Assembly: GCA_949751835.1 (NCBI GenBank)
Contig: CATKHK010000058.1
Location: forward strand, 244,842 to 308,841
DNA length: 64,000 bases
DNA from: Blepharisma japonicum
Taxonomy: Eukaryota; Ciliophora; Heterotrichea; Heterotrichida; Blepharismidae
Direction of reading: 5' to 3'
Below are positions 1 through 64,000 of this stretch, in pieces; the first letter of the stretch is position 1; each line of letters opens with the position of its first letter. Under the pieces are notes generated by a model. It ran no database searches, had not been told where the DNA came from, and worked only from the letters and a program-made list of their open reading frames with translations. The position numbers and the translations under genes are program-made.

Positions 1-511
1 AGCCTGCTTAATAATGCAAATTTCAAATGAAGAATTGGCTTTTTGGGCTTTTGTGCAAGTGATGTTTGAATACAATTGAAGACTTATGTTTACGTAAGAA
101 ATATGCAGAAATGGGACACCGAAGCTTATTAATATGATAAAAAACACAGAAAAAAGTATAAAATATCGATTTCCAGAAATTTTGGAGCATATTGAAGAAA
201 ATGAACTAACCCTGGTATCATGTTTTGCACAATATATGGTTACAATATTTTTATATGATACTCCGCTTGATATTTCTGTAAGGATAATGGATTTATTTTT
301 ACTTGAAGGTGAAAAGTTAATGCATAGGCTTCTATCAAAAATGCTGGAACTTAAAAGAGAAAAGATTTTGGAATTGAACTCAGAGGATCTTTATCAATTT
401 TTAAGGAGGAGAATGGTAAAAGAGTGCTTTGAAGAGTACCATCTAGGGACACTATTCACAGCATTTAGGAATGATCAAGAGCTTGAACTAAATGAAATTG
501 AGCCAGTTTAA
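1..511 (+). CDS. TBC-domain Rab GTPase-activating protein, 3' part (5' end outside window)
   Basis: C-terminal half of a TBC (Tre2/Bub2/Cdc16) domain, which speeds GTP hydrolysis on Rab GTPases in membrane traffic. The reading frame is open from base 2 (ACLIMQ, then ELAFWAFVQVM) and is joined across a 15-nt intron at 94-108 to the exon that includes the ATG at 134. Landmarks after the join are FTNGTPKLI, ENELTLVSCFAQ, the YDTPLDISVRIMDLFLLEGE helix pair typical of the end of TBC domains, and a YQFLRRR helix. The ATG at 134 is internal, not the start. The catalytic Arg and Gln fingers would lie upstream of the window. One TGA (YNW) is read as Trp. The protein stops shortly after the domain. 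Confidence 0.85.
94..108 (+). other. 15-nt intron (TBC gene)
   Basis: GTAAGAAATATGCAG. Removing it joins MFT to NGTPKL of the TBC domain. It is in phase 2 and retention gives an immediate TAA. A is at position 10, as in every other intron here. Confidence 0.85.
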
Positions 512-1014
512 AAATATTATAAATTGTGTATTTTAGCCAGCCAAAAACTGATTCCAAAGCTTTTTAAAAGACTAAATTATAAGATAAAGTGAATTTTACC
601 ATATGCTTACTATCAAATAAAATCTGTTGTTTTTACCTCTACAATATAAACTTTAAATTTGATGCATTTTTTATTTAAAAAAAATTCTATCTTCTTCACT
701 TAGAGGTTATCTAAAAATCAAGTTTTAGAATAGAAAATACATTTAAATTTAAAGTAATACCTAATATAACTTAATGCTATTAATCTGCTGGCTTGAGCTT
801 TAACCATGAGCTTATTTCACATAGCCTTGAATTCGATTGCTCATAACTTGAAATATTTTTTTATTTCATTATTTGCTAGAGTATTATTTATATATATATA
901 TATATATTATGATTCAATTTATAATTAACCCAAAATTTATAGAATTACTTGCCATTTGATGCTTGCCTTTTCTTATTTCTAGTAAAAGATGGCACCAAAT
1001 TTATTTCAAATAAA
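512..1014. other. intergenic, AT-rich, with a TA run
   Basis: I see no gene here. A run of alternating TA lies at about 889-907. An open frame begins at 949, but it lacks similarity to the nucleoside hydrolase family and is probably leader sequence. Confidence 0.6.
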
Positions 1015-1974
1015 ATGTCGAAAAATATGTGGATTATTGACACAGACGCTGGGGTTGACGATGCCCAAGCTTTAGTTTTAGCATTAAAGTGCCAAGAATA
1101 TCACAATTTTGAAGTCGTTGCTATAACAAGTGTAGCAGGAAACGTTCCGCTCCCACAGGTGAATAAAAATATTGGTGAAATATTACGTGTCTGCAACAAA
1201 GCTCATATTCCTTATTATTCAGGCTCCGCAAAGCCTTTAATTAATGATTTGACGGACTGTGCATCAATCCATGGTGTAGATGGGCTCAATAACTATTGGT
1301 CAAACCCAAACAGAGAGTTAGAAGAGATCCCTCAAATCCAATCCAAGCATGCTGTTCAAGCAATAATCGACATTGCAAATGAGCATCCAGGTCAAGTCAG
1401 CATAGCTACCATTGGGCCTTTGACAAATCTAGCCTTAGCTGTCTGTCTCGACCCTTCTTTGCCAAGTAAGTTCAAAAGAGTTCTCGTTATGGGCGCTGCT
1501 GTTCATGGAAAAGGCAATATAACTGTTTCTGCAGAATTTAATATTTGGTGCGATCCTGAAGCTTCTCATATAGTTTTTGAGAGATTTCCTCTTCTAGAAA
1601 TCGTTCCTTGGGAGACCTGCATTGCAAAAGAACATAAATTTACTTCAGAATTTTTGAGCAGGTATACTCATGGAAATACACCTCAAGGCAATTTTGTGAG
1701 AGAAATTACCACAATTGTGGGAGGAGAAAGCCACGTGTTTTTCTGTGACCCCATCACGATATGCATTGCAATTGATGAGACAATAGTAAAAGAATTTTCA
1801 GTAAGGAAAGGCTTCGTGGAACTGAATGGAGGATATACAAGAGGAATGACAGTGGTCAATTGGGGATGCTCAGATATGAAAGAAATTAATGAAGGAGGCG
1901 GTGCAAATCTAAAGATAGTTGAAAAGCTAGACTTAGAAAAAATAATGGCTCTATTTCTTCATTCTATAAGTTAA
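1015..1974 (+). CDS. inosine/uridine-preferring nucleoside hydrolase family protein
   Basis: Predicted N-ribosidase that splits ribonucleosides into base and ribose, calcium dependent, in purine/pyrimidine salvage. 319 aa, normal for the family. The N-terminal DTDAGVDDAQAL (about residues 8-19) is the signature Asp cluster that binds calcium and ribose. TIGPLTNLALA and GKGNITVSAEFNIWCDPEA follow in the expected order, and FFCDPITI near the end is the second calcium-binding Asp region. In that last motif a Cys stands where many protozoan enzymes have the catalytic His, so base preference may differ. I chose the ATG at 1015 because the family begins right there; the upstream in-frame ATG at 949 adds 22 residues without family similarity. 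No intron and no in-frame TGA. Confidence 0.85.
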   Translation: MSKNMWIIDTDAGVDDAQALVLALKCQEYHNFEVVAITSVAGNVPLPQVNKNIGEILRVCNKAHIPYYSGSAKPLINDLTDCASIHGVDGLNNYWSNPNRELEEIPQIQSKHAVQAIIDIANEHPGQVSIATIGPLTNLALAVCLDPSLPSKFKRVLVMGAAVHGKGNITVSAEFNIWCDPEASHIVFERFPLLEIVPWETCIAKEHKFTSEFLSRYTHGNTPQGNFVREITTIVGGESHVFFCDPITICIAIDETIVKEFSVRKGFVELNGGYTRGMTVVNWGCSDMKEINEGGGANLKIVEKLDLEKIMALFLHSIS

Positions 1975-2040
1975 ATCTTAATTAAAAAGAAAATGCTTAA
2001 GATTATCCTTTTTATTTTTTATTTTCAGAAAATTTCTAAT

Positions 2041-2712
2041 TTAGCTATTAAATTGCTCAGTTTTTCTCTTTTTGTGTGCTTTGTTGACTTCAGCAGTTTC
2101 TTTAGCTGTTTCTCTCTTCCTTTTCCTTTTAAGATACTTGCTTATTTCCCCTGTTTCTTTAAGCTCTTCCAATTTTTCTTTCATTGCTTGCATTTTTATT
2201 ATCTTTTTCTTAAAGAAATACGGCTTTTTCCCTGCTTTTACCTTTTCTCTTTCTTCTTTCATCATTTTTCGCTTTACATTTGTGTATCTTTGTTCGTCTT
2301 TGGCTCGCTGAATTTCTTGTTTTTTCTTGATAATTAGCTCTTTTATTTTGCCTCTATCAGCAGCATAGGCTGGGTCATCAAGAGATTCTTGAAGTTCTTT
2401 GAGTTCTTGTGAGAGGAAATCGTCAATAAATGAATAAGATTTCTCAAAAAAGCCTTGGTTAAACTTGCCTGAAAGATTATCGAATCGAGGGTCTCTTTTC
2501 TTTGTTTTTTTGGTAAAAATCCCGTGCTCTGGGTCTTCATCTGGCTTTGGGAATTTGATTTTTTTGAAGCGAGAAACAGGGTGTTTTGATGAGATTTCTT
2601 TTGGAGCATGCTTACTGTGCTTTTCAAATTTTTTAGGTGGGGAGTGTGACCTAGGCTTCTCTTTTCCCACTTTTTGCTGTTCAATAATCTTTCTTAATGG
2701 AATATCGTCCAT
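2041..2712 (-). CDS. RRP36: RRP36 ribosomal RNA-processing protein
   Basis: Nucleolar protein of the small-subunit processome, required for early cleavages of pre-rRNA in yeast and human. 223 aa, very basic. The family core is clear: KRDPRFDNLSGKFNQGFF, then a SYSFIDDFLSQELKELQ helix, a long charged helix, KKPYFFKKK, and a KYLKRKRKRE tail. The N-terminal 70 residues are Lys-rich and disordered. The ATG at 2712 opens a short acidic-basic leader. It converges with the nucleoside hydrolase gene, with 66 bases between the stops. Overlapping frames on the other strand here are shadows of low-complexity Lys/Glu codons. Confidence 0.9.
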   Translation of the reverse strand: MDDIPLRKIIEQQKVGKEKPRSHSPPKKFEKHSKHAPKEISSKHPVSRFKKIKFPKPDEDPEHGIFTKKTKKRDPRFDNLSGKFNQGFFEKSYSFIDDFLSQELKELQESLDDPAYAADRGKIKELIIKKKQEIQRAKDEQRYTNVKRKMMKEEREKVKAGKKPYFFKKKIIKMQAMKEKLEELKETGEISKYLKRKRKRETAKETAEVNKAHKKRKTEQFNS

Positions 2713-2861
2713 TTTATTAAATAACTATGCCTCGCTCCTAACAAAAGAAATAAATTTTTGCATTTAATTGCTCAGTTAAACATATAAAAAGATTGAAATT
2801 TTTAATTATATTACACAATTCCTATCATTGCTTTTTGATTGAAATTTCTGACTTCTCAATC

Positions 2862-3869
2862 CTATTCAATGATTTTAATCAGTCTTGATTTTTCTTTTTT
2901 CCTCTGCTGCGCAAAATGTTTAGACACATCTTTTGTGTTTACAATTGACCGCTTACTTGAGTTGCTTCTGATCGTTTTTTGGAATTCCATATGGTTTTTC
3001 ATGATAACACTAGGCCTGTTAAAATTTGTATCAAAATACTTAATGCAATTTTGAATTGTTTGAGATTTCTGAAGGGGTGGCAGCTTATTTGTGTTATTAG
3101 AAAGTCACGAAAATAAACTCACAAATGTATCTGACTCATGAGATTCATGATGGGGCTGAATCCTATTCTTGACAAATTCTGGAGGTTTCGTAATTTTTGG
3201 TTCAATACTTTTGTTTTTTGCTGATTGTGGCCCGCTTGCTGCCCTATTTGTGCTTGAGGAACGATTCGCCTGATTTACTGTATCAATTTTGGGGTTTTTC
3301 ACAGCAAAAGTAGCCGGCTCTCTTAAAGTTGGAAAATTTTTAGGAGAATTTGGGTCTCCTTCTTTACTTTTCACATTTTCATGGACTACTTGGGCGTTTT
3401 CCAAAATCCGCCTTATTTTTACTGCTTGTTCGTCTTCTCTTTCTGGAGAAATTGCAGAAGATCGATTTTCTAGCAACTTTTTAGTTTTCTCTTGAAGACC
3501 TATAAGTGGCTGTATTATAATTTGAGGTTCTGGTGATCTTCGTGCTGTAGATCCATGTCTGGAGACGTTGAAGCCAGCAGGTATAATCTGTGGTCCAGGA
3601 GATTTTCTATTTGATTCTTCTTTTTTTAAGTTCGCAGAAGCTAAACTGAATAAAGGCTTTTCTATTGGTTTTAAGGGGAAATCCTCACTTTTTTGTTTGT
3701 TGTGATAGAGAATATCGGCACTATTTACATTTGATTTTCAAGGAGAAATACTAAAATCGTCAAGAGATATACAGTTTTTTCATTTTAAATCTTCAGGACA
3801 CCTTTGTGTTTCACTTTCAGTGGCAAGTGAAGAAATTAATATTTTTTCGTTCATTTTTCTTTCAATCAT
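2862..3869 (-). CDS. hypothetical disordered protein, paralogue of the next gene
   Basis: I do not recognise a known family. Reading TGA as Trp gives one 335-residue frame from ATG 3869 (a second in-frame ATG at 3854 is equally plausible) to TAG at 2862, crossing three TGA codons. It is rich in Ser, Asn, Lys and Pro with no obvious fold. The N-terminal part (ISSLATESETQ, then SISPWK and an ILYH) matches the neighbouring protein at 4122-4883 (ISVLDSESENVTQ, SISPWK, STYH), so the two look like diverged tandem duplicates on the same strand. SP-rich spots such as RKSPGP, RRSPEP and AISPER could be proline-directed kinase sites. The C-terminus is a basic helix (HFAQQRKKEKSRL). Confidence 0.7.
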
Positions 3870-4121
3870 TATTTACTTAGCTAGGATATTTAGATTCTCC
3901 AAGCAATTTATTTGAAGATATTTCATAACTTGCTAAGTAATTAGCAGTATTATGACTCTTCATGATGCCTAAACTATACAACCTGTAACTTCTAAATATT
4001 ATTAAACTTTTTATTAAAATATCTAAAAAATTAGCATAAATTTAGATAATGAATCCTTTATTCGTTAATTTTTTCAGTTTATTTCCACTTGCGGTTATAA
4101 ATATCTATTTACATAGATCTT

Positions 4122-4883
4122 TTACTCAAAATAGTTTTTTATTCCTCCTCGCTGATATTTCCAAGGCACCTGGAACATATAACTTTCTGGAATCCCTCCA
4201 TTCTCCCTTTTTGTCATCATAAATTCCCATTCTTTTTTTGAAAGATTAATTAGCTGTGCCAATGAATGGACTCTATAATTGGTCTGAGGCTTATTAAAAG
4301 CATGGCCGTTTGTGAAAAACTTTTGATAGTTTTGTTGTGTATTGATTTTATTTATTTCTAGTGGAGGTAGTTTATTGAAACTCTGAGGACTTCTGTCGCC
4401 TATTTTATTGAGATTCTGTGGAGTCCTTTCGCCTATTTTTAGATTGTCGGTATTATTCCATTTTAAGATCTCTGGAGAGTTACGGGATGCCGTCTGCAGA
4501 TTTTTGGCATGTTTGGGTAGATAATTTACAATTTCTTCGTCTATGCTCAAAGACCGAGTTGTATGTTTTCTCCTTAATTGGGTTTTTCGGTGGATTATTG
4601 GACTTGCGTTATGTGGAGATGAGAAATCTTGAATTAAAATTGGTTTTGATTCAGATACCTGGTTTAAAGGGATTTTTGAAGGTTTCGCTGCCTTTTTTAG
4701 TAGCTTTGGATGATAAGTTGAGAAAACTTTGTTTTCAAGGTCAAGATTTTTCCAAGGAGAAATGCTCGATTCATTTAGAGGAGAAAAAGCATCTATTTTG
4801 GACTTGATAGCATTAAATTGAGTAACATTTTCACTTTCTGAATCTAAAACTGAGATTAATTTCATTTCATTTGATGTATTCAT
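4122..4883 (-). CDS. hypothetical disordered protein with repeated SPQ/TPQ segments
   Basis: Unrecognised 253-residue protein. It shares an N-terminal block with the upstream gene (SISPWK about 40 residues from the start). The middle has a short internal repeat, KIGERTPQNLNK followed by KIGDRSPQSFNK, and earlier RNSPEI. These look like kinase-substrate or adaptor sites. The last 60 residues look folded, with a helical LAQLINLSKKEWEFMMTKREN segment followed by a PWKYQRGG turn. The ATG at 4883 is followed closely by a second Met. The gene is divergent from the WDR11 gene, with about 180 bases between the starts that probably hold both promoters. Confidence 0.7.
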   Translation of the reverse strand: MNTSNEMKLISVLDSESENVTQFNAIKSKIDAFSPLNESSISPWKNLDLENKVFSTYHPKLLKKAAKPSKIPLNQVSESKPILIQDFSSPHNASPIIHRKTQLRRKHTTRSLSIDEEIVNYLPKHAKNLQTASRNSPEILKWNNTDNLKIGERTPQNLNKIGDRSPQSFNKLPPLEINKINTQQNYQKFFTNGHAFNKPQTNYRVHSLAQLINLSKKEWEFMMTKRENGGIPESYMFQVPWKYQRGGIKNYFE

Positions 4884-5061
4884 TTTTTAATATAATCTCC
4901 CTGCTCAACAGTAAAATTATATGGATTTTTTTAAAAAAATTAGAATCTTCCCTGTCTTCCTAAATGAAAAAATAAGCTACAAATTAAAATAAGGATTTAT
5001 TGCTACTGGCCTTTCAAGCTTATCCATTTTCATTAATCTTTAAAATTGTGAATTTAAATTT

Positions 5062-8000
5062 ATGAATTCGCAGCTAGTATATAAAGAAGAATCTGTAACT
5101 CCAGGCTTTTATCCATACTCTTCAAGTTTCAACAAACCTCTAGGAAGTGTCGCTGCTTATCATATGGCTGCAATATCAGCTGATTCAATAATTCTGATTT
5201 ACGATACTTTTTCTTTTCAATTGCTATATGAGCTTTCTGGGCATTCATCAACAATTTCCTCATTGGCTTGGCACCCTAAAGAACCAATTTTAGCTTCAGG
5301 AGATGAAGCTGGAGAAGTGTGGATTTGGAATCTCAAGCTTCAAAAGAAAGAAAAACTCAAATTTGAAAGTAAAATCAATGCTTTGGCGTGGTCATTTGAA
5401 AAACCAAAGCTTTTAGTGGCTTATTCTGATAAGGCTGATATTTATGATAATGGAAAAACTATAAGTCTTACTGTCAGTGAAAATTTGGAATATGCAGAAT
5501 TCAATAAAGGGTATCATGAGAAATTTCTTATAGGTAAAGAAAACGAATTTTGGGTAATTGAGAAAGCTGATGCTAAAAAAATTGAAAAGAAAGGCTGCAA
5601 AAAGGCTTATTGAGTCTCAAATGCTCAAAATTATGTTTATTTGCTCTATGATGATAAAGCTGTGCTGTTTGATGTGGTAATTATTATATAGGTTGATGAA
5701 AAAGAAATTGGAATTTTTATCGAGGATGAAGGGATTTATGATATTTATTGTGATGCTCTACAGAATAATACTCTGTTTGAGTACAGCAATGGTTACATAA
5801 AACTATGGGAGCTTGCCGGGGAATTATCAAAAGACAATTATAAGTATTACAAAAGGTGAGAAAGCAGCTTCATCGGCCTCAATCCTCTTTTAGTTTTGTC
5901 AGCCACAATGCCAATTACTTCTCATCATAGGTCTTTCCTTATCCTACTCTCTGATTTGTCTCTCAGGTATTACTCAGTTGATTACTCCTACTCCCAGCCA
6001 GAACTTTCTTTATCAGCTATCGACTATCTTTCATTACCAAGAGGGGAATCAATTCTCGTGACTTATAACTCTGAGTCCATGCTTGTTAGTACATTAGGCC
6101 CTTATATAATATTGTTCTCTTTGAAAACCCATAAGCGAGTCAAGCAAATCCACGTGAAAGGGCAGCTTTCTCACATTGTTGGTTCAAATAGCAAATTATA
6201 CGCCCAATGCCAGGTAAAATCAGAACATATACTGATCGAAATTAATTTGGGGAAATCTGAAATCACAAAAATCAAGGATTTTGATGCTCCAGTTGAAGGG
6301 CTTAAGCTTGACAGTTCAGGTACCTATCTTGCCATATTAACTAACAGAAAATCGCTTGAATTTCTCTCTTTAGTCCACTCAAATTATGAAAATACCGAAA
6401 TTTATAGCTATGACTTAGTTTTGACTGAGGAATTCAGCTGCATTGAATGGATGCAGGACTCAAACAAAATGGTTTATTCTAGTGAGACAGGAGTTCATAT
6501 AATTGAAGTGAATAAAGATGAAGGCGCTGAAGAAATAGAATTTTATTTCGCATTGTAACTTACATTTAGAGCTTGCAAGTGTGATCTTATTATCTCAAAA
6601 ATAATAGCAACCTCAGAAGCAATCATAGTACAAGATTATCAGCATTCAGTTTATAAATTTGAGCAAGGGAATTATAAAGATCTGGGTAGTGCTGTGGATA
6701 TTGGCTTTATTAATAAAGCTCCAGCAATTCTTAAGGAGAATTTTATTGAAGAAGTGGAAGGAGGAGTTATTTATGAAAATCTGCCTACCCAGATGAAATT
6801 TTTAACAAATGGGGTACTATTTGGAGATAGCTTTATTGCAATCTATAGCAGAGAAGCTACAAGTAACTTCTCAAAAATAAATCTACCTAAGGTCCCAATA
6901 TTAGCTGCAAATTCAACTAAATATGACCTCAACATAGAAGCCAACAAATTTTCTCATAAAACTTATAACGATTATACAAAGAAACCCACAAATTTTGAAA
7001 AGTCTATAGAATTTACACCAGATGAATGAAAACAAGAATTCACAAAACTCCCCTGGATTGATCAACAGCTTCTGATTAGTCGCCTTTTCGGAGATGTTCT
7101 TGAGTATCTCTTTTTCAGCTCAGCGAGACAAATAGTTGAGCTTCCTCTATCAACCAGAGGTCTTTCCACAACTCCAACCCCAGCTACATGCGATATTTCA
7201 GTAGAATACTCCCCAATCACTAAAAAAACCTTAAACATGAGCACACAAAGTGTTCCAAAGTCCCAGCTTCCCCACAAAACTCCTCCTAAATGAAAGCAGC
7301 CCTCTCCTACAAGGACTTCCAGAGGTCGCACTCACAGTTTAAATAACTCCTCTTTTGTCGAGTCTGGGCCCAAAACTGAAGTAAAAAAAATTCCTGGCTT
7401 TAAAAGAGATGTGTCTCCACAGCTTAAATCTAGCGGAAACCTGAGGTCAAAAAGCAAGCATACTGAGTCTATTCTTCAGCTTGCAGTAAACACCGCCAAT
7501 CTGCTTCCAGCATGCAAAAATGAGGTAAGTTCACGAAAAACTGACATTTCTCCATTAAAAGAAAAAATCAAGCTTTATGGGGTTGACTATTTTAATGCTC
7601 TTTCTTCCTCACAAAAATCAAATCTTGCACAGTCGTTATTAGATTCAGCTATTTCTGATACTGACTTGTATGTGAATCTGCTAAAAGCTTGCTTAATTTC
7701 TGCTACACAAGGGCATAATGTTATGAAAAACGCAATGTCTCAGGCAGCAGGGAGCTTAGAAATGGCCCATAAGTATAAGGAAGCTGCAGAAATCCATATT
7801 TTAAATGAGAATTTATCATCTGCTTGTATGTGTTTACAAGAAGCAGGACTGTGACAAGAAGCAGCAGCTGTTTCAGTAAACTTATCAAAGGATGAAGAAA
7901 TAGCTTTTCAAGTAAAATGGGCTGCAAAGCTATATGAGACGTCAAAGTTTAAGTGTATTGAAGCCTTGCTATGTGGCTGCCAGTACCACAAAGCTTTACA

Positions 8001-8223
8001 AATTCTTGCAAGCCTTGAAGAATACCACAAAGCTGCCTTTTTACTTGTCCTCTACCGCCAAAGGGGGATTATAGTCAAAGAAAACTGGGCTCCAGGCGCT
8101 TGTCAGTATTTCGGCCTCTCAGAAGAAGAATTTAAAGAACTACCAAAGCCTTCCTTTTGGCCTGGAAGTGTAGGAGAAGACATAGATTTTCTAATGGACC
8201 GCTATATAAACTATAATACTTAA
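5062..8223 (+). CDS. WDR11: WDR11-like protein: two WD40 propellers plus alpha-solenoid
   Basis: Two 15-nt introns (5677-5691, 6555-6569) and in-frame TGA-Trp codons join several open frames into one 1043-residue protein. Human WDR11 is somewhat longer. It acts with FAM91A1 at the trans-Golgi in vesicle tethering and is linked to ciliogenesis. The N-terminal propeller shows GHSSTISSLAWHP and SGDEAGEVWIWNL. The second propeller follows from about residue 280. A basic, Ser-rich linker lies at about 700-790. The C-terminal solenoid matches WDR11 well: LLISRLFGDVLEYLFF, then LLKACLISAT, SACMCLQEAGLW and ALLCGCQYHKALQIL. The same order and spacing occur in animal WDR11. The start at 5062 is the first ATG after a TAA-rich leader. 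Confidence 0.8.
5677..5691 (+). other. 15-nt intron 1 of WDR11 gene
   Basis: GTAATTATTATATAG, phase 0, between LFDV and VDEKEIG. Retention ends translation at the terminal TAG. Confidence 0.85.
6555..6569 (+). other. 15-nt intron 2 of WDR11 gene
   Basis: GTAACTTACATTTAG, phase 2. It joins FYFA(L) to ACKCDLIISK. Retention gives an immediate TAA. Confidence 0.85.
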
Positions 8224-8238
8224 GCATAATTAGCCCTG

Positions 8239-9942
8239 TTAGTCTCTTTTAAACCTGGTCAGCAGCTTCACTGAACTTCTCTTGAAGAACTTCAGCTTTT
8301 TGTCACTTTTCCCTGAGTTGTTAGGCTCTGAGCTTTCTGGTCTTCGGTTATTTAAATTTAAAAAAGTCGGCGACCTTACAAAGGACTTGCTTGTATTTAC
8401 ACTTTCAACATTTAGAAGGAACGACTCCTTTTTTATTATCTGTATAAGGCTGTCCAGCTTGTTTTCACACAGCTTAATCCAGTCATTTAAGTTGTCTCTG
8501 TTGATTTCGTTGTTGTCCTTTGTAATTCCTAGCTGTTTTGTCAGTCTGCTGATGCTGTTTATGAAGGCGACGATGACTTCTTCTTGTTTTTCGATCATTT
8601 TTTCGTAGTCGTTTATAAAAATGACCAAGTCTTTGCATTTGTTGTCCATCATTTCGACGTCAGTGCAGGAAGCCCCGAAGCCTTCGTTTTGGTATAGCAG
8701 CTCATTCAGCTGCTGGCTTAAAAAAAGCCGCTCTTGGTTCAGCATTTCGATGCGTTCTTGGGCGTTTTGTGCATTTTCATTAAGTTTGGTCTTAATTTCG
8801 TCCAAATATAAGAAATAAGGGTGCATGTCAGTTACAGAAATTATATTAGTTGCCCGCTGTACTGTACTGAACTTTTCTTCTTGTTTTTGCAGCTTTTTTT
8901 CAATTCGGTTGATTTCTTCTTTGATGCTTTGGTCGCCTTGCAGATTGTTCAGCAGCCTTTCAAAGACAACTAGCTGCTTTTGGTCGTGCTTGTATTTTTC
9001 TTGGAGTTTATTTCATTTTCTTTCTCGAGATAAGCAAAACTCAAGCCTGTAAGAGTCTTTTAAAGTGGAAAGCTCTGCGTTTATTTTTTGTTCCCTTTCG
9101 GTCTTTTCTTCTTTCATTTGAGAAAAAATCGCTTTGGCTTCTTCTTCAATTCCGACTATTTCTTCACAGAGCTTCTGGTGATGACTTTTAAACTCATCAA
9201 TTTTGCCGCTTAGAAGGTTCATTTCTTTTTTTAAGGCATTTATGGGCGCCACCTTAGTTTTTAAGTCAGCAGTTCGTGTGTTTATCATGAAGTTTAGGAT
9301 TTCTTGGTAATATAATTCATTATTCAAACCTTGCATCATTTCTTTGTGCTCGTTGGCTCGGTATTCTAGGAGGTTTTCGTTATCACTGGTATCAGGGTTG
9401 CTTTGTTCTAAATATTCTAGCTCTTTTTCCAGCTCTTTTAAGTACCTTTCTTTTAAATTAACATCATGATGGATCTTATTGAATATATTTTTCTTGACAA
9501 GCACGACATTCTCGAACTCGTTCAGTTTCTGCTTCACAAAAGTCGAATTTTCAAGATTCTGTGCCATCCTGAGAACGTCTTTAGATGATTGTGACCTTGT
9601 GAACTCTCTTAATAACTATTACGCTTCAACACTTTGGTTCAACTGCTCCAGCTTCTGCTTGAGGAAAGTGGACATTATTTTAGGCTTTGGGGTGAGATTT
9701 CCTGCATAATAGGTACTTCTAACAAAGTCATTTCAAGAAACTGAAGGCTTTTCTATGACCATGGAGTTCCCTAGGGATTTTGAATTTTTCCTACTGAGTT
9801 TGCCGGATGACTTATTTGAAATTGTCGGAAGCTTCGCAAATTCGATTTCGTTGACTATAATTTCAGTGAAGCTAAAAATTCGTTTTGATGACGTAGTGTC
9901 ATTCACTATTGGCTCTTCGGGTTCAAATTTTTTAATAATCAT
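8239..9942 (-). CDS. coiled-coil protein, possibly of the outer-dynein-arm docking (CCDC63/114/151) type
   Basis: Reading TGA as Trp and removing a 15-nt intron (9608-9622) gives one 562-residue protein. Residues from about 110 to 470 are almost continuous coiled coil. The middle segment FSTVQRATNI-SVTD followed by a Tyr/Leu-rich helix and NQERLFLSQQLNELL resembles the FxKIKEATG region of ciliary dynein-docking proteins, which tether outer dynein arms to doublet microtubules. That would suit a heavily ciliated cell. The N-terminal 100 residues and the C-terminal 90 (FKRSSVKLLTRFKRD end) are basic and Ser-rich. It converges on WDR11 with only 15 bases between stops. The coiled-coil call is firm; the docking-complex assignment is tentative. 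Confidence 0.65.
9608..9622 (-). other. 15-nt intron (coiled-coil gene)
   Basis: Minus strand GTAATAGTTATTAAG, phase 2, between QSVEA and EFTRSQ. Retention gives TAA then TAG. Confidence 0.8.
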
Positions 9943-10121
9943 ATCAATTTAGCAATAAGTGTATTTTTTATAACTTCTTAGCTTATAAAGAAATTTATAA
10001 ATAAAATTCCATTATCTGATTGGCTGATTGGAATTTTCTCCAAACAATTTCTAATGGCGTCAGCAACCTTTTCGTCTTAATACGATTTTTTATTAGATTC
10101 TGGCAAATAATTAAATCTTTA

Positions 10122-10853
10122 ATGAGCGAAATTTATTTTCCAACCCAACCTCAACAATTCCAGACTCAGTCACAGTCATCAAGTCGTATATTTTATTTAT
10201 TATACGGCGCTTACACAATCGCAAAAATAGGATGTATAATTGGGGTCTTATCAGCTGACGGCTCCAAATGTCCTGGCTTATTGTATGTATACTTACTCAT
10301 TTATGCTGCCACAGAAGTATACGAGCTGGTATTTTTTTTACTACTTTCCCTGCACCGTTACTGCATGCAAGTAAATATATCATCCTTCTTGATACGCACT
10401 GGGCAAATAAGCTATGAATGGTAAGAAATATTTAGTTTCCGGCTCCTTATCACAGTTGCAATTACAGCAGAAATTTACAAAGAGCCTTCTGTCATTCGCT
10501 ATGCATCAGGGATATTTGCCTTAATACTTATAATGACTGGGTTTTTGAAGTATGTAATTATTGTGCTTATTGGAATTCCCTATTTGTTTTTTTACAGGAG
10601 AATTTTTGATGAAAATAATCATTCAAGATTGCAGACAGAAAATAATATTCATGTATCAGAGCGTGAATTAGATGAGTACATTGGTCCAATGCCTAAAGGA
10701 GAGATGTGCTCCATTTGCTATGAAGAAACTGGCTCAAGTTCGCCATGTATAGTACTTAGATGCAAGCATGGATTCCACCGCCACTGCTTAAAAGATTGGA
10801 TTCTAATTAAAGGGTCATGCCCAGTATGCAGAGCTCCAATAAAAGAAGATTAG
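10122..10853 (+). CDS. membrane RING-H2 E3 ubiquitin ligase
   Basis: 238-residue protein after removal of a 15-nt intron (10421-10435). There are about four hydrophobic segments: around YLLYGAYTIAKIGCIIGVL, LLYVYLLIYAATEVYELVFF, the RYASGIFALILIM stretch, and YVIIVLIGIPYLFFYRRIF. A C-terminal RING-H2 finger follows at about residues 192-232: CSIC, LRCKHGFHRHC, then CPVC. All eight ligands (C3-H2-C3) are present, so E2-dependent ubiquitin transfer on a membrane is expected. The frame is open upstream to a stop at 10002 but has no ATG before 10122, so I take ATG 10122 (MSEIYFPTQ). This layout is common in plant and protist RING proteins of the endomembrane system. Confidence 0.8.
10421..10435 (+). 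other. 15-nt intron (RING-H2 gene)
   Basis: GTAAGAAATATTTAG, phase 2 (YE-C-FRLL). Retention reads TGG then TAA. Confidence 0.85.
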
Positions 10854-10932
10854 ATGCTTTATATTAATAACTCTTTCCTTTTAGCCAATATATTCATCAT
10901 TATTATATATAAGCATTAATTTCGGAGAAAAT

Positions 10933-11997
<1,065 letters not shown>

Positions 11998-12087
11998 CTT
12001 GGGAAATTATTATTGTATGGACATTATTAGGCTAAATATTAATTAATTTATGAATTTTTTGAATTAACAGAATAAATTACTTACACT

Positions 12088-13554
12088 TTAATATCCAGGC
12101 CTTCCAGCGTCATATCTTGGCATTGGGTTATATCTCCTATCATTAGAAGGCTTGTTATCGTACTGTCTTATTTGATTTCTGTAATCTGGAATTTGCTCTT
12201 GTCTGTGTGATGGGCTGTCTAATACAAAGGCACCAACCCTTTGAGGCTGAAGATAGGGCTGGGGCTGCAAAGATGGGTCAACGGGCCCTCTTAGGTTGTA
12301 ATTGCTAGGCGACTGTTTGGGAGGGATTTTATACATCGGATGTGGCTCGGGAGGAGCTAACGGATGCTGATTAGGCCGCTGGTATCTTGGATCGAAAACT
12401 TCTTTTGCTTCAGGTCTTGGAGCTATTCTCGGACCTCGATAATCAGGCTCTTGTCTTGGCATTGGTCTTATCTGTCTATTATCAGGATCTCTGTTATTTA
12501 TATTCTGCCGCGGGTTTATCAGCATATCTTGCATCATCTGCAGCTCGTTAATAGCCGGTCTATCTCCTTTTGCACTTGATACCCTTCCTCTCTGCTCTGG
12601 TACTTTTTTCGAAGGTCCTGCACTTCCTACCCTTTCTTTTTTCTCATAATTTGCCTCAGGTAATTTCTTATTCAAAATTTGTGCATTAGGGTCAAATTTT
12701 ATAGTATTTAACAGCTGATTTTTTTCTTCTTCTTCTTGAGATATCCTCCCTGGATTTATATGTCTGAGCACAGGAGGCATTTCTAAAATCGTTGCACAAG
12801 ATGGTCTGACTGATGGGTTTACCTGAAGCATTGATCTGATAATATTCGCTAAATCTTGTGAATAAGTTGAAGGGATATTGGGATATTGTCCTTTGATTAC
12901 TCTATTATAAAGTCCTTGCATATCATTAGCCATGAATGGAGGATTCAAAGCAGCCATTTCATAAATAACGCAACCTACAGACCAAATATCAGAGCTAGAG
13001 TTGTAAGGCTGATCTTTTCAGATTTCTGGGCTTGCATAATAAGGAGTACCTGTTTGAGTTTGGGCCATACCCCTTTTCAGCACTTTTGAAATATTGAGAT
13101 CACCTAATTTTACAACCCCTGTATTCGTAAGGAAAATATTGGCACATTTCAAGTCTCTATGTAATATACTTGCATCGTGAAGGGCTTTTAAGCCTCTGAC
13201 GATTTGGACTAGGACGTCCCAGATTTCAGATTCCCTAAAGTGAGTGCCATTCTGCTTGTGGGTGTTTATTTTCTTCAAAATGTCCCCACCCTCGCATAGT
13301 TCCATAACAATGCAAAGAGTATTGGAGGCTTGGTCGATAAAGGCTTCTTTAAAAGCAGTTATATTGGGATGGTTATAAGACGCCATGATGCGGACTTCGT
13401 TCAGTGCATTTTCTTTTTCTCTGGGTTTTAAAGTTCCGAGTTTTACTTTTTTTATTGCATAGATTTCGCCGTCCGATTTCCTTCGTACCTTGAAGACACT
13501 TGAAAATGCTCCATCTCCGAGTTTATTAAGTAGCTCAAAAGCATCCAGAGACAT
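12088..13554 (-). CDS. NIMA-related (NEK) protein kinase
   Basis: 488-residue Ser/Thr kinase. The kinase domain covers about 1-265: Gly-rich loop LGDGAFSSVFKV, AIKKVKL lysine, EVRIMASYNHPNI, HRDLKCANIF catalytic loop, TGTPYYASPEIW (the Trp is TGA) and GCVIYEMAALNPPF. The metal-binding DFG motif is replaced by DLN (LGDLNISKV), a variant also found in some protist NEKs. The remaining 220 residues are disordered, rich in Pro, Arg, Gln and Asn, and end RYDAGRPGY. NEK kinases are greatly expanded in ciliates and act on cilia length, basal bodies and cell-cycle events. The start at 13554 (MSLDAFELL) fits the usual few residues before the domain. No intron. Confidence 0.9.
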
Positions 13555-13887
13555 CAGTTATAATTATGAGGTGTTAAAAAATACCAAATATTTATTTTTC
13601 ACTTAAATAGCCAGAAAAAGCTTTGAGTTTATGATAATCAAAATTGGCTTTACAAATAATTATTTTAACTTACAATAATACTGTTTTTAATAAATCTGCT
13701 TGAAAAGGATCATTCTAAGTTTAAGCTAAAACTCACTTCTAGAATTTCATATATTTTGGCATAAAAAAATAATTTTAAGCTTACCATAAAGTATAGGTAA
13801 TTATAATTCAAAGAAATTCAATAATCCATTGTTTCAAAGCAAGTGTTGTAATCACCATTTAATACCTTGAAAGTGAATAATAAAATT
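13555..13887. other. intergenic, no gene seen
   Basis: AT-rich spacer between two divergently read genes, the NEK kinase (minus) and the small MGVNIS protein (plus). It presumably carries both promoters. I see no open frame or repeat of note. Confidence 0.6.
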
Positions 13888-14181
13888 ATGGGAGTTAACA
13901 TAAGTGACAGAATGTAAGAAATATTCAGACTCGAATTTTTCAAGTTCCTCATCTGCTGCAATTCACATTATCTGCCTCCAGAAGAGGACATCGAACTTGT
14001 GGACGAGTTTCCACGCACAAACAAAAGAAGAACCACAAGGAAGAGATCTAATGCATCTCTTCACATCAGTAGTGATGAATGGCGGTCTACTTCTTGCTCC
14101 ATTCGAAGATCAACAATTATGGAAGGGTCAGGCCTAGAATCAATCTCTGAGATTATCGCTCAAGAGGTGATTAATGTATAA
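13888..14181 (+). CDS. small basic protein with possible N-myristoylation signal
   Basis: Splicing a 15-nt intron (13914-13928) gives a 92-residue protein beginning MGVNISDRILEFFKFLICC. Gly2 and Ser6 fit the N-myristoylation consensus, and the two Cys at 18-19 could be palmitoylated, so membrane attachment is likely. After an acidic stretch (PPEEDIELVDE) come a basic segment (TNKRRTTRKRS) and a Ser-rich region (SSDEWRSTSCSIRRST). No known family recognised. Unspliced, the frame ends after nine codons, and the coding-like frame downstream has no other good start. That supports the intron and the ATG at 13888. Confidence 0.7.
13914..13928 (+). other. 15-nt intron (MGVNIS gene)
   Basis: GTAAGAAATATTCAG, phase 2, very close to the TBC-gene intron. 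It joins SDR(I) to LEFFKFL. Confidence 0.75.
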
Positions 14182-14356
14182 CACATTTTTAGAACCAATT
14201 AGGCTCAAGTAAATTAGATCAGATAATTTAACAAATTTCGAAAAAATTGAATTGATCTTCCGAAATAGCTTTAAGTTCTGAGATTTTAATATTCTAAGAA
14301 TTTTAAGATAGTTAATCTAAGTGATTTAAATTTAAACTAGATAATATAATGAGAAA

Positions 14357-14500
14357 ATGATAAGAAATGCTACAGAATTTGTAAGAAGGAGCATCGGCTC
14401 AAATGCAGGTCTCATTGATCCTTAAGATCTTATTGATAATCTCGTGCATTTTTATCCAGAAATCGCATACTGAATATCCAATTCAGCAAAATGTATTTAA
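14357..14500 (+). pseudogene. short coding-like ORF interrupted by one TAA
   Basis: ATG at 14357 opens MIRNATEFVRRSIGSNAGLI, ended by TAA at 14423-14425. The same frame continues for 24 more codons with protein-like composition (DLIDNLVHFYPEIAYW, Trp as TGA) to TAA at 14498. It has no recognised family. It could be a decayed exon, a readthrough product or chance. The remaining gap 14182-14600 shows nothing else. Confidence 0.3.
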
Positions 14501-14600
14501 AATTTGCTATCATAAATATTACACTAAAATAACTAAATAATTTAGTCATCGCATAATCAAATTTTGAGCTTTATTTCCATTTAAGCAAAAATATATAAAG

Positions 14601-15329
14601 ATGATTCGTGGCTTCGGGGATATTAAGAAAGACAAAGAAGAGTCAAAAAGCAAGAAAAATAGTGATTTCTATACTGGAGGACAAGCAAGCGGACTCGCAG
14701 TATCTTCCCCAGATGTCGCAAACATTGTAGAAAAGGCCCGACAAGGCGGCCAAGACCAAAGCGGCCCAGCTGACCCTAATGAATTGAAAATCAGAGTAAC
14801 CCTCTGGGCAAATGGGTTCTCTGTCGACGACGGACCATTTAGGGATTACAATGCGCCTGAAAATCAACGCTTCATGGCTCAAATGAACGAAGGAAGAGTT
14901 CCAAGCGAATTAATGTCAAAAACTAAAGGGAAGCCTGTGAGCGTCGAACTTTCAGATAAGCGTCAGGAGCAATATGTGCCTCCACCCCCACCTCCTTATA
15001 TTGCCTTTTCTGGCCAAGGCAGTTCAGTTTCAAATACAAGATCTCAAGCTTTAGATGCAGTGAACGCAGAGTTTTCAGTACCATCATTTGACCCTAACCA
15101 GCCGACTACGACGGTCCAAATTCGATTTCACAATGGTCAAAGGAAAACGCTGACGCTGAACTTAAATACGAGGCTGAGTGTTATTTTTGACTATGTGATG
15201 ATGGCAGCACCTATTGATGGGTCTTTTGAGCTAGTTTCAGGATTTCCTCCAAGGCCTCTTCAAAATCCTAATCTGACGATTCAAGAATCAGGAGTTGCAG
15301 GAAGCGCAGTTATTCAAAAATTGGTTTAA
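14601..15329 (+). CDS. p47/Shp1-type cofactor of Cdc48/p97 (SEP and UBX domains)
   Basis: 242-residue adaptor expected to bind the AAA ATPase Cdc48/p97 and guide it in Golgi/ER membrane fusion or protein degradation. Residues about 60-120 form an SEP domain (VTLWANGFSVDDGPFRDYN, then FMAQMNEGRVPSEL). A proline run (YVPPPPPPY) is the usual linker. The last 80 residues are a UBX domain (TTTVQIRFHNGQRKTL, a FDYVMMAA helix, FELVSGFPPRPL, with the FPP loop that contacts p97). The N-terminal UBA domain of animal and yeast p47 is missing: the protein begins directly with a FYTGG-containing linker. It may therefore bind p97 without binding ubiquitin. No intron. Confidence 0.9.
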   Translation: MIRGFGDIKKDKEESKSKKNSDFYTGGQASGLAVSSPDVANIVEKARQGGQDQSGPADPNELKIRVTLWANGFSVDDGPFRDYNAPENQRFMAQMNEGRVPSELMSKTKGKPVSVELSDKRQEQYVPPPPPPYIAFSGQGSSVSNTRSQALDAVNAEFSVPSFDPNQPTTTVQIRFHNGQRKTLTLNLNTRLSVIFDYVMMAAPIDGSFELVSGFPPRPLQNPNLTIQESGVAGSAVIQKLV

Positions 15330-15356
15330 AAAATTCTTATTAATTCTTTAGAAATT

Positions 15357-17594
15357 CTAATCGTTATCTCCAGGAAAATCTATATAACTGTATTCTTTTT
15401 TACAAATACATAAGGAATCAGTCTTATTGTTTGATTTCAAAAAATTGGTGCAGCCTTCGTCCGGCGTATCAACCCTGACTATTTCTTGAAGCTGTAAGAC
15501 CATCTCATAATCAGCCACTTCAGTTTGAGTGTAATAAGTAGAATTGGGATAAATACCATCAGAATTTGCCTTTATGTATTTCGGCATAACTGAACTGACA
15601 GCTGCCAAGCCGTACAACTCAAAAATAGCTCCAGGATCTTCATTAGCTGATATAAGCACCTTATAAATCCTATTACCGCCTCCACTAAAATCTTTCAATA
15701 TCTGTACATCAGCTGATATAATTTTATTTAATACACTATCATTGCAGAATTCTCCTAATTCTTCTATCTTTATTCGCTGATTTAATGACTTAATTCCCAA
15801 ATTTGCTAGCAAACTGATCACATTTTGATTATTAGTGCTGTTTATGTCAACTTTACTATACTCAATACATGTGCAATAGTGCGAAGGGATGTCTACTTGA
15901 TCACATTGCCGAGCGTCATCTATTTTTTCTAATAATAAAGAAACAGCATAAGGTGTATCACTATTCTTTTTCATATCCTTATATAGTGCTGAATCAATTT
16001 TTAATTTTCCATATGGGACTAATGCTAAATGCCTAAAAGTTAAGCTTCAATCAAGCCTACTGACTAGTCTCTGTGTATTATGCTTAATGACCTCATCAGC
16101 ATCTAATTTTTGAATCAGTTCTTTATTTGCCAAAATTATATGTAAAGGGAGCTGGTTTTCTAAGTATCCTTCATATCTTAAATCCCATTCCTTTGAATGC
16201 TTGCCATGATCAGCCATTAAATGAATGACTACATCTTCATCCAGAATTTTGTCATAAAAATAAAAAATTCTTTCGAAAAATTCTTTTAAGTCTACATCAG
16301 CAGTTCTAATTACAGTGCCTGATGATTCATGAGCAGTTGATATGTGGATGTAGCCAAATCTATTGTGGTGAATATAATTTTCTAAAAACTCATTTGCGTA
16401 GTTAAGCAAGTATCAGTGAGAATTATGTGTCCCAAAGCATTTTTGTTTTTCTAAAAAATCGGTGTATCCGTACACTTTTTTTGCTGCATGCCAAAAATTG
16501 GTAGCCACGTGGTCTGTGAGGATTTGTCGCCCTGTATAATAGGATAGAAAGTCTCAAATTGTGTCGTAGCCAAACATTGTGACATATCCTAGTTTTTCGT
16601 AGTATTTTCACAATGCTTCTTCTTGGATTTCTCTGAATTTCCATCAGTCATTTTGATTCTTAATAGAAAAACCTTCAATCTTTTGGCTTATTTTTAGTAT
16701 ATTGTGCCCGTATAATAAAGGTACCATGTTTGGTGTAGTATTTTCTCCATGCGCATTGTTTATTACAAAATCGTACATAGCAAATCTCTTCGAATAGTCC
16801 CCTTCATATACTGATTCATTCAAAAATTTAATTGTGAATGGAAAATTTCTGTAGAAATGCTGCCTAGAAAGAGAGTCAAAAAGAACAATAAGCATTGATA
16901 AGGGTCTAGGCTTTTCTTTCATTTTTAAATCTTTTTGAAGCTTTGCAGTTATATTTAATGCTCTTTGGGAGGCTGTTGAATTAAATTTATTTGTGAGGAG
17001 TGCATGAGTTTTTCACCTAGAACATTTGGCAAAGATATACTCAGATTCTTCTGTGTCTATTGGGATTCAATATCGTTTTCATTTTATATTTGCTTCAACT
17101 TCTCCAAATAGTTCTTTTGAGGGAGGTTCGCCAAGAATATACTCAGGAGATTCAGGAGATTTGCAGTTTATATGTAAATGATTTTTTTCTAGTTTTATGA
17201 TAGGCTTCTGCATAAAGCTGCAGGTTTTAAAGATTCTTATAGGGTCAAATAGTTGATTTGCCTGCTCAATTGTATAGCCGAATTTCTTTGGCAGACATGA
17301 TATATTTTGATCATATGGGAGACTTGGATATTGAGTCAGAGGTCACGATCTGATTTCATTGGAATTTTTATACTTTCAGGCTTCTAGTGATTTTAGAATT
17401 CTTATTCCTATCTCTTTTTCTGCTATATCTCTTTTCTCTGTAGAATTTTTATTTGAATTCTCCGATTCAATCCTATAAGAAATAATTGAATAGTCAACTG
17501 AATAGTAAAAAATAAATCCTGATAATAACGATGTAATCAGTATCAGCAGAAGAAACAATATTATTATCCTGCCTCTTGAGAGCCTTCAAGCCAT
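15357..17594 (-). CDS. DUF229 family membrane protein (alkaline-phosphatase-like fold)
   Basis: One 745-residue frame spans the region if its many TGA codons are read as Trp. A signal anchor lies at residues 9-32 (RIIILFLLLILITSLLSG). A Cys-containing N-terminal domain follows. The DUF229 core starts near residue 225 (SMLIVLFDSLSRQHFYRNFP), continues through GYVTMFGYDTIWDFL and QKCFGTHNSHWY, and reaches STAHESSGTVIRTAD and HLMADHGKHS. The last is the metal-binding DHG of the sulfatase/phosphatase superfamily. The C-terminal 200 residues contain CxC-type Cys pairs and may be lumenal. It is probably an ectoenzyme or secretory-pathway enzyme of unknown substrate. The ATG at 17594 (MAWRLSRG) gives a normal anchor. 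Confidence 0.85.
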
Positions 17595-17614
17595 TTATCA
17601 ATAAGTTAGCATAA

Positions 17615-18598
17615 TTAATAAAAAACTTTAGATCTTTGGTATCCCATACCTTTGACTATTTTCTTCGGATTTAGCATTTTTAAGAGATCGTGAGAAAACG
17701 GAATTTTGGAGTTCGTCTGAAAATGGTATAAAGATTTTTCAGAACTCCCTGCACGGCTTGCTTGTGAACTTAAATAATCGTTATTTTGAGGCTGCAGCAG
17801 TTTTTCATCTCCATAAGAAAACGATCTATTGTGAGATGGAAACTTCTCAGAATTTAGCTTATCTCTATATGAAATGTCAGGAGTCATTTCTGGATTTTTA
17901 TTCCCCAGAGATCTCGAAGGGGACCTGTCGACTGAATATTTTCTTAATTCCCCTGTAATTGGGTCAAAAACTGTATCTCTTAGAGTGGTTTTTGCGTAGA
18001 TTGGTGGACTCAGGCTGCTTCCAAAAGAATTGTTTGAGAGATTTAGGCCATCTAACTCTTTGCTCTTATTTACATATTCTTCATGTGGCTGAAATTGACT
18101 ATCTTTCCCTATTTCATCTAATATTTTTCTAAAAGGCTTTTCTTCAGTTTGATGTACTTGAGGCAGTTGAGGAAGTTTATCAATGCTTTGGGCTTGAGAA
18201 CCCATCGAAATGTCCTTTCTACTATCTGATTTATAAGGGCTTCAATTGGTATCTCTGATGACTTGGCTTCTAGGGCGATTAAGTCTTCTTTTGAAAGTTC
18301 CGTAGCTTGAACTTGGCATTGGATTTCCAGCTGGAATTTTTGAGTAAGTTCTTTGCTCTATTCCATATACTTCTTTTAGCAGTTTATCTTCTCTGACTCT
18401 CTTTTCTAAATCGGAAATATAATTGAGTGAGCTGTTGAGATGGTTATCTTTGGAGTTATTGCGACTCATAAATACACGGTTTGTGTTGGGAGATAGAGAG
18501 TGCTTAGCTATTTCTTTTGAGGTATTGGCTCGCTTAGCTAGATTTCGTTTAGGGGATGTCTTTAAAGGATTGGTCTCCACAACTTTTTCTGCCATCAT
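17615..18598 (-). CDS. hypothetical disordered Ser-rich protein
   Basis: 327-residue protein without recognised domains; an in-frame TGA joins two halves. The start is taken at 18598 (MMAEKVVETNPLKTSPKRN); further upstream there is no ATG. It is rich in Ser, Asn, Lys and Arg with many SP/TP sites (KTSPKR, SLSPNT, DRSPSR, MTPDIS). A predicted helix lies at NYISDLEKRVREDKLLKEVY. The C-terminal end HDLLKMLNPKKIVKGMGY looks structured. Possibly a cytoskeletal or kinase-regulated protein; function unknown. It lies 20 bases upstream of the DUF229 start on the same strand, unusually close for separate eukaryotic genes. Confidence 0.65.
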
Positions 18599-18985
18599 AA
18601 AATGCTGTTGTATTACTGCCAAAATGATTAAGTACAATTTTTCAAGCTAGTAATTATTAAGTTTTACGATTATGAAGATTTTCATGAGTAATGCAATATA
18701 TAAATCATAAATAATAGACTTTATTTATACTGAAAATATAGATGAGATTTAGTATAATCTTAGTTTATACAATGGATACTTTTATTTTGACATTATAAGA
18801 TTATTTGAGCATTTTCAATCCACTAAATCCCTTTGGCATATGAAAGTTTAATTTTAATCGTTTAATGAATTCCTAAGAAGTTTTCTCTCAAAGATGCTCG
18901 CAGAAAGCTTAAAATATAAATATAGCTTTCTAACCGCTAATATATTCTTTTTATATAAGCTACTAAGTATTGAAAATCATTTTAT
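18599..18985. other. intergenic, no gene seen
   Basis: AT-rich spacer without a convincing open frame on either strand. Confidence 0.6.
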
Positions 18986-19660
18986 TTATTTATTTGAGAG
19001 CTTCTTTGATGATTTCATATAAAAATAAACCCCAGCTGCTGCAGCGATTGCAAAAATTGAGCCCACTATAATCACTTTGGTAAAGCTAACTAAAAATTAC
19101 CTTGACTTTGGCTGTTCAATTGAGACATCTAACTGATTTTGTCCAGGCTTTTCCTTTGACCCTTCCTCCTCTGCTCTTTGTCCTGGCTTTGACTTCACCC
19201 AGGTTTTCGACGCTTTTTTAATGCTTTTTCCTTTTGGATTACTTTGTTGTCCAAAACTGCCATCATCTACTTGTATGACAACGTTTTCTTCTGCCTTTGC
19301 ACTATTATTTTCTCTTTGATTATTCACTTCTTCCTCATTTTTTGGTTCTTTCTTCTGAGGATCAGGATTAGATTTATCGAAACTCTCGTCTTCTTTCTTT
19401 TGTTCAGTTTCTTCTGGGATCACATTTTCTACAGGGATGTCCAGGATATTGCTTGAGAAAATGTCCTCGCTCCTTATCTCTGGCATCGTTTGGTTAAGTG
19501 CAGTGTCTTGATTTGACAAATCGACTGAGTTGTTAAGTATACTTGACAGTTGGTCAGAACTTATTTCAGTAGAGGCATTTAAACTCTTATTCAGCTCTCT
19601 TTCTTGCTTCTTTTTTTGGAGAAAAGAGGAGTGCTTCTTAGGAGTTCGTTTGCGGTTCAT
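18986..19660 (-). CDS. acidic protein with C-terminal membrane anchor
   Basis: A 15-nt intron (19086-19100) near the 3' end adds a second exon, giving 219 residues. The first 190 are hydrophilic and disordered, starting basic (MNRKRTPKKHSSFLQKKKQ) and becoming rich in Glu, Asp, Ser and Gln. The final exon encodes one hydrophobic helix (FTKVIIVGSIFAIAAAAGVY) followed by FYMKSSKKLSNK, a classic tail anchor with a basic lumen-side end. The protein should therefore be inserted post-translationally with its bulk in the cytosol. Without the intron the frame stops at PKSR and loses the anchor. No family recognised. Confidence 0.75.
19086..19100 (-). other. 15-nt intron (tail-anchored protein gene)
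   Basis: Minus strand GTAATTTTTAGTTAG, phase 2. It separates the cytosolic part from the exon that encodes the membrane anchor. Retention yields a soluble truncated protein. Confidence 0.8.
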
Positions 19661-19998
19661 AAAATTTTATAACCATTTATAAGTTGTCGAATCATCTTTT
19701 AAAATCTTCAGTAAAAAAGCGAGATATATATTACTTTTAAGAGTTGAGAAAAGATAGCATTATAGAAAGTGGATTATATTTTAATACAAGGCGAATTTTT
19801 GAATAATAAGGCCTTTTGCTTATTTTGGAAATATGAAATTTTAAATTCAGCTTATATGGCTTTTATTGGTAAAATTAATAGTAAATATAAAAAAATTAAT
19901 ATTAGATTGTCTTTTGGTTTATGTTAAATTTATTAAAGATTTTAAGAGACCAAATCTGAATTTAATTTTTAATTATTCATCAAGGGGTCTTATAAAAT
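19661..19998. other. intergenic, no gene seen
   Basis: AT-rich spacer between divergent genes. No convincing coding sequence. Confidence 0.55.
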
Positions 19999-20304
19999 AT
20001 GGAAATCAAAGAAGAATTATCTATATGCTCAACAGAAAACTTAGATCTCCCTGAGATTGTAGGCTCTGAAAATAATATCTCTAAAGACTGAATGAAATGG
20101 GCGATCTTAGTCCAAAGTATCCTTATTCTGTTTGTATTATACCTTTTAGTTAGAATTGATTCAAAGCAAGCCCATGTCATTGAACTTTTAAAGCAGCAGC
20201 AAGAGCAACTATATAATTTCACAAGTGCTCCTGATGACTCACTTTTTGATACGGTTAACGATGGATTCTGGACTTTTACTTCTTTGCTGGCTCGATCAAT
20301 TTAA
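19999..20304 (+). CDS. small single-span membrane protein
   Basis: 101 residues from ATG 19999 (MEIKEELSICSTENLDLPEI). An in-frame TGA gives a KDW-MKW pair just before one transmembrane helix (WAILVQSILILFVLYLLV, about residues 34-52). The 50 residues after it carry a short amphipathic helix (QAHVIELLKQQQEQLYNF) and a Trp/Phe-rich end (NDGFWTFTSLLARSI). No signal peptide or known family. The size, single span and short helix resemble small accessory subunits of membrane complexes, but nothing in the sequence identifies one. Confidence 0.65.
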
Positions 20305-20608
20305 TGCTTAATTCTTATTTGGTAGATTAAAGCTTAATTTTAATAAATTAATGGGAATGATAAGTACTAATTATTTTATTAAGAGATTTTCTTGAATATA
20401 ATATTCAAAGTAGAGAAATAGCGGAAAAAGCCTTTTTAACTGCTTAAATCTATTTTAAGAGATATAATAGATTTCAAAGCCATATAAAATATTATATAAA
20501 GGTGCTTAATAAGCATAAAAATTCTTTTAATAAGGTTCTTAATATTAGCTTTAAACTGGGTTAAACAAGATTATAAAATTCCATTTAATAAGAAATAGAA
20601 ATATAAAA
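20305..20608. other. intergenic, no gene seen
   Basis: AT-rich leader between two plus-strand genes. No open frame of note. Confidence 0.55.
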
Positions 20609-21364
20609 ATGCAAGAATCTCAACAAGCTGCACAAGAATTAGAGTCAATCTCTGGAAGCGTTAAAGCCTATCATCCCAGCAATAAATTTAAAGCGATGAT
20701 TTATAATGTTGCCCCAAAATCAACATCTGTACAACAGCTGCAATCAAGCAGATACCAACCCAGAACAGATGTAAATGAATTTTATTATATCGATACAGCC
20801 TTAGCTGAAGATGCAATGATAAAAAACCCAGATCCAGATAAGCTATATCCTTGGCAAATAAACTCTTGTAAGCAGCTTGCTGATAGAGTTTCAGTTGATA
20901 ACGAAACTTCAAATTTGCTTAGCTATGGTCTTGATAATATGGACAGTCACCTGAAAACCATAGAAAATGAGCTAAATCTGAAGACCACAGATAGGATCAG
21001 ACAAATAAATGAAGGCCAAAGCAAACTTTCAGAAAGACTCTGCACTATTAGGTGGAAACTTGAACAATTTCTTGAATCCAGAAATTCAATCAAAAGGGAT
21101 TTGGGAGAGGAGCTGAAAATAAGGGCAAAGATCGATCATTTGAACAAAAAGATGGAAATGAAATCGAAACTTGAGAGAATTAATACACAAAATGTAAGTA
21201 TGATAGGCAAAGTGAACGTACCTCAAGAAGAAGTAGGCAGCATTCTGAATATTCTTAGAGAACAGCGAGAAAATGTGAATAATCTAAGGAAATTAGTTTC
21301 TGCGGATTCTAATTTGGCTTCAAGAATAGAAGAAGCAGTTCAAAGGTTTAGAAAAAATAATTAA
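20609..21364 (+). CDS. Nup54-like nucleoporin (alpha-helical C-terminal region)
   Basis: 251-residue protein resembling the helical part of Nup54/Nup57, a central-channel nucleoporin that pairs with Nup62 and Nup58. Family-like points are FKAMIYNVAPK near residue 30, then a TALAEDAMIKNPDPDKLYP stretch (compare the ENPDP motif of animal Nup54), a helix with QLADRV, and about 120 residues of coiled coil. The end is typical: EEVGSILNILREQRENVNNL and a final RIEEAVQRF. The FG-repeat N-terminus of animal Nup54 is absent, so either the FG part is on another protein or this is a shorter form. No intron and no TGA. The assignment rests on motif order and needs a profile search. Confidence 0.55.
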   Translation: MQESQQAAQELESISGSVKAYHPSNKFKAMIYNVAPKSTSVQQLQSSRYQPRTDVNEFYYIDTALAEDAMIKNPDPDKLYPWQINSCKQLADRVSVDNETSNLLSYGLDNMDSHLKTIENELNLKTTDRIRQINEGQSKLSERLCTIRWKLEQFLESRNSIKRDLGEELKIRAKIDHLNKKMEMKSKLERINTQNVSMIGKVNVPQEEVGSILNILREQRENVNNLRKLVSADSNLASRIEEAVQRFRKNN

Positions 21365-21650
21365 GAACTCTTAATGATTAAACTGTTTAAATATAAATTA
21401 TCTTATCTAAATAAATTCAGCTCGGCTATATATATACTAAGTATAGACATAAGTTTTTAGGATCAATGCAGGATCTTTTATAGTTTGACTTAAGATAAAC
21501 AAAGAAAAGTTTAAATTGATTGACATTAAATATTTACATTTATGCACCTAAAAGTTACAAAGGCAAGCAATAGAATTTAAAAATAATATATTGGCCAGTT
21601 AAATAAAAGAGCATGAATGACTCTTATGATATTAAATTTCTAGGCAAATA

Positions 21651-24600
21651 TTAATAGAATTCCTTTCCGAGTGAAAAGTCCTGATTAATTTCTTCCACAG
21701 ATGAACGGCGACTTGGAACAATTTTTGAAAGGGCAGCCTTGGAGTGCTTACCAAAAGCAAACGCGAACTTGAATAAATGAGTTGTATCCAAACCTTTTTT
21801 CCTATACAGAAGACTGGGATACTTTTTTCTTTGAACGTAAATTCCAACAAGCAAAATTATTATTCACCCTATACATACGATAGAAAAATAAATATATGCG
21901 TTTCCTTCAACATTTGATAAGACTGTCGAAAGTATAGAAAGCCAAAGCACGCCTATTAAGCCCAAAGCTTGCCATCAGCATAGTCTTGGATAATTATAGG
22001 GCTTATATCTAAAATTAAATCCAATGTAAGCGATCATTAAAAGTGCAAAAAGGGCTCCATGAACAGTGCTTTCAGCTCTTTTGATTGTTTTGTTCATGAC
22101 TATAAATATGACTTGAACAACAGTTTTTACCATTAAGAATGGAGGAGCTGTATGTATATGCACCATATGATGTAGTTCTTGTCACAAAGGCCTACACAGC
22201 ACAGCAAGTGGTTCGTAACATAAGAGTGCAATAAAAGAAAAAATTGCATATATTAGATGTTCATCTTTTCAGCAAAAGTAATAGCAATCTGCAGCAAGAA
22301 AACTGTCAGTAAAGTTGTCTCCAGTAGATTGATCACATATAAACACATTCAAACACATCGAAATAAAAGGTATAAAGCACAAGTTGCCTAAAATAGGCAT
22401 TAAATATTCTGCAAGTCAAGCTAAAAATCTAAACAATGTCACTCTAGGAAATTTTTCATCTAAACTGAGTAGAATAACTAAAGATAAAATTAACCATAAT
22501 AAAATAGCCCCATAGACTCCATCTATTATAATTCAAAATACCCCTTTTTCAAGTGCAAAAATACTGTCTAGGCTGAGAGAGAGTGAGCTGCTGATTTTTG
22601 CTAGGAAACCATTTATTGGGGTTATATCTGGTCCCATAGCTGCAAATTGGAAAAGTTCAATAGCAAGAGTTAATTCAACAATAATATCTTGCAATGACAT
22701 TTCTTGCCTTTCTTTAAGCTCTTCAATAGTTATATTTCATCAATTTTTTCATATATATACTGTAGCAACAAAAGACATTAAAGCAAACACAAAACAGATG
22801 GCAAAAACAATGATTCTTCCTTTAACAAATATTCTTACCAGCTTCTCAGAAAAAGGGCATTTATTATTTTGATTTCTCAGGTCATCTGGTTTTACAGTAC
22901 TCCCATCTCCATAAATAATAGGTGAATTAATAGCTAACAAAGTAGTGCTTAATGGGTGAAATTCTCCCATTTTGTATGAGATTACACTTCCAGAACTTGC
23001 ATCTATTTTGCTAATCATGACATCGAAAGCGTCCATAACTCTGTCGTTGCTATTTCTATCAATAGAAACTATTCCTGTGCATCCGGTGAATTTTTGTGCT
23101 CTGATTGCTAAATTTATTTGGTAAGGATCAGTATAATCGTTTCCTTGGTTTATTATGTAGTCTAATGCAATCCCAATTAAATATGCTGCATCATAACTAG
23201 AGCAAGCAGTAGGAATTGGCGCAAAATTATATCGAGACTCTATCTCTGAGTAAGCATTTTCCCCAACTTTACCGACTCAATATCGCCCACTAATAGCCAT
23301 CATTGGAACTCCAGTTTCTTTAAATTTATATTCATAGAGAAAATCATATTGTATCATTGTAAGTATTTCTTGGTTTGTAACAAAAATAAAAAGATCTCCT
23401 TTCCTTAGGCCCATATCATACAACTCTTCAATAATATAATATATTACAGGTGGCAAGAATAGTAAAACTAGAAGCCTTGCTTCTGTATCAATAATTGCTT
23501 GTAATGATTGAGAATTTTTTTTTATATTGGTTCTATTTAGATCTGCAGGCATCGCCCTTGAGTTTTCAGAATTCAGAATTTCTAAGTTATATTGTCTTAC
23601 GTTATTCATAATTGCTGAATATCCTGACCTTCCAGATATATCATCTGAATATAAAACACACATTTTCCTTCAGCCTAAAGCTCTAAATAAAGTTTACTAC
23701 CTTGAGCGAGAAATTTATTTTTATGTTTATAGAGGGGAAAGGAGTTACAGCCTTAAAAAAAAATTTGCATTAATTTTGTGATTAACGATGGATGGAATAA
23801 ATAAAAGTGAAGTCAGCGAATACAGGTATTGATTTGAAATAATTACTCTTGTAAACAGAGGATAAAGTGCTGTAGAATTCAACGAATAGTCGTCAGGCAA
23901 AAAACCAACAATTGGAATAGTTAAATTTAGGCTTTTAAAGAGATTGATTTCTGCAATAGTCATTACAGAGCTAGGTGCTGATATGTGTGCTAATCCAAAT
24001 TTTTCTTGGTCTTTGATAAAGCAAGCTGTTGCAAATTCTTTATCATAATTAAGCACACCGCAATCAAAAGTAAAGTGCTTAATTTGAAAATGTGTTAAAA
24101 TTCCAAGTTTGCCTTCATTAATTAAACTCCATGCTGTATAAGCACCGTGATATAGAAGAGGCACAACAGCTAGAGGAGGAGTACCTGGGTTGGTGGAGCC
24201 TCCAGAGGCTGTCATATGCAAAATCTTCTTGTCTAATATCGGGGTATTAATACTATTTCCAGGGTAAATCAAATTCTTCAAGATAGTTACTGTCCCAGCA
24301 TAAACTGACCCAACTATTTCTCTCTTATTGTGCTGAATATTTACTATAGAAAATTGATTTTTTTTGTTATATATCTTCATAAAAAGCTTAATATCTTCTG
24401 CTGTTTCTACCGCGTGATTCAATAAATATTGTATCAAATTTTCAAAAGAACTAATTAAAAAATTTTCTTGGGAACTCGCATATTCTTGTCCTATAACAGT
24501 AACAATGATTGCTCCATCAATTCTGCATTCATAGCCACTGTTTTGGCTTAACAATATTCCATCTCCATTTGATAGGAGTTTTTTGGATTTCAAGGCCTCC

Positions 24601-25235
24601 TGAATTTTTGACGATAGAACAGAATTTGCAAAAATGTAATATAGTGTAGCACCTAAAGGCTTGATAATTCGGTTTACTAGCCTTTCAAGATTTGCGGACT
24701 CTTCTATAGTTATATAATCAAAAGTATCTGAATAATCTAGAAATTTCGACTTAATGCCTGCATTATCTTCATCAGTGATAACAAGTCCATGAGTTCAATT
24801 AAAATAAGCTAAAGTTGCAAAATATGCATTGATTTGGGCTAAGTTTGATGGGACGATTTCATATGTTCATTCATCATAATAAGGAAATTCGCACTTTTTC
24901 TGAGGAACTAAATGGATTTTCTTATTTTCTTTGCATAGTTGGGAAATACTCAGTTGTGCTTCGAAATTTTCTAATAAATCAAGAACGATTAAAGCATTTG
25001 GATGTATGCCAATGCACTCTGAAATTAGTGAAGAGTTGCAATGGTGCCATTCGATAACTGACTCAAATTGTGTTTTTGTTTCCTCGATTCAAACTTGACT
25101 AAGCTTATTTCTATTATTTTGAATAATAATAATTTCAAATGAAGAACACAAATTCAGCATTGCTAAAATAGAGCACATCTTCATAAATCCAATGCTATAA
25201 AAGTCCCGCATCGATATTTTAGATTTTTTGTTCAT
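21651..25235 (-). CDS. receptor: periplasmic-binding-protein-type ligand domain plus 7-8 membrane helices
   Basis: Reading TGA as Trp, one long frame runs from ATG 25235 to TAA 21651, broken only by a 99-base TA-bounded insert (23684-23782) full of stops. Removing it keeps frame and gives about 1161 residues. A signal peptide lies near the N-terminus (MKMCSILAMLNLCSS). Two lobes of a type-I periplasmic-binding (ANF-receptor) fold follow. The boundary region reads VIISNQYLYSLTSLLFI, then, after excision, ALGWRKMCVLYSDD, then GLRKGDLFIFVT and SYDAAYLIGIALDYI. From about residue 720 there are 7-8 hydrophobic helices. The layout recalls class C receptors, but I do not see their heptahelical motifs. 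It is either a working gene needing excision or a young pseudogene. Confidence 0.65.
23684..23782. other. TA-bounded 99-bp insertion in receptor gene (IES-like)
   Basis: Plus-strand boundaries are ...AAGCTC-TA and TA-ACGATGG. Deleting one TA plus the intervening DNA fuses IPSIV to RALGWRKM, a normal transition in this fold. The insert has several in-frame TAA/TAG and is AT-rich. GT-AG splicing at the same place does not restore frame. It resembles a ciliate internal eliminated sequence retained in this copy. Confidence 0.55.
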
Positions 25236-25499
25236 TTTTTTAAAACATATTTTCCTTATTAAAAAATTGAAATTTTGATTTATGTCAAATAGTTTATGAG
25301 ATAGAAAGCATAACTACCTAAAATCGTTTTTATAGCCAATGATCACACAAAGTTTTAATAGCATCCGAATTAAAACCGATAATGCTATCCAAAACATATG
25401 TAAAAATAATTTATTATAAAAATTTAAAGATTGAATTTAGTTAAGGTAGTTATGGGTCACTTCCTATGATTTGAATTCATGATAGACTGAAAGGCATTT

Positions 25500-25870
25500 T
25501 TACTTAATTTCTGATTGGACTCCACAGACTTCGCATGTAGAGCCTGATCAAAAATACGCCAACGCATAATAAAAGAGGTCCCAAAAAAAAGTTAACGGAA
25601 AATTTTTATCATCTGCAATATGATTTATAAAAGTTGGTGAATGATCCACCTTATTAAGTTCCTCTAAAGAATTGAGAATCTTAAAGAAGGAGTGGGGCAT
25701 ATATGTGTCTGGCTAAGTTTTAGTGAGGCAGATATAGTGACGATGCTCATTTGATAGGCCAAAGTTCTATCCTGAGGTCGTAGGAAATAGGACACGAAGT
25801 TGGAAGAGATTCAATAGATTACCAGAATATTCGAAATTTTAATTTTCAATTGAAATAGCCCTGACTACAC
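25500..25870 (-). pseudogene. decayed coding remnant, membrane-protein-like
   Basis: Minus strand. A 66-residue frame from ATG 25700 to TAA 25500 (MPHSFFKILNSLEELNK, then DLFYYALAYFWSGSTC with Trp as TGA) is preceded, in another frame, by further protein-like sequence (SNFVSYFLRPQDRTLAYQMS) up to about 25870. This suggests a frameshifted old gene. I could not link it to the receptor or any other family. Confidence 0.35.
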
Positions 25871-26460
25871 ACGGAATGGTGATTCAAACCTCTCAATGCC
25901 CATTAGCGAGGCTCTCATCCGGAATTTCAGTGTGCGTACTAGCGAGCAAGCTGTGATAATTAGGAAAAATAATAAAGTCTAAAAAGGCACCTAACAGTGA
26001 GTTTTTCTACAAGTCTAAACAATCATAATCGTTTATTCTATATCAGATGCACCAATAAATCTATTGAAATCATTTTCAAACAGCAATTTACGTATAATTC
26101 GCAATATCTATATTCAAAGAGAGATAGAATTATAATTTATTTAGATTTTTTAATTGGCCATTCCTCTTAAAGAGAGGGTAATTTTCATAAATAGGGTCTT
26201 TCTGATCAAATTAATAATTGAAATTAATAAAATTTTTTGATTTTTTGAGTTCATAAATTTATTAAGGCTTTTTAGCATACTCAAATCTGATTTTTCATAG
26301 AGTGTTTTTGGCCAGCGTCACTGTCTCTGGTAGCTCGCACAAGCCCTTGTCCTAGAGGAGAAATACAGTGAGAGACTGATCTCAGACTGGTAAGCAAATG
26401 GTGGAGTTTAGTGGCCTGCTATCATGCTAAGAATTTCTTTATAAGTAATTAAGCAACTTG
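25871..26460. other. non-coding, unassigned
   Basis: No convincing gene. Two patches (about 25861-25960 and 26300-26430) have richer GC and more mixed composition than the surrounding AT-rich DNA. They could be old coding or repeat remnants. No tRNA fold was found by eye. Confidence 0.4.
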
Positions 26461-26858
26461 AGCTAAGTCTGATGGAATGATTTCATAAGTTCATTCATCA
26501 TAATAAGAAAATCCGCACTTTTTCTGAGGAACTAAATGGATTTTATTATTTTCTTTGCATAGTTGAGAAAGCCTCAACCGTCCTTCGAAATTTTCTAATA
26601 AATCAAGAACGATTAAAGCATTTGGATGTATGCCAATGCACTCTGAAATTAGTAAAGAGTTGCAATGGTGCCATTCGATAACTGACTCAAATTGTGTTTT
26701 TGTTTCCTCGATTCAAACTTGGCTAAGTTTATTTCTATTATTTTGAGCAATAATAATTTCAAATGAAGAACATAAATTTAGCATCACTAAATAGAGTATA
26801 TCTTTATAAATCCAATGCTATAAAAGTCCAGCTTCGATATTTTAGATTTTTTGCTCAT
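26461..26858 (-). pseudogene. receptor pseudogene fragment, N-terminal part
   Basis: Strongly similar to 24838-25235 of the intact receptor: the start (MSKKSKISK), the NAL-IVLDLLENF region and EWTYEIIPSDLA. A one-base deletion near 26780 (ACTAAATAGAG against GCTAAAATAGAG) breaks the frame. The homology ends abruptly at 26461, where the rest of the receptor is missing. Confidence 0.8.
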
Positions 26859-26989
26859 ATTTTTTTAATCCAAAAATTGAAATTCTAATTTATGCTAAAT
26901 ATTTTAATCTTGTTTTCAATATAATTTTTTATTAAAAGTTTAAATTCCTTTTAAGACTAAGCAATATTTTACTTAAAGGGAGTCAATTA

Positions 26990-27780
26990 TTAACAGACTT
27001 CGTTTGCAACGGAAAAGTCCTTTATCATTTCTTCCACAGATGAACGACGACTTGGAACAATTTTTGAAAGGGCAGCCTTGGAGTGCTTACCAAAAGCAAA
27101 TGCGAACTTGAATAAATGAGTTGTATCCAAACCTTTTTTCCTATACAGAAGACTAGGATACTTTTTTCTTTGTACGTAAATTCCAACAAGCAAAATTATT
27201 ATTCATCCTATACATACTATTGAAAAATAAATATATGTGTTTCCTTCAACATATGACGAGACTGTCGAAAGTATAGAAAGCCAAAGCACACCAATCAAGC
27301 TCAAAGCTTGCCATCAGCAAAGTCTTGGATAATTATAGGGCTTATATCTAAATATAAATCCAATGTAAGCGACCATTAAAACTGCAAAAAGGGTTCCATG
27401 AACAGTGCTTTCAGCTCTTTTGATTGTTTTGTTCATGACTATAAATATGACTTGAACCACAGTTTTACCATTAAGAATGGAGGAGCTGTATGTATATGCA
27501 CCATTTGATGCAATTCTTGTCACAAAGGCCTACATAGCACGGCAAGTGGTTCATAGCATAAGAGGGCAATAAAAGAAAAAATCGCATACATTAGATGCTC
27601 ATCTTTTCAGCAAAAATAATAGCAATCTGCAGCAAGAAAACTGTCAGTAAAGTTGTCTCCAGTAGATTGATCACATAAAAAGACATTCAAACACATCGAA
27701 ATAAAAGGAATAAAGCACAAGTCGCCTAAAATAGGCATTAAATATTCTGCAAGCCAAGATAAAAATCTAAAAAATGACCC
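26990..27780 (-). pseudogene. receptor pseudogene fragment, C-terminal membrane part
   Basis: Close copy of 21651-22440 of the intact receptor (helices 3 to 8 and the basic tail GLDTTHLFKFAFAFGKHSK). A single T is missing around 27463 (CAGTTTTACC against CAGTTTTTACC), shifting the frame inside the TVVQVIFIVMNKTIK helix. The fragment ends at about 27780. It lies upstream, in gene orientation, of the N-terminal fragment, so the two cannot be one gene: they are leftovers of two tandem copies or of a rearranged copy. Confidence 0.8.
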
Positions 27781-27782
27781 TA

Positions 27783-27920
27783 GAGGCCTGGATAAGAGAT
27801 GGAGATGCATTAAGGTGTCTGAGACTGCCATCGGGAGATGCAATCGTAACATTCGCAGATGATAATGCTTGAAATGACTTTAGAAAAAGAGGAAAAATAG
27901 TAGTGCCACATGAACATTAA
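27783..27920 (+). pseudogene. orphan C-terminal coding fragment
   Basis: An open frame of 45 codons starts exactly where receptor similarity ends and closes with TAA at 27918-27920: EAWIRDGDALRCLRLPSGDA, then IVTFADDNAWNDFRKRGKIV. It has strong protein character, richer codon use than its surroundings and one TGA-Trp. It has no start of its own. It looks like the 3' end of an unrelated gene joined to the receptor fragment by a rearrangement. No family recognised. Confidence 0.45.
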
Positions 27921-28280
27921 AAAACTAATGATTCCCTCAGGCCCTGTCTTTGAAGCAGAATAGTCAATTTCCTCCAGTAACTTGTTTTAAAAATTATATT
28001 GCATTGATCTATTTTGATCGAGCTGAAATAAATAAATTTCCATCTTGACAATTCACTGAAATTTTTAAAATTTTAAGAAAAATTTGAGATTTATAACTTA
28101 AAAAAAAACCTTAACAATTAATTTTGGCAAAAAAGTAGGTTTTTTTAAAATTTTGGTAGCTTAATCTATTAAGAATACCAAATACTTTACTAAAAAAATA
28201 AAATCCTTTGAAAAAGGATGAAATGTTAAAAATTAGCATCTATAAGCTATCTCATAACAAAAAAACTTTATGATTATAAT
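27921..28280. other. intergenic, AT-rich
   Basis: No gene seen. Poly-A/T tracts only. Confidence 0.5.
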
Positions 28281-28364
28281 ATGGCTAAAAAAGAGAGAGA
28301 AGAACTTTTTTATTTAATTATAATTATAATTGCTCTTATAGCAGCATTAAAGTTCAATTTGTAA
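28281..28364 (+). CDS. possible 27-residue membrane microprotein
   Basis: ATG 28281 to TAA 28362-28364 encodes MAKKEREELFYLIIIIIALI followed by AALKFNL. A charged N-terminus, one perfect hydrophobic helix and a basic end are the layout of single-span microproteins. There is no homology evidence, and in AT-rich DNA such ORFs arise by chance, because Ile/Leu codons are AT-rich. It lies 89 bases upstream of the first TmcB-like gene and could also act as an upstream ORF. Confidence 0.3.
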   Translation: MAKKEREELFYLIIIIIALIAALKFNL

Positions 28365-28452
28365 ATTTCTAATAAATTTGTAAAATTATAAATATAGTCT
28401 TCCATGATCTCTGGGATTAATTAAGTTATTAATTATTTTTGTTATTAATAGC

Positions 28453-31400
28453 ATGCCAAACACTTTAAGATCAATCGAGAATGAAGTCAAGGATCTTCAC
28501 AGCTTTCTTTCACAGTCACTTTTTTCAAGCAAATTTAAGAACTACTTTTATGGCTTTTTCTGTCACCTTTTCAAAGTAAAGTACAACAGAAAAACAAAAC
28601 CAAATATACAGCTCAGCTACGAAATATTAACAAACACCGTTTTCATGCTACAGGTAATATCACTAGCTTGATATCCGAACATGAAGGTGAATGATTGGAG
28701 CTCATACTTAATAATATGACAACTGCTTGGATGAGCAAGTTATGATAGCGTTTGTGCAAATTTAGGGGTTATGAATCTTTGCTTTTACGCGACAGTTTCT
28801 CTTCTAGGTATGTGCTTATTATCATTTACAATTTTTGGATTTTTTATATACATTAAAAAAGATCCACCAATTTATATATCAATTTGGCCACGCAAAATTG
28901 CTACTCTACTCACAACAGTGTGCTTGATTCCCACCACAATGATTTTATTAATGATAACAAAATACTCAATAATCAGCACCCAAGTAATAGGAGAATATGA
29001 TGGATTGTCTTCCTCTATCCTTGATTTCGGCATTCAGGGAGTTTTTTTGTCTGCTATTGGGCTCGCGATTTTGATATCAATTAATTTATATTGTGAATAT
29101 TTTTCTTGTGATATTCAACATTCCCACCCAGAAAAAAATTTAAAATCAAGATCATGTTCTCTTTTAGACATGCAAAAAAGACTTTTTTACATCGTCGCTT
29201 GCATTTCATTTGTAACTTTTGTGGACGGTAAAGCAATTATTCATCAATCCGTCTTATTTTCTTTTTCACTGTTTTTGAGTTATAAATCGATAACAATTTT
29301 ACAATATTTCAATGCACTTGAAAATATAATTGAAGCTTGTAAACTCAGCCTAATTTCTACTACATTGCTATTTTTTATTTTTGGAGAGCTCTTAAACAGC
29401 GCTTCAATTATAATTGTCTTTACAATTTTTCTACAGCCAATAATTTTTCTTCTGGTAACTAGGCTGGTTAGACGAAATTATGCAAAGCTAAAAGATAGCA
29501 AAGATTGCCCGAAAGACCAGTTTGAGTTCGAAAGAAAATTCAGATATTTATTAATAGATAAAGATTATGAAGATAAATTTTGGATATTAGATTTATTCAA
29601 GACTTTTTGAAAAGCGAATAAATTTCAAAAAGACAAGCTTTTCGTTATATGGGAATTTAATTATTGCCTTTCAATAGTTAAGGATGAAAGATTAGCAAGG
29701 GTAAAATTGTCGAAAATTGGAAATGCAAAATCTTCGTTTGAAGGAGAAATCCAAGAGTGAAGGCTTTTTACATGACTTGTTAAGAGGAAATGCAAATCTT
29801 TTCCTGAAACAAGTTATTTAGAATTTTTAAAAGAATTCAGTAGAATTAGAGCTCAAGATGAGGAACTTTGCTATGTGCTGATAGAACTTCAAGCTGAGGT
29901 TTCTCTAAAAGCTCCAAGAATTGATAAAATTATGAACTTGTCACAAAAAACAACGAATTATTTAATAAGCCTTTCCGACGATTTTAAAAATCTGTGTGAC
30001 AAATATAAGAATGTTGAAGCTTATGAATTAAATGCGAGTTTTTTAGAAAATATATCAAACAAGCATGAAGAAGCAGAAAAAATGAGCAGAAAAAAAAACG
30101 GACTTGATTATTTTCATCAGCAAAATAATATCAAAAAATTAGAAAGCTATGGAAAAGATGTGCCGATTTTATTGGTTTCTTGCACTGATAATAATATTGT
30201 GTACCTCAACGAAAAAGCTTCAAGGTTGTTTAAAACTTCAATAGGAAATATAATTGGCACTTCACTTTTGAATTTTATTCCTCAGCCTTTTGACGTTTGC
30301 CACATTACAAACATTAAAGATTATGTGTTAGAGAGCAGCGAAATTGAGCTTCCATCACACAAGCATTTATTTTTTCAAAATACCCAAGGAGACTTATTTG
30401 AATGCAATTTTTTAATTAAATTGACAGCATTTCATAACTGCGCATATTTTTTGATTTCATTTAAGCAAAGGAAAGCAAAGCGTGACATTGCAATAATTTC
30501 AGATGATGGGTTTATTATGGGACATTCAGAGTTATTCCCCTTTTATATAGGTTCTGAATCGAGAATCCTTAAAGGCCAAAAATTATCATCAATTGTTCCT
30601 ATTTTAGAAATAAATAAAATGAGAGAATATGAGCCGTGACTAATGCCATTTAATGGTGGCGAAATTGCTTTTATTAAAACAAAAAAACAAATAAAGTCAA
30701 CCGTGATTCGTGAATTTATAATTCTTCATGACGACGATGAAATAAAAAACTGAAAAGAAGGGATTGGCCTAGACCAATTAAATTATTTCGCAGACCAAGA
30801 TATGACTTTTGACTTTGACAAATCTCAAATAGAAGAAGAAGAAGAAGGTAGAAAAAACATCCAGGTTCAATTTCTCTCAGTTAGTAATATTTCGCTTTTG
30901 CCAAAGCCTTCATTCGAAACAGAAGTGTATACTAATGAAGAATTTCACGTTAACGAAATAAGTTCTCGGAGAATGGAAGACCCTTTTCCAAAAAATGAAG
31001 ATAAAAAATCAGGTACTGAAGATTATTCAAAATCCTCAGTTGGATCAAAATTTTCAAAACAAGCTCAAAATCTCCTTTCAGAATCAAAAAGAAAAATCAG
31101 AATCCTTCAAGTTATGCTATTTGTAGTGGTAAGAATAAATTAGATGTCTTCAGTTATAGTAGTAGTTAGTGCCATTATGGGGTATATGATCACTGATGTG
31201 TCATATACAACTTCTCTAAGCTCTTTCAAAAATTTAGGACAGCTTTTATATGATTTTGGGCTATCTGCAGATGCCGTAAGAGTTGTTGATAATTTAAAGT
31301 TGGTCAATGCAACTGATGAGCAAATAAATGATGCAATTATAGATTTACAAAATTTAATATCAGACTTAGAATCTGTCCAAGGAACAATTTTTAAAGATTT

Positions 31401-32676
31401 TGACCAATGAAGATATTGCTCAGCTTCAAAAATTGTTACAAATCCTGCTATTCCTTTAATCTATTTCGACGATTTTGAGCCAAGAGTAAAATATTCGAAT
31501 TTATATGACGCGATATCAGAACTCATTTTAAATGTATTTTTTATTTAGTGTAAAAGCATGATTAGTGCTGTCTCAGATGATGATTCCTATCTAAAATATA
31601 TCAGATTTGTATTAGTTAATGGAGCAGGACATCTTTTTGAAAGCGCAAATTCTACAATGAATGAGATTGTAGATTGCGAAATAGAACGAGTAAAAACCAC
31701 TGGCGCATATATAGATACTCTTTTAATATTTGGATTCTTTGCGCTTGGAATATTGGTTTTAGTTATTATAGGATATATAATTTTTGTCTCAAGAAAGTAT
31801 GATGAGTTTTGAAATTTTATTTTGAATAATGCGCAATCGGCACTTGCTAAACTGAAGAGTTCAGCTATAGAGAGATTGATTCTCACTCATGGAATTGATT
31901 ATACATCAGATTTAAATATGGATATATCAGGAAATCGCATAAAAAGAAAAGTAAAAACTTCTATTTATCTGCAATATAGTTGAAGAATTATAATTTTTTT
32001 CTTAATTGCAGCTTCTTATTATCTCTTAATTTCCTTATATTTATACCCAAAATGTGAAAATTCAATGATTAGCCGCCCAAAGCTACTTAGCAACTTTAAT
32101 ATAAGGCGATCTACTCTTAGAAGATTATCCATACTTTCTAGAGAAACTTATTCCTATTACTTACAAAAAAAGGTCCCTCAATATTTTCAATATGCAAATG
32201 CCTGAAAAAGTGTAGATATGGCCGCAGACATTTTAAAATCTAAAAATCAAGAATTAAGAGAAAGTGGATTTAAAAAATTAATGTCAAAAGATTTAAGAGA
32301 AAGAATCTATAGCAAGGTGGATTCCGATAAGCATATCCTTGATTATGGGACAGAAGCTGCTATAAATGCTATTATTAAAGATAGTGAAAATCAGGGATAT
32401 TATGAATATATTCCTCCTTCAACGATACTTAAAATACTTGCAGAAGTAGTAGCAATTCAAAACGAAATAAGCCAAGAGTTTCTATTAGCAGATAATGATT
32501 CAAAAAATCTTATAAATCATGAACTAGATTCTATTATAAATGCAACAATAGCATACTCAATAGCGTTGCTTATATTATATTTTTGCTATTATTTTCCATA
32601 TTTAAATAGGCAAATCACGCAGCTTAATAGATTCTCAATTCTGCCTGAGATTTTGCCAATGGATTCAGAATTATAA
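28453..32676 (+). CDS. TmcB-like PAS-domain multipass membrane protein, copy A
   Basis: 1397 residues after removing two 15-nt introns (31129-31143, 31534-31548), with many TGA-Trp codons. It has the layout of the ciliate TmcB/TmcC-like family: an N-terminal block (FKNYFYGFFCHLFKVKYNRKTKPNIQ cut here as KNYFYGFF and KTKPNIQLSYEI), about six membrane helices to residue 330, then a soluble region. A PAS domain lies at about 560-690 (VPILLVSCTDNNIVYLNEKA, TSIGNIIGTSLLNFIP). A charged linker (GTEDYSKSSVGSKFS) precedes a helix pair enclosing an extracellular domain, and further helices come near the C-terminus (ILYFCYYFPYLNR). It is presumably a membrane sensor. The first ATG is 28453. It is a tandem paralogue of the gene at 33315. 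Confidence 0.8.
31129..31143 (+). other. 15-nt intron 1 of TmcB-like copy A
   Basis: GTAAGAATAAATTAG, phase 0, between MLFVV and MSSVIVVV inside a membrane helix. Same position as 35940-35954 in copy B. Confidence 0.85.
31534..31548 (+). other. 15-nt intron 2 of TmcB-like copy A
   Basis: GTATTTTTTATTTAG, phase 0, between ISELILN and CKSMISA. Read as coding it gives VFFI then TAG. Same position as 36345-36359 in copy B. Confidence 0.75.
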
Positions 32677-33314
32677 TAAATATAAAAAACAGTGTCTTAT
32701 AAATACCAATAAATAGAAAATAAGTATAAGTTTATAGATTCGATCAAGAATTACATAGGATCTGGAAGCAAGATTTTATTTATTCTCATTTTCACATGAG
32801 AATAGATTAAATGATCGATTTTTGGTTCTATTTGCTAATTGTATTAATTTTTTTTTCATTTAATTCTGATAATGTTCCTATTTTAGCTTGGCTTGCCTAA
32901 GATATACCAAAATTAAACTTTTAGCTTGATTTTAAAGGTTATTTAGTCCTTAAAAATATTACATAATTCTATTATTTTAATAGATTGTTAAAACTATCGA
33001 AAAAATATTAATATATCTGAAACAAAATCTTAAATAAGAAAAATAATGTTATTATAATATTTAAATCCCTATTTATTGATTAAAAAAACCTATACGCCTC
33101 TAATTCAGAAAGATAAAGCTCTTTTCTCTCAGAACAATAATAGTTAATAATGCAAGTTTTATATCGAAACACTAAAATATTATATATAAATTATAAATTC
33201 AATTGCATCGAAATTTATTATCACCTTTAAAATTATGAATTTTATAATATTACGCTCATCCATAATTTCTGTGGGATAAATAAATTTATAAAAAATATTT
33301 TTGTTACTAATACA
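32677..33314. other. intergenic between the tandem TmcB-like genes
   Basis: 638 bases, very AT-rich, no gene seen. Confidence 0.6.
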
Positions 33315-36300
33315 ATGCCAAATAATTTTCAAACTCCCAAGAATGTGGCAAAGGACCTTCAAAGCTTCTTTAATCATTCACTATTTTCAAGCAGCTTTAA
33401 GAACTACTTTTATGGGTTTTTAGGCCAGCTTTTTAAAGTGAATTACAGCAGAAAAACAAAGCCAAATGTTCAACTCAGCTATGAAATTTTTATCAATACT
33501 GTCTTCGCTCTCCAGGTAGTATCTCTAGCATGATATCCAAATATGAATATCAATAATTGAAATTCATATAAGATTCTCTGGCAGTTAATGGGATGAGCAA
33601 GCTATGACAGTGTTTGTGCCAATCTCGGAATTATGAATTTCTGCTTTTATGGAACAATTTCTCTGCTTGGAATTTGTCTGATATCATTCACAATTTTTGG
33701 ATTTTATATATATATTAGGAGAGATCCTCCAGCTTATATATCAGTTTGATCCCGAAAAATTGCAACTTTACTTACAACGTTTTGCTTAATTCCAAGCACC
33801 TTGATTTTATTAGTTGTAGCAAAATACTCGATAATTGATGCTCAAAAAATTGATGAATATGGTAATTTATCAGCATCTACTCTTGATTTTAACTTTCCAG
33901 GATTTTTTTTTTCGGTTTCGGGTTTGATTGTTCTGATCTCTATTAACATATATTCAGAATATTTTTCATGCGATATTAAACATTTGCATCCAGAAAAAAA
34001 TATAAAATCAAGATCACATTCTTTTTTAGATTTAAATATAAGGCTTTTTTATATCCTTACTTGTGTTTCATTTGTGGTGTTTGTAAATGAAACAGTCTTT
34101 GTTCATCAATTAGTTTTGCTTTCTTACTCTCTTTTTATAGGCTACAAATCGTTAACTGTTTTACAGTATTTCAATGTTCTAGAAAACATAATAATAACTT
34201 GCAAGCTTAGTATTATTTGCTCAACCCTATTGTTCTTTATTCTTGGAGAGCTCTTAAATAGTGCTTCAATTATTATTGTTTTTACGATATTTTTGCAACC
34301 AGCAGTATTTTTACTAATAAATAAGCAAGTGAGAAGAAATTATGGGAAGCTTGAAAATATTTTAGTAAGCCCAAATAACCAATTCGAATTCGAAAAAAAA
34401 TTTAGACACCTACTAATTGACGAGGACTATGAAGATAAATTTGAAGTGCTGGACTTATTTAAAACTTACTGAAAAGCAAATAATTTCCGGAAAGATAAGC
34501 TTTTTGTGATATGGGAATTTAACTATTGTCATTCAATAATAAAAGATGAAAGATTAGCACGGGTAAAATTATCAAAAATTGCGAATGCAAAAACTTCATT
34601 TGAAGGAGAAATCCAAGAATGAAGACTTTTTACATGGCTTGTGAAGAGAAAATGCAAATCATTCCCTGAAACAAACTATTTAGAATTTTTAAAAGAATTT
34701 AGTCAAGTTAAAAATTGAGATGAAGAAATGTGCTATGTGTTGGTAGAGCTTCAGACTGAAATTTCATTAAAAGCTCTAAGAATTGAAAAATTTGTGAATT
34801 TGTCAAAAAGAACAGTGAATTATTTAATAAGCCTGTCCGAGGAATTCAAAAATCTGTGCGAAAAATATAAGAATATTGAGAGCTATGAATTATATGGTAG
34901 TTTTTTAGAGAATATATCAAATAATCATGAAGAAGCAGGACTAATGAATAGGAAAAAAAAGGGTCTTGATTACTATAATAAGCACGATGATGTTAAAAAT
35001 TTAGAGAACTATGGAAAAGATGTGCCGATTTTATTGGTTTCTTGCTCTGATAATAATATTATGTATCTCAACGAAAGAGCTTCACGGTTACTTAAAACTT
35101 CAATAGGGAATATAATTGGGACTTCTCTATTGAATTTTATTCCTCAACCTTTTGATGTTTGCCACATTAAAACAATTCCAAATTTCGTGTTTAACAGTAA
35201 GACAGTTGAACTACCATCACACAATAATTTATATTTCCAAAATATTCAAGGCTACTTAGTAGAATGCAATTTTCTAATAAAGTTGGCAGCGTTTCACAAT
35301 TCTGCCTATTTTCTAATTTCTTTTGAGCAAAGAAAAGCAGCACGTGAAATTGCCATAATCTCAGATGATGGATTCATATTAGGGCATTCTGAGCTTTTCT
35401 CGATCTATATTAGTTCTGTAGCAAAAAACCTAAAAGGTCAGAACTTATCAAGCGTAGTTCCTGCCTTAGAAATAAATAAAATAAAAGACTATGAGCCATG
35501 AATAATTCCTTTTAATGGCAAAGAAATTGCTTTTATTAGTACCAAAAAACAAATAAAGTCTAAAATAATCCGTGAATTAATTGTCACTCTTGACGACAAT
35601 GAAATAAAAAACTGAAAAGAAAACCAATTAATCAATTTTACTAATTTTGACATTGAAAAATCTCAAATTGAAGAAAGCAGGTGAAAAGGTCTTCAAGATC
35701 AGTTTCTTTCAGTTAGTAGTGCTTCATTTTTGCCAAGACCTTCGGCTGAAACAGATGATTGCAACAATGAAGAATACCAAAAAAAAGAAATAAATCCGAA
35801 GCGAAATGAAGACAAAAAATCTGGCACTGAAGATTATTCAAAATCATCAACTGGTTCAAAATTTTCTAATCAAGCTAAAAACATACTTTTAGGGACAAAC
35901 AAAAAAATTAGAGTCCTTCAAGTCGCATTATTCCTTGTGGTAAGAATTATTTAGGTATCCTCAGTTATACTGATTGTTGCCGCAGTTTTGGGGTATATGA
36001 TCACTGATGTATCATATACGACATCTCTAAGCTCTTTCAAAAATTTGAGTCAGCTTTTATATGATCTTGGATTGGTTGCAGACTCATCAAGACTTCTAGA
36101 TAATTTAATAATGCTAAACCAATCTGATGAGCAAATAAATAGTGCCATTATGAACATTGAACAATTAATATTAGACTTGGAAGCTGCTCAGGGGACTATT
36201 TTTGAAGATTTTAACCAATGAAGTTACTGTTCAAGCTCAGAAATTGTTACAAAGCCTATAATTCCTATATTATTATTTGACGTTTTTGAGCCAAAAGTGA

Positions 36301-37484
36301 AATATTCAAACTTATATGATGCTGTATCAGAAGTGATTTTAAATGTAATTTCTATGCAGTGTAAAGGCATGTTTAAAGCTATTTTTGCAAATGAATCATA
36401 TCTCAAAAATATCAAATTTGTAATAATTAATAGCGCAGGATATCTTTATGATCTCACAAATTCAACAATAGGTGAAATTGCTGATTGCGAAATCAAAAGA
36501 GTAAAAAATACTGGCGCGTATATAAAAACTCTTTTAATATCTGGATTTTGTGTGCTTGGAACGCTTGTTTTAGTTGTCATTGGTTATATTTTTCTAGTAT
36601 CACGAAAATATGATGAATTTTGGAATTTTATTTTGAATAATGCACAACCAGCGTTAGCTAAACTTAAGAGTTCTGCAATAGATAGGCTGATAATTGTGCA
36701 TGGAATTGATTATAATTCAGAGGTAAATATGGATATTTCAGGAAATCGAATAAAAAGAAAAGTAAGAACTTATTTATATTTACCATATATTTCAAGACTT
36801 ATGATATTTTTTGTTATTGCTGCTTCTTATTATTTCTTGATTTCACTCTATCTTTATCCAAAATGTGAAGATTTAATGGTAAATCGTCAAAAACTTCTTA
36901 GTAATTTTAATATGAGACGATCAAATCTAAGATTAATATCAATGTTTTCTAGAGAAGCTTATGCTCATTATTTACAAAAAAGATCTCCTCAATATTTTCC
37001 ATTTCCCAATGCTTGGACAAAGATTAATAGAGCCTCAAACATCTTACAACAGAAAAGCAAAGAACTCAGAGAAAGTAAATTAAAAGATTTAATGTCACAA
37101 GAATTAAGAGAAAAAATCTACGAAAATCTGGATTCAGACTATGCAATTTTAAACTACGGGACAGAGGCAGCAATTAATTCGGTTATAGAAGATAGCGAAA
37201 GTAAGGGAATTTATGAATATTTGACCAACGAATATATACTCTCAATGCTTTCAGAAGTAATAGCAATTCAAAATGAAATAAGCCAAGAATTTCTATTAGC
37301 AGATCGCGACTCAAAAAATCTTATACATGATAAGCTAGACTCAATTATAAATACAACAATAGTGTATGTAGTAGCGCTGTTTATATTGTATTTTTGTTAT
37401 TATTTGCCATATTTGAATAGGCAAATTAAGCATCTTAATCGATTCTCAATTCTTCCAGAGATCCTGCCTATGGATCTGGAATAA
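33315..37484 (+). CDS. TmcB-like PAS-domain multipass membrane protein, copy B
   Basis: Complete tandem paralogue of copy A: 1379 residues with introns at 35940-35954 and 36345-36359. The N-terminal block is MPNNFQTPKNVAKDLQSFFN, followed by membrane helices. The PAS domain has VPILLVSCSDNNIMYLNERA and the same GNIIGTSLLNFIPQPFDVCH. The charged linker keeps GTEDYSKSS. The helix ISGFCVLGTLVLVVIGYIFL and the final ILYFCYYLPYLNRQIKHL closely match copy A, ending at EILPMDLE. The linker before the first intron is more diverged and shorter than in A, as expected for disordered sequence. All TGA-Trp positions in the conserved parts agree between copies or alternate with TGG, for example DEFW is TGG here and TGA in A. 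Confidence 0.82.
35940..35954 (+). other. 15-nt intron 1 of TmcB-like copy B
   Basis: GTAAGAATTATTTAG, phase 0, orthologous in position to 31129-31143. Retention reads VRII then stop. Confidence 0.85.
36345..36359 (+). other. 15-nt stopless intron (probable) in TmcB-like copy B
   Basis: GTAATTTCTATGCAG, phase 0, has the GTA, A10 and AG features. It aligns with the intron of copy A that contains TAG. It is five sense codons (VISMQ), so without copy A it would be annotated as coding. Confidence 0.6.
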
Positions 37485-39222
37485 TTATTATTATAAATAG
37501 ATTTTAAATATTTTGGTGATCTGTCAATATATATTTATTTGTATGAAGCATTTCCATTTTAGACAATAATAAAATTTAATAATTATTATTCAATTTTTTT
37601 AAAAATTATGATAAATATAGTAGGAATAAGATAGTAGTACCTTAAGCATTAGTGAAAGTATTAAATCATTACTTATTCTTACTTTTTTTGGCTACTACTT
37701 AGGATTCTTTATCCTTATCGAATAAAATAATTTTCTTAATTTCACTAAGCTAGGCTCTAAATTCTCATGCTTCGCAAAATATAAATATATATTGTAAATT
37801 CGTGGCATAGCTGGCTAATTTATTTCTAAATTATTGTGAGAAATTTTTAAATTTTGACGAATTTAATTTATAATCATTTTTCTGTAAAGTTATTTTGTCA
37901 GGAAGGCTTGGATTGAAATGAGAATCTTTTACAAAATGCTTACAAACAGCCAGATTTTTGAAGCTTAAAGAATTTAATGTGAAAAAAAATATTAAGCAAT
38001 ATATCTTTTATTTAAAATATATTAAACAAGAGTTTACATTCCTCTTGATAAATAAATAATTAGTAAAATATACCAAAGTTATACCAAAAAATTAAAAAAG
38101 CAAAGTAAAAAAGAGTGTGAAACATTTAGTCCCTAGAGATGCAAAAATAAGTGCATTTATCAGTTGATTTAGGAAAAGAGAGACTTTTATATTTAAAAGC
38201 AATTAGAGTAATTCAATTTAGCTTCAGATAGATTGTAAGGGATAATAAGGATTAATATAAAAATTGAACACATACCGTATATAAATGAGTATTTTATAAG
38301 CAAAATCACTGAGTAATCTTATCTAACGCAACTCTATAAAAGATATTACCAATGACTTGCTGCAGTAATCAAGTTTATTATAAATAAAAATTGGCAAAAG
38401 TTCCTAAGAAGCTTGAAAGTCAACTAAAAAATTAAAATTAACAAAAAGAATAGATTAGATAAATATGCTTTAAGTTAGATATAGTTTGGTTCGCCCTTAC
38501 ATTAAGCCCTGCTGAACAATTTTAAGGACTGGTTTGACCTATACTTGAAGACAGAGAAGCTCAAGCTTTCAGGAAAAATGATTCATAAAGCATACGAAAT
38601 ATATTCGCGCCTTATATTATAAAATATCAAAGTTATTTCTCTCTAAAATTATTTAAACTCATCAATTTATAAAGAAAACCTCAATTTTCATTGTATTCAT
38701 TTATGCCAGGGCTTATAGCCAAAATTAAAATGCTTAAATTGACAGTTTCATTGTAATTATCACTATAATAACACATAAGGCATTAATTATAAAGAGAATC
38801 TTGATTTATAATTTTTCATAACTTACATAAGATTCATTTTATTATTATCACTATTCATATAAGATTTAATAACCATAACTACTTTTGTGAAATTTCAGAT
38901 AAAATACAAAAATTATATTAGGTCTAATTATAGTGACATTAAAATACATAAAAATGGATTCCAATTAAATTGATGTATAAATTGTTTTTAAAATAAAAGC
39001 AAAGTAATTAAATCTTCACTATTGCAATAATCCAAATTAATTTATCTCTTTTATAAAAATACCGATAATGAAAGCAATTATTAATTCATTTAATTAATTA
39101 TGATTTATAAGGAAATTTAAAAACATCTAAATTGCAAATTTCCACAATAAAAAAAACAAAGGAATAGACTTAAAGTCTAATTATTCAATTAGCAACTTTT
39201 ATTGGAATTTTATGTATTATTA
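37485..39222. other. gene-free AT-rich stretch
   Basis: 1.74 kb without an open frame that looks coding on either strand. Dense TAA/TAG, homopolymer A/T runs and no obvious repeat unit. A long intergenic gap for such a compact genome. Confidence 0.6.
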
Positions 39223-39957
39223 TTAATAAGTATAGTCATCAAGAATCATTGCATCGACTCTTCTAATCAAAAATTGGTCTTCTTCTCTTATTTCTTTGAC
39301 TTCTCTTGTCATTTCTTTTGATTTCTCTACTATCTTATTAAGATTAACATAGTCAATCTTCCAGTTTGGAGCAGCATCGAATACTGACTTCAAAATATCA
39401 ATTACTGCCTCATATGTTTTCTCATCAATCTCATAGTTATAATTGAACAAATTTAAGTAATCATTTTCCATTTCATAAAGCATATCATTAACTGAGCCAT
39501 CGAAAAATAGCCCAAACTCATAATTGCTTAATTGATTTTCACATACAATTTTTTGTGAAATCAGCGTTGCAGTTATCACTACTTTTTTCCAATTTTTTTT
39601 GAATAGTGGAATTTTTGACTCTTTTAAAAATCTGAGCAAAAATATTAGCATGCATACGCAGCAATCCACTCCAAAATCATGGTAGTGGTAAAGATTGTAT
39701 AAAAATCTATAAATTTTTTCTATGGCAGGATAGTCATTTGGATGACTATTTACATAAGAAGTTAAATGCCAGCAGTTGAAAAATGATTCAGATGCAGGCT
39801 TTGGCTGTTCCACTTTATTTTCTAGATCTTCAATGATTTTGGCTTGAAGTATGGCTGAAGCTCCAAGAATTAAGTCATGGAGGCAAACATAAAAATTAGA
39901 GGGATGATTAGAAACAGTTTCTACTTCTTTGCTAAATGCTTGATCAAAAGATTTCAT
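39223..39957 (-). CDS. cyclin-like protein (PHO80/cyclin P type)
   Basis: 244 residues. The centre reads like a cyclin box: PAIEKIYRFLYNLYHYHDFG, CCVCMLIFLLRFLKESKIPL, then WKKVVITATLISQKIVCENQ and YEFGLFF. This follows the helix order of protist PHO80-like cyclins, where a YRLLRF/hydrophobic helix precedes LxYLxR. The N-terminal 70 residues and the C-terminal acidic-basic tail (MTREVKEIREEDQFLIRR) are not recognised. The last residues are DDYTY. If correct, it would activate a cyclin-dependent kinase, perhaps in nutrient or cell-cycle control. It stands alone between two long gene-free stretches. No intron and no in-frame TGA. Confidence 0.55.
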   Translation of the reverse strand: MKSFDQAFSKEVETVSNHPSNFYVCLHDLILGASAILQAKIIEDLENKVEQPKPASESFFNCWHLTSYVNSHPNDYPAIEKIYRFLYNLYHYHDFGVDCCVCMLIFLLRFLKESKIPLFKKNWKKVVITATLISQKIVCENQLSNYEFGLFFDGSVNDMLYEMENDYLNLFNYNYEIDEKTYEAVIDILKSVFDAAPNWKIDYVNLNKIVEKSKEMTREVKEIREEDQFLIRRVDAMILDDYTY

Positions 39958-41708
39958 TTTCCGGCTTTAAATTATTATTTATTACCTTAACATCAATTTT
40001 AAAGTTATATGCACCTATGTAAAACCAAAATGGCTAACAGAATTTGATTTTGTTTGGAATATTGTAAAAATAGCTACAAAAATAAAAATATTTATTCCAA
40101 AAGATATCTTCAAAAATGCAGGCGACATTAATATTCATTGAAGATAATAAAAAGTTTTTTTTTTATTTTTTCTTGACCAGTTCTATAATTTGAAAATAAT
40201 AGGCTAATTACAGAGTTAAAGTGCTAGAGTAAAACCTTCACTAAAGAATAATCTAAATTTGGAATTCGAATCTTAATGAATATAAATAAATGCTATATCA
40301 GTTGAAAATAAAGAAGAACACCTTAGCATAAAAAATTAAAAAAAAAAAAGATTAAAAATTGAAATAATTTGCAGGAAAGCCAATAACAAATGATTAATAT
40401 ATGCATTAATGCATAATAAAACCTCCTGCAATACACTTAATTTCGGGTAATTTGTCCAGCATAAGAGCTGAATAAAATGGAACCTTTGATATTCTAGTTA
40501 ATTTATTTTAAACATTCGATAAATAGTTTTCAAATTATTGATACTACATATGCATATCAATAAACGAATAACTTAAAGGAAAGTTTTATTTTCTCGATTC
40601 TTTTCAATCAGTTAAAAAGAAAAAAACAAAAGATAAATTCGTAAAAGCAAGAAACTCCAATAGCATAAATAGCTTTGGCAAACCTAGACTGGCTATTTCA
40701 AACAAAAGACATCAAGTTAATCCATAGAAATATAAAAGCAATTGAATTTTTATAACTGTGAATTGAGAAAAATTGCAAAGAATTTAAGAGTAAAAGCACT
40801 TTCAAATAGTTCGATTTATCAGATTATCAACTAGAAAACAATAGAGTAGCTTAAAAAAACAATTCAAAATTTTATTTAATTAATTGCATCTTTGCCTGAC
40901 AGATGAAGGGAATTTTTTGGAAACAAGCTTTTAACGCAAGTTGATGTTTAAAGCAGAAGAATTATAGAAAAGAAGATTTTATCAAAGGAAGGCATAAGCC
41001 TACTTAGTATTGCCTTAGCGTTAAATTGCCACTTGGATGCAGATTGAAGAAATATTTTTAGTTTTCCCGAGGTTTTAAAGAAGTCTATATATAATAGTTC
41101 ATTAATTGATTTCAATTATTGATGATGTGGATTAAGGAAGCTTAAAAACTCAACTCGAAATTTAACTGAAGCATTGAATGATATTTTTCCCGGTAAATGC
41201 TTAAGTAATGTTCCTTTAAAGCATTCTATCTATCGTTATAAAATTTCTTAGAAAATCCCATAAAATTAAAATATAGCTCTAAACAATAATTATTTAAAAC
41301 ATTCATAAATTATTCTTTCATAATTTCAGAGCTTGTGATTAATAGATCCCGAATTAATTTATTTATAAAGCATATAAATGCTTTGATCAAGCTCTGCATT
41401 AAATTTGGTGCATATTTTCTCTAGCCCACTCAGTATGAAGCAATAATGAAAGCGGACCACTCTTGCTAATTAACTTCTATTTGCTCCATTTATTTAATCA
41501 GCATTATGATTATGAACTCAAAGGGTTTAGCACTCCACATTTATGTTTATCTCTTCCTTTATTAGATAAGAAACCATAATAGTATATTTTGTTTAGTTTG
41601 CTTACACTAGGAAATATAATTTATCTCTTTTGAATATTATTAAATCTATTATGAAATCGTTTATTTTAGCTTATTTTGTTAGATTCTACTACTAAGTGGT
41701 AGTTATAG
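39958..41708. other. gene-free AT-rich stretch
   Basis: 1.75 kb, again without convincing coding sequence. Short coding-like patches near 40860-41200 are interrupted by many TAA/TAG and were not assignable. Confidence 0.55.
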
Positions 41709-44700
41709 TTAGAGCTGAGTAATTATGTCAATTATTTTTTTTTGATGTTCAATAGCTTCCCTTTCTATTTGCTTTAATGGGCTGATTGAATGATTTTTCC
41801 ATGAATCGAGGCAGTCAAATGCTTTTTCCAGAATTTTTGAATGCTGCTCTTTAGCTTTTACTCCTTTCTTCTCTACCTTTCGGAGTTTTTCTGGATTTCC
41901 TAGAAGAGTGTTTTTGAATTTCTGAAGTTTCTCTTTAAATTCAATAGCGCTCTCCTGCAATTTAGAAATTGTCTGGAGCAATTCGAGGCGATCTTTGTCT
42001 GATATTTCATTATTTTCTTCGGTTGAATTTTTCTGAGAGCTTTTAGTATTATTGCTTTCTTGCGAGGCTTGCAGTAACTTATATGCCTTAATTAAATCCT
42101 GCATTGCTTCTGCTTCTTCTCCTAGATTATTGAGTATTCGAGCACGATAACAGAAATACAAAAAATAATCAGGATCAAGCTTAATTGCTTCATTATAGCT
42201 CTCAATTGCTTCTGTCATTCTGCCTAAATTATAAAGGGCGTGCCCTTTATAAAAGTAATGAGTATCTGCATCTGGACAAAGTCTAATTGCCTCATCAAAG
42301 CACTTAACTGCTTCAGACATTATACCTAAATTAAAAAGGGCACTCCCTTTTGCTCAATGAGCAGTAGCATTGTCAGGTTCAAGTTTTAAGATTTCGTAAT
42401 AGCACTCAACTGCTTCAAGATATCTTCCTAGCTCCATTAGTGCAGATCCTTTATTAAAATAAAATTGAACTGAGTTAGGACTTAGTTTGATTGCTTCATT
42501 ATAGCATTCTAATGCTTCAAGACTCCTTCCCAACTTTTTCAGGGCAATACCTTTATTGCCATATGCTATTGCATCATCAGGTTGAAGCTTGATTCCTTCA
42601 TTATAGCATTCTATTCCTTCAAGATATCTTTCTAAGGCAATGAGAGCATATCCTTTATCAAAATAATACTCAGCTATGTTAGGGTCAAGCTTGATTGCTT
42701 CGTTATAGCATTCAATTGATTCGAAATACCTTTCCAACTCATCCAGAGCATTACCTTTTCGATTATAAGCTATAGCACTAGGCTTAAGTTTAATTGCTTC
42801 GTTATAGCATTGTATTGCTTCAAGATATCTGTTTAAAGCGCTTAAGGAAAGTCCTTTATGAATGTAAGAATCAGCGACATGTGGATGTATTTTGATTGCT
42901 TCATTCTGACACTCTATTGCTTCAAGATGTCGTTTTAATCTCTTTAGCACTATTCCTTTATTAAAATAGCAGATAGCTGAGTTAGGATTGACCTTGATTC
43001 CTTCGTCATAGCATTCTAATGCTTCAAGACTTCTTCCCAAAGTGTCCAGACATTTACCTTTATTGTAATAAGCCATATCATCCTCAGGCATAAGTTCGAT
43101 TACTTGGTTGTAGCACTCAATTGCTTCAAGATATTTCTCTAAAGCTTGCAAAGCAAGTGCTTTATTATTGTAAGCGCAAGAACTTTTAGGGCTTATTCTG
43201 ATTGCTTCGTTGTAACACCCAATTGCTTCAAGTTTTCTTCCTAAAGCATCAAGGGTAAGTCCTTTATTATTAAACGCTACACTAGTAGGATAGATTTTGA
43301 TTGATTCGTCATAGCACTCTATTGCTTCAAGATACCTTTTTAGCTCATGTAGGGCAATTCCTTTATTGCGATAGGCATTAGTATTTCTAGGCTTTCAATT
43401 AATTGCATCATCGTAGCACTCTATTGCTTCAAGATATCTTTTTAAAGCTTTTAGAGCAAGTCCTTTGTTAAAATAGGCATCAGCATAGGAAGGCTTTAGC
43501 TTAATTGCTTCATTAAAGCATTCTATTGCTTCATAATATAATTTTAGGTCATATAAAGCTCCTCCTTTGTCGTTGTAAGTGCTAGCATAAGAAGGATTGA
43601 GTTTAATTCTTTCATTATAGCTTTCTATTTTTTCTAGCTCGGGTCCCAAATCAGAAAGTGCATATCCTTTATTAACGAAAGCTTCTGCATGATCAGGGGC
43701 AAGAATAAAGCTTTGATTATAATTCTCTATTGCTTCAAGCTTATTGCCTAGTCTTCTAAGAGCTACATGCTTATTATAGTAAGCAGTCTCATGAAGAGCA
43801 TTTTTATTGAGTTCAAATTTATAATAAATTCTAGAAGTATGATTATCAATGCTGGATATATATACTCATTCCTTATTATATGAGCAATAAAATTGGCAGA
43901 AATCACTTTTGATTATTGATTTTGCTATTTTTCGCCAAGTATACTCATCTTCGATTTCACTTTCATAGACTGACCCATTACAGCTTTCAATCAAATATAG
44001 TCTCTTATTTGCATTTATCAAGATTTTATAATTTTTCTCTGCAAAATCATAAGGAACTATCGAGAAAGAGTTAATATCAATCGAATATGAAAAAAGGGAT
44101 CTACTTTGAGATCCTGAAATCACTATATTCCCATTAAATACTGTGCCAAGAGTAAAGCATCCAGTACGTAGACTAGGAGCTAATTTAAATCATTTTTTCC
44201 CATCCAAATCGAATCTGCTAGATGCTCCCAAATGATATATATTTGCTAATCCTCCAAAGCAATAAACGCTCCTATCAAAATAGATAGCTAATGAGAATGG
44301 TAAAGTTGTCTCAGATGGCAGCATTCGGATTTCATAATTTTTATCAATTATAAAGACATTAAAAGGGGATGAATCTATTTCACAAGTACAGAATAGCTCC
44401 CCATTTGGAAGCTGAGTAATAGAAGTGCATCTCTTTAATTTTTCTGGAAAATCCAAAACTTTTGTTTGTTCAAATTCTCCTTCAGTATCATAAATGTGCA
44501 AATTAACTCTTTTATCACTTTCGTCAATAAGATAAAGAGAAGTCATTTGGTGATAAGAATTGACGCATTCTTGATAAGCTTGAATAATTAAAGGGTCAGA
44601 AATACAGTTTTTATTTAACGAGCAAGCCCTTCTAAATTCTTGCTCTGCTTCTGGATTATTATTTGAGTTCAGAATTGCAGATTTTCTGGCTCTTAGCACG

Positions 44701-45164
44701 TTTAATTTGCAAAATCTCATAACACTATTATATGGCTCTGAATCCTTTGGGCACATTTCGTGCGAATCCATTTGAGCTATATTTGTCTCTTGATTTGACC
44801 CTTGAATAATTTTTTCAACCAAATCTTTTATTTCTTCTAAATCAGAATCCAGCTCTCGTAAGATGTCTGTCAAATAGTTCATAGAGTCGTAAATATTTCG
44901 CACAAAAGAAGTAGAGACCGTTTTCCTCAACTTCTCTTTCTTGGATTTTTCTTTTGCAAGAAACCCAAGAAGTACATCTTTAGTTCCCTCTCGAGGCTCT
45001 ACGAGGACAGAACTAAAGGTATGAGCTCTATTTGGCAACTTAAGATGAACTTCTAGATGGAACTCACAGCAGTAAGTTTCAGAAGAAAAACATAGGCATA
45101 TATACTGAACTTCAAGCTCGCAACACTGTTTGAAGCACTGATGCATCATATTTACTGATAGCAT
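41709..45164 (-). CDS. B-box-like zinc finger / Kelch / 17-TPR fusion protein
   Basis: With TGA as Trp the whole region is one frame of 1151 residues. Residues 1-50 form a Cys/His-rich B-box-like finger (CFKQCCELEVQYICLC, CCEFHLEVHL, AHTFSSVLV). Residues 60-210 are helical. A Kelch-type propeller spans about 210-445 (TSITQLPNGELFC, SVYCFGG, SSRFDLDGKKWFKLAP, FNGNIVISG). From about 458 to 1030 come 17 tandem TPR units of 34 residues (102 bases each), with consensus AYxNKGxALxxLxRYLEAIE followed by CYNEAIKLxPxx. A coiled tail follows. B-box and Kelch parts match the other family members here, so the TPR array looks like an acquired extension. Likely a scaffold; the partner is unknown. Confidence 0.85.
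42110..43790 (-). repeat. array of 17 TPR-coding units, 102-bp period
   Basis: The plus strand shows a recurring TCATTATAGCATTCTATTGCTTCAAG-like block every 102 bases (one copy near 43410, again near 43515, 43310 and so on). Units differ in sequence, so the array is old enough to have diverged, yet several neighbours stay close and could recombine. Confidence 0.85.
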
Positions 45165-45282
45165 GATTAGTAACTAATTGATTTAATAGAAAAAATGTAG
45201 GAAAAGCAAATAATTCTGTCTTGATTTGATGCTTCTGAAGTAGATTTTTCAGAAATTATGCTTTGAAGACTAGATATTTGTG

Positions 45283-45635
45283 ATGAAAGCTCATCATTTC
45301 TATGATGTTGCTAGCACTTTTATTTCAGCACATACTGAGGCTGAAGAGTTAATGGATACCATGGAAATCGACATTGACGAATTAATTTTCAGAGATGTCA
45401 TGGAAGAAGCTCACGATAAATCGAGCTCTGCAAGAATTTGTCAGAGATAATACACTGACTCATACCCTGAAATTGTATCTGAGGTCACGTCAAGTATGAC
45501 TTCTCACGCCTTATTGATTTCTCAGAGAAGCTTATTAACAAGATTTACCACCAAGGAGTAATCAAGGAAATCGAATTCGATCACTTGATATATATAAATT
45601 TTCGTGAACAAAAACGATCAGAAAAAGAGCCCTAA
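45283..45635 (+). pseudogene. frameshifted unidentified gene remnant
   Basis: An ATG at 45283 opens MKAHHFYDVASTFISAHTEA and continues ELMDTMEIDIDELIFRDVME to TAA at 45448. Shortly after, a different frame carries KYDFSRLIDFSEKLINKIYH, QGVIKEIEFDHL and on to TAA at 45633. Both parts have clear protein character and read as one acidic helical protein split by a stop and a frameshift. Family not recognised. The surrounding 45165-45854 holds nothing else. Confidence 0.4.
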
Positions 45636-45854
45636 GATCTTAGTTTTTTCCTTTGCTTTTTAGCTCTGCAGCCAATAACTTTAATTTCTGAAAGAAAATT
45701 AAAAGGAAGGTTTTATTCTTATCCTACTGCTAATACTTAGACCTTATTGCACAAATTTAGCAGGAAGTTGATATAAACTGCAGAGCATCGTTTTCTTTAA
45801 AACTGAGTATTGCAAAAGAAAATTTTAAAAAGCCTAATTTTAAAGATAACTATA

Positions 45855-46763
45855 TTAAGTCAATTCAGTCAATATTTTTTCTCTCAAATTAAACTTGAAG
45901 TATTTAATTGCCTCATAGTTAACGCATCCGATATATACTGCTCCTTTATTATATGAACAATAGACTTGAATAGGCTGATAGCTACTTACCCCTCCCGTAA
46001 TCAGCATCGAAGCATTTTCGCTTCAAATTTCGCATTCATAGATTGAGCAATTACTGCATTCAATTAAATAAAGCCTTTCTGCATTTATAAGGATCTTTGT
46101 TTCTCATGCTTTAAAATTATAAGAAATTTCTGAGAAGGAGTCAAGATCGATTGAATAGAGCAAAAGATTTCTATTATAATATCCAGAAATCAAAATATTC
46201 CCATTAAATATTACACTACTGCAACAGTAATCAGCTTTTGGTATTGGGGTCAGCTTTTTTCATCGATGATCATTAAAATCGAATCTAGTAGACAAAATTA
46301 AAGCTTTCCCGTCATTTGCACCTCCAAAACAGTAAACATTGCTATTGAAATAGATATAGTGGAGCTAGTATTTCGTGACAGCTTCGGCAGAGCGCTTATA
46401 AGATTGATCCTTATGAATAATTGTAATTTTATATTCCAGATGGCAGCCTTTGGACTCCACCATTGTGATCAATTATTACTGTAATTCCAAAACTGGATAG
46501 TCTCTACCGAAACAAAATAATTTACCATTTGGAAGTTGAGTTATGCAGGTCCCTAAGTCAAGTTGTTGTGAAGTGCGCAAGTTTTTGACTTCTTTGCTTT
46601 TAGTTTCAGTGTCATAAATTAATAAATTAGTTCTTCTGTTTTCATATGTAAGATTATAAAGATACAGGCATTGCTGATAAGCACTAAGATAGTCTTGATG
46701 TGTTTGCATCAGTTGCGGATCATGATTATTTGGGTTGCTCTTAGATTTTGAACCGAACTCCAT
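45855..46763 (-). pseudogene. Kelch-family pseudogene
   Basis: Minus-strand relative of the Kelch genes here. The start is at 46763 (MEFGSKSKSNPNN), with LLIYDTETKSKEVKNL and TCITQLPNGKLFCFG as in the intact copies. One base is missing at GTTTTGGAA, shifting frame before the GITVIIDHNG strand. A roughly 65-base stop-rich insert follows at about 46375-46440. Beyond it the frame resumes for the rest: YIYFNSNVYCFGG, a KKLTPIPKADYCCSSVIFNG stretch, ILISG, RLYLIEC, to TAA at 45855. The B-box finger is missing from the start. Confidence 0.75.
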
Positions 46764-46875
46764 TTCTAATTCTAATTATGTGGCTAGTTATAATTTCAAC
46801 TACTTTTACTTTTAGATGTTCATATTATAGCAATTAAAGTTTTTAGTTGTTGAGATCTTCAGTGATGGTTGAGTA

Positions 46876-46929
46876 TAGTAAATCTCTCATTTTTCTTATT
46901 CTCATCTATTGCTTCTTTAAGCCTTAGTA
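46876..46929. other. 54-bp TA-bounded insertion at the start of the truncated U-box gene (IES-like)
   Basis: Upstream of the U-box frame lies ATG GTT GAG, then 54 bases starting TATAGTAAATC and ending CCTTAG, then TATTTGTGCCC. Deleting the 54 bases at the shared AGTAT repeat gives M-V-E-Y-L-C-P-I-T, matching the MVE...EYLCPIT start of the complete paralogue at 47727. GT-AG splicing does not restore frame. Confidence 0.4.
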
Positions 46930-46930
46930 T

Positions 46931-47503
46931 TTGTGCCCAATCACCCACGAGCTCATGAAAAATCCAGTCATTGCAGCTGATGGATTTACATATGAAAGGT
47001 CAGCAATTTCATTATGGCTCCAAAAAGGCCACAATAGGAGCCCTATGACTAATGATCGGCTTCATAATAAATTATTAACCCCTAATTTAAAACTCAAAAG
47101 AACGATAGACAAGTTCAGGCAAGATTTATCCCCTGCTAAGAGAAAAAATCAAGTTAAAGTCAACATTTTCAACATCGATGAAGCAATCAGATTAAAGGGA
47201 AAAATCATGAAGCAAGTTGCAGAGTTGGATAATCAAAAAATTCAGAGCATTGAAGATTCATTGGCTAAAGAAAGAGTCAAAGTGCAAAGGCTTTCAAACG
47301 ATATCGGAGAGCTCAAGCAAAGAGTCCCTAGAAAGGCTGTTAAAAGTAAAAGTCCAGCACCAAAGAAGAAGATCGCATTGCTATCTCAAGCATATCAAAG
47401 TCCAAAAGTAAGATCAAGTTCAGTTAGAACAAATTCTCATTCAAAAGCTCTTATAAAAGTGAAAAGCTCAAAGACTTGCTCAGTAATATTTAAAACATAT
47501 TAA
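46931..47503 (+). pseudogene. truncated copy of the U-box gene, lacking ubiquitin-like domains
   Basis: Close paralogue of 47727-48785. The U-box ([20 protein letters not shown]) is complete, with TNDRLHNKLLTPNL and the helical middle (KQVAELDNQKIQSIEDSLAK). The sequence matches the paralogue up to SVIFKT and then stops at TAA, just where the first ubiquitin-like domain would begin. No ATG lies directly in front of the U-box; the possible start is at 46867 beyond a 54-base insert. It could make a short U-box protein if that insert is removed, otherwise it is a pseudogene. Confidence 0.6.
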
Positions 47504-47726
47504 CTGATATTGATTTTCTATTTATTTCAATAATATGCATCTTAAATCTCACATAGATAAATTTAACCTAATATGTTAAAGATTTGGCTAAATAATCTAA
47601 TTCATGATAATATATAAAAGGTGATGCATATAAAGCAAAGCTCTAAATAAGTTTTAAAAGGCTTTATATAATTATCTCTAATTCTTTGATTAAAACTCTT
47701 ACTTATTTTAATTTATAATATATAAA
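47504..47726. other. intergenic between U-box copies
   Basis: Short AT-rich spacer. No gene seen. Confidence 0.5.
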
Positions 47727-48785
47727 ATGGTTGAAGATGCTCTGATGCCACCTGATGAGTATTTGTGCCCAATCACCCGCGAGCTCATGGAAAACCCAGT
47801 CATTGCAGCTGATGGATTTACATATGAAAGATCAGCAATTTCGCTATGACTTCAAAAGGGCCACAATAGGAGCCCAATGACTAATGATCGGCTTCATAAT
47901 AACTTATTAACCCCTAATTTAATACTCAAAAGAATGATAGATAAGTTCAGACAAGATTTGTATCGTACTCAGAGAAATAATCAAGTTAAAGTCAATATTG
48001 ATGAAGCTATCAGATTCAAGGAAGAAGTTATGAAGCAAGCTGCAAACTTGAATAATTATAGAATTAAGAGTATTGAAGATGCATTAGTTGAAGAAAGAGC
48101 CAAAGTGCAAAGGCTTACAAACGAAATCGAAGAAATTAAGCAAAGAATTACTGAAAAGCCAGCTAAAAATAATTTTTCAGCCCCAAAGCAGAAGATCAGA
48201 TTACCATCTAAGATAAGCCAAAACCCATTTTCGGTTAGAGTTAATTCTCCTGTAAAACCCCTTAAAAAAGAGAAAAACTCAAAAACTTATTCAGTAATTT
48301 TTAAAACATTAACAGGCCGCTCATTTACACTTCAAGTAGAGAGATATGATACAGTTGCAAAAATAAAACATAAAATTTTTGAACATGAAGGTATCCCCCC
48401 AACCCGACAAAGATTGATTTTTGAAGGCAGACAATGGACAGATGAAGACATAATGTCTGAAATTAATATACAAGATAATAGCATTGTGCATCTTATTTTT
48501 GGATTACAGCCACAGTCAAGGCTCCGCAAATCAAATTGGCAGGCTGAAGACTGTATAGTTTATGTTAAAACCTTAAATGGAGATACAATTAAGCTCAATG
48601 TTAATACAGCTGATGCCGTTGAAAATTTAAAATATAAAGTCAAAGATCATGAAGGAATTCCACCAGATCAGCAAAGATTGGTGTTTGCGGGCCAAGTAAT
48701 GGCGGAGGATGATTGGAGTTTAGGAGATTATGGTGTGACCAATGAGTGCACAGTTCATCTTGTTTTAAGATTAAAGGGCTGCTAA
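47727..48785 (+). CDS. U-box E3 ligase fused to two C-terminal ubiquitin-like domains
   Basis: 352 residues from ATG 47727. A U-box occupies about 12-80 ([31 protein letters not shown] with Trp as [16 protein letters not shown]), which recruits an E2 without zinc. A helical, Lys-rich linker follows. Two ubiquitin-like folds end the protein. The first (about 190-265) has [29 protein letters not shown] and IVHLIFG. The second (about 277-352) is nearer ubiquitin, with [28 protein letters not shown] and HLVLRLKGC. The final Gly-Gly of ubiquitin is Gly-Cys here and K48 and K63 are both replaced, so conjugation in the usual way seems unlikely. The domains more likely bind the proteasome or ubiquitin receptors. 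Confidence 0.88.
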
Positions 48786-48989
48786 GGTTTTAATTAATAT
48801 AAGAAAAATTGATAATTTTAATAATTAAATCATTTTTTTATTAAACTTCAAAAGTTGCTCTAAGATCAAGCAAAACAAAATTTAGTGATAAATTGATGGA
48901 AGAATAAGTAATTGCAATAAATAGATCAGCGTATCTATATTAAATCCAAAAGCCAAGAACGAAGAGGCCTGCCATTTTGATTAGAGTCA

Positions 48990-49430
48990 ATGATCCAAAT
49001 GCTGAAGAAAATTCAATCTTTCTTGGTAAATATTTAAATATTTCAGCCTTTTCAGAAAGTTTTGACTTGGATAGAAATCGCTGAAATAAATTAATTTTCA
49101 TTTGAAGTAGAAATCTTTTTCTGTATTCAGTTATCAGCTCATTCTCTATTTCCTTATGCTTTTGCAGATAAGAAATGAAAGATCTTAGTAAATTCAAAAA
49201 GATGTATTTGATTGAGCTTGACCATGGATTTATTTATGAAAGCAAAATTGGAGATGAAAAAATTTAAAGCAAATAGCAAAATCAAAAATCAGTGAAGACA
49301 TTTTTCAAGCGCACTGCTCTTATAATAAAGGAAACATTTATATGCCAATTTGCCTCTTATAATAAGAGCTTGGGTTTTTGAAATGTTTATATTGATGCAT
49401 TTTCAAATTGAATTTTAAATGTAAGATTTT
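48990..49430 (+). pseudogene. decayed Kelch-family remnant
   Basis: Plus-strand pieces in shifting frames match the Kelch genes: FDLDRNRWNK near 49060, then KKMYLIELDHGFIYESKIGD around 49200-49260 and HCSYNKGNIYMP around 49310-49345, with stops and frameshifts between. There is no N-terminal half. The ORF on the opposite strand at 48940-49197 is a shadow of this remnant. Confidence 0.6.
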
Positions 49431-50008
49431 TAGCCAGAATTAAATAATTCAAATAAAATAGAAATATGCTATCATATTTTAAATTATGCTAAAAGAAACA
49501 TCTTAAAAACCCTTAAAAGTATTATAAAAATAAAGAAAAAACTGCTTTAGCTATACTGCACAAAAAACTAAATTAATCATATAGCTATTCTACTTCCAAT
49601 AACTACTATAAGTTCAGTATGGGTGAAAAAGTGCTTATAAAACTTAAAGTAAGATTAGTATAATTATTTTATAGGTTTAATTAAGAATTCCTCCTATATC
49701 ATCATTTATTAGTCAAGAAAGAGAGTTTTAAATAACTATTACTTCAAATATGAAAAAATCTTCCGTCAAGACCTAGAGAATTAGCACTCCTTAAATGAAA
49801 AGGAAAAAGAGCTCCATTTAAAAATGATTATAGAAATTTAGTTTTATTAGTTTGTTTTGTGTTCAAAAATTGCATTTAAAAAAATTAATTTGTTTGAATG
49901 GATGTGCCTATAATTGCTTCTAAAAAGATATTTAAACTAAAATTCGATCAATCATATATAAATAAGTATATAATTTAGCCTTTTTAAAGGTATCATATAA
50001 ATAAATAT
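49431..50008. other. intergenic, AT-rich
   Basis: No gene seen in 578 bases ahead of the MGCKPS Kelch gene. Confidence 0.55.
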
Positions 50009-50878
50009 ATGGGTTGCAAGCCAAGTTTCAATTCAGGCTATAAGCATGCTCCTAAGCTTATGCTGGATCATCTAGACTATACAAGCATTTATAATCAAAG
50101 TACTTCGCTTTACTTAATAGCTAGAAGGGGATCGGAGATGAAATTATTTATTTATGACACTGAGAGTAATAGTGAAGAAGCCATGACTTGAGAATCTCAA
50201 GATCTTCTAGGCGATTATGCCTGCAGTATAGTTCAACTTCCAAACCACAAATTATTCTGCTTTGGTAATTATCCAGCTTCAGGACTTACGCTGATAATTG
50301 ATGAGAATGGAGCAATCCAATTTCTATCATCTAGAGCGCCTATTAAATTTTCATCAGCTATCTATTTCAACCGAAATGTTTACTGCTTTGGAGGAGAAAG
50401 TCAAAATAACAATCAGCTAAATCTATCTAGAAGATTTAATTTGAATGTAAATCGGTGGTTTGATTTACCTCAAATGCCATATGCTGATTCCTATTGCAAT
50501 AGTGTAATATTTAACGGGAATATTTTGATTTCTGGAATCACAAATAAAAATCTTTTGCTGTATTCAGTTTATGTGAACTCTTTTACAAAAATTCCTCATG
50601 AGTTTGCAGAGAACAAAAGAAAAATCCTTATAAATGCAAAAAAAAGATTGTATTTGATTGAATCTATGGATGGATCAATTTATGAAAGCGAAATTGGAAG
50701 CTACATTTTCTGGGTACTAATTGCAAAATCAACAATTGATTTTACTCCTTATCAAGCATATTCTTTATATAATAAAGGAAAAATATATATTGGGTGCATT
50801 GATTCAAGATATCCCAGATATTTTAAGCTTAATCTGAAGAGAAAAAGAAGAGGCTTAGAACTTTTCTATCCTAATTAA
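50009..50878 (+). CDS. short Kelch-family protein with N-terminal acylation signal
   Basis: 289 residues, intact. The start MGCKPSFNSGYKHAP has Gly2, Cys3 and Ser6, a classic dual myristoylation and palmitoylation context, replacing the B-box and coiled coil of its relatives. The rest is the family propeller: LFIYDTESNSEEAM, SIVQLPNHKLFCFGNYPASG, FNRNVYCFGG, SRRFNLNVNRWFDLP, SVIFNGNILISG, KRLYLIESMDGSIYESEIG and YNKGKIYIGC. One TGA is read as Trp (MTWESQD). No intron. It may be a membrane-tethered version of the family. The position between decayed copies shows that some members survive while neighbours die. Confidence 0.8.
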
Positions 50879-51250
50879 AATTATTTAAGACTTATTCCTT
50901 TTTTCAATAAAATTTAATAGAATTAGTCAAGATTTTATTTAAATAGAAAAAATTTATAAATCAAAATATTTCTTAGTTATACTTCTTGTAAGTATCTCAT
51001 TTCGTTTTTAATTATTTTTTTTCATATTTTTTGGCGAAAATTTTAAATTGCCATTTTTCGAAATTTTAGATACATTTTTGTAGCTATTTTTCATTTTTTA
51101 TGGCTCTTTTGATTGTTCTTTATCATTCCATTCTGCTCTACTAATTTCTTTTGCTTTTAAAATGCCTTTTTAGTGTTTATTGATCTTTAAAACAATCCCA
51201 GATTTCTTCAATTCTTTCAATTCTCGTTCTCTTTTCCTTTGTTACTTTCC
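50879..51250. other. T-rich non-coding stretch
   Basis: Low-complexity T-rich sequence with scattered TTTC/TTTG motifs. No coding frame recognised. Confidence 0.5.
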
Positions 51251-51261
51251 CTATTCACCTT

Positions 51262-53048
51262 GTCCATCTTCTGGGAGGACTGTGAAAAAAATGATATCGC
51301 CTCTTCTCATGCCTAAGTCATAAAATAACTCAGCAGCATAATCCAATAAAGGTGAATTTAGCGCAAGTACTACCATTCTTACATTTGTATCAATAATTTC
51401 TTGAAAAATGGCTTTATAATTGATAAGCTGACTTCTTGTGAGAAGTGCAGAATTATTCTTAAATTATTCACAATTTTTATTTTCTGCTTTGCTGCTACTT
51501 GACTAATATAATAATTAAATGAAATCCCTGCATTCTCGTTTTGATATAAAATTGCGATATTTGTTCAGTCCATGGCTTTTAATTATAATGGGATTTGTGA
51601 TTGCGTAAGTGAGCTTGGCAAACTGATTCGAGTGAAGAATAGATATTTAATGATATTTGAGAGATTATCATGAATATTTATAGCTCCCACAAAAGGAAGT
51701 GCTATATTTAATTTTGCTATTGCAAGAATTTCCCCTACTGCAACTAAATAATTTGGTATCACAATATGCGTCTAACCCTAAATCCTCCTTTCCTTGTTGA
51801 AAGCAAATATTTAAAAACTTTCGTTATATAATATTGCTCTACAGTCAAAATCATTGAGTTTAAGCTGAAAATTTTGAAAAATTTCAGTTCCATTGTTAAT
51901 ATTATTTAGTGCTAGTGTAAGACCTCTTTTGTAAAGAAGAATTATTTTTGAAGGATTCCTCCAGGGTTAGTTATTCATCATTTGCACTGATATATAAAAA
52001 TTTTTTTGTGAAACTGGAATATCAATATTATTGCCTGGGAAAACTACAGGGAAATTTAATATAAAATTTTCATCAGATATGGACCCAACAACTTTTTTGT
52101 TGGTTTCCTACAAAATTTATGACAGAAAATTCATTCTCACAAAAATTATCAGGCATTTTTTTTATAAAAGTAGCTGAAAATTAATCTGGGCTAGAAGCGC
52201 TGCTTAGTGTAAAAATCATTTCTGAAATTGTTATTCATAAATATTTTTCATATGAGTTTGCTTCTTTTTTCCTTTTTCAACAATAGCTAAAGCTCTATTA
52301 ACAACTGGCTCATAAGTGCTTTCACCCATCAATAAAATCCCATTTCCGCTGCCCATCATTTTTGATGATAATAATGTTTGCTGAATTTCAACGGAAATAT
52401 TTTTATTTGTGAATAAATAAAATAATGATGAGCCGAATTTCATGAGATTTTTCTTGAATATAAATTCCTGAGCCAACAGAAAAAAAACTATTTTCTGAGA
52501 ATAATTATTTACTATAAAATGAATATTTGAATAGCTTTCAATACTGTTGATTGCGATCCCATCTGTCCAATTAAAGTAGCTTAAGGTAGCAGTAAAAGCT
52601 TTGCTTGAGCTGTTTTTGAAGCTTGCAAGTGAAAAAGTTCACTTGCTATGGTTAGGTAAACTGTCAGTAACCAAGAAGTGAAAAATTAAGGTTTTCCTCA
52701 CAAAGCATTGAGATTGAGTACTGTGAGTTTAAATTATTTGTGATATCAAAAATTGCTAAAAGAATTGGTTTATTTAAGATTTCTTCTTTAAGGATGGGGA
52801 AAACTAACTGGCGAAACTCAATTGAGGATGGAATATTGATTTCATCAATTAAGTTTTGCATAATACTTTGTGAGGCTGAATAAACAACTAAAACTTCAGA
52901 CACCGAATGAAAGTGCAATCACAACTAAATAAATTAGCATAAAAAATCGTAGACAATGATCATATTGGTTTTTATTGCTTTGCTGCATACATATTGTTAA
53001 AGAATATTTATCAGAATTTTTAAAAAAATAATTATAGGTAACTTGCAT
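51262..53048 (-). pseudogene. receptor pseudogene (ligand-binding part only)
   Basis: Minus-strand relative of the 21651-25235 receptor. It starts near 53048 and contains SEVLVVYSASQSIMQNLIDE, FPILKEEILNKPILLAIFD and EFIFKKNLMKFGSSLFYLFT. Near 51300-51400 it has a stretch matching the IIEELYDMGLRKGD region (YAAELFYDLGMRRGD-like). Many TAA/TAG and frameshifts interrupt it. The membrane part is absent, ending at about 51262. The portion from 51811 is repeated in the next tandem unit. Confidence 0.65.
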
Positions 53049-53662
53049 GTATATTTTTATGTATATCAGATCTTGGGTAATAGTTTATGGGATTATGAAA
53101 GGGGGATAGATAAACCATTGAAAGAATTTCAAGACTGAATTAGTCTATTTTGATAAAAATAAATATCTGAAAGAATGTTTAATCGTTATTCTAAGGATAC
53201 ATTTCTGATAGATGAATGCTTTTATTTTCTCTTCCTGCATTTTTATTTGACTCAATCGGTTTTATTTATGTTTTAGTAATAATATGTATCTTTATACTTC
53301 CAGATGCAGCTCTTCTTTATTTAATATATATGATATGTCATATGGCTTCCAAAAACCTTGCTCCTATTTGTTTATTTTTTTAAAAAAATTATTTCTCTAG
53401 AAGTAAGTAATATTTATTCAAATTATTCTGAGATGTAATATTCTGCAATTATTATACAATCAGCTTTGAGTAGATATTTAATTTAATAAATGAGCATAAT
53501 AAGCTTAAAACTTAAGATTATAGCAAAATATTTAATATAACTGTAAATTATTAACCCTAATTACTTTTGTTATCTTTTATCTCGAATAAGGACGGACGTA
53601 TAAACTTGCAAATATTCAAATATAAAAGCGGGAAAACAAAATTCAAACTAAGCAAATAGAAC

Positions 53663-54427
53663 TCAGCAGCTACATAGTAAAGTTTCCCAATTTTTAGCAA
53701 AAATAAAATCACCTATATATAATTTACTTGGAGATCCACATAAAGAAAAATTAATATTTGCCCACGTCAAAATCGCTAAAGGCGTCACCAATCTTTGATA
53801 AAACCAAAAGAAATGAAATCCCTGAATATTCTTTACATAAAGCATTGATTGCTTATTTAACTGATAGCTTCTTGTAAATCTCCCACAAAGAATAAGAGTC
53901 ATTGGTGTTATTACCCCAGCCAAACAATGCTGGATCCAAAACAATGCATATTCATCAGGGAATGTAAAAAGTGCAATTGCTCTGACTATTAATTACGGTG
54001 CCCAAGAAAGGGAGATTATTTTGGTAAAATGCCTTTCAGATTTTAAAGAAGATGTGGTAAAGAGCAGGTAGCATTGGGCTAAGATGAGGAGGTGGCAAGG
54101 ATTAATTATAAAAATCAGCCTCCCTGTAATAGATTTAGTAATTATCTGCCAGAGGAATATGAATATGTGGCAAATGCCAAGGATTTTTTCGATTAAAAAA
54201 GGACTTTGAGGTTTTCTAGGAACTTGGCTTTTTATAATGTAAGGACGACTAGAGTATAAATAAATTAACAGATGAATAGTGAACTGCATAAAAATTACAG
54301 ATATGGCACTTATGCTTAGGCGATAGAAATTAGTAAGCTGGGCTGCACAGTGAGGTCCTCCGTCATCATTGAATGTGGCATCCAATATATAAGCGCCTGC
54401 TAAAAAGACATCTCTTATAGCATTCAT
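53663..54427 (-). CDS. TMEM164-like multipass membrane protein
   Basis: 249 residues after removal of a 15-nt intron (53982-53996). The sequence has six or seven hydrophobic helices: GAYILDATFNDDGGPHCAAQ loop, FMQFTIHLLIYLY, ILGICHIFIFLWQIITK, LLILAQCYLLFTTSS, ALFWIQHCLAGVITPMTLIL and FHFFWFYQRLVTPLAILTW. The end, NINFSLCGSPSKLYIGDF, fits the conserved NxN-x-LCP-type C-terminal region of TMEM164, which in mammals acts as an acyltransferase making ether phospholipids. The FWIQH helix carries a His conserved in that family. This unit-1 copy is intact; the unit-2 copy is frameshifted. The assignment is based on motif order only. Confidence 0.6.
53982..53996 (-). other. 15-nt intron (TMEM164-like gene)
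   Basis: Minus strand GTAATTAATAGTCAG, phase 2, between SLSWAP and AIALFTFPDE. Retention gives an immediate TAA. The same intron lies at 56839-56853 in the duplicate. Confidence 0.8.
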
Positions 54428-54485
54428 TGAAAATTTTATTTTTTCTCTATAGAATTATTTAATTCTCTCTTCTAATAATTACAAC

Positions 54486-54664
54486 ATGGACAAAATGCTA
54501 AACAGAAAAGTCTCATTTAATTTAATTGAAAATAAAGCCTTCGACGCTTTGGCAACCTACAAAATCAAACAAATCCCGAAGCTGAAAACTATTTCTTCTG
54601 AAAGAACCTTAAGATCCTTAACCCCAGACCCGCTTATAAAGTCATGGACCAATTATTTAAAACT
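54486..54664 (+). pseudogene. 5' fragment of a gene cut by the duplication junction
   Basis: ATG 54486 opens MDKMLNRKVSFNLIENKAFD and continues KIKQIPKLKTISSERTLRSL, basic and coding-like, divergent from the TMEM164-like gene with 58 bases between the starts. At about 54656 the sequence passes into the start of unit 2 and the true 3' end is lost. The counterpart at 57343 is cut even earlier, after 13 codons. No family recognised. Confidence 0.55.
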
Positions 54665-55907
54665 TTCGTTATATAATATTGCTCCGCAGTCAAAATTATT
54701 GAGTTTAAGCTGAAAATTTTGAAGAATTTCAGTTCCATTGTTAATATTATTTAGTGCTAGTGTAAGACCTCTTTTGCAAAGAAGAATTATTTTTGAAGGA
54801 TTACCTCCAGGGTTAGTTATTCATCATTTGCACTGATATATAAAATGTTTTTTTGAGACTGGAATATCAATATTATTGCCTGGGAAAACTACAAGGAAAT
54901 TTAATATAAAATTTTCATCAGATATGGACCCAACAACCTTTTTGTTGGCTTCCTTGAAAATTTATGACAGAAAATTCATTCTCACAAAAATGGTCAGGCA
55001 TTTTTTTATAAAAGTAGCTGAAAATTAATCTGGGCTAGAAGCGCTGCTCAGTGTAAAAATCATTATTGAAATTGTTATTCATAAATATTTTTCATATGAA
55101 GTTTGCCTCTTTTTTGCCTTTTTCAACAATAGCTAAAGCTCTATTAAAAACTGGCTCATAAGTGCTTTCATCCATCAATAAAATCCCATTTCCCCTGCCC
55201 ATCATTTTTGATAATAATAATGTTTGCTGAATTTCAACGGAAATATTTTTATTTGTGAATAAATAAAATAATGATGAGCCGAATTTCATGAGATTTTTCT
55301 TACAAATTCTTGAATATAAATTCCTGAGCCAACAGAAAAAAATTCTATTTTCTAAGAATAATTATTTACTATAAGATGAATATTTGAATAGCTTTCAATA
55401 CTGCTAATTGCGATCCCATCTGTCCAATTAAAGTAGCTTAAGGTTTCAGTAAAAGCTTTGCTTGAGCTGCTTTTGAAGCTTGCAAGTGAAAAAGTTCACT
55501 TGCTATGGTAAGGTAAACTGTCAATAACCAAGAAGTGAAAAATTAAGGTTTTCCTCACAAAGCATTGAGATTGAGTACTGTGAGTTTAAATTATTTGTGA
55601 TATCAAAAATTGCTAAAAGAATTGGGTTAGTTAAGATTTCTTCTTTAAGGATGGGGAAAACTAACTGGCGAAACTCAATTGAGGATGGAGTATTGATTTC
55701 ATCAATTAAGTTTTGCATAATACTTTGTGAGGAGGTTGAATAAACAACTAAAACTTCAGACACCGGTGAAAGTGCAATCACAACTAAATTAATTAGCATA
55801 AAAAATCGTAGAAAATGATTATATTGGGTTTTATTGCTGTGCTGCATACATATTGTTAAAGAATATTTATCAGAATTTTTAAAAAAATAATTATAGGTAA
55901 CTTGCAT
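54656..55907 (-). pseudogene. receptor pseudogene, 5' part, truncated at duplication junction
   Basis: Copy of 51811-53048. Here the N-terminus is less broken: ATG at 55907, a hydrophobic signal (FLRFFMLINLVVIALS), SPVSEVLVVYSTSSQSIMQN and FRQLVFPILKEEIL up to NFSLLGY. TAG and frameshifts then follow. Homology is cut at 54656. Differences from unit 1 include a 1-base and a 3-base indel near the start. Confidence 0.7.
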
Positions 55908-56519
55908 GTATATTTTTATGTATATTAGATCTTGGGTAATAGTTTATGGGATTATGAAAGGGGGATAGATAAACCATTGAAAGAATTTCAAGACTGAATC
56001 AGTCTATTTTGATAAAAATAAATATCTGAAAGAATGTTAAATCGTTATTCTAAGGATACTTTCTGATAGATGAATGCTTTTATTTTCTCTTCCTGCATTT
56101 TTATTTGACTCAATCGGTTTTATTTATCTTTAGTAATAATATGTATCTTTATACTTCCAGATGCAGCTCTTCTTTATTTAATATATATGATATGTCATAT
56201 GGCTTCCAAAAACCTTGCTCCTATTTGTTTATTTTTTTAAAAAAATTATTTCTCTAGAAGTAAGTAATATTTATTCAAATTATTCTGAGATGTAATATTC
56301 TGCAATTATTATACAATCAGCTTTGAGTAGATATTTAATTTAATAAATGAGCATAATAAGCTTAAAACTTAAGATTATAGCAAAATATTTAATATAACTG
56401 TAAATTATTAACCCTAATTACTTTTGTTATCTTTTATCTCGAATAAGGACGGACGTATAAACTTGCAAATATTCAAATATAAAAGCGGGAAAACAAAATT
56501 CAAACTAAGCAAATAGAAC

Positions 56520-57284
56520 TCAGCAGCTACATAGTAAAGTTTCCCAATTTTTAGCAAAAATAAAATCACCTATATATAATTTACTTGGAGATCCACATAA
56601 AGAAAAATTAATATTTGCCCACGTCAAAATCGCTAAAGGCGTCACCAATCTTTGATAAAACCAAAAGAAATGAAATCCCTGAATATTCTTTACATAAAGC
56701 ATTGATTGCTTATTTAACTGATAGCTTCTTGTAAATCTCCCACAAAGAATAAGAGTCATTGGTGTTATTACCCCAGCCAAACAATGCTGGATCCAAAACA
56801 ATGCATATTCATCAGGGAATGTAAAAAGTGCAATTGCTCTGACTATTAATTACGGTGCCCAAGAAAGGGAGATTATTTTGGTAAAATGCCTTTCAGATTT
56901 TAAAGAAGATGTGGTAAAGAGCAGGTAGCATTGGGCTAAGATGAGGAGGTGGCAAGGATTAATTATAAAAATCAGCCTCCCTGTAATAGATTTAGTAATT
57001 ATCTGCCAGAGGATTATGAATATGTGGCAAATGCCAAGGATTTTTTCGATTAAAAAAGGACTTTAGGTTTTCTAGGAACTTGGCTTTTTATAATGTAAGG
57101 ACGACTAGAGTATAAATAAATTAACAGATGAATAGTGAACTGCATAAAAATTACTGATATGGCACTTATGCTTAGGCGATAGAAATTAGTAAGTTGGGCT
57201 GCACAGTGAGGTCCTCCGTCATCATTGAATGTGGTATCCAATGTATAAGCGCCTGCTAAAAAGACATCTCTTATAGCATTCATA
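56520..57284 (-). pseudogene. frameshifted duplicate of the TMEM164-like gene
   Basis: Almost identical to 53663-54427, including the intron at 56839-56853, but one G is missing around 57065 (GACTTTAGG against GACTTTGAGG). This shifts frame after SQVPRKP, ending at KVLF. The downstream exon is intact in frame. A sequencing error would also explain it, so the status depends on the raw reads. Confidence 0.7.
56839..56853 (-). other. 15-nt intron in TMEM164-like duplicate
   Basis: Identical to the intron at 53982-53996. Confidence 0.7.
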
Positions 57285-57380
57285 GAAAATTTTATTTTTT
57301 CTCTACAGAATTATTTAATTCTCTCTTCTAATAATTACAACATGGACAAAATGCTGAACAGAAAAGTCTCATTTAATTTA

Positions 57381-59042
57381 TCATTTTTACTAGACAAATC
57401 CTTTATTTTTAAATCATCTTACTCAATATCATTATTCTGACCTATGATTCTTTTTAAGGTTTTATGAATAGCCTAATTAAATTATCTATACTGCCATTTA
57501 TAGCGTGACCATATTCAATCTCTTCAAAATCCAATAATTTTTCTTTTATAATTTCTATTTTATTTTTTACTGTTTTTGGTTTTCAACGTTCTGCTAACAA
57601 TTCATTGTTTAAATCTTCAATAATCTCTTTTAAAAAAAGTTTTCTTCTGAACTGAGATTGCAATGATTCATATTTTTAGTCAAATCCTCTGAATTAGTAA
57701 TGCGTGCTTTGTATTATTTTGAATGATTTTAAATTGTTTTGCAAGGCTTTGACTTTGAGACGATTCTTCTGCTAGTTTATTGTTTAATCATTAAATTCTT
57801 TTCTTAATCTCTCATTTTCTATTACTTTGCTTCAAGTTCACTAGCTTGATCTTTAATTTTTTATAGATTTCAGTTAAGAGACTAATATTTTTCTCAACAT
57901 CAATTTTTAATTCTTTTAAATTATCCTTCAGATTAGAATTTTCTTAAGCCATTTGGTTATTTTCTTTTTCAAGCACTTAAATTTTTAATTTAAAGGATAA
58001 AACTCAGTTTTAGCACACAATTTTGTATTGTGGAATATATTTATCTTCTCTATAAGTTGCATTTTATTATTTTCAAGACTTTGGACTTCCTTCAAATCAT
58101 CTCTTATTATTAATATCCAATCGCTAGAAGAGGATGAAATGAAAATTAAGCGCGCAAACAGTTGAAAAATCGACACCATTCATCACCTAATGTGATGAAA
58201 AATCTGAAAGAACCTCTATCTAATAATCGTAGAAATCCACTTATGACTGTTCTATAACCCTCAAACTCTTTTATATCATCCAGACTTAATAAATAGAGTT
58301 TGCAGTGAGCAATTTTCAATTTAAAACAGCCCCAATTGTAAACCTATTCACCTAAATCTTCTTGGAGCACCTTGCCAAAATTGTCACCATCATATTGGGA
58401 GAATCAAGATTATAGAGATCTGATGCTCAGGTAATTGTAATAATATTGGAGAATTAATTTACAGGTGGTGGAAAAACTGGTGCCTCTAGGTGTCTGATCC
58501 GTATAAACTTACTGTGTTCAAAGGAGAGTTGTAAAGGTCTAAACTTCTATTATTGGTATTAACTTAGAGTGGTCATTTATTTGCTGAATGAAATTTACAA
58601 ACATCTAAAGTGGTCTAAATAGGTGACTTCAACAAAGCCTATACTTTCTAGCGGACGCTAAACGAGCGTGATTTATGATAAAGTGTAAATATGAGGATGG
58701 CGGTATATAAATTATTTGAGCAGATATATGGCTATGTCTAGTTAAGGAAAGACAAATTTGATGCAGATTTTTTACTATGAAATCTATAAAGTAAATCACC
58801 AAGTAGCCAATATAAGAATTTTGATAGCCTAAAATTTTCCAAAGGGATGCTTGCTATTATTAATCCTTGGAGTGCTCATTTTATGCTAATGCAAGTTCAA
58901 GCCCTAATCAGTTATTCATAAATTCTTTATCATCAGAATGCAAATTATTTATTGAATATTTCTGTGTTTAGGATTGTCTAAAAAATGAGATTAATGTACA
59001 TTTTTTCATATAAATTAGCTATTTTAATAATAATTTTTTTAG
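57381..59042. other. region of decayed coding remnants
   Basis: No intact gene. The minus strand of 57400-57680 reads as a broken charged helical protein (LFLKEIIEDLNNELLAERW, KNKIEIIKEKLLDFEEIEYG). The plus strand around 58360-58760 has coding-like patches (LGAPCQNCHHHIGRIKIIEI, IGDFNKAYTF) split by TAA/TAG. The last 250 bases before 59043 are AT-rich and non-coding. Confidence 0.45.
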
Positions 59043-60797
59043 ATGAATCAAAAGAAGTGCTTCGAGCCAGGCTGTAAAAATGAAGTTGAATATGCATGCA
59101 AATGCACCTCTCCTGAATCTTTCTTCTGTGAAGTGCATATCGAAAGGCATATTAAAAATAAAATTGCTGGCAGGGATCATTCAATTGACTCTATTTTTGT
59201 TAAGCCTAATGAAGAGACAAAACAAGCTGTTCTTAGTTTTCTTATGAAAGAAGATTCAAAGTATAGGAAGCTAAAGAAGTTAATTATAAATTCCTATAAT
59301 CAGCGTTTATCTAATTTAGAAAAAGATGCAAGCCAATATACTAGAAATATAAATGCTTTTTCAGCTAATGTAGGAAATTTGGTTTTAGAAATTTGCAAAG
59401 CTAAAAAATCCTTAAAGTCAAACCGAGACTCAATTTCAGACTTATTGACTTTACAGCCTGAAGAAGCTGTAAACAAAGTAAAATCGATAATTTCAATCGA
59501 AAAGCATTGGTATAATGGTGCAAAGTTGTTTCATATATACAGTAAAGACTTAGAAAGTTTAATTGCACCTTTCGTTAATATGAGATTTCAAGCATTTCTT
59601 AACACTATGCTCTCCAATAAAGAAAGCAGTATTGAAGCAAATAATAAAACCATAAATTCGGCTAGGATTAAGTTAGCAAACACTAAGGATTCGATTTCTT
59701 TAAAAGCAAATGAGAACAGTGAGAGTTTAAAAGTGCTTCAGAATTTAATAAGATTAAAAACAGAGAATGAGAGTGAGGCAAGGCTGCTTAATTCTAAAAT
59801 AAACTCCATTACTAGTGATATCAACAGTAAACTCAAAAAAATAGAGAGCCAATTAAATGTTATGAATATTAATACCTTAAGACATAATACAGCTGAGTTC
59901 TTGAGCAGACCAAACAATCGAAAATTAGAGATGGATTTCAGAACAACTTGCTCAGCGTACCAGAACAATTCTAGCCTTTACAGCCCACCGCCAGCGCAAG
60001 CTTACCAAGATTATCTTAATTCTTACCAACAAAAGACATCTCTTTATAATCTCAAAAAGAATTATGATTATAACAGAACTGTATTAACTATTTATAACAC
60101 TGAAACTGAAACCAAAGAAGTCCAAATCTTGTACACTCCAGAACCACTAGACCACACCACTTGCATAACTCAACTTCCAAATGGCAAGCTATTCTGTTTT
60201 GGTAATTTAAAACATTCTGGAATTACATTGCTATTTGATGTGAATGGTAGAGTCAAAGTGCTGCCATCAGGAACTCCTTGCCGTTTCTCATCATGTATCT
60301 ATTTCAACAACAGCGTCTATTGCTTTGGAGGAAGATATGATGGGAATATTTTAACTCTATCTAGTAGATTTGATTTGGATCAAAATCGATGAATTCAATT
60401 AACTCCATTGCCAAAAGCTGATTGTTATTGCAATAGTATAATATTTAATGGGAATATTCTGATTTCTGGACAGATTAATAGAAATCTTTGGCTATAGTCA
60501 ATTGATATTGACTCTTTCTCGACAATTCCTTATGAGTTTGCAGAAGATAAAAGAAAGATCATAATAAATGCAGAGAGACTGTATTTGATTGAATGCGAAA
60601 ATGGATCAATCTATGAAAGCGAAATTGGAAGTGATACGAAGTGGAATAGAATAGCAGACTCAAAAATCAAATATAATTATCAAGGATATTGTTCATATAA
60701 CAAAGGAGGAATATACATTGGGACAATAGATGAATTCTTCAATATAAAGTATTTCAAGTTTGATTTGAATGAAAAGAGAGTGATTCAATTAGAGTAA
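59043..60797 (+). CDS. B-box / coiled-coil / Kelch protein with one in-frame TAG
   Basis: Full-length family member, 584 codons before the final stop. Residues 1-50 form the B-box-like finger (CFEPGCKNEVEYACKC, FFCEVHIERHI, DHSIDSIFV). Coiled coil spans about 60-290. The Kelch propeller starts near 340: VLTIYNTETETKEVQ, TCITQLPNGKLFCFG, FNNSVYCFGG, SSRFDLDQNRW (TGA), SIIFNGNILISG. At 60495-60497 the frame reads NLWL-TAG-SIDIDSF where relatives have a Tyr (LLLYSI). Beyond it the frame is intact to ERLYLIECENGSIYESEIG and TAA at 60795. A single nonsense change (TAT to TAG) or programmed readthrough are both possible. Without readthrough the last 100 residues of the propeller are lost. Confidence 0.7.
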
Positions 60798-62005
60798 TTA
60801 TAAAATGGTTAGTTAAAAGTAATTTTAATGCTTTTGATTATAAATGTTAAGGATAGTTAATCCTTATAATAGATTTCCCAATTGTTCCTGCATAATTATC
60901 TAGTTCATCACTTTCATCTTTAATTAAGGACAAGGAATAAATTGGAATAACTTTCTGATAATGCTATATATCACCTATTTCTGACCGTAAATCTGCATTT
61001 TGTTCTGAGCTGGCTCTTCAAAGTTATGAATTTTCTCTTGCAATAAATGTTTAATTACTAAAGATACTTAGGATAAGATTATTTTCAAGTGTCCCAATGT
61101 TTGGTATTAGAATACCTTTTTTTGTTGCAATTTTTCAATTTTTCTATTTTTCTTTTATAATTATTTCATTAATAGCAATCTGTTTTTTTCAGCTAAAAAT
61201 AGCTATTCTTGTTTTTAATCTTTTATTTCTTTATTGAAAGTATCATTATTGTTGCTTCTCAGACCTAAATTTTCATTTTTTTTTCCAAATTAGATTGCGA
61301 AAACAGTGACTTTTCGGAAGATTGGTTACCCAAATTTAGAATCTGCTATTTTCTCTTTCTAAGGCCAAATTGGAGGTCTCTAAGTTTCTATATATTATTT
61401 GAATGGTTTCATTTTTGATTCAACACTATCATAATTAATTTGATTTCTAAGCAGATGCTCCTCATTTTTTGATTTTAAATAATCTTTTCCCTTCAATTCT
61501 GTACATTTATTATTAAACTCTATTACACAAATTCAATAACTTTCATATTGAATTCTTGAGTGCTTAAAATTACTTCTTTTCCTTCAATTTCTGTTTTAAC
61601 TCATTAATTTCTTCTTGATACTTTTTCTCCAGGCTGTGCTCAACCTATTAATCTTTTTTGATAATTTTAAATATAGTTCATTCCCTCTAATAGATTTCTC
61701 TTTCACTTTTAGTGTCATAAATAATCAAATTAGTTTTCTGTCTGATCTATCAATAAGATACTATTTGATGATAAGCTTTGACATATTCTTGATATGTTTG
61801 GGCCAATGGCAAATCAGAAACAGAATTCTAACTTTCATATAATTTGCATATTATTCTAGTTTTCAGGTTATTATCGGCTCTGTTTAAAATCTCAGATGTT
61901 TTAGCTCTTAGCTCTTCGATAGTTAGAGCTTGACCTACAAGATCTTGATTGGGCTGATTTATTGCTGGCTTTATTACGCTATTGAGATAATGTCTGAATT
62001 TCATT
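60798..62005 (-). pseudogene. decayed chimera of Kelch-family and coiled-coil sequence
   Basis: On the minus strand, from ATG 62005 (MKFRHYLNSVIKPAINQPNQ), the frame shows EELRAKTSEILNRADNNLKT and LPLAQTYQEYVKAYHQ. It then gives TNLIIYDTKSERE, as in the pre-propeller segment of the Kelch genes. It next passes into a broken coiled coil (VEHSLEKKYQEEINELKQKL) instead of the propeller, which continues with many TAA/TAG down to about 60900. Bases 60798-60880 are spacer. Confidence 0.5.
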
Positions 62006-62148
62006 GAAAATTAAGCAAGTTAGCTTGATTTTAGCATTTAATTCCCCATTTATAAATAACAGCCTCTATTTTTAACACCTATAAATTGTATTGCTCAAAT
62101 GCTCAAAGGATTATATCAATCATCCTATAATAATTAATAAGAAAAGCA

Positions 62149-62409
62149 ATGAGTAACACCTGAACTTGTCTAATTAACTACATAGCATCCACATACCGTG
62201 AAGAGAAGAATCCTGCTAAAAATTTCTAGATCGAAGGCTCTATAAGAGGAAAATACTACAGATTGGGAATCTGCGGCCAAAAACCACCCAAAAAGTGGAT
62301 TGAGGCAAACTCTAAAACTTCATTTTGAAAATACTTCTCATTCATAGATTTCTGTAATTATTTATTTAATAATATTATGTTTATCATCCAAAGTGATTAT
62401 TTTTCGTAA
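62149..62409 (+). pseudogene. coding-like ORF interrupted by one TAG
   Basis: ATG 62149 opens MSNTWTCLINYIASTYREEK (Trp as TGA), NPAKNF, then TAG at 62227-62229, and the same frame continues IEGSIRGKYYRLGICGQKPP, KKWIEANSKTSFW and on to TAA at 62407. The basic, Gly-containing middle is unlike the AT-rich surroundings. No family recognised. It is either a remnant or a short gene with a single nonsense change. Confidence 0.35.
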
Positions 62410-62675
62410 AATTTATATTCAAAATCAATGTTTATGAGGCCAATGAACATTCAACAAAGCCTAAAATATATCGTCAAAAATTATAGAATTAACAAGATGA
62501 TTTCATTTGAGTAATTGAGCAGGAGAGAATTGTCAATTTCAAACAGCAGATCTATTAATAATATTTAGGGGCATTTGCAGCCCTAGCTTTGGCTAAATAA
62601 GTGTATTACTATATAAACTATATTGATCAATGATATAATTTTTAAAATTAATAGCCAAAGAATATTAAAAGAGAA

Positions 62676-64000
62676 CTATGCATTAAACCGCTCATATTTA
62701 AATTGCAGCTCTAATGTCTTTTCTTTCAAATTAAACTTGAAGTATTTAATGTCGTCACCGTAACAATGTGCAATGTTTATTGCTCCTTTGTTGTATATGA
62801 CATATACTTGAGAAAAATTATCTATTATTGAATCTCCAATCCTTCTCCAGACAGAGTCATTTGAAGCTTCACTTTCATAAACTGATCCATCCTTACCACA
62901 TTCAATTAAATATAATCTCTCTGAATTTATTAGGATTTTTCTTTTCTTAATGGCAAAATCATAAGGAATTGTCACGAAAGTGTTGCTAACAATTGAATAT
63001 CGCAAAAGATTTTTATTATTATGTCCAGAAATCAAAATATTTCCATCAAATATTATATTTGTGCATAATCCATCAGCTTCCGGCAGTGGCTTTAACTTAA
63101 TCCATTGCTTTCCATTCAAATCAAATCTCTCTGATAGAGTTAAAGCACCATTATTTCATCCTCCAAAGCAATAAACACTATTATTGAAATAGATAGATGA
63201 TGAAGATCCGCATGGAGTTCCAGATGGCAGATGCTGAATTCTATAATTCTCGTCAATTACCAAGCAAATGCCAGAAAGAGGTCGGCAATTACCACCAAAA
63301 CAAAATGAATTTCCGCCAGGTAGTTGAGCTATACATGTGTAGCAATCTAATGGTTCAGGAATCTCTAACACTCTGACTTCTTTACTTTCTCTTTCTGTAT
63401 CATAAATAAACAAATTAGTTTTGCTATTATCTCCTGTAATAATACTATAAAGTGATGTGTTTTGACGGTAAGCAAGGTTATAATCTTGATATGCTTGCTG
63501 AATAAGAGGGTTGTTAATGCAGGTATGGCTTTGGTAGATTGAGCAATTTTCCCTAAATTCTTTTTCTAATTGTGGGTCATTTGGTTTATTTAAAATTTCT
63601 AATCTCTTGTCTTTTAATTCTTGAACTAGATTTTGAGAGTTTATAAACTCATTGATTTTTTTGAGATCTTGATTTAGATTGATTATTTGAGAATGAATTT
63701 GATCCATCTCATTTTCCATTTTTGAGTTTATTTCTTCTTTTAAGTTTTCGAGATTTTTGCAGCCTTTTTTATTCTCATTTATTAGATTAGAAATCGAATC
63801 TTTGATGTTTGCTAGCTCATCATTCATTAAATCAAAGTCTTTTTTATGCTCCTCATTGATTGAATTGATACTTTTATTGTTGTCTTCAAGTGATTTTTCT
63901 ATTTTATTGAGTCTGCTATCACAATATTTCTCAAATTTATCTTTAATAAAAAATTCGATCATTGTCTCTATTTTTTCACGGAATCCACAAAATAGCTTTG
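62676..64000 (-). CDS. coiled-coil / Kelch protein (5' end outside window)
   Basis: Intact family member with its frame still open at the window edge. Upstream of the ATG at 63962 the frame continues (KLFCGFREKIET), so that Met is probably internal and a B-box finger may lie beyond 64000. Coiled coil covers about the first 120 residues (LNKIEKSLEDNNKSINSINE and on). The pre-propeller segment has NNPLIQQAYQDYNLAYRQNT and TNLFIYDTERESKEVRVL. The propeller has TCIAQLPGGNSFCFGG, FNNSVYCFGGW (TGA), SERFDLNGKQWIKLKPLPEA, IIFDGNILISG and RLYLIECGKDGSVYE, ending at TAG 62676. It is the closest complete comparison for the in-frame TAG gene at 59043. Confidence 0.82.

What the first reader, a model, noticed from the sequence alone, without database searches (positions are those of the whole stretch)
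23684..23782. TA-bounded 99-bp insertion in the receptor gene resembles an internal eliminated sequence
The insert splits a conserved turn of the ligand-binding domain. Precise deletion between two TA dinucleotides restores SIV-RALGWRKM in frame. No GT-AG pair works. The insert carries several stops and is AT-rich. Germline IESs of ciliates including Blepharisma are TA-bounded and cut out by domesticated transposases, so this may be an IES retained in somatic DNA, or a sign that this contig or allele includes germline sequence.
Basis: partly seen in the sequence, partly recalled or inferred. Interest (0 to 1): 0.7.

Follow-up and report, generated by a model that had tools for sequence, protein, structure and literature searches.

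The report
Short IES-like insertion in ciliate receptor gene
A 114-base piece of DNA interrupts an otherwise intact receptor gene in a ciliate of the Blepharisma type and has the ends and size of the DNA segments these cells normally cut out when building their working genome, so it is probably such a segment left in place, but only sequencing reads can show whether the cell ever removes it.

Summary
The insertion is real, but its boundaries differ from those given. Compared with 88 fetched paralogs of the same genome, the minus-strand receptor gene carries 114 extra bases (23684-23797), not 99: 0 of 88 have the five residues that a 99-bp excision would leave. The 114 bp is flanked by an exact 8-bp direct repeat, TAAATAAA, single at the empty site of the closest paralog; chance about 0.0004. 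Without it the gene is open for 1,182 codons and colinear with its closest paralogs, with branch dN/dS 0.24 against 0.21. UGA=Trp, 15-nt introns, CCCTAACA telomeres and PiggyBac homologs point to a Blepharisma-type macronuclear assembly. Published Blepharisma IESs are mostly TA-bound and intragenic, a quarter short; the insert fits, except that it has no inverted repeat and is not on a named length peak. Best reading: an IES, or former IES, left in the somatic assembly. Main rival: an ordinary insertion with an 8-bp target duplication in a family where broken copies are common. Germline contamination is not supported. No reads or RNA were available, so excision is not shown.

The parts
21651..25313 (-). 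Receptor-like gene (ANF_receptor ligand-binding region; C-terminal part looks hydrophobic by eye, no membrane prediction run; UGA=Trp): two in-phase open stretches 25313-23748 and 23693-21654, stop at 21653-21651; the extent is stop to stop and the start codon is not determined
   Evidence: the closest paralog L002 matches residues 25-1182 in one alignment at 80% identity
23684..23797 (.). 114-bp insertion relative to the gene family (position floats over the 8-bp repeat)
   Evidence: 0 of 88 paralog loci carry it; in C97 the two flanks meet with an 8-base overlap
23684..23691 (.). Terminal direct repeat copy 1, TAAATAAA (inside the insert in this register)
23798..23805 (.). Terminal direct repeat copy 2, TAAATAAA (the single copy at the empty site of the closest paralogs, read TTTATTTA on the minus strand)
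23783..23785 (.).
23683..23697 (-). 15-nt GT...AG stretch GTAAACTTTATTTAG across the insert's end, resembling 15-nt introns of neighbouring genes; its removal alone leaves stops upstream of it in the insert
26458..26906 (-). Truncated 5' piece of a second copy of the same gene (89% identical)
26981..27776 (-). Truncated 3' piece of a further copy (93% identical)

Best explanation
The 114 bp is an internal eliminated sequence, or a recently former one, that stayed in the somatic (macronuclear) consensus of a Blepharisma-type ciliate. In the working model, an element inserted into the germline copy of this receptor gene and left the direct repeat TAAATAAA. During macronuclear development the excision machinery (in Blepharisma the domesticated PiggyBac 'PiggyMac' is the published candidate, PMC9942806) would cut at the TA-containing repeats and rejoin them, leaving one TAAATAAA and the coding sequence SLLF-RALGWRK. 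At this locus excision failed in most of the copies that entered the assembly. Shown here: the 114-bp boundaries, the repeat, the empty site in paralogs, the otherwise open gene, its constraint over the branch, no second copy of the insert found in the assembly, and PiggyBac-domain genes in this genome. Inferred: that the sequence is ever excised, and by what.
For: Boundaries: 88 of 88 fetched paralog loci span the junction without it. In C97 the window flanks match 131606-131997 and 131990-132383, so the 8-bp repeat is single there, and the sequence across the empty site equals the joined window flanks. Repeat of 8 bp containing TA: chance about 0.0004. Without the insert: 1,182 open codons. 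Branch dN/dS 0.236 against 0.207 for the rest of a five-sequence tree; omega = 1 rejected, 2 x delta lnL = 47. One match only, itself, for the 99-bp core in the genome. Organism type: UGA=Trp, 15-nt GT-AG introns joining neighbouring frames, CCCTAACA arrays at contig ends, PF13843 with three full-length open matches, 0 of 14 control genomes. Published B. stoltei IESs: three quarters bounded by a direct repeat containing TA, about a quarter in the 65-115 bp range and largely nonrepetitive, about 70% intragenic (PMC9942856; repeat definition, passage).
Against: No reads, transcript or germline sequence were seen. No terminal inverted repeat (best 6 of 14; shuffles reach this in 91%), though published IESs share no single motif. 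114 bp is in the published range but 4 bp off the named 110-bp peak. If only a TA were duplicated, an 8-bp repeat would be unlikely (0.0045), which favours an 8-bp target duplication of another kind. Residual IES retention in B. stoltei macronuclear DNA is given as 0.02 or less (passage), so a consensus-level retained IES would be unusual. At least 6 of the 88 paralog loci carry a stop, frame change or large deletion, so broken genes are common in this family. The assembly's one copy of the gene holds the insert; no empty allele was found.
Confidence: 0.58

Rival explanations
1. Ordinary insertion with an 8-bp target-site duplication (a decayed small transposon or similar) that sits in germline and soma alike, is never excised, and has made this family member a recent pseudogene.
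For: Exact 8-bp direct repeat, longer than TA alone would predict. Lesions are common in the family: stops, frame changes or large deletions in at least 6 of 88 loci. Truncated copies lie next to the gene. Since the split from those fragments the window copy has 13 synonymous and 15 replacement changes, the fragments 11 and 21, with 34 unresolved, which is not a clear difference.
Against: No inverted repeats, no other copy found in the assembly, no second stop or frame change in 1,182 codons, branch dN/dS like the intact paralogs. A very recent insertion would explain the last two.
Confidence: 0.28
2. The contig, or this stretch of it, comes from germline (micronuclear) DNA.
For: It would explain an unexcised IES directly; PiggyBac-like matches with internal stops are present elsewhere in the assembly; the contig end in this window bears no telomere repeat.
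Against: The end motif of the abundant B. stoltei germline MITE is found only 8 times in 45 Mb, each with 2 mismatches (control 0); within the fetched flanks (up to 1.5 kb) of those hits there is no inverted partner at the published MITE length, only weak partners about 20 bases away in L042 and L043/L044. Other contigs end in telomere repeats. An open frame elsewhere in the window runs for 1,154 codons. Within the alignments of 88 paralog loci (60 of them fetched only as about 1.3-3.5 kb pieces) no other insertion of 8 or more residues has a direct repeat of its own length.
Confidence: 0.06
3. The insert, or part of it, is removed from the RNA as an intron.
For: Several GT-AG or GC-AG choices, a 66-nt GT-AG one among them, would open the frame, and GTAAACTTTATTTAG at the insert's end looks like the 15-nt introns of neighbouring genes.
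Against: None of the 14 single or 107 double GT/GC-AG choices that leave the stretch open restores SLLFRALGW or removes 114 nt. The 66-nt version leaves 16 extra residues where none of 88 paralogs has an insertion of that kind. Introns found here are 15 nt and B. stoltei introns are predominantly 15 and 16. An intron does not predict the direct repeat.
Confidence: 0.03
4. Assembly artefact (a chimeric or minor-variant path chosen by the assembler).
For: The assembly is unnamed and its reads are not held; assemblers are said to treat partly retained IESs unevenly (PMC9942856, passage).
Against: The insert's 99-bp core matches nothing else in the genome, the repeat is clean, and the next best DNA match to the flanks is 87% identical.
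Confidence: 0.05

Closest known systems
Short TA-bound IESs of Blepharisma stoltei (Seah et al. 2023, PMC9942856)
   Same: Direct repeat containing TA at the ends, length inside 65-115 bp, AT-rich, no second copy found, intragenic, exact removal restores the frame
   Different: Seen here in a somatic-type assembly rather than germline reads; excision not shown; repeat is 8 bp; no inverted repeat; length not at a named peak (72, 110)
Paramecium IESs cut by PiggyMac (recalled, and as described in the two Blepharisma papers)
   Same: TA at both ends, mostly intragenic, precise excision needed for the frame
   Different: Paramecium IESs have a TAYNR end motif and a first length peak at 28 bp; the TAYNR motif was not tested here
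Small transposon relics with 8-bp target-site duplications (hAT or Merlin type, recalled)
   Same: 8-bp direct repeat around a short AT-rich insert
   Different: No terminal inverted repeats and no second copy found in the assembly

Membership tests
Blepharisma-type TA-bound IES | Terminal direct repeat containing TA, one copy in the insert and one in the flank | tested here: met
   TAAATAAA, 8 bp; definition in a passage
Blepharisma-type TA-bound IES | Exact removal restores the coding sequence of the somatic gene | tested here: met
   empty site as in L002, 1,182 open codons
Blepharisma-type TA-bound IES | Length in the short range (about 65-115 bp) | tested here: met
   114 bp; range
Blepharisma-type TA-bound IES | Length on one of the periodic peaks | tested here: inconclusive
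   114 is 4 bp off the named 110-bp peak; peak widths are in a supplement not held. Most published IESs are off-peak
Blepharisma-type TA-bound IES | Terminal inverted repeats (common, not universal) | tested here: not met
   best 6 of 14 in any register, shuffles at least as good in 91%; no single motif is shared by all published IESs, so it is not a defining feature
Blepharisma-type TA-bound IES | Absent from macronuclear DNA, present in micronuclear DNA | not testable with these tools
   no reads held; the one assembly held contains it
Blepharisma-type TA-bound IES | Host has the IES machinery (domesticated PiggyBac) | tested here: met
   PF13843: 12 matches, three of them full-length with open frames; catalytic triads not checked
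Spliceosomal intron of the host type | GT-AG, 15-16 nt, removal restores the family sequence | tested here: not met
   host-type introns
MITE / small DNA transposon | Terminal inverted repeats and several copies | tested here: not met
   copies limited to the germline would not be visible here
MITE / small DNA transposon | Target-site duplication | tested here: met
   8-bp repeat

The most novel reading that the evidence does not exclude
Excision of this IES is variable or regulated between macronuclei, so that it works as a developmental on/off switch for one member of a receptor family with more than 100 matching places in the genome, comparable to the IES-type control of mating type in Paramecium (recalled). 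The open, constrained frame on both sides is what such a switch would predict.
Probability: 0.05. Interest if true: 0.7.

Novelty: new member of a known kind. Interest (0 to 1): 0.35.

Why it matters
If it is a retained IES, it is a precise natural case of the imperfect boundary between germline and soma in a ciliate that branches early. The empty site, insert and paralogs are all known, so it can be tested with reads. It also shows that IES boundaries read from frame restoration alone can be wrong: paralogs moved this one by 15 bp.

Tried and rejected
99-bp boundaries: rejected, because 0 of 88 paralog loci carry the residues it would leave and its repeat is only TAA. Frame restoration as evidence by itself: weak, since 10 TA-TA pairs do it, and a window-wide scan for frames of 100 or more codons joinable by a TA-containing repeat of 7 or more gave 10 pairs of frames on the plus strand and 11 on the minus strand, the receptor among the latter; none of the others was tested for homology. 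Of 9 frame pairs (the receptor among them) tried with one 15-17-nt GT-AG intron, 5 are joined by exactly one such intron, each of 15 nt, four of them alike (GTA...TTAG); the receptor is not. Copy of other DNA: no second match for the 99-bp core in the genome, and only chance-level matches for the 114 bp in the part of the window list that was printed. Rfam: no match in 20000-30000. Retrotransposed RNA: the A-run lies inside the insert, not at its end (by eye). Other insertions of 8 or more residues in the family alignments (103 alignments): one of 27 residues (L022) and two of 10 (L069, L095); none has a direct repeat of its own length, though L022 has a 6-bp one at 76 bp. Solved structures: only weak matches of L002, to Glutamate receptor 3.4 and a taste receptor (E 0.005 and 0.008). 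The first pattern search used a made-up pattern and found nothing; it carries no information. An SSU rRNA search to name the organism did not complete, so the organism is inferred, not named.

Full report
What is there. The window lies in a 45.2-Mb, 224-contig assembly. On the minus strand two in-phase open stretches, 25313-23748 and 23693-21654, carry parts of the Pfam ANF_receptor region: the downstream part above Pfam's cut-off (E 2.4e-12), the upstream part below it (E 0.00018). The closest paralog, L002, matches most of the model (E 2.5e-27, best stretch 74-347 of 353). Between the two stretches lies a stop-rich, AT-rich segment.

Its true extent. A protein search of the same genome gave 110 matches, a lower bound by the tool's own note; two of them are the two halves of this gene. 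The other 108 lie in 106 places by my count, two places being matched in two pieces. All 88 span the junction. None has the five residues IPSIV that a 99-bp excision would leave; 77 align with no gap from 11 residues before to 14 after the junction, and the other 11 have gaps of one to four residues. The family sequence is of the kind SLLF-RALGWRK, so the insertion is 114 bp, 23684-23797. The DNA says the same: the window flanks match C97:131606-131997 and C97:131990-132383, which overlap by the 8 bases that the window holds twice, TAAATAAA, and L002 reads CACTTTTATTTAGAGCTTTAGGCTGAAGGAAA across the empty site, as the window does when its flanks are joined. No copy of the gene without the insert was found in the assembly; the next best DNA match is 87%.

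Chance. With the breakpoints fixed by homology, random inserts give a direct repeat of 8 or more in 0.0004-0.0005 of trials. If only TA is assumed duplicated, the repeat reaches 8 in 0.0045.

State of the gene. Without the 114 bp the frame is open for 1,182 codons and colinear with the closest paralogs L002-L004, each in one alignment. Pairwise dN/dS to them is 0.24-0.25, against 0.22-0.26 among them. In a five-sequence codon model the window branch has 0.236 against 0.207; a common ratio is not rejected (2 x delta lnL about 0.6), while a ratio of 1 on this branch is (2 x delta lnL about 47). This averages over the whole branch and cannot exclude a very recent loss. Against the truncated tandem copies at 26458-26906 and 26981-27776, polarised changes are 13 synonymous to 15 replacement in the window copy and 11 to 21 in the fragments, with 34 unresolved; this separates nothing, and part of the 5' stretch may be untranslated. 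Results against the IES reading: other family members are damaged too, at least 6 of 88 (L005, L052 a stop; L048 a frame change; L049 several stops; L051 a frame change with loss; L050 an in-frame deletion), and L009 and L015 change frame in the longer comparison, of which 14 loci were looked at. So a pseudogene is not surprising here.

What organism and which nucleus. UGA is read as Trp in long frames. Of 9 frame pairs tried, 5 join by one 15-nt GT-AG intron, such as GTAAGAATTATTTAG. CCCTAACA arrays occur at contig ends, though not at the contig end in this window. PiggyBac-type transposase domains occur in three full-length open copies plus interrupted ones. These match the published description of Blepharisma stoltei (41 Mb, UGA=Trp, predominantly 15-16 nt introns, CCCTAACA telomeres; PMC9942806: abstract, one Results section and passages seen). 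Germline contamination: the published end motif of the abundant germline MITE occurs 8 times, each with 2 mismatches (control 0); inside the fetched flanks (up to 1.5 kb) the only inverted partners are weak ones about 20 bases away in L042 and L043/L044. A B. stoltei-like germline would hold thousands of copies (8,000 in the abstract). The assembly therefore looks somatic, with the caveat that another species may lack this element.

Comparison with IESs. In the B. stoltei germline paper PMC9942856 (abstract, first part of the Results, one Discussion section, one Methods section and passages seen) about 40,000 IESs are described: three quarters bounded by direct repeats containing TA, of any length; about 10,800 of 65-115 bp with length peaks (72 and 110 most abundant); short ones largely nonrepetitive; about 70% intragenic; residual retention in macronuclear DNA 0.02 or less. 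The insert meets the repeat, length-range, copy-number, intragenic and frame criteria. It has no inverted repeat, and its length is 4 bp off the 110-bp peak. It is therefore IES-like by sequence, and membership stays open because the defining fact, absence from macronuclear DNA, could not be tested.

Splicing. Of single GT/GC-AG choices, 14 leave the stretch open (8 in the family frame); of two-intron choices, 107 (26 in the family frame). None removes 114 nt in all or restores SLLFRALGW. The 66-nt GT-AG one leaves 16 extra residues, and the 15-nt intron-like stretch at the insert's edge does not remove the stops upstream of it. An RNA-level explanation is unlikely.

Verdict. A 114-bp, TA-bound insertion, most likely an IES or former IES retained in the somatic assembly (0.58), with an ordinary insertion that broke one of many paralogs as main rival (0.28). 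It is a new member of a known kind; interest is modest unless reads show variable excision. Paper searches were read as listings, and the two Blepharisma papers only in the parts named; I saw nothing on this locus, which does not show that it is unpublished: it may be in a supplementary IES table.

Noticed in passing
L050 about 1484 (G000:C34 about 5483): A paralog lacks about 303 coding bases in frame, with the shared bases ATAT at the junction. This looks like a TA-bound excision of coding DNA, a mirror image of the window's insert and like the 'cryptic IES' excisions mentioned for B. stoltei.
   Followed up: partly
G000; window 21651-25313: Receptor family with ANF_receptor ligand-binding regions in more than 100 matching places, many in tandem arrays (C19, C112, C30, C73), with at least 6 of 88 fetched members damaged.
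   Followed up: partly
window 26458-27776: Two truncated copies of the receptor gene (a 5' piece, and the 3' piece of another copy) lie tandem to it, 89-93% identical, as expected from unequal exchange.
   Followed up: partly
L040-L047: Eight near matches (2 mismatches each) to the Bogo germline transposon end, control 0. In L042 and L043/L044 a match faces a weaker inverted match about 20 bases away; the L043/L044 place lies within 600 bases of the telomeric end of C38. They may be relics of that element in somatic DNA.
   Followed up: partly
window 23697-23683 (minus strand): GTAAACTTTATTTAG spans the insert's end and the flanking G and resembles the 15-nt introns found in neighbouring genes; possibly coincidence.
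   Followed up: partly
L049 (end of C145) and L010 (start of C123): The end of C145 and the start of C123 share 115 identical bases in inverted orientation, a shared terminal repeat or an assembly branch. The C145-end paralog also has roughly 100 bp of poorly alignable sequence that ends near the codon where the window's insert sits.
   Followed up: no
G000:C214, C5, C9, C112: PiggyBac transposase-domain matches, most with internal TAA or TAG stops, beside three full-length open ones; pseudogenes, intron-bearing genes or germline relics.
   Followed up: no
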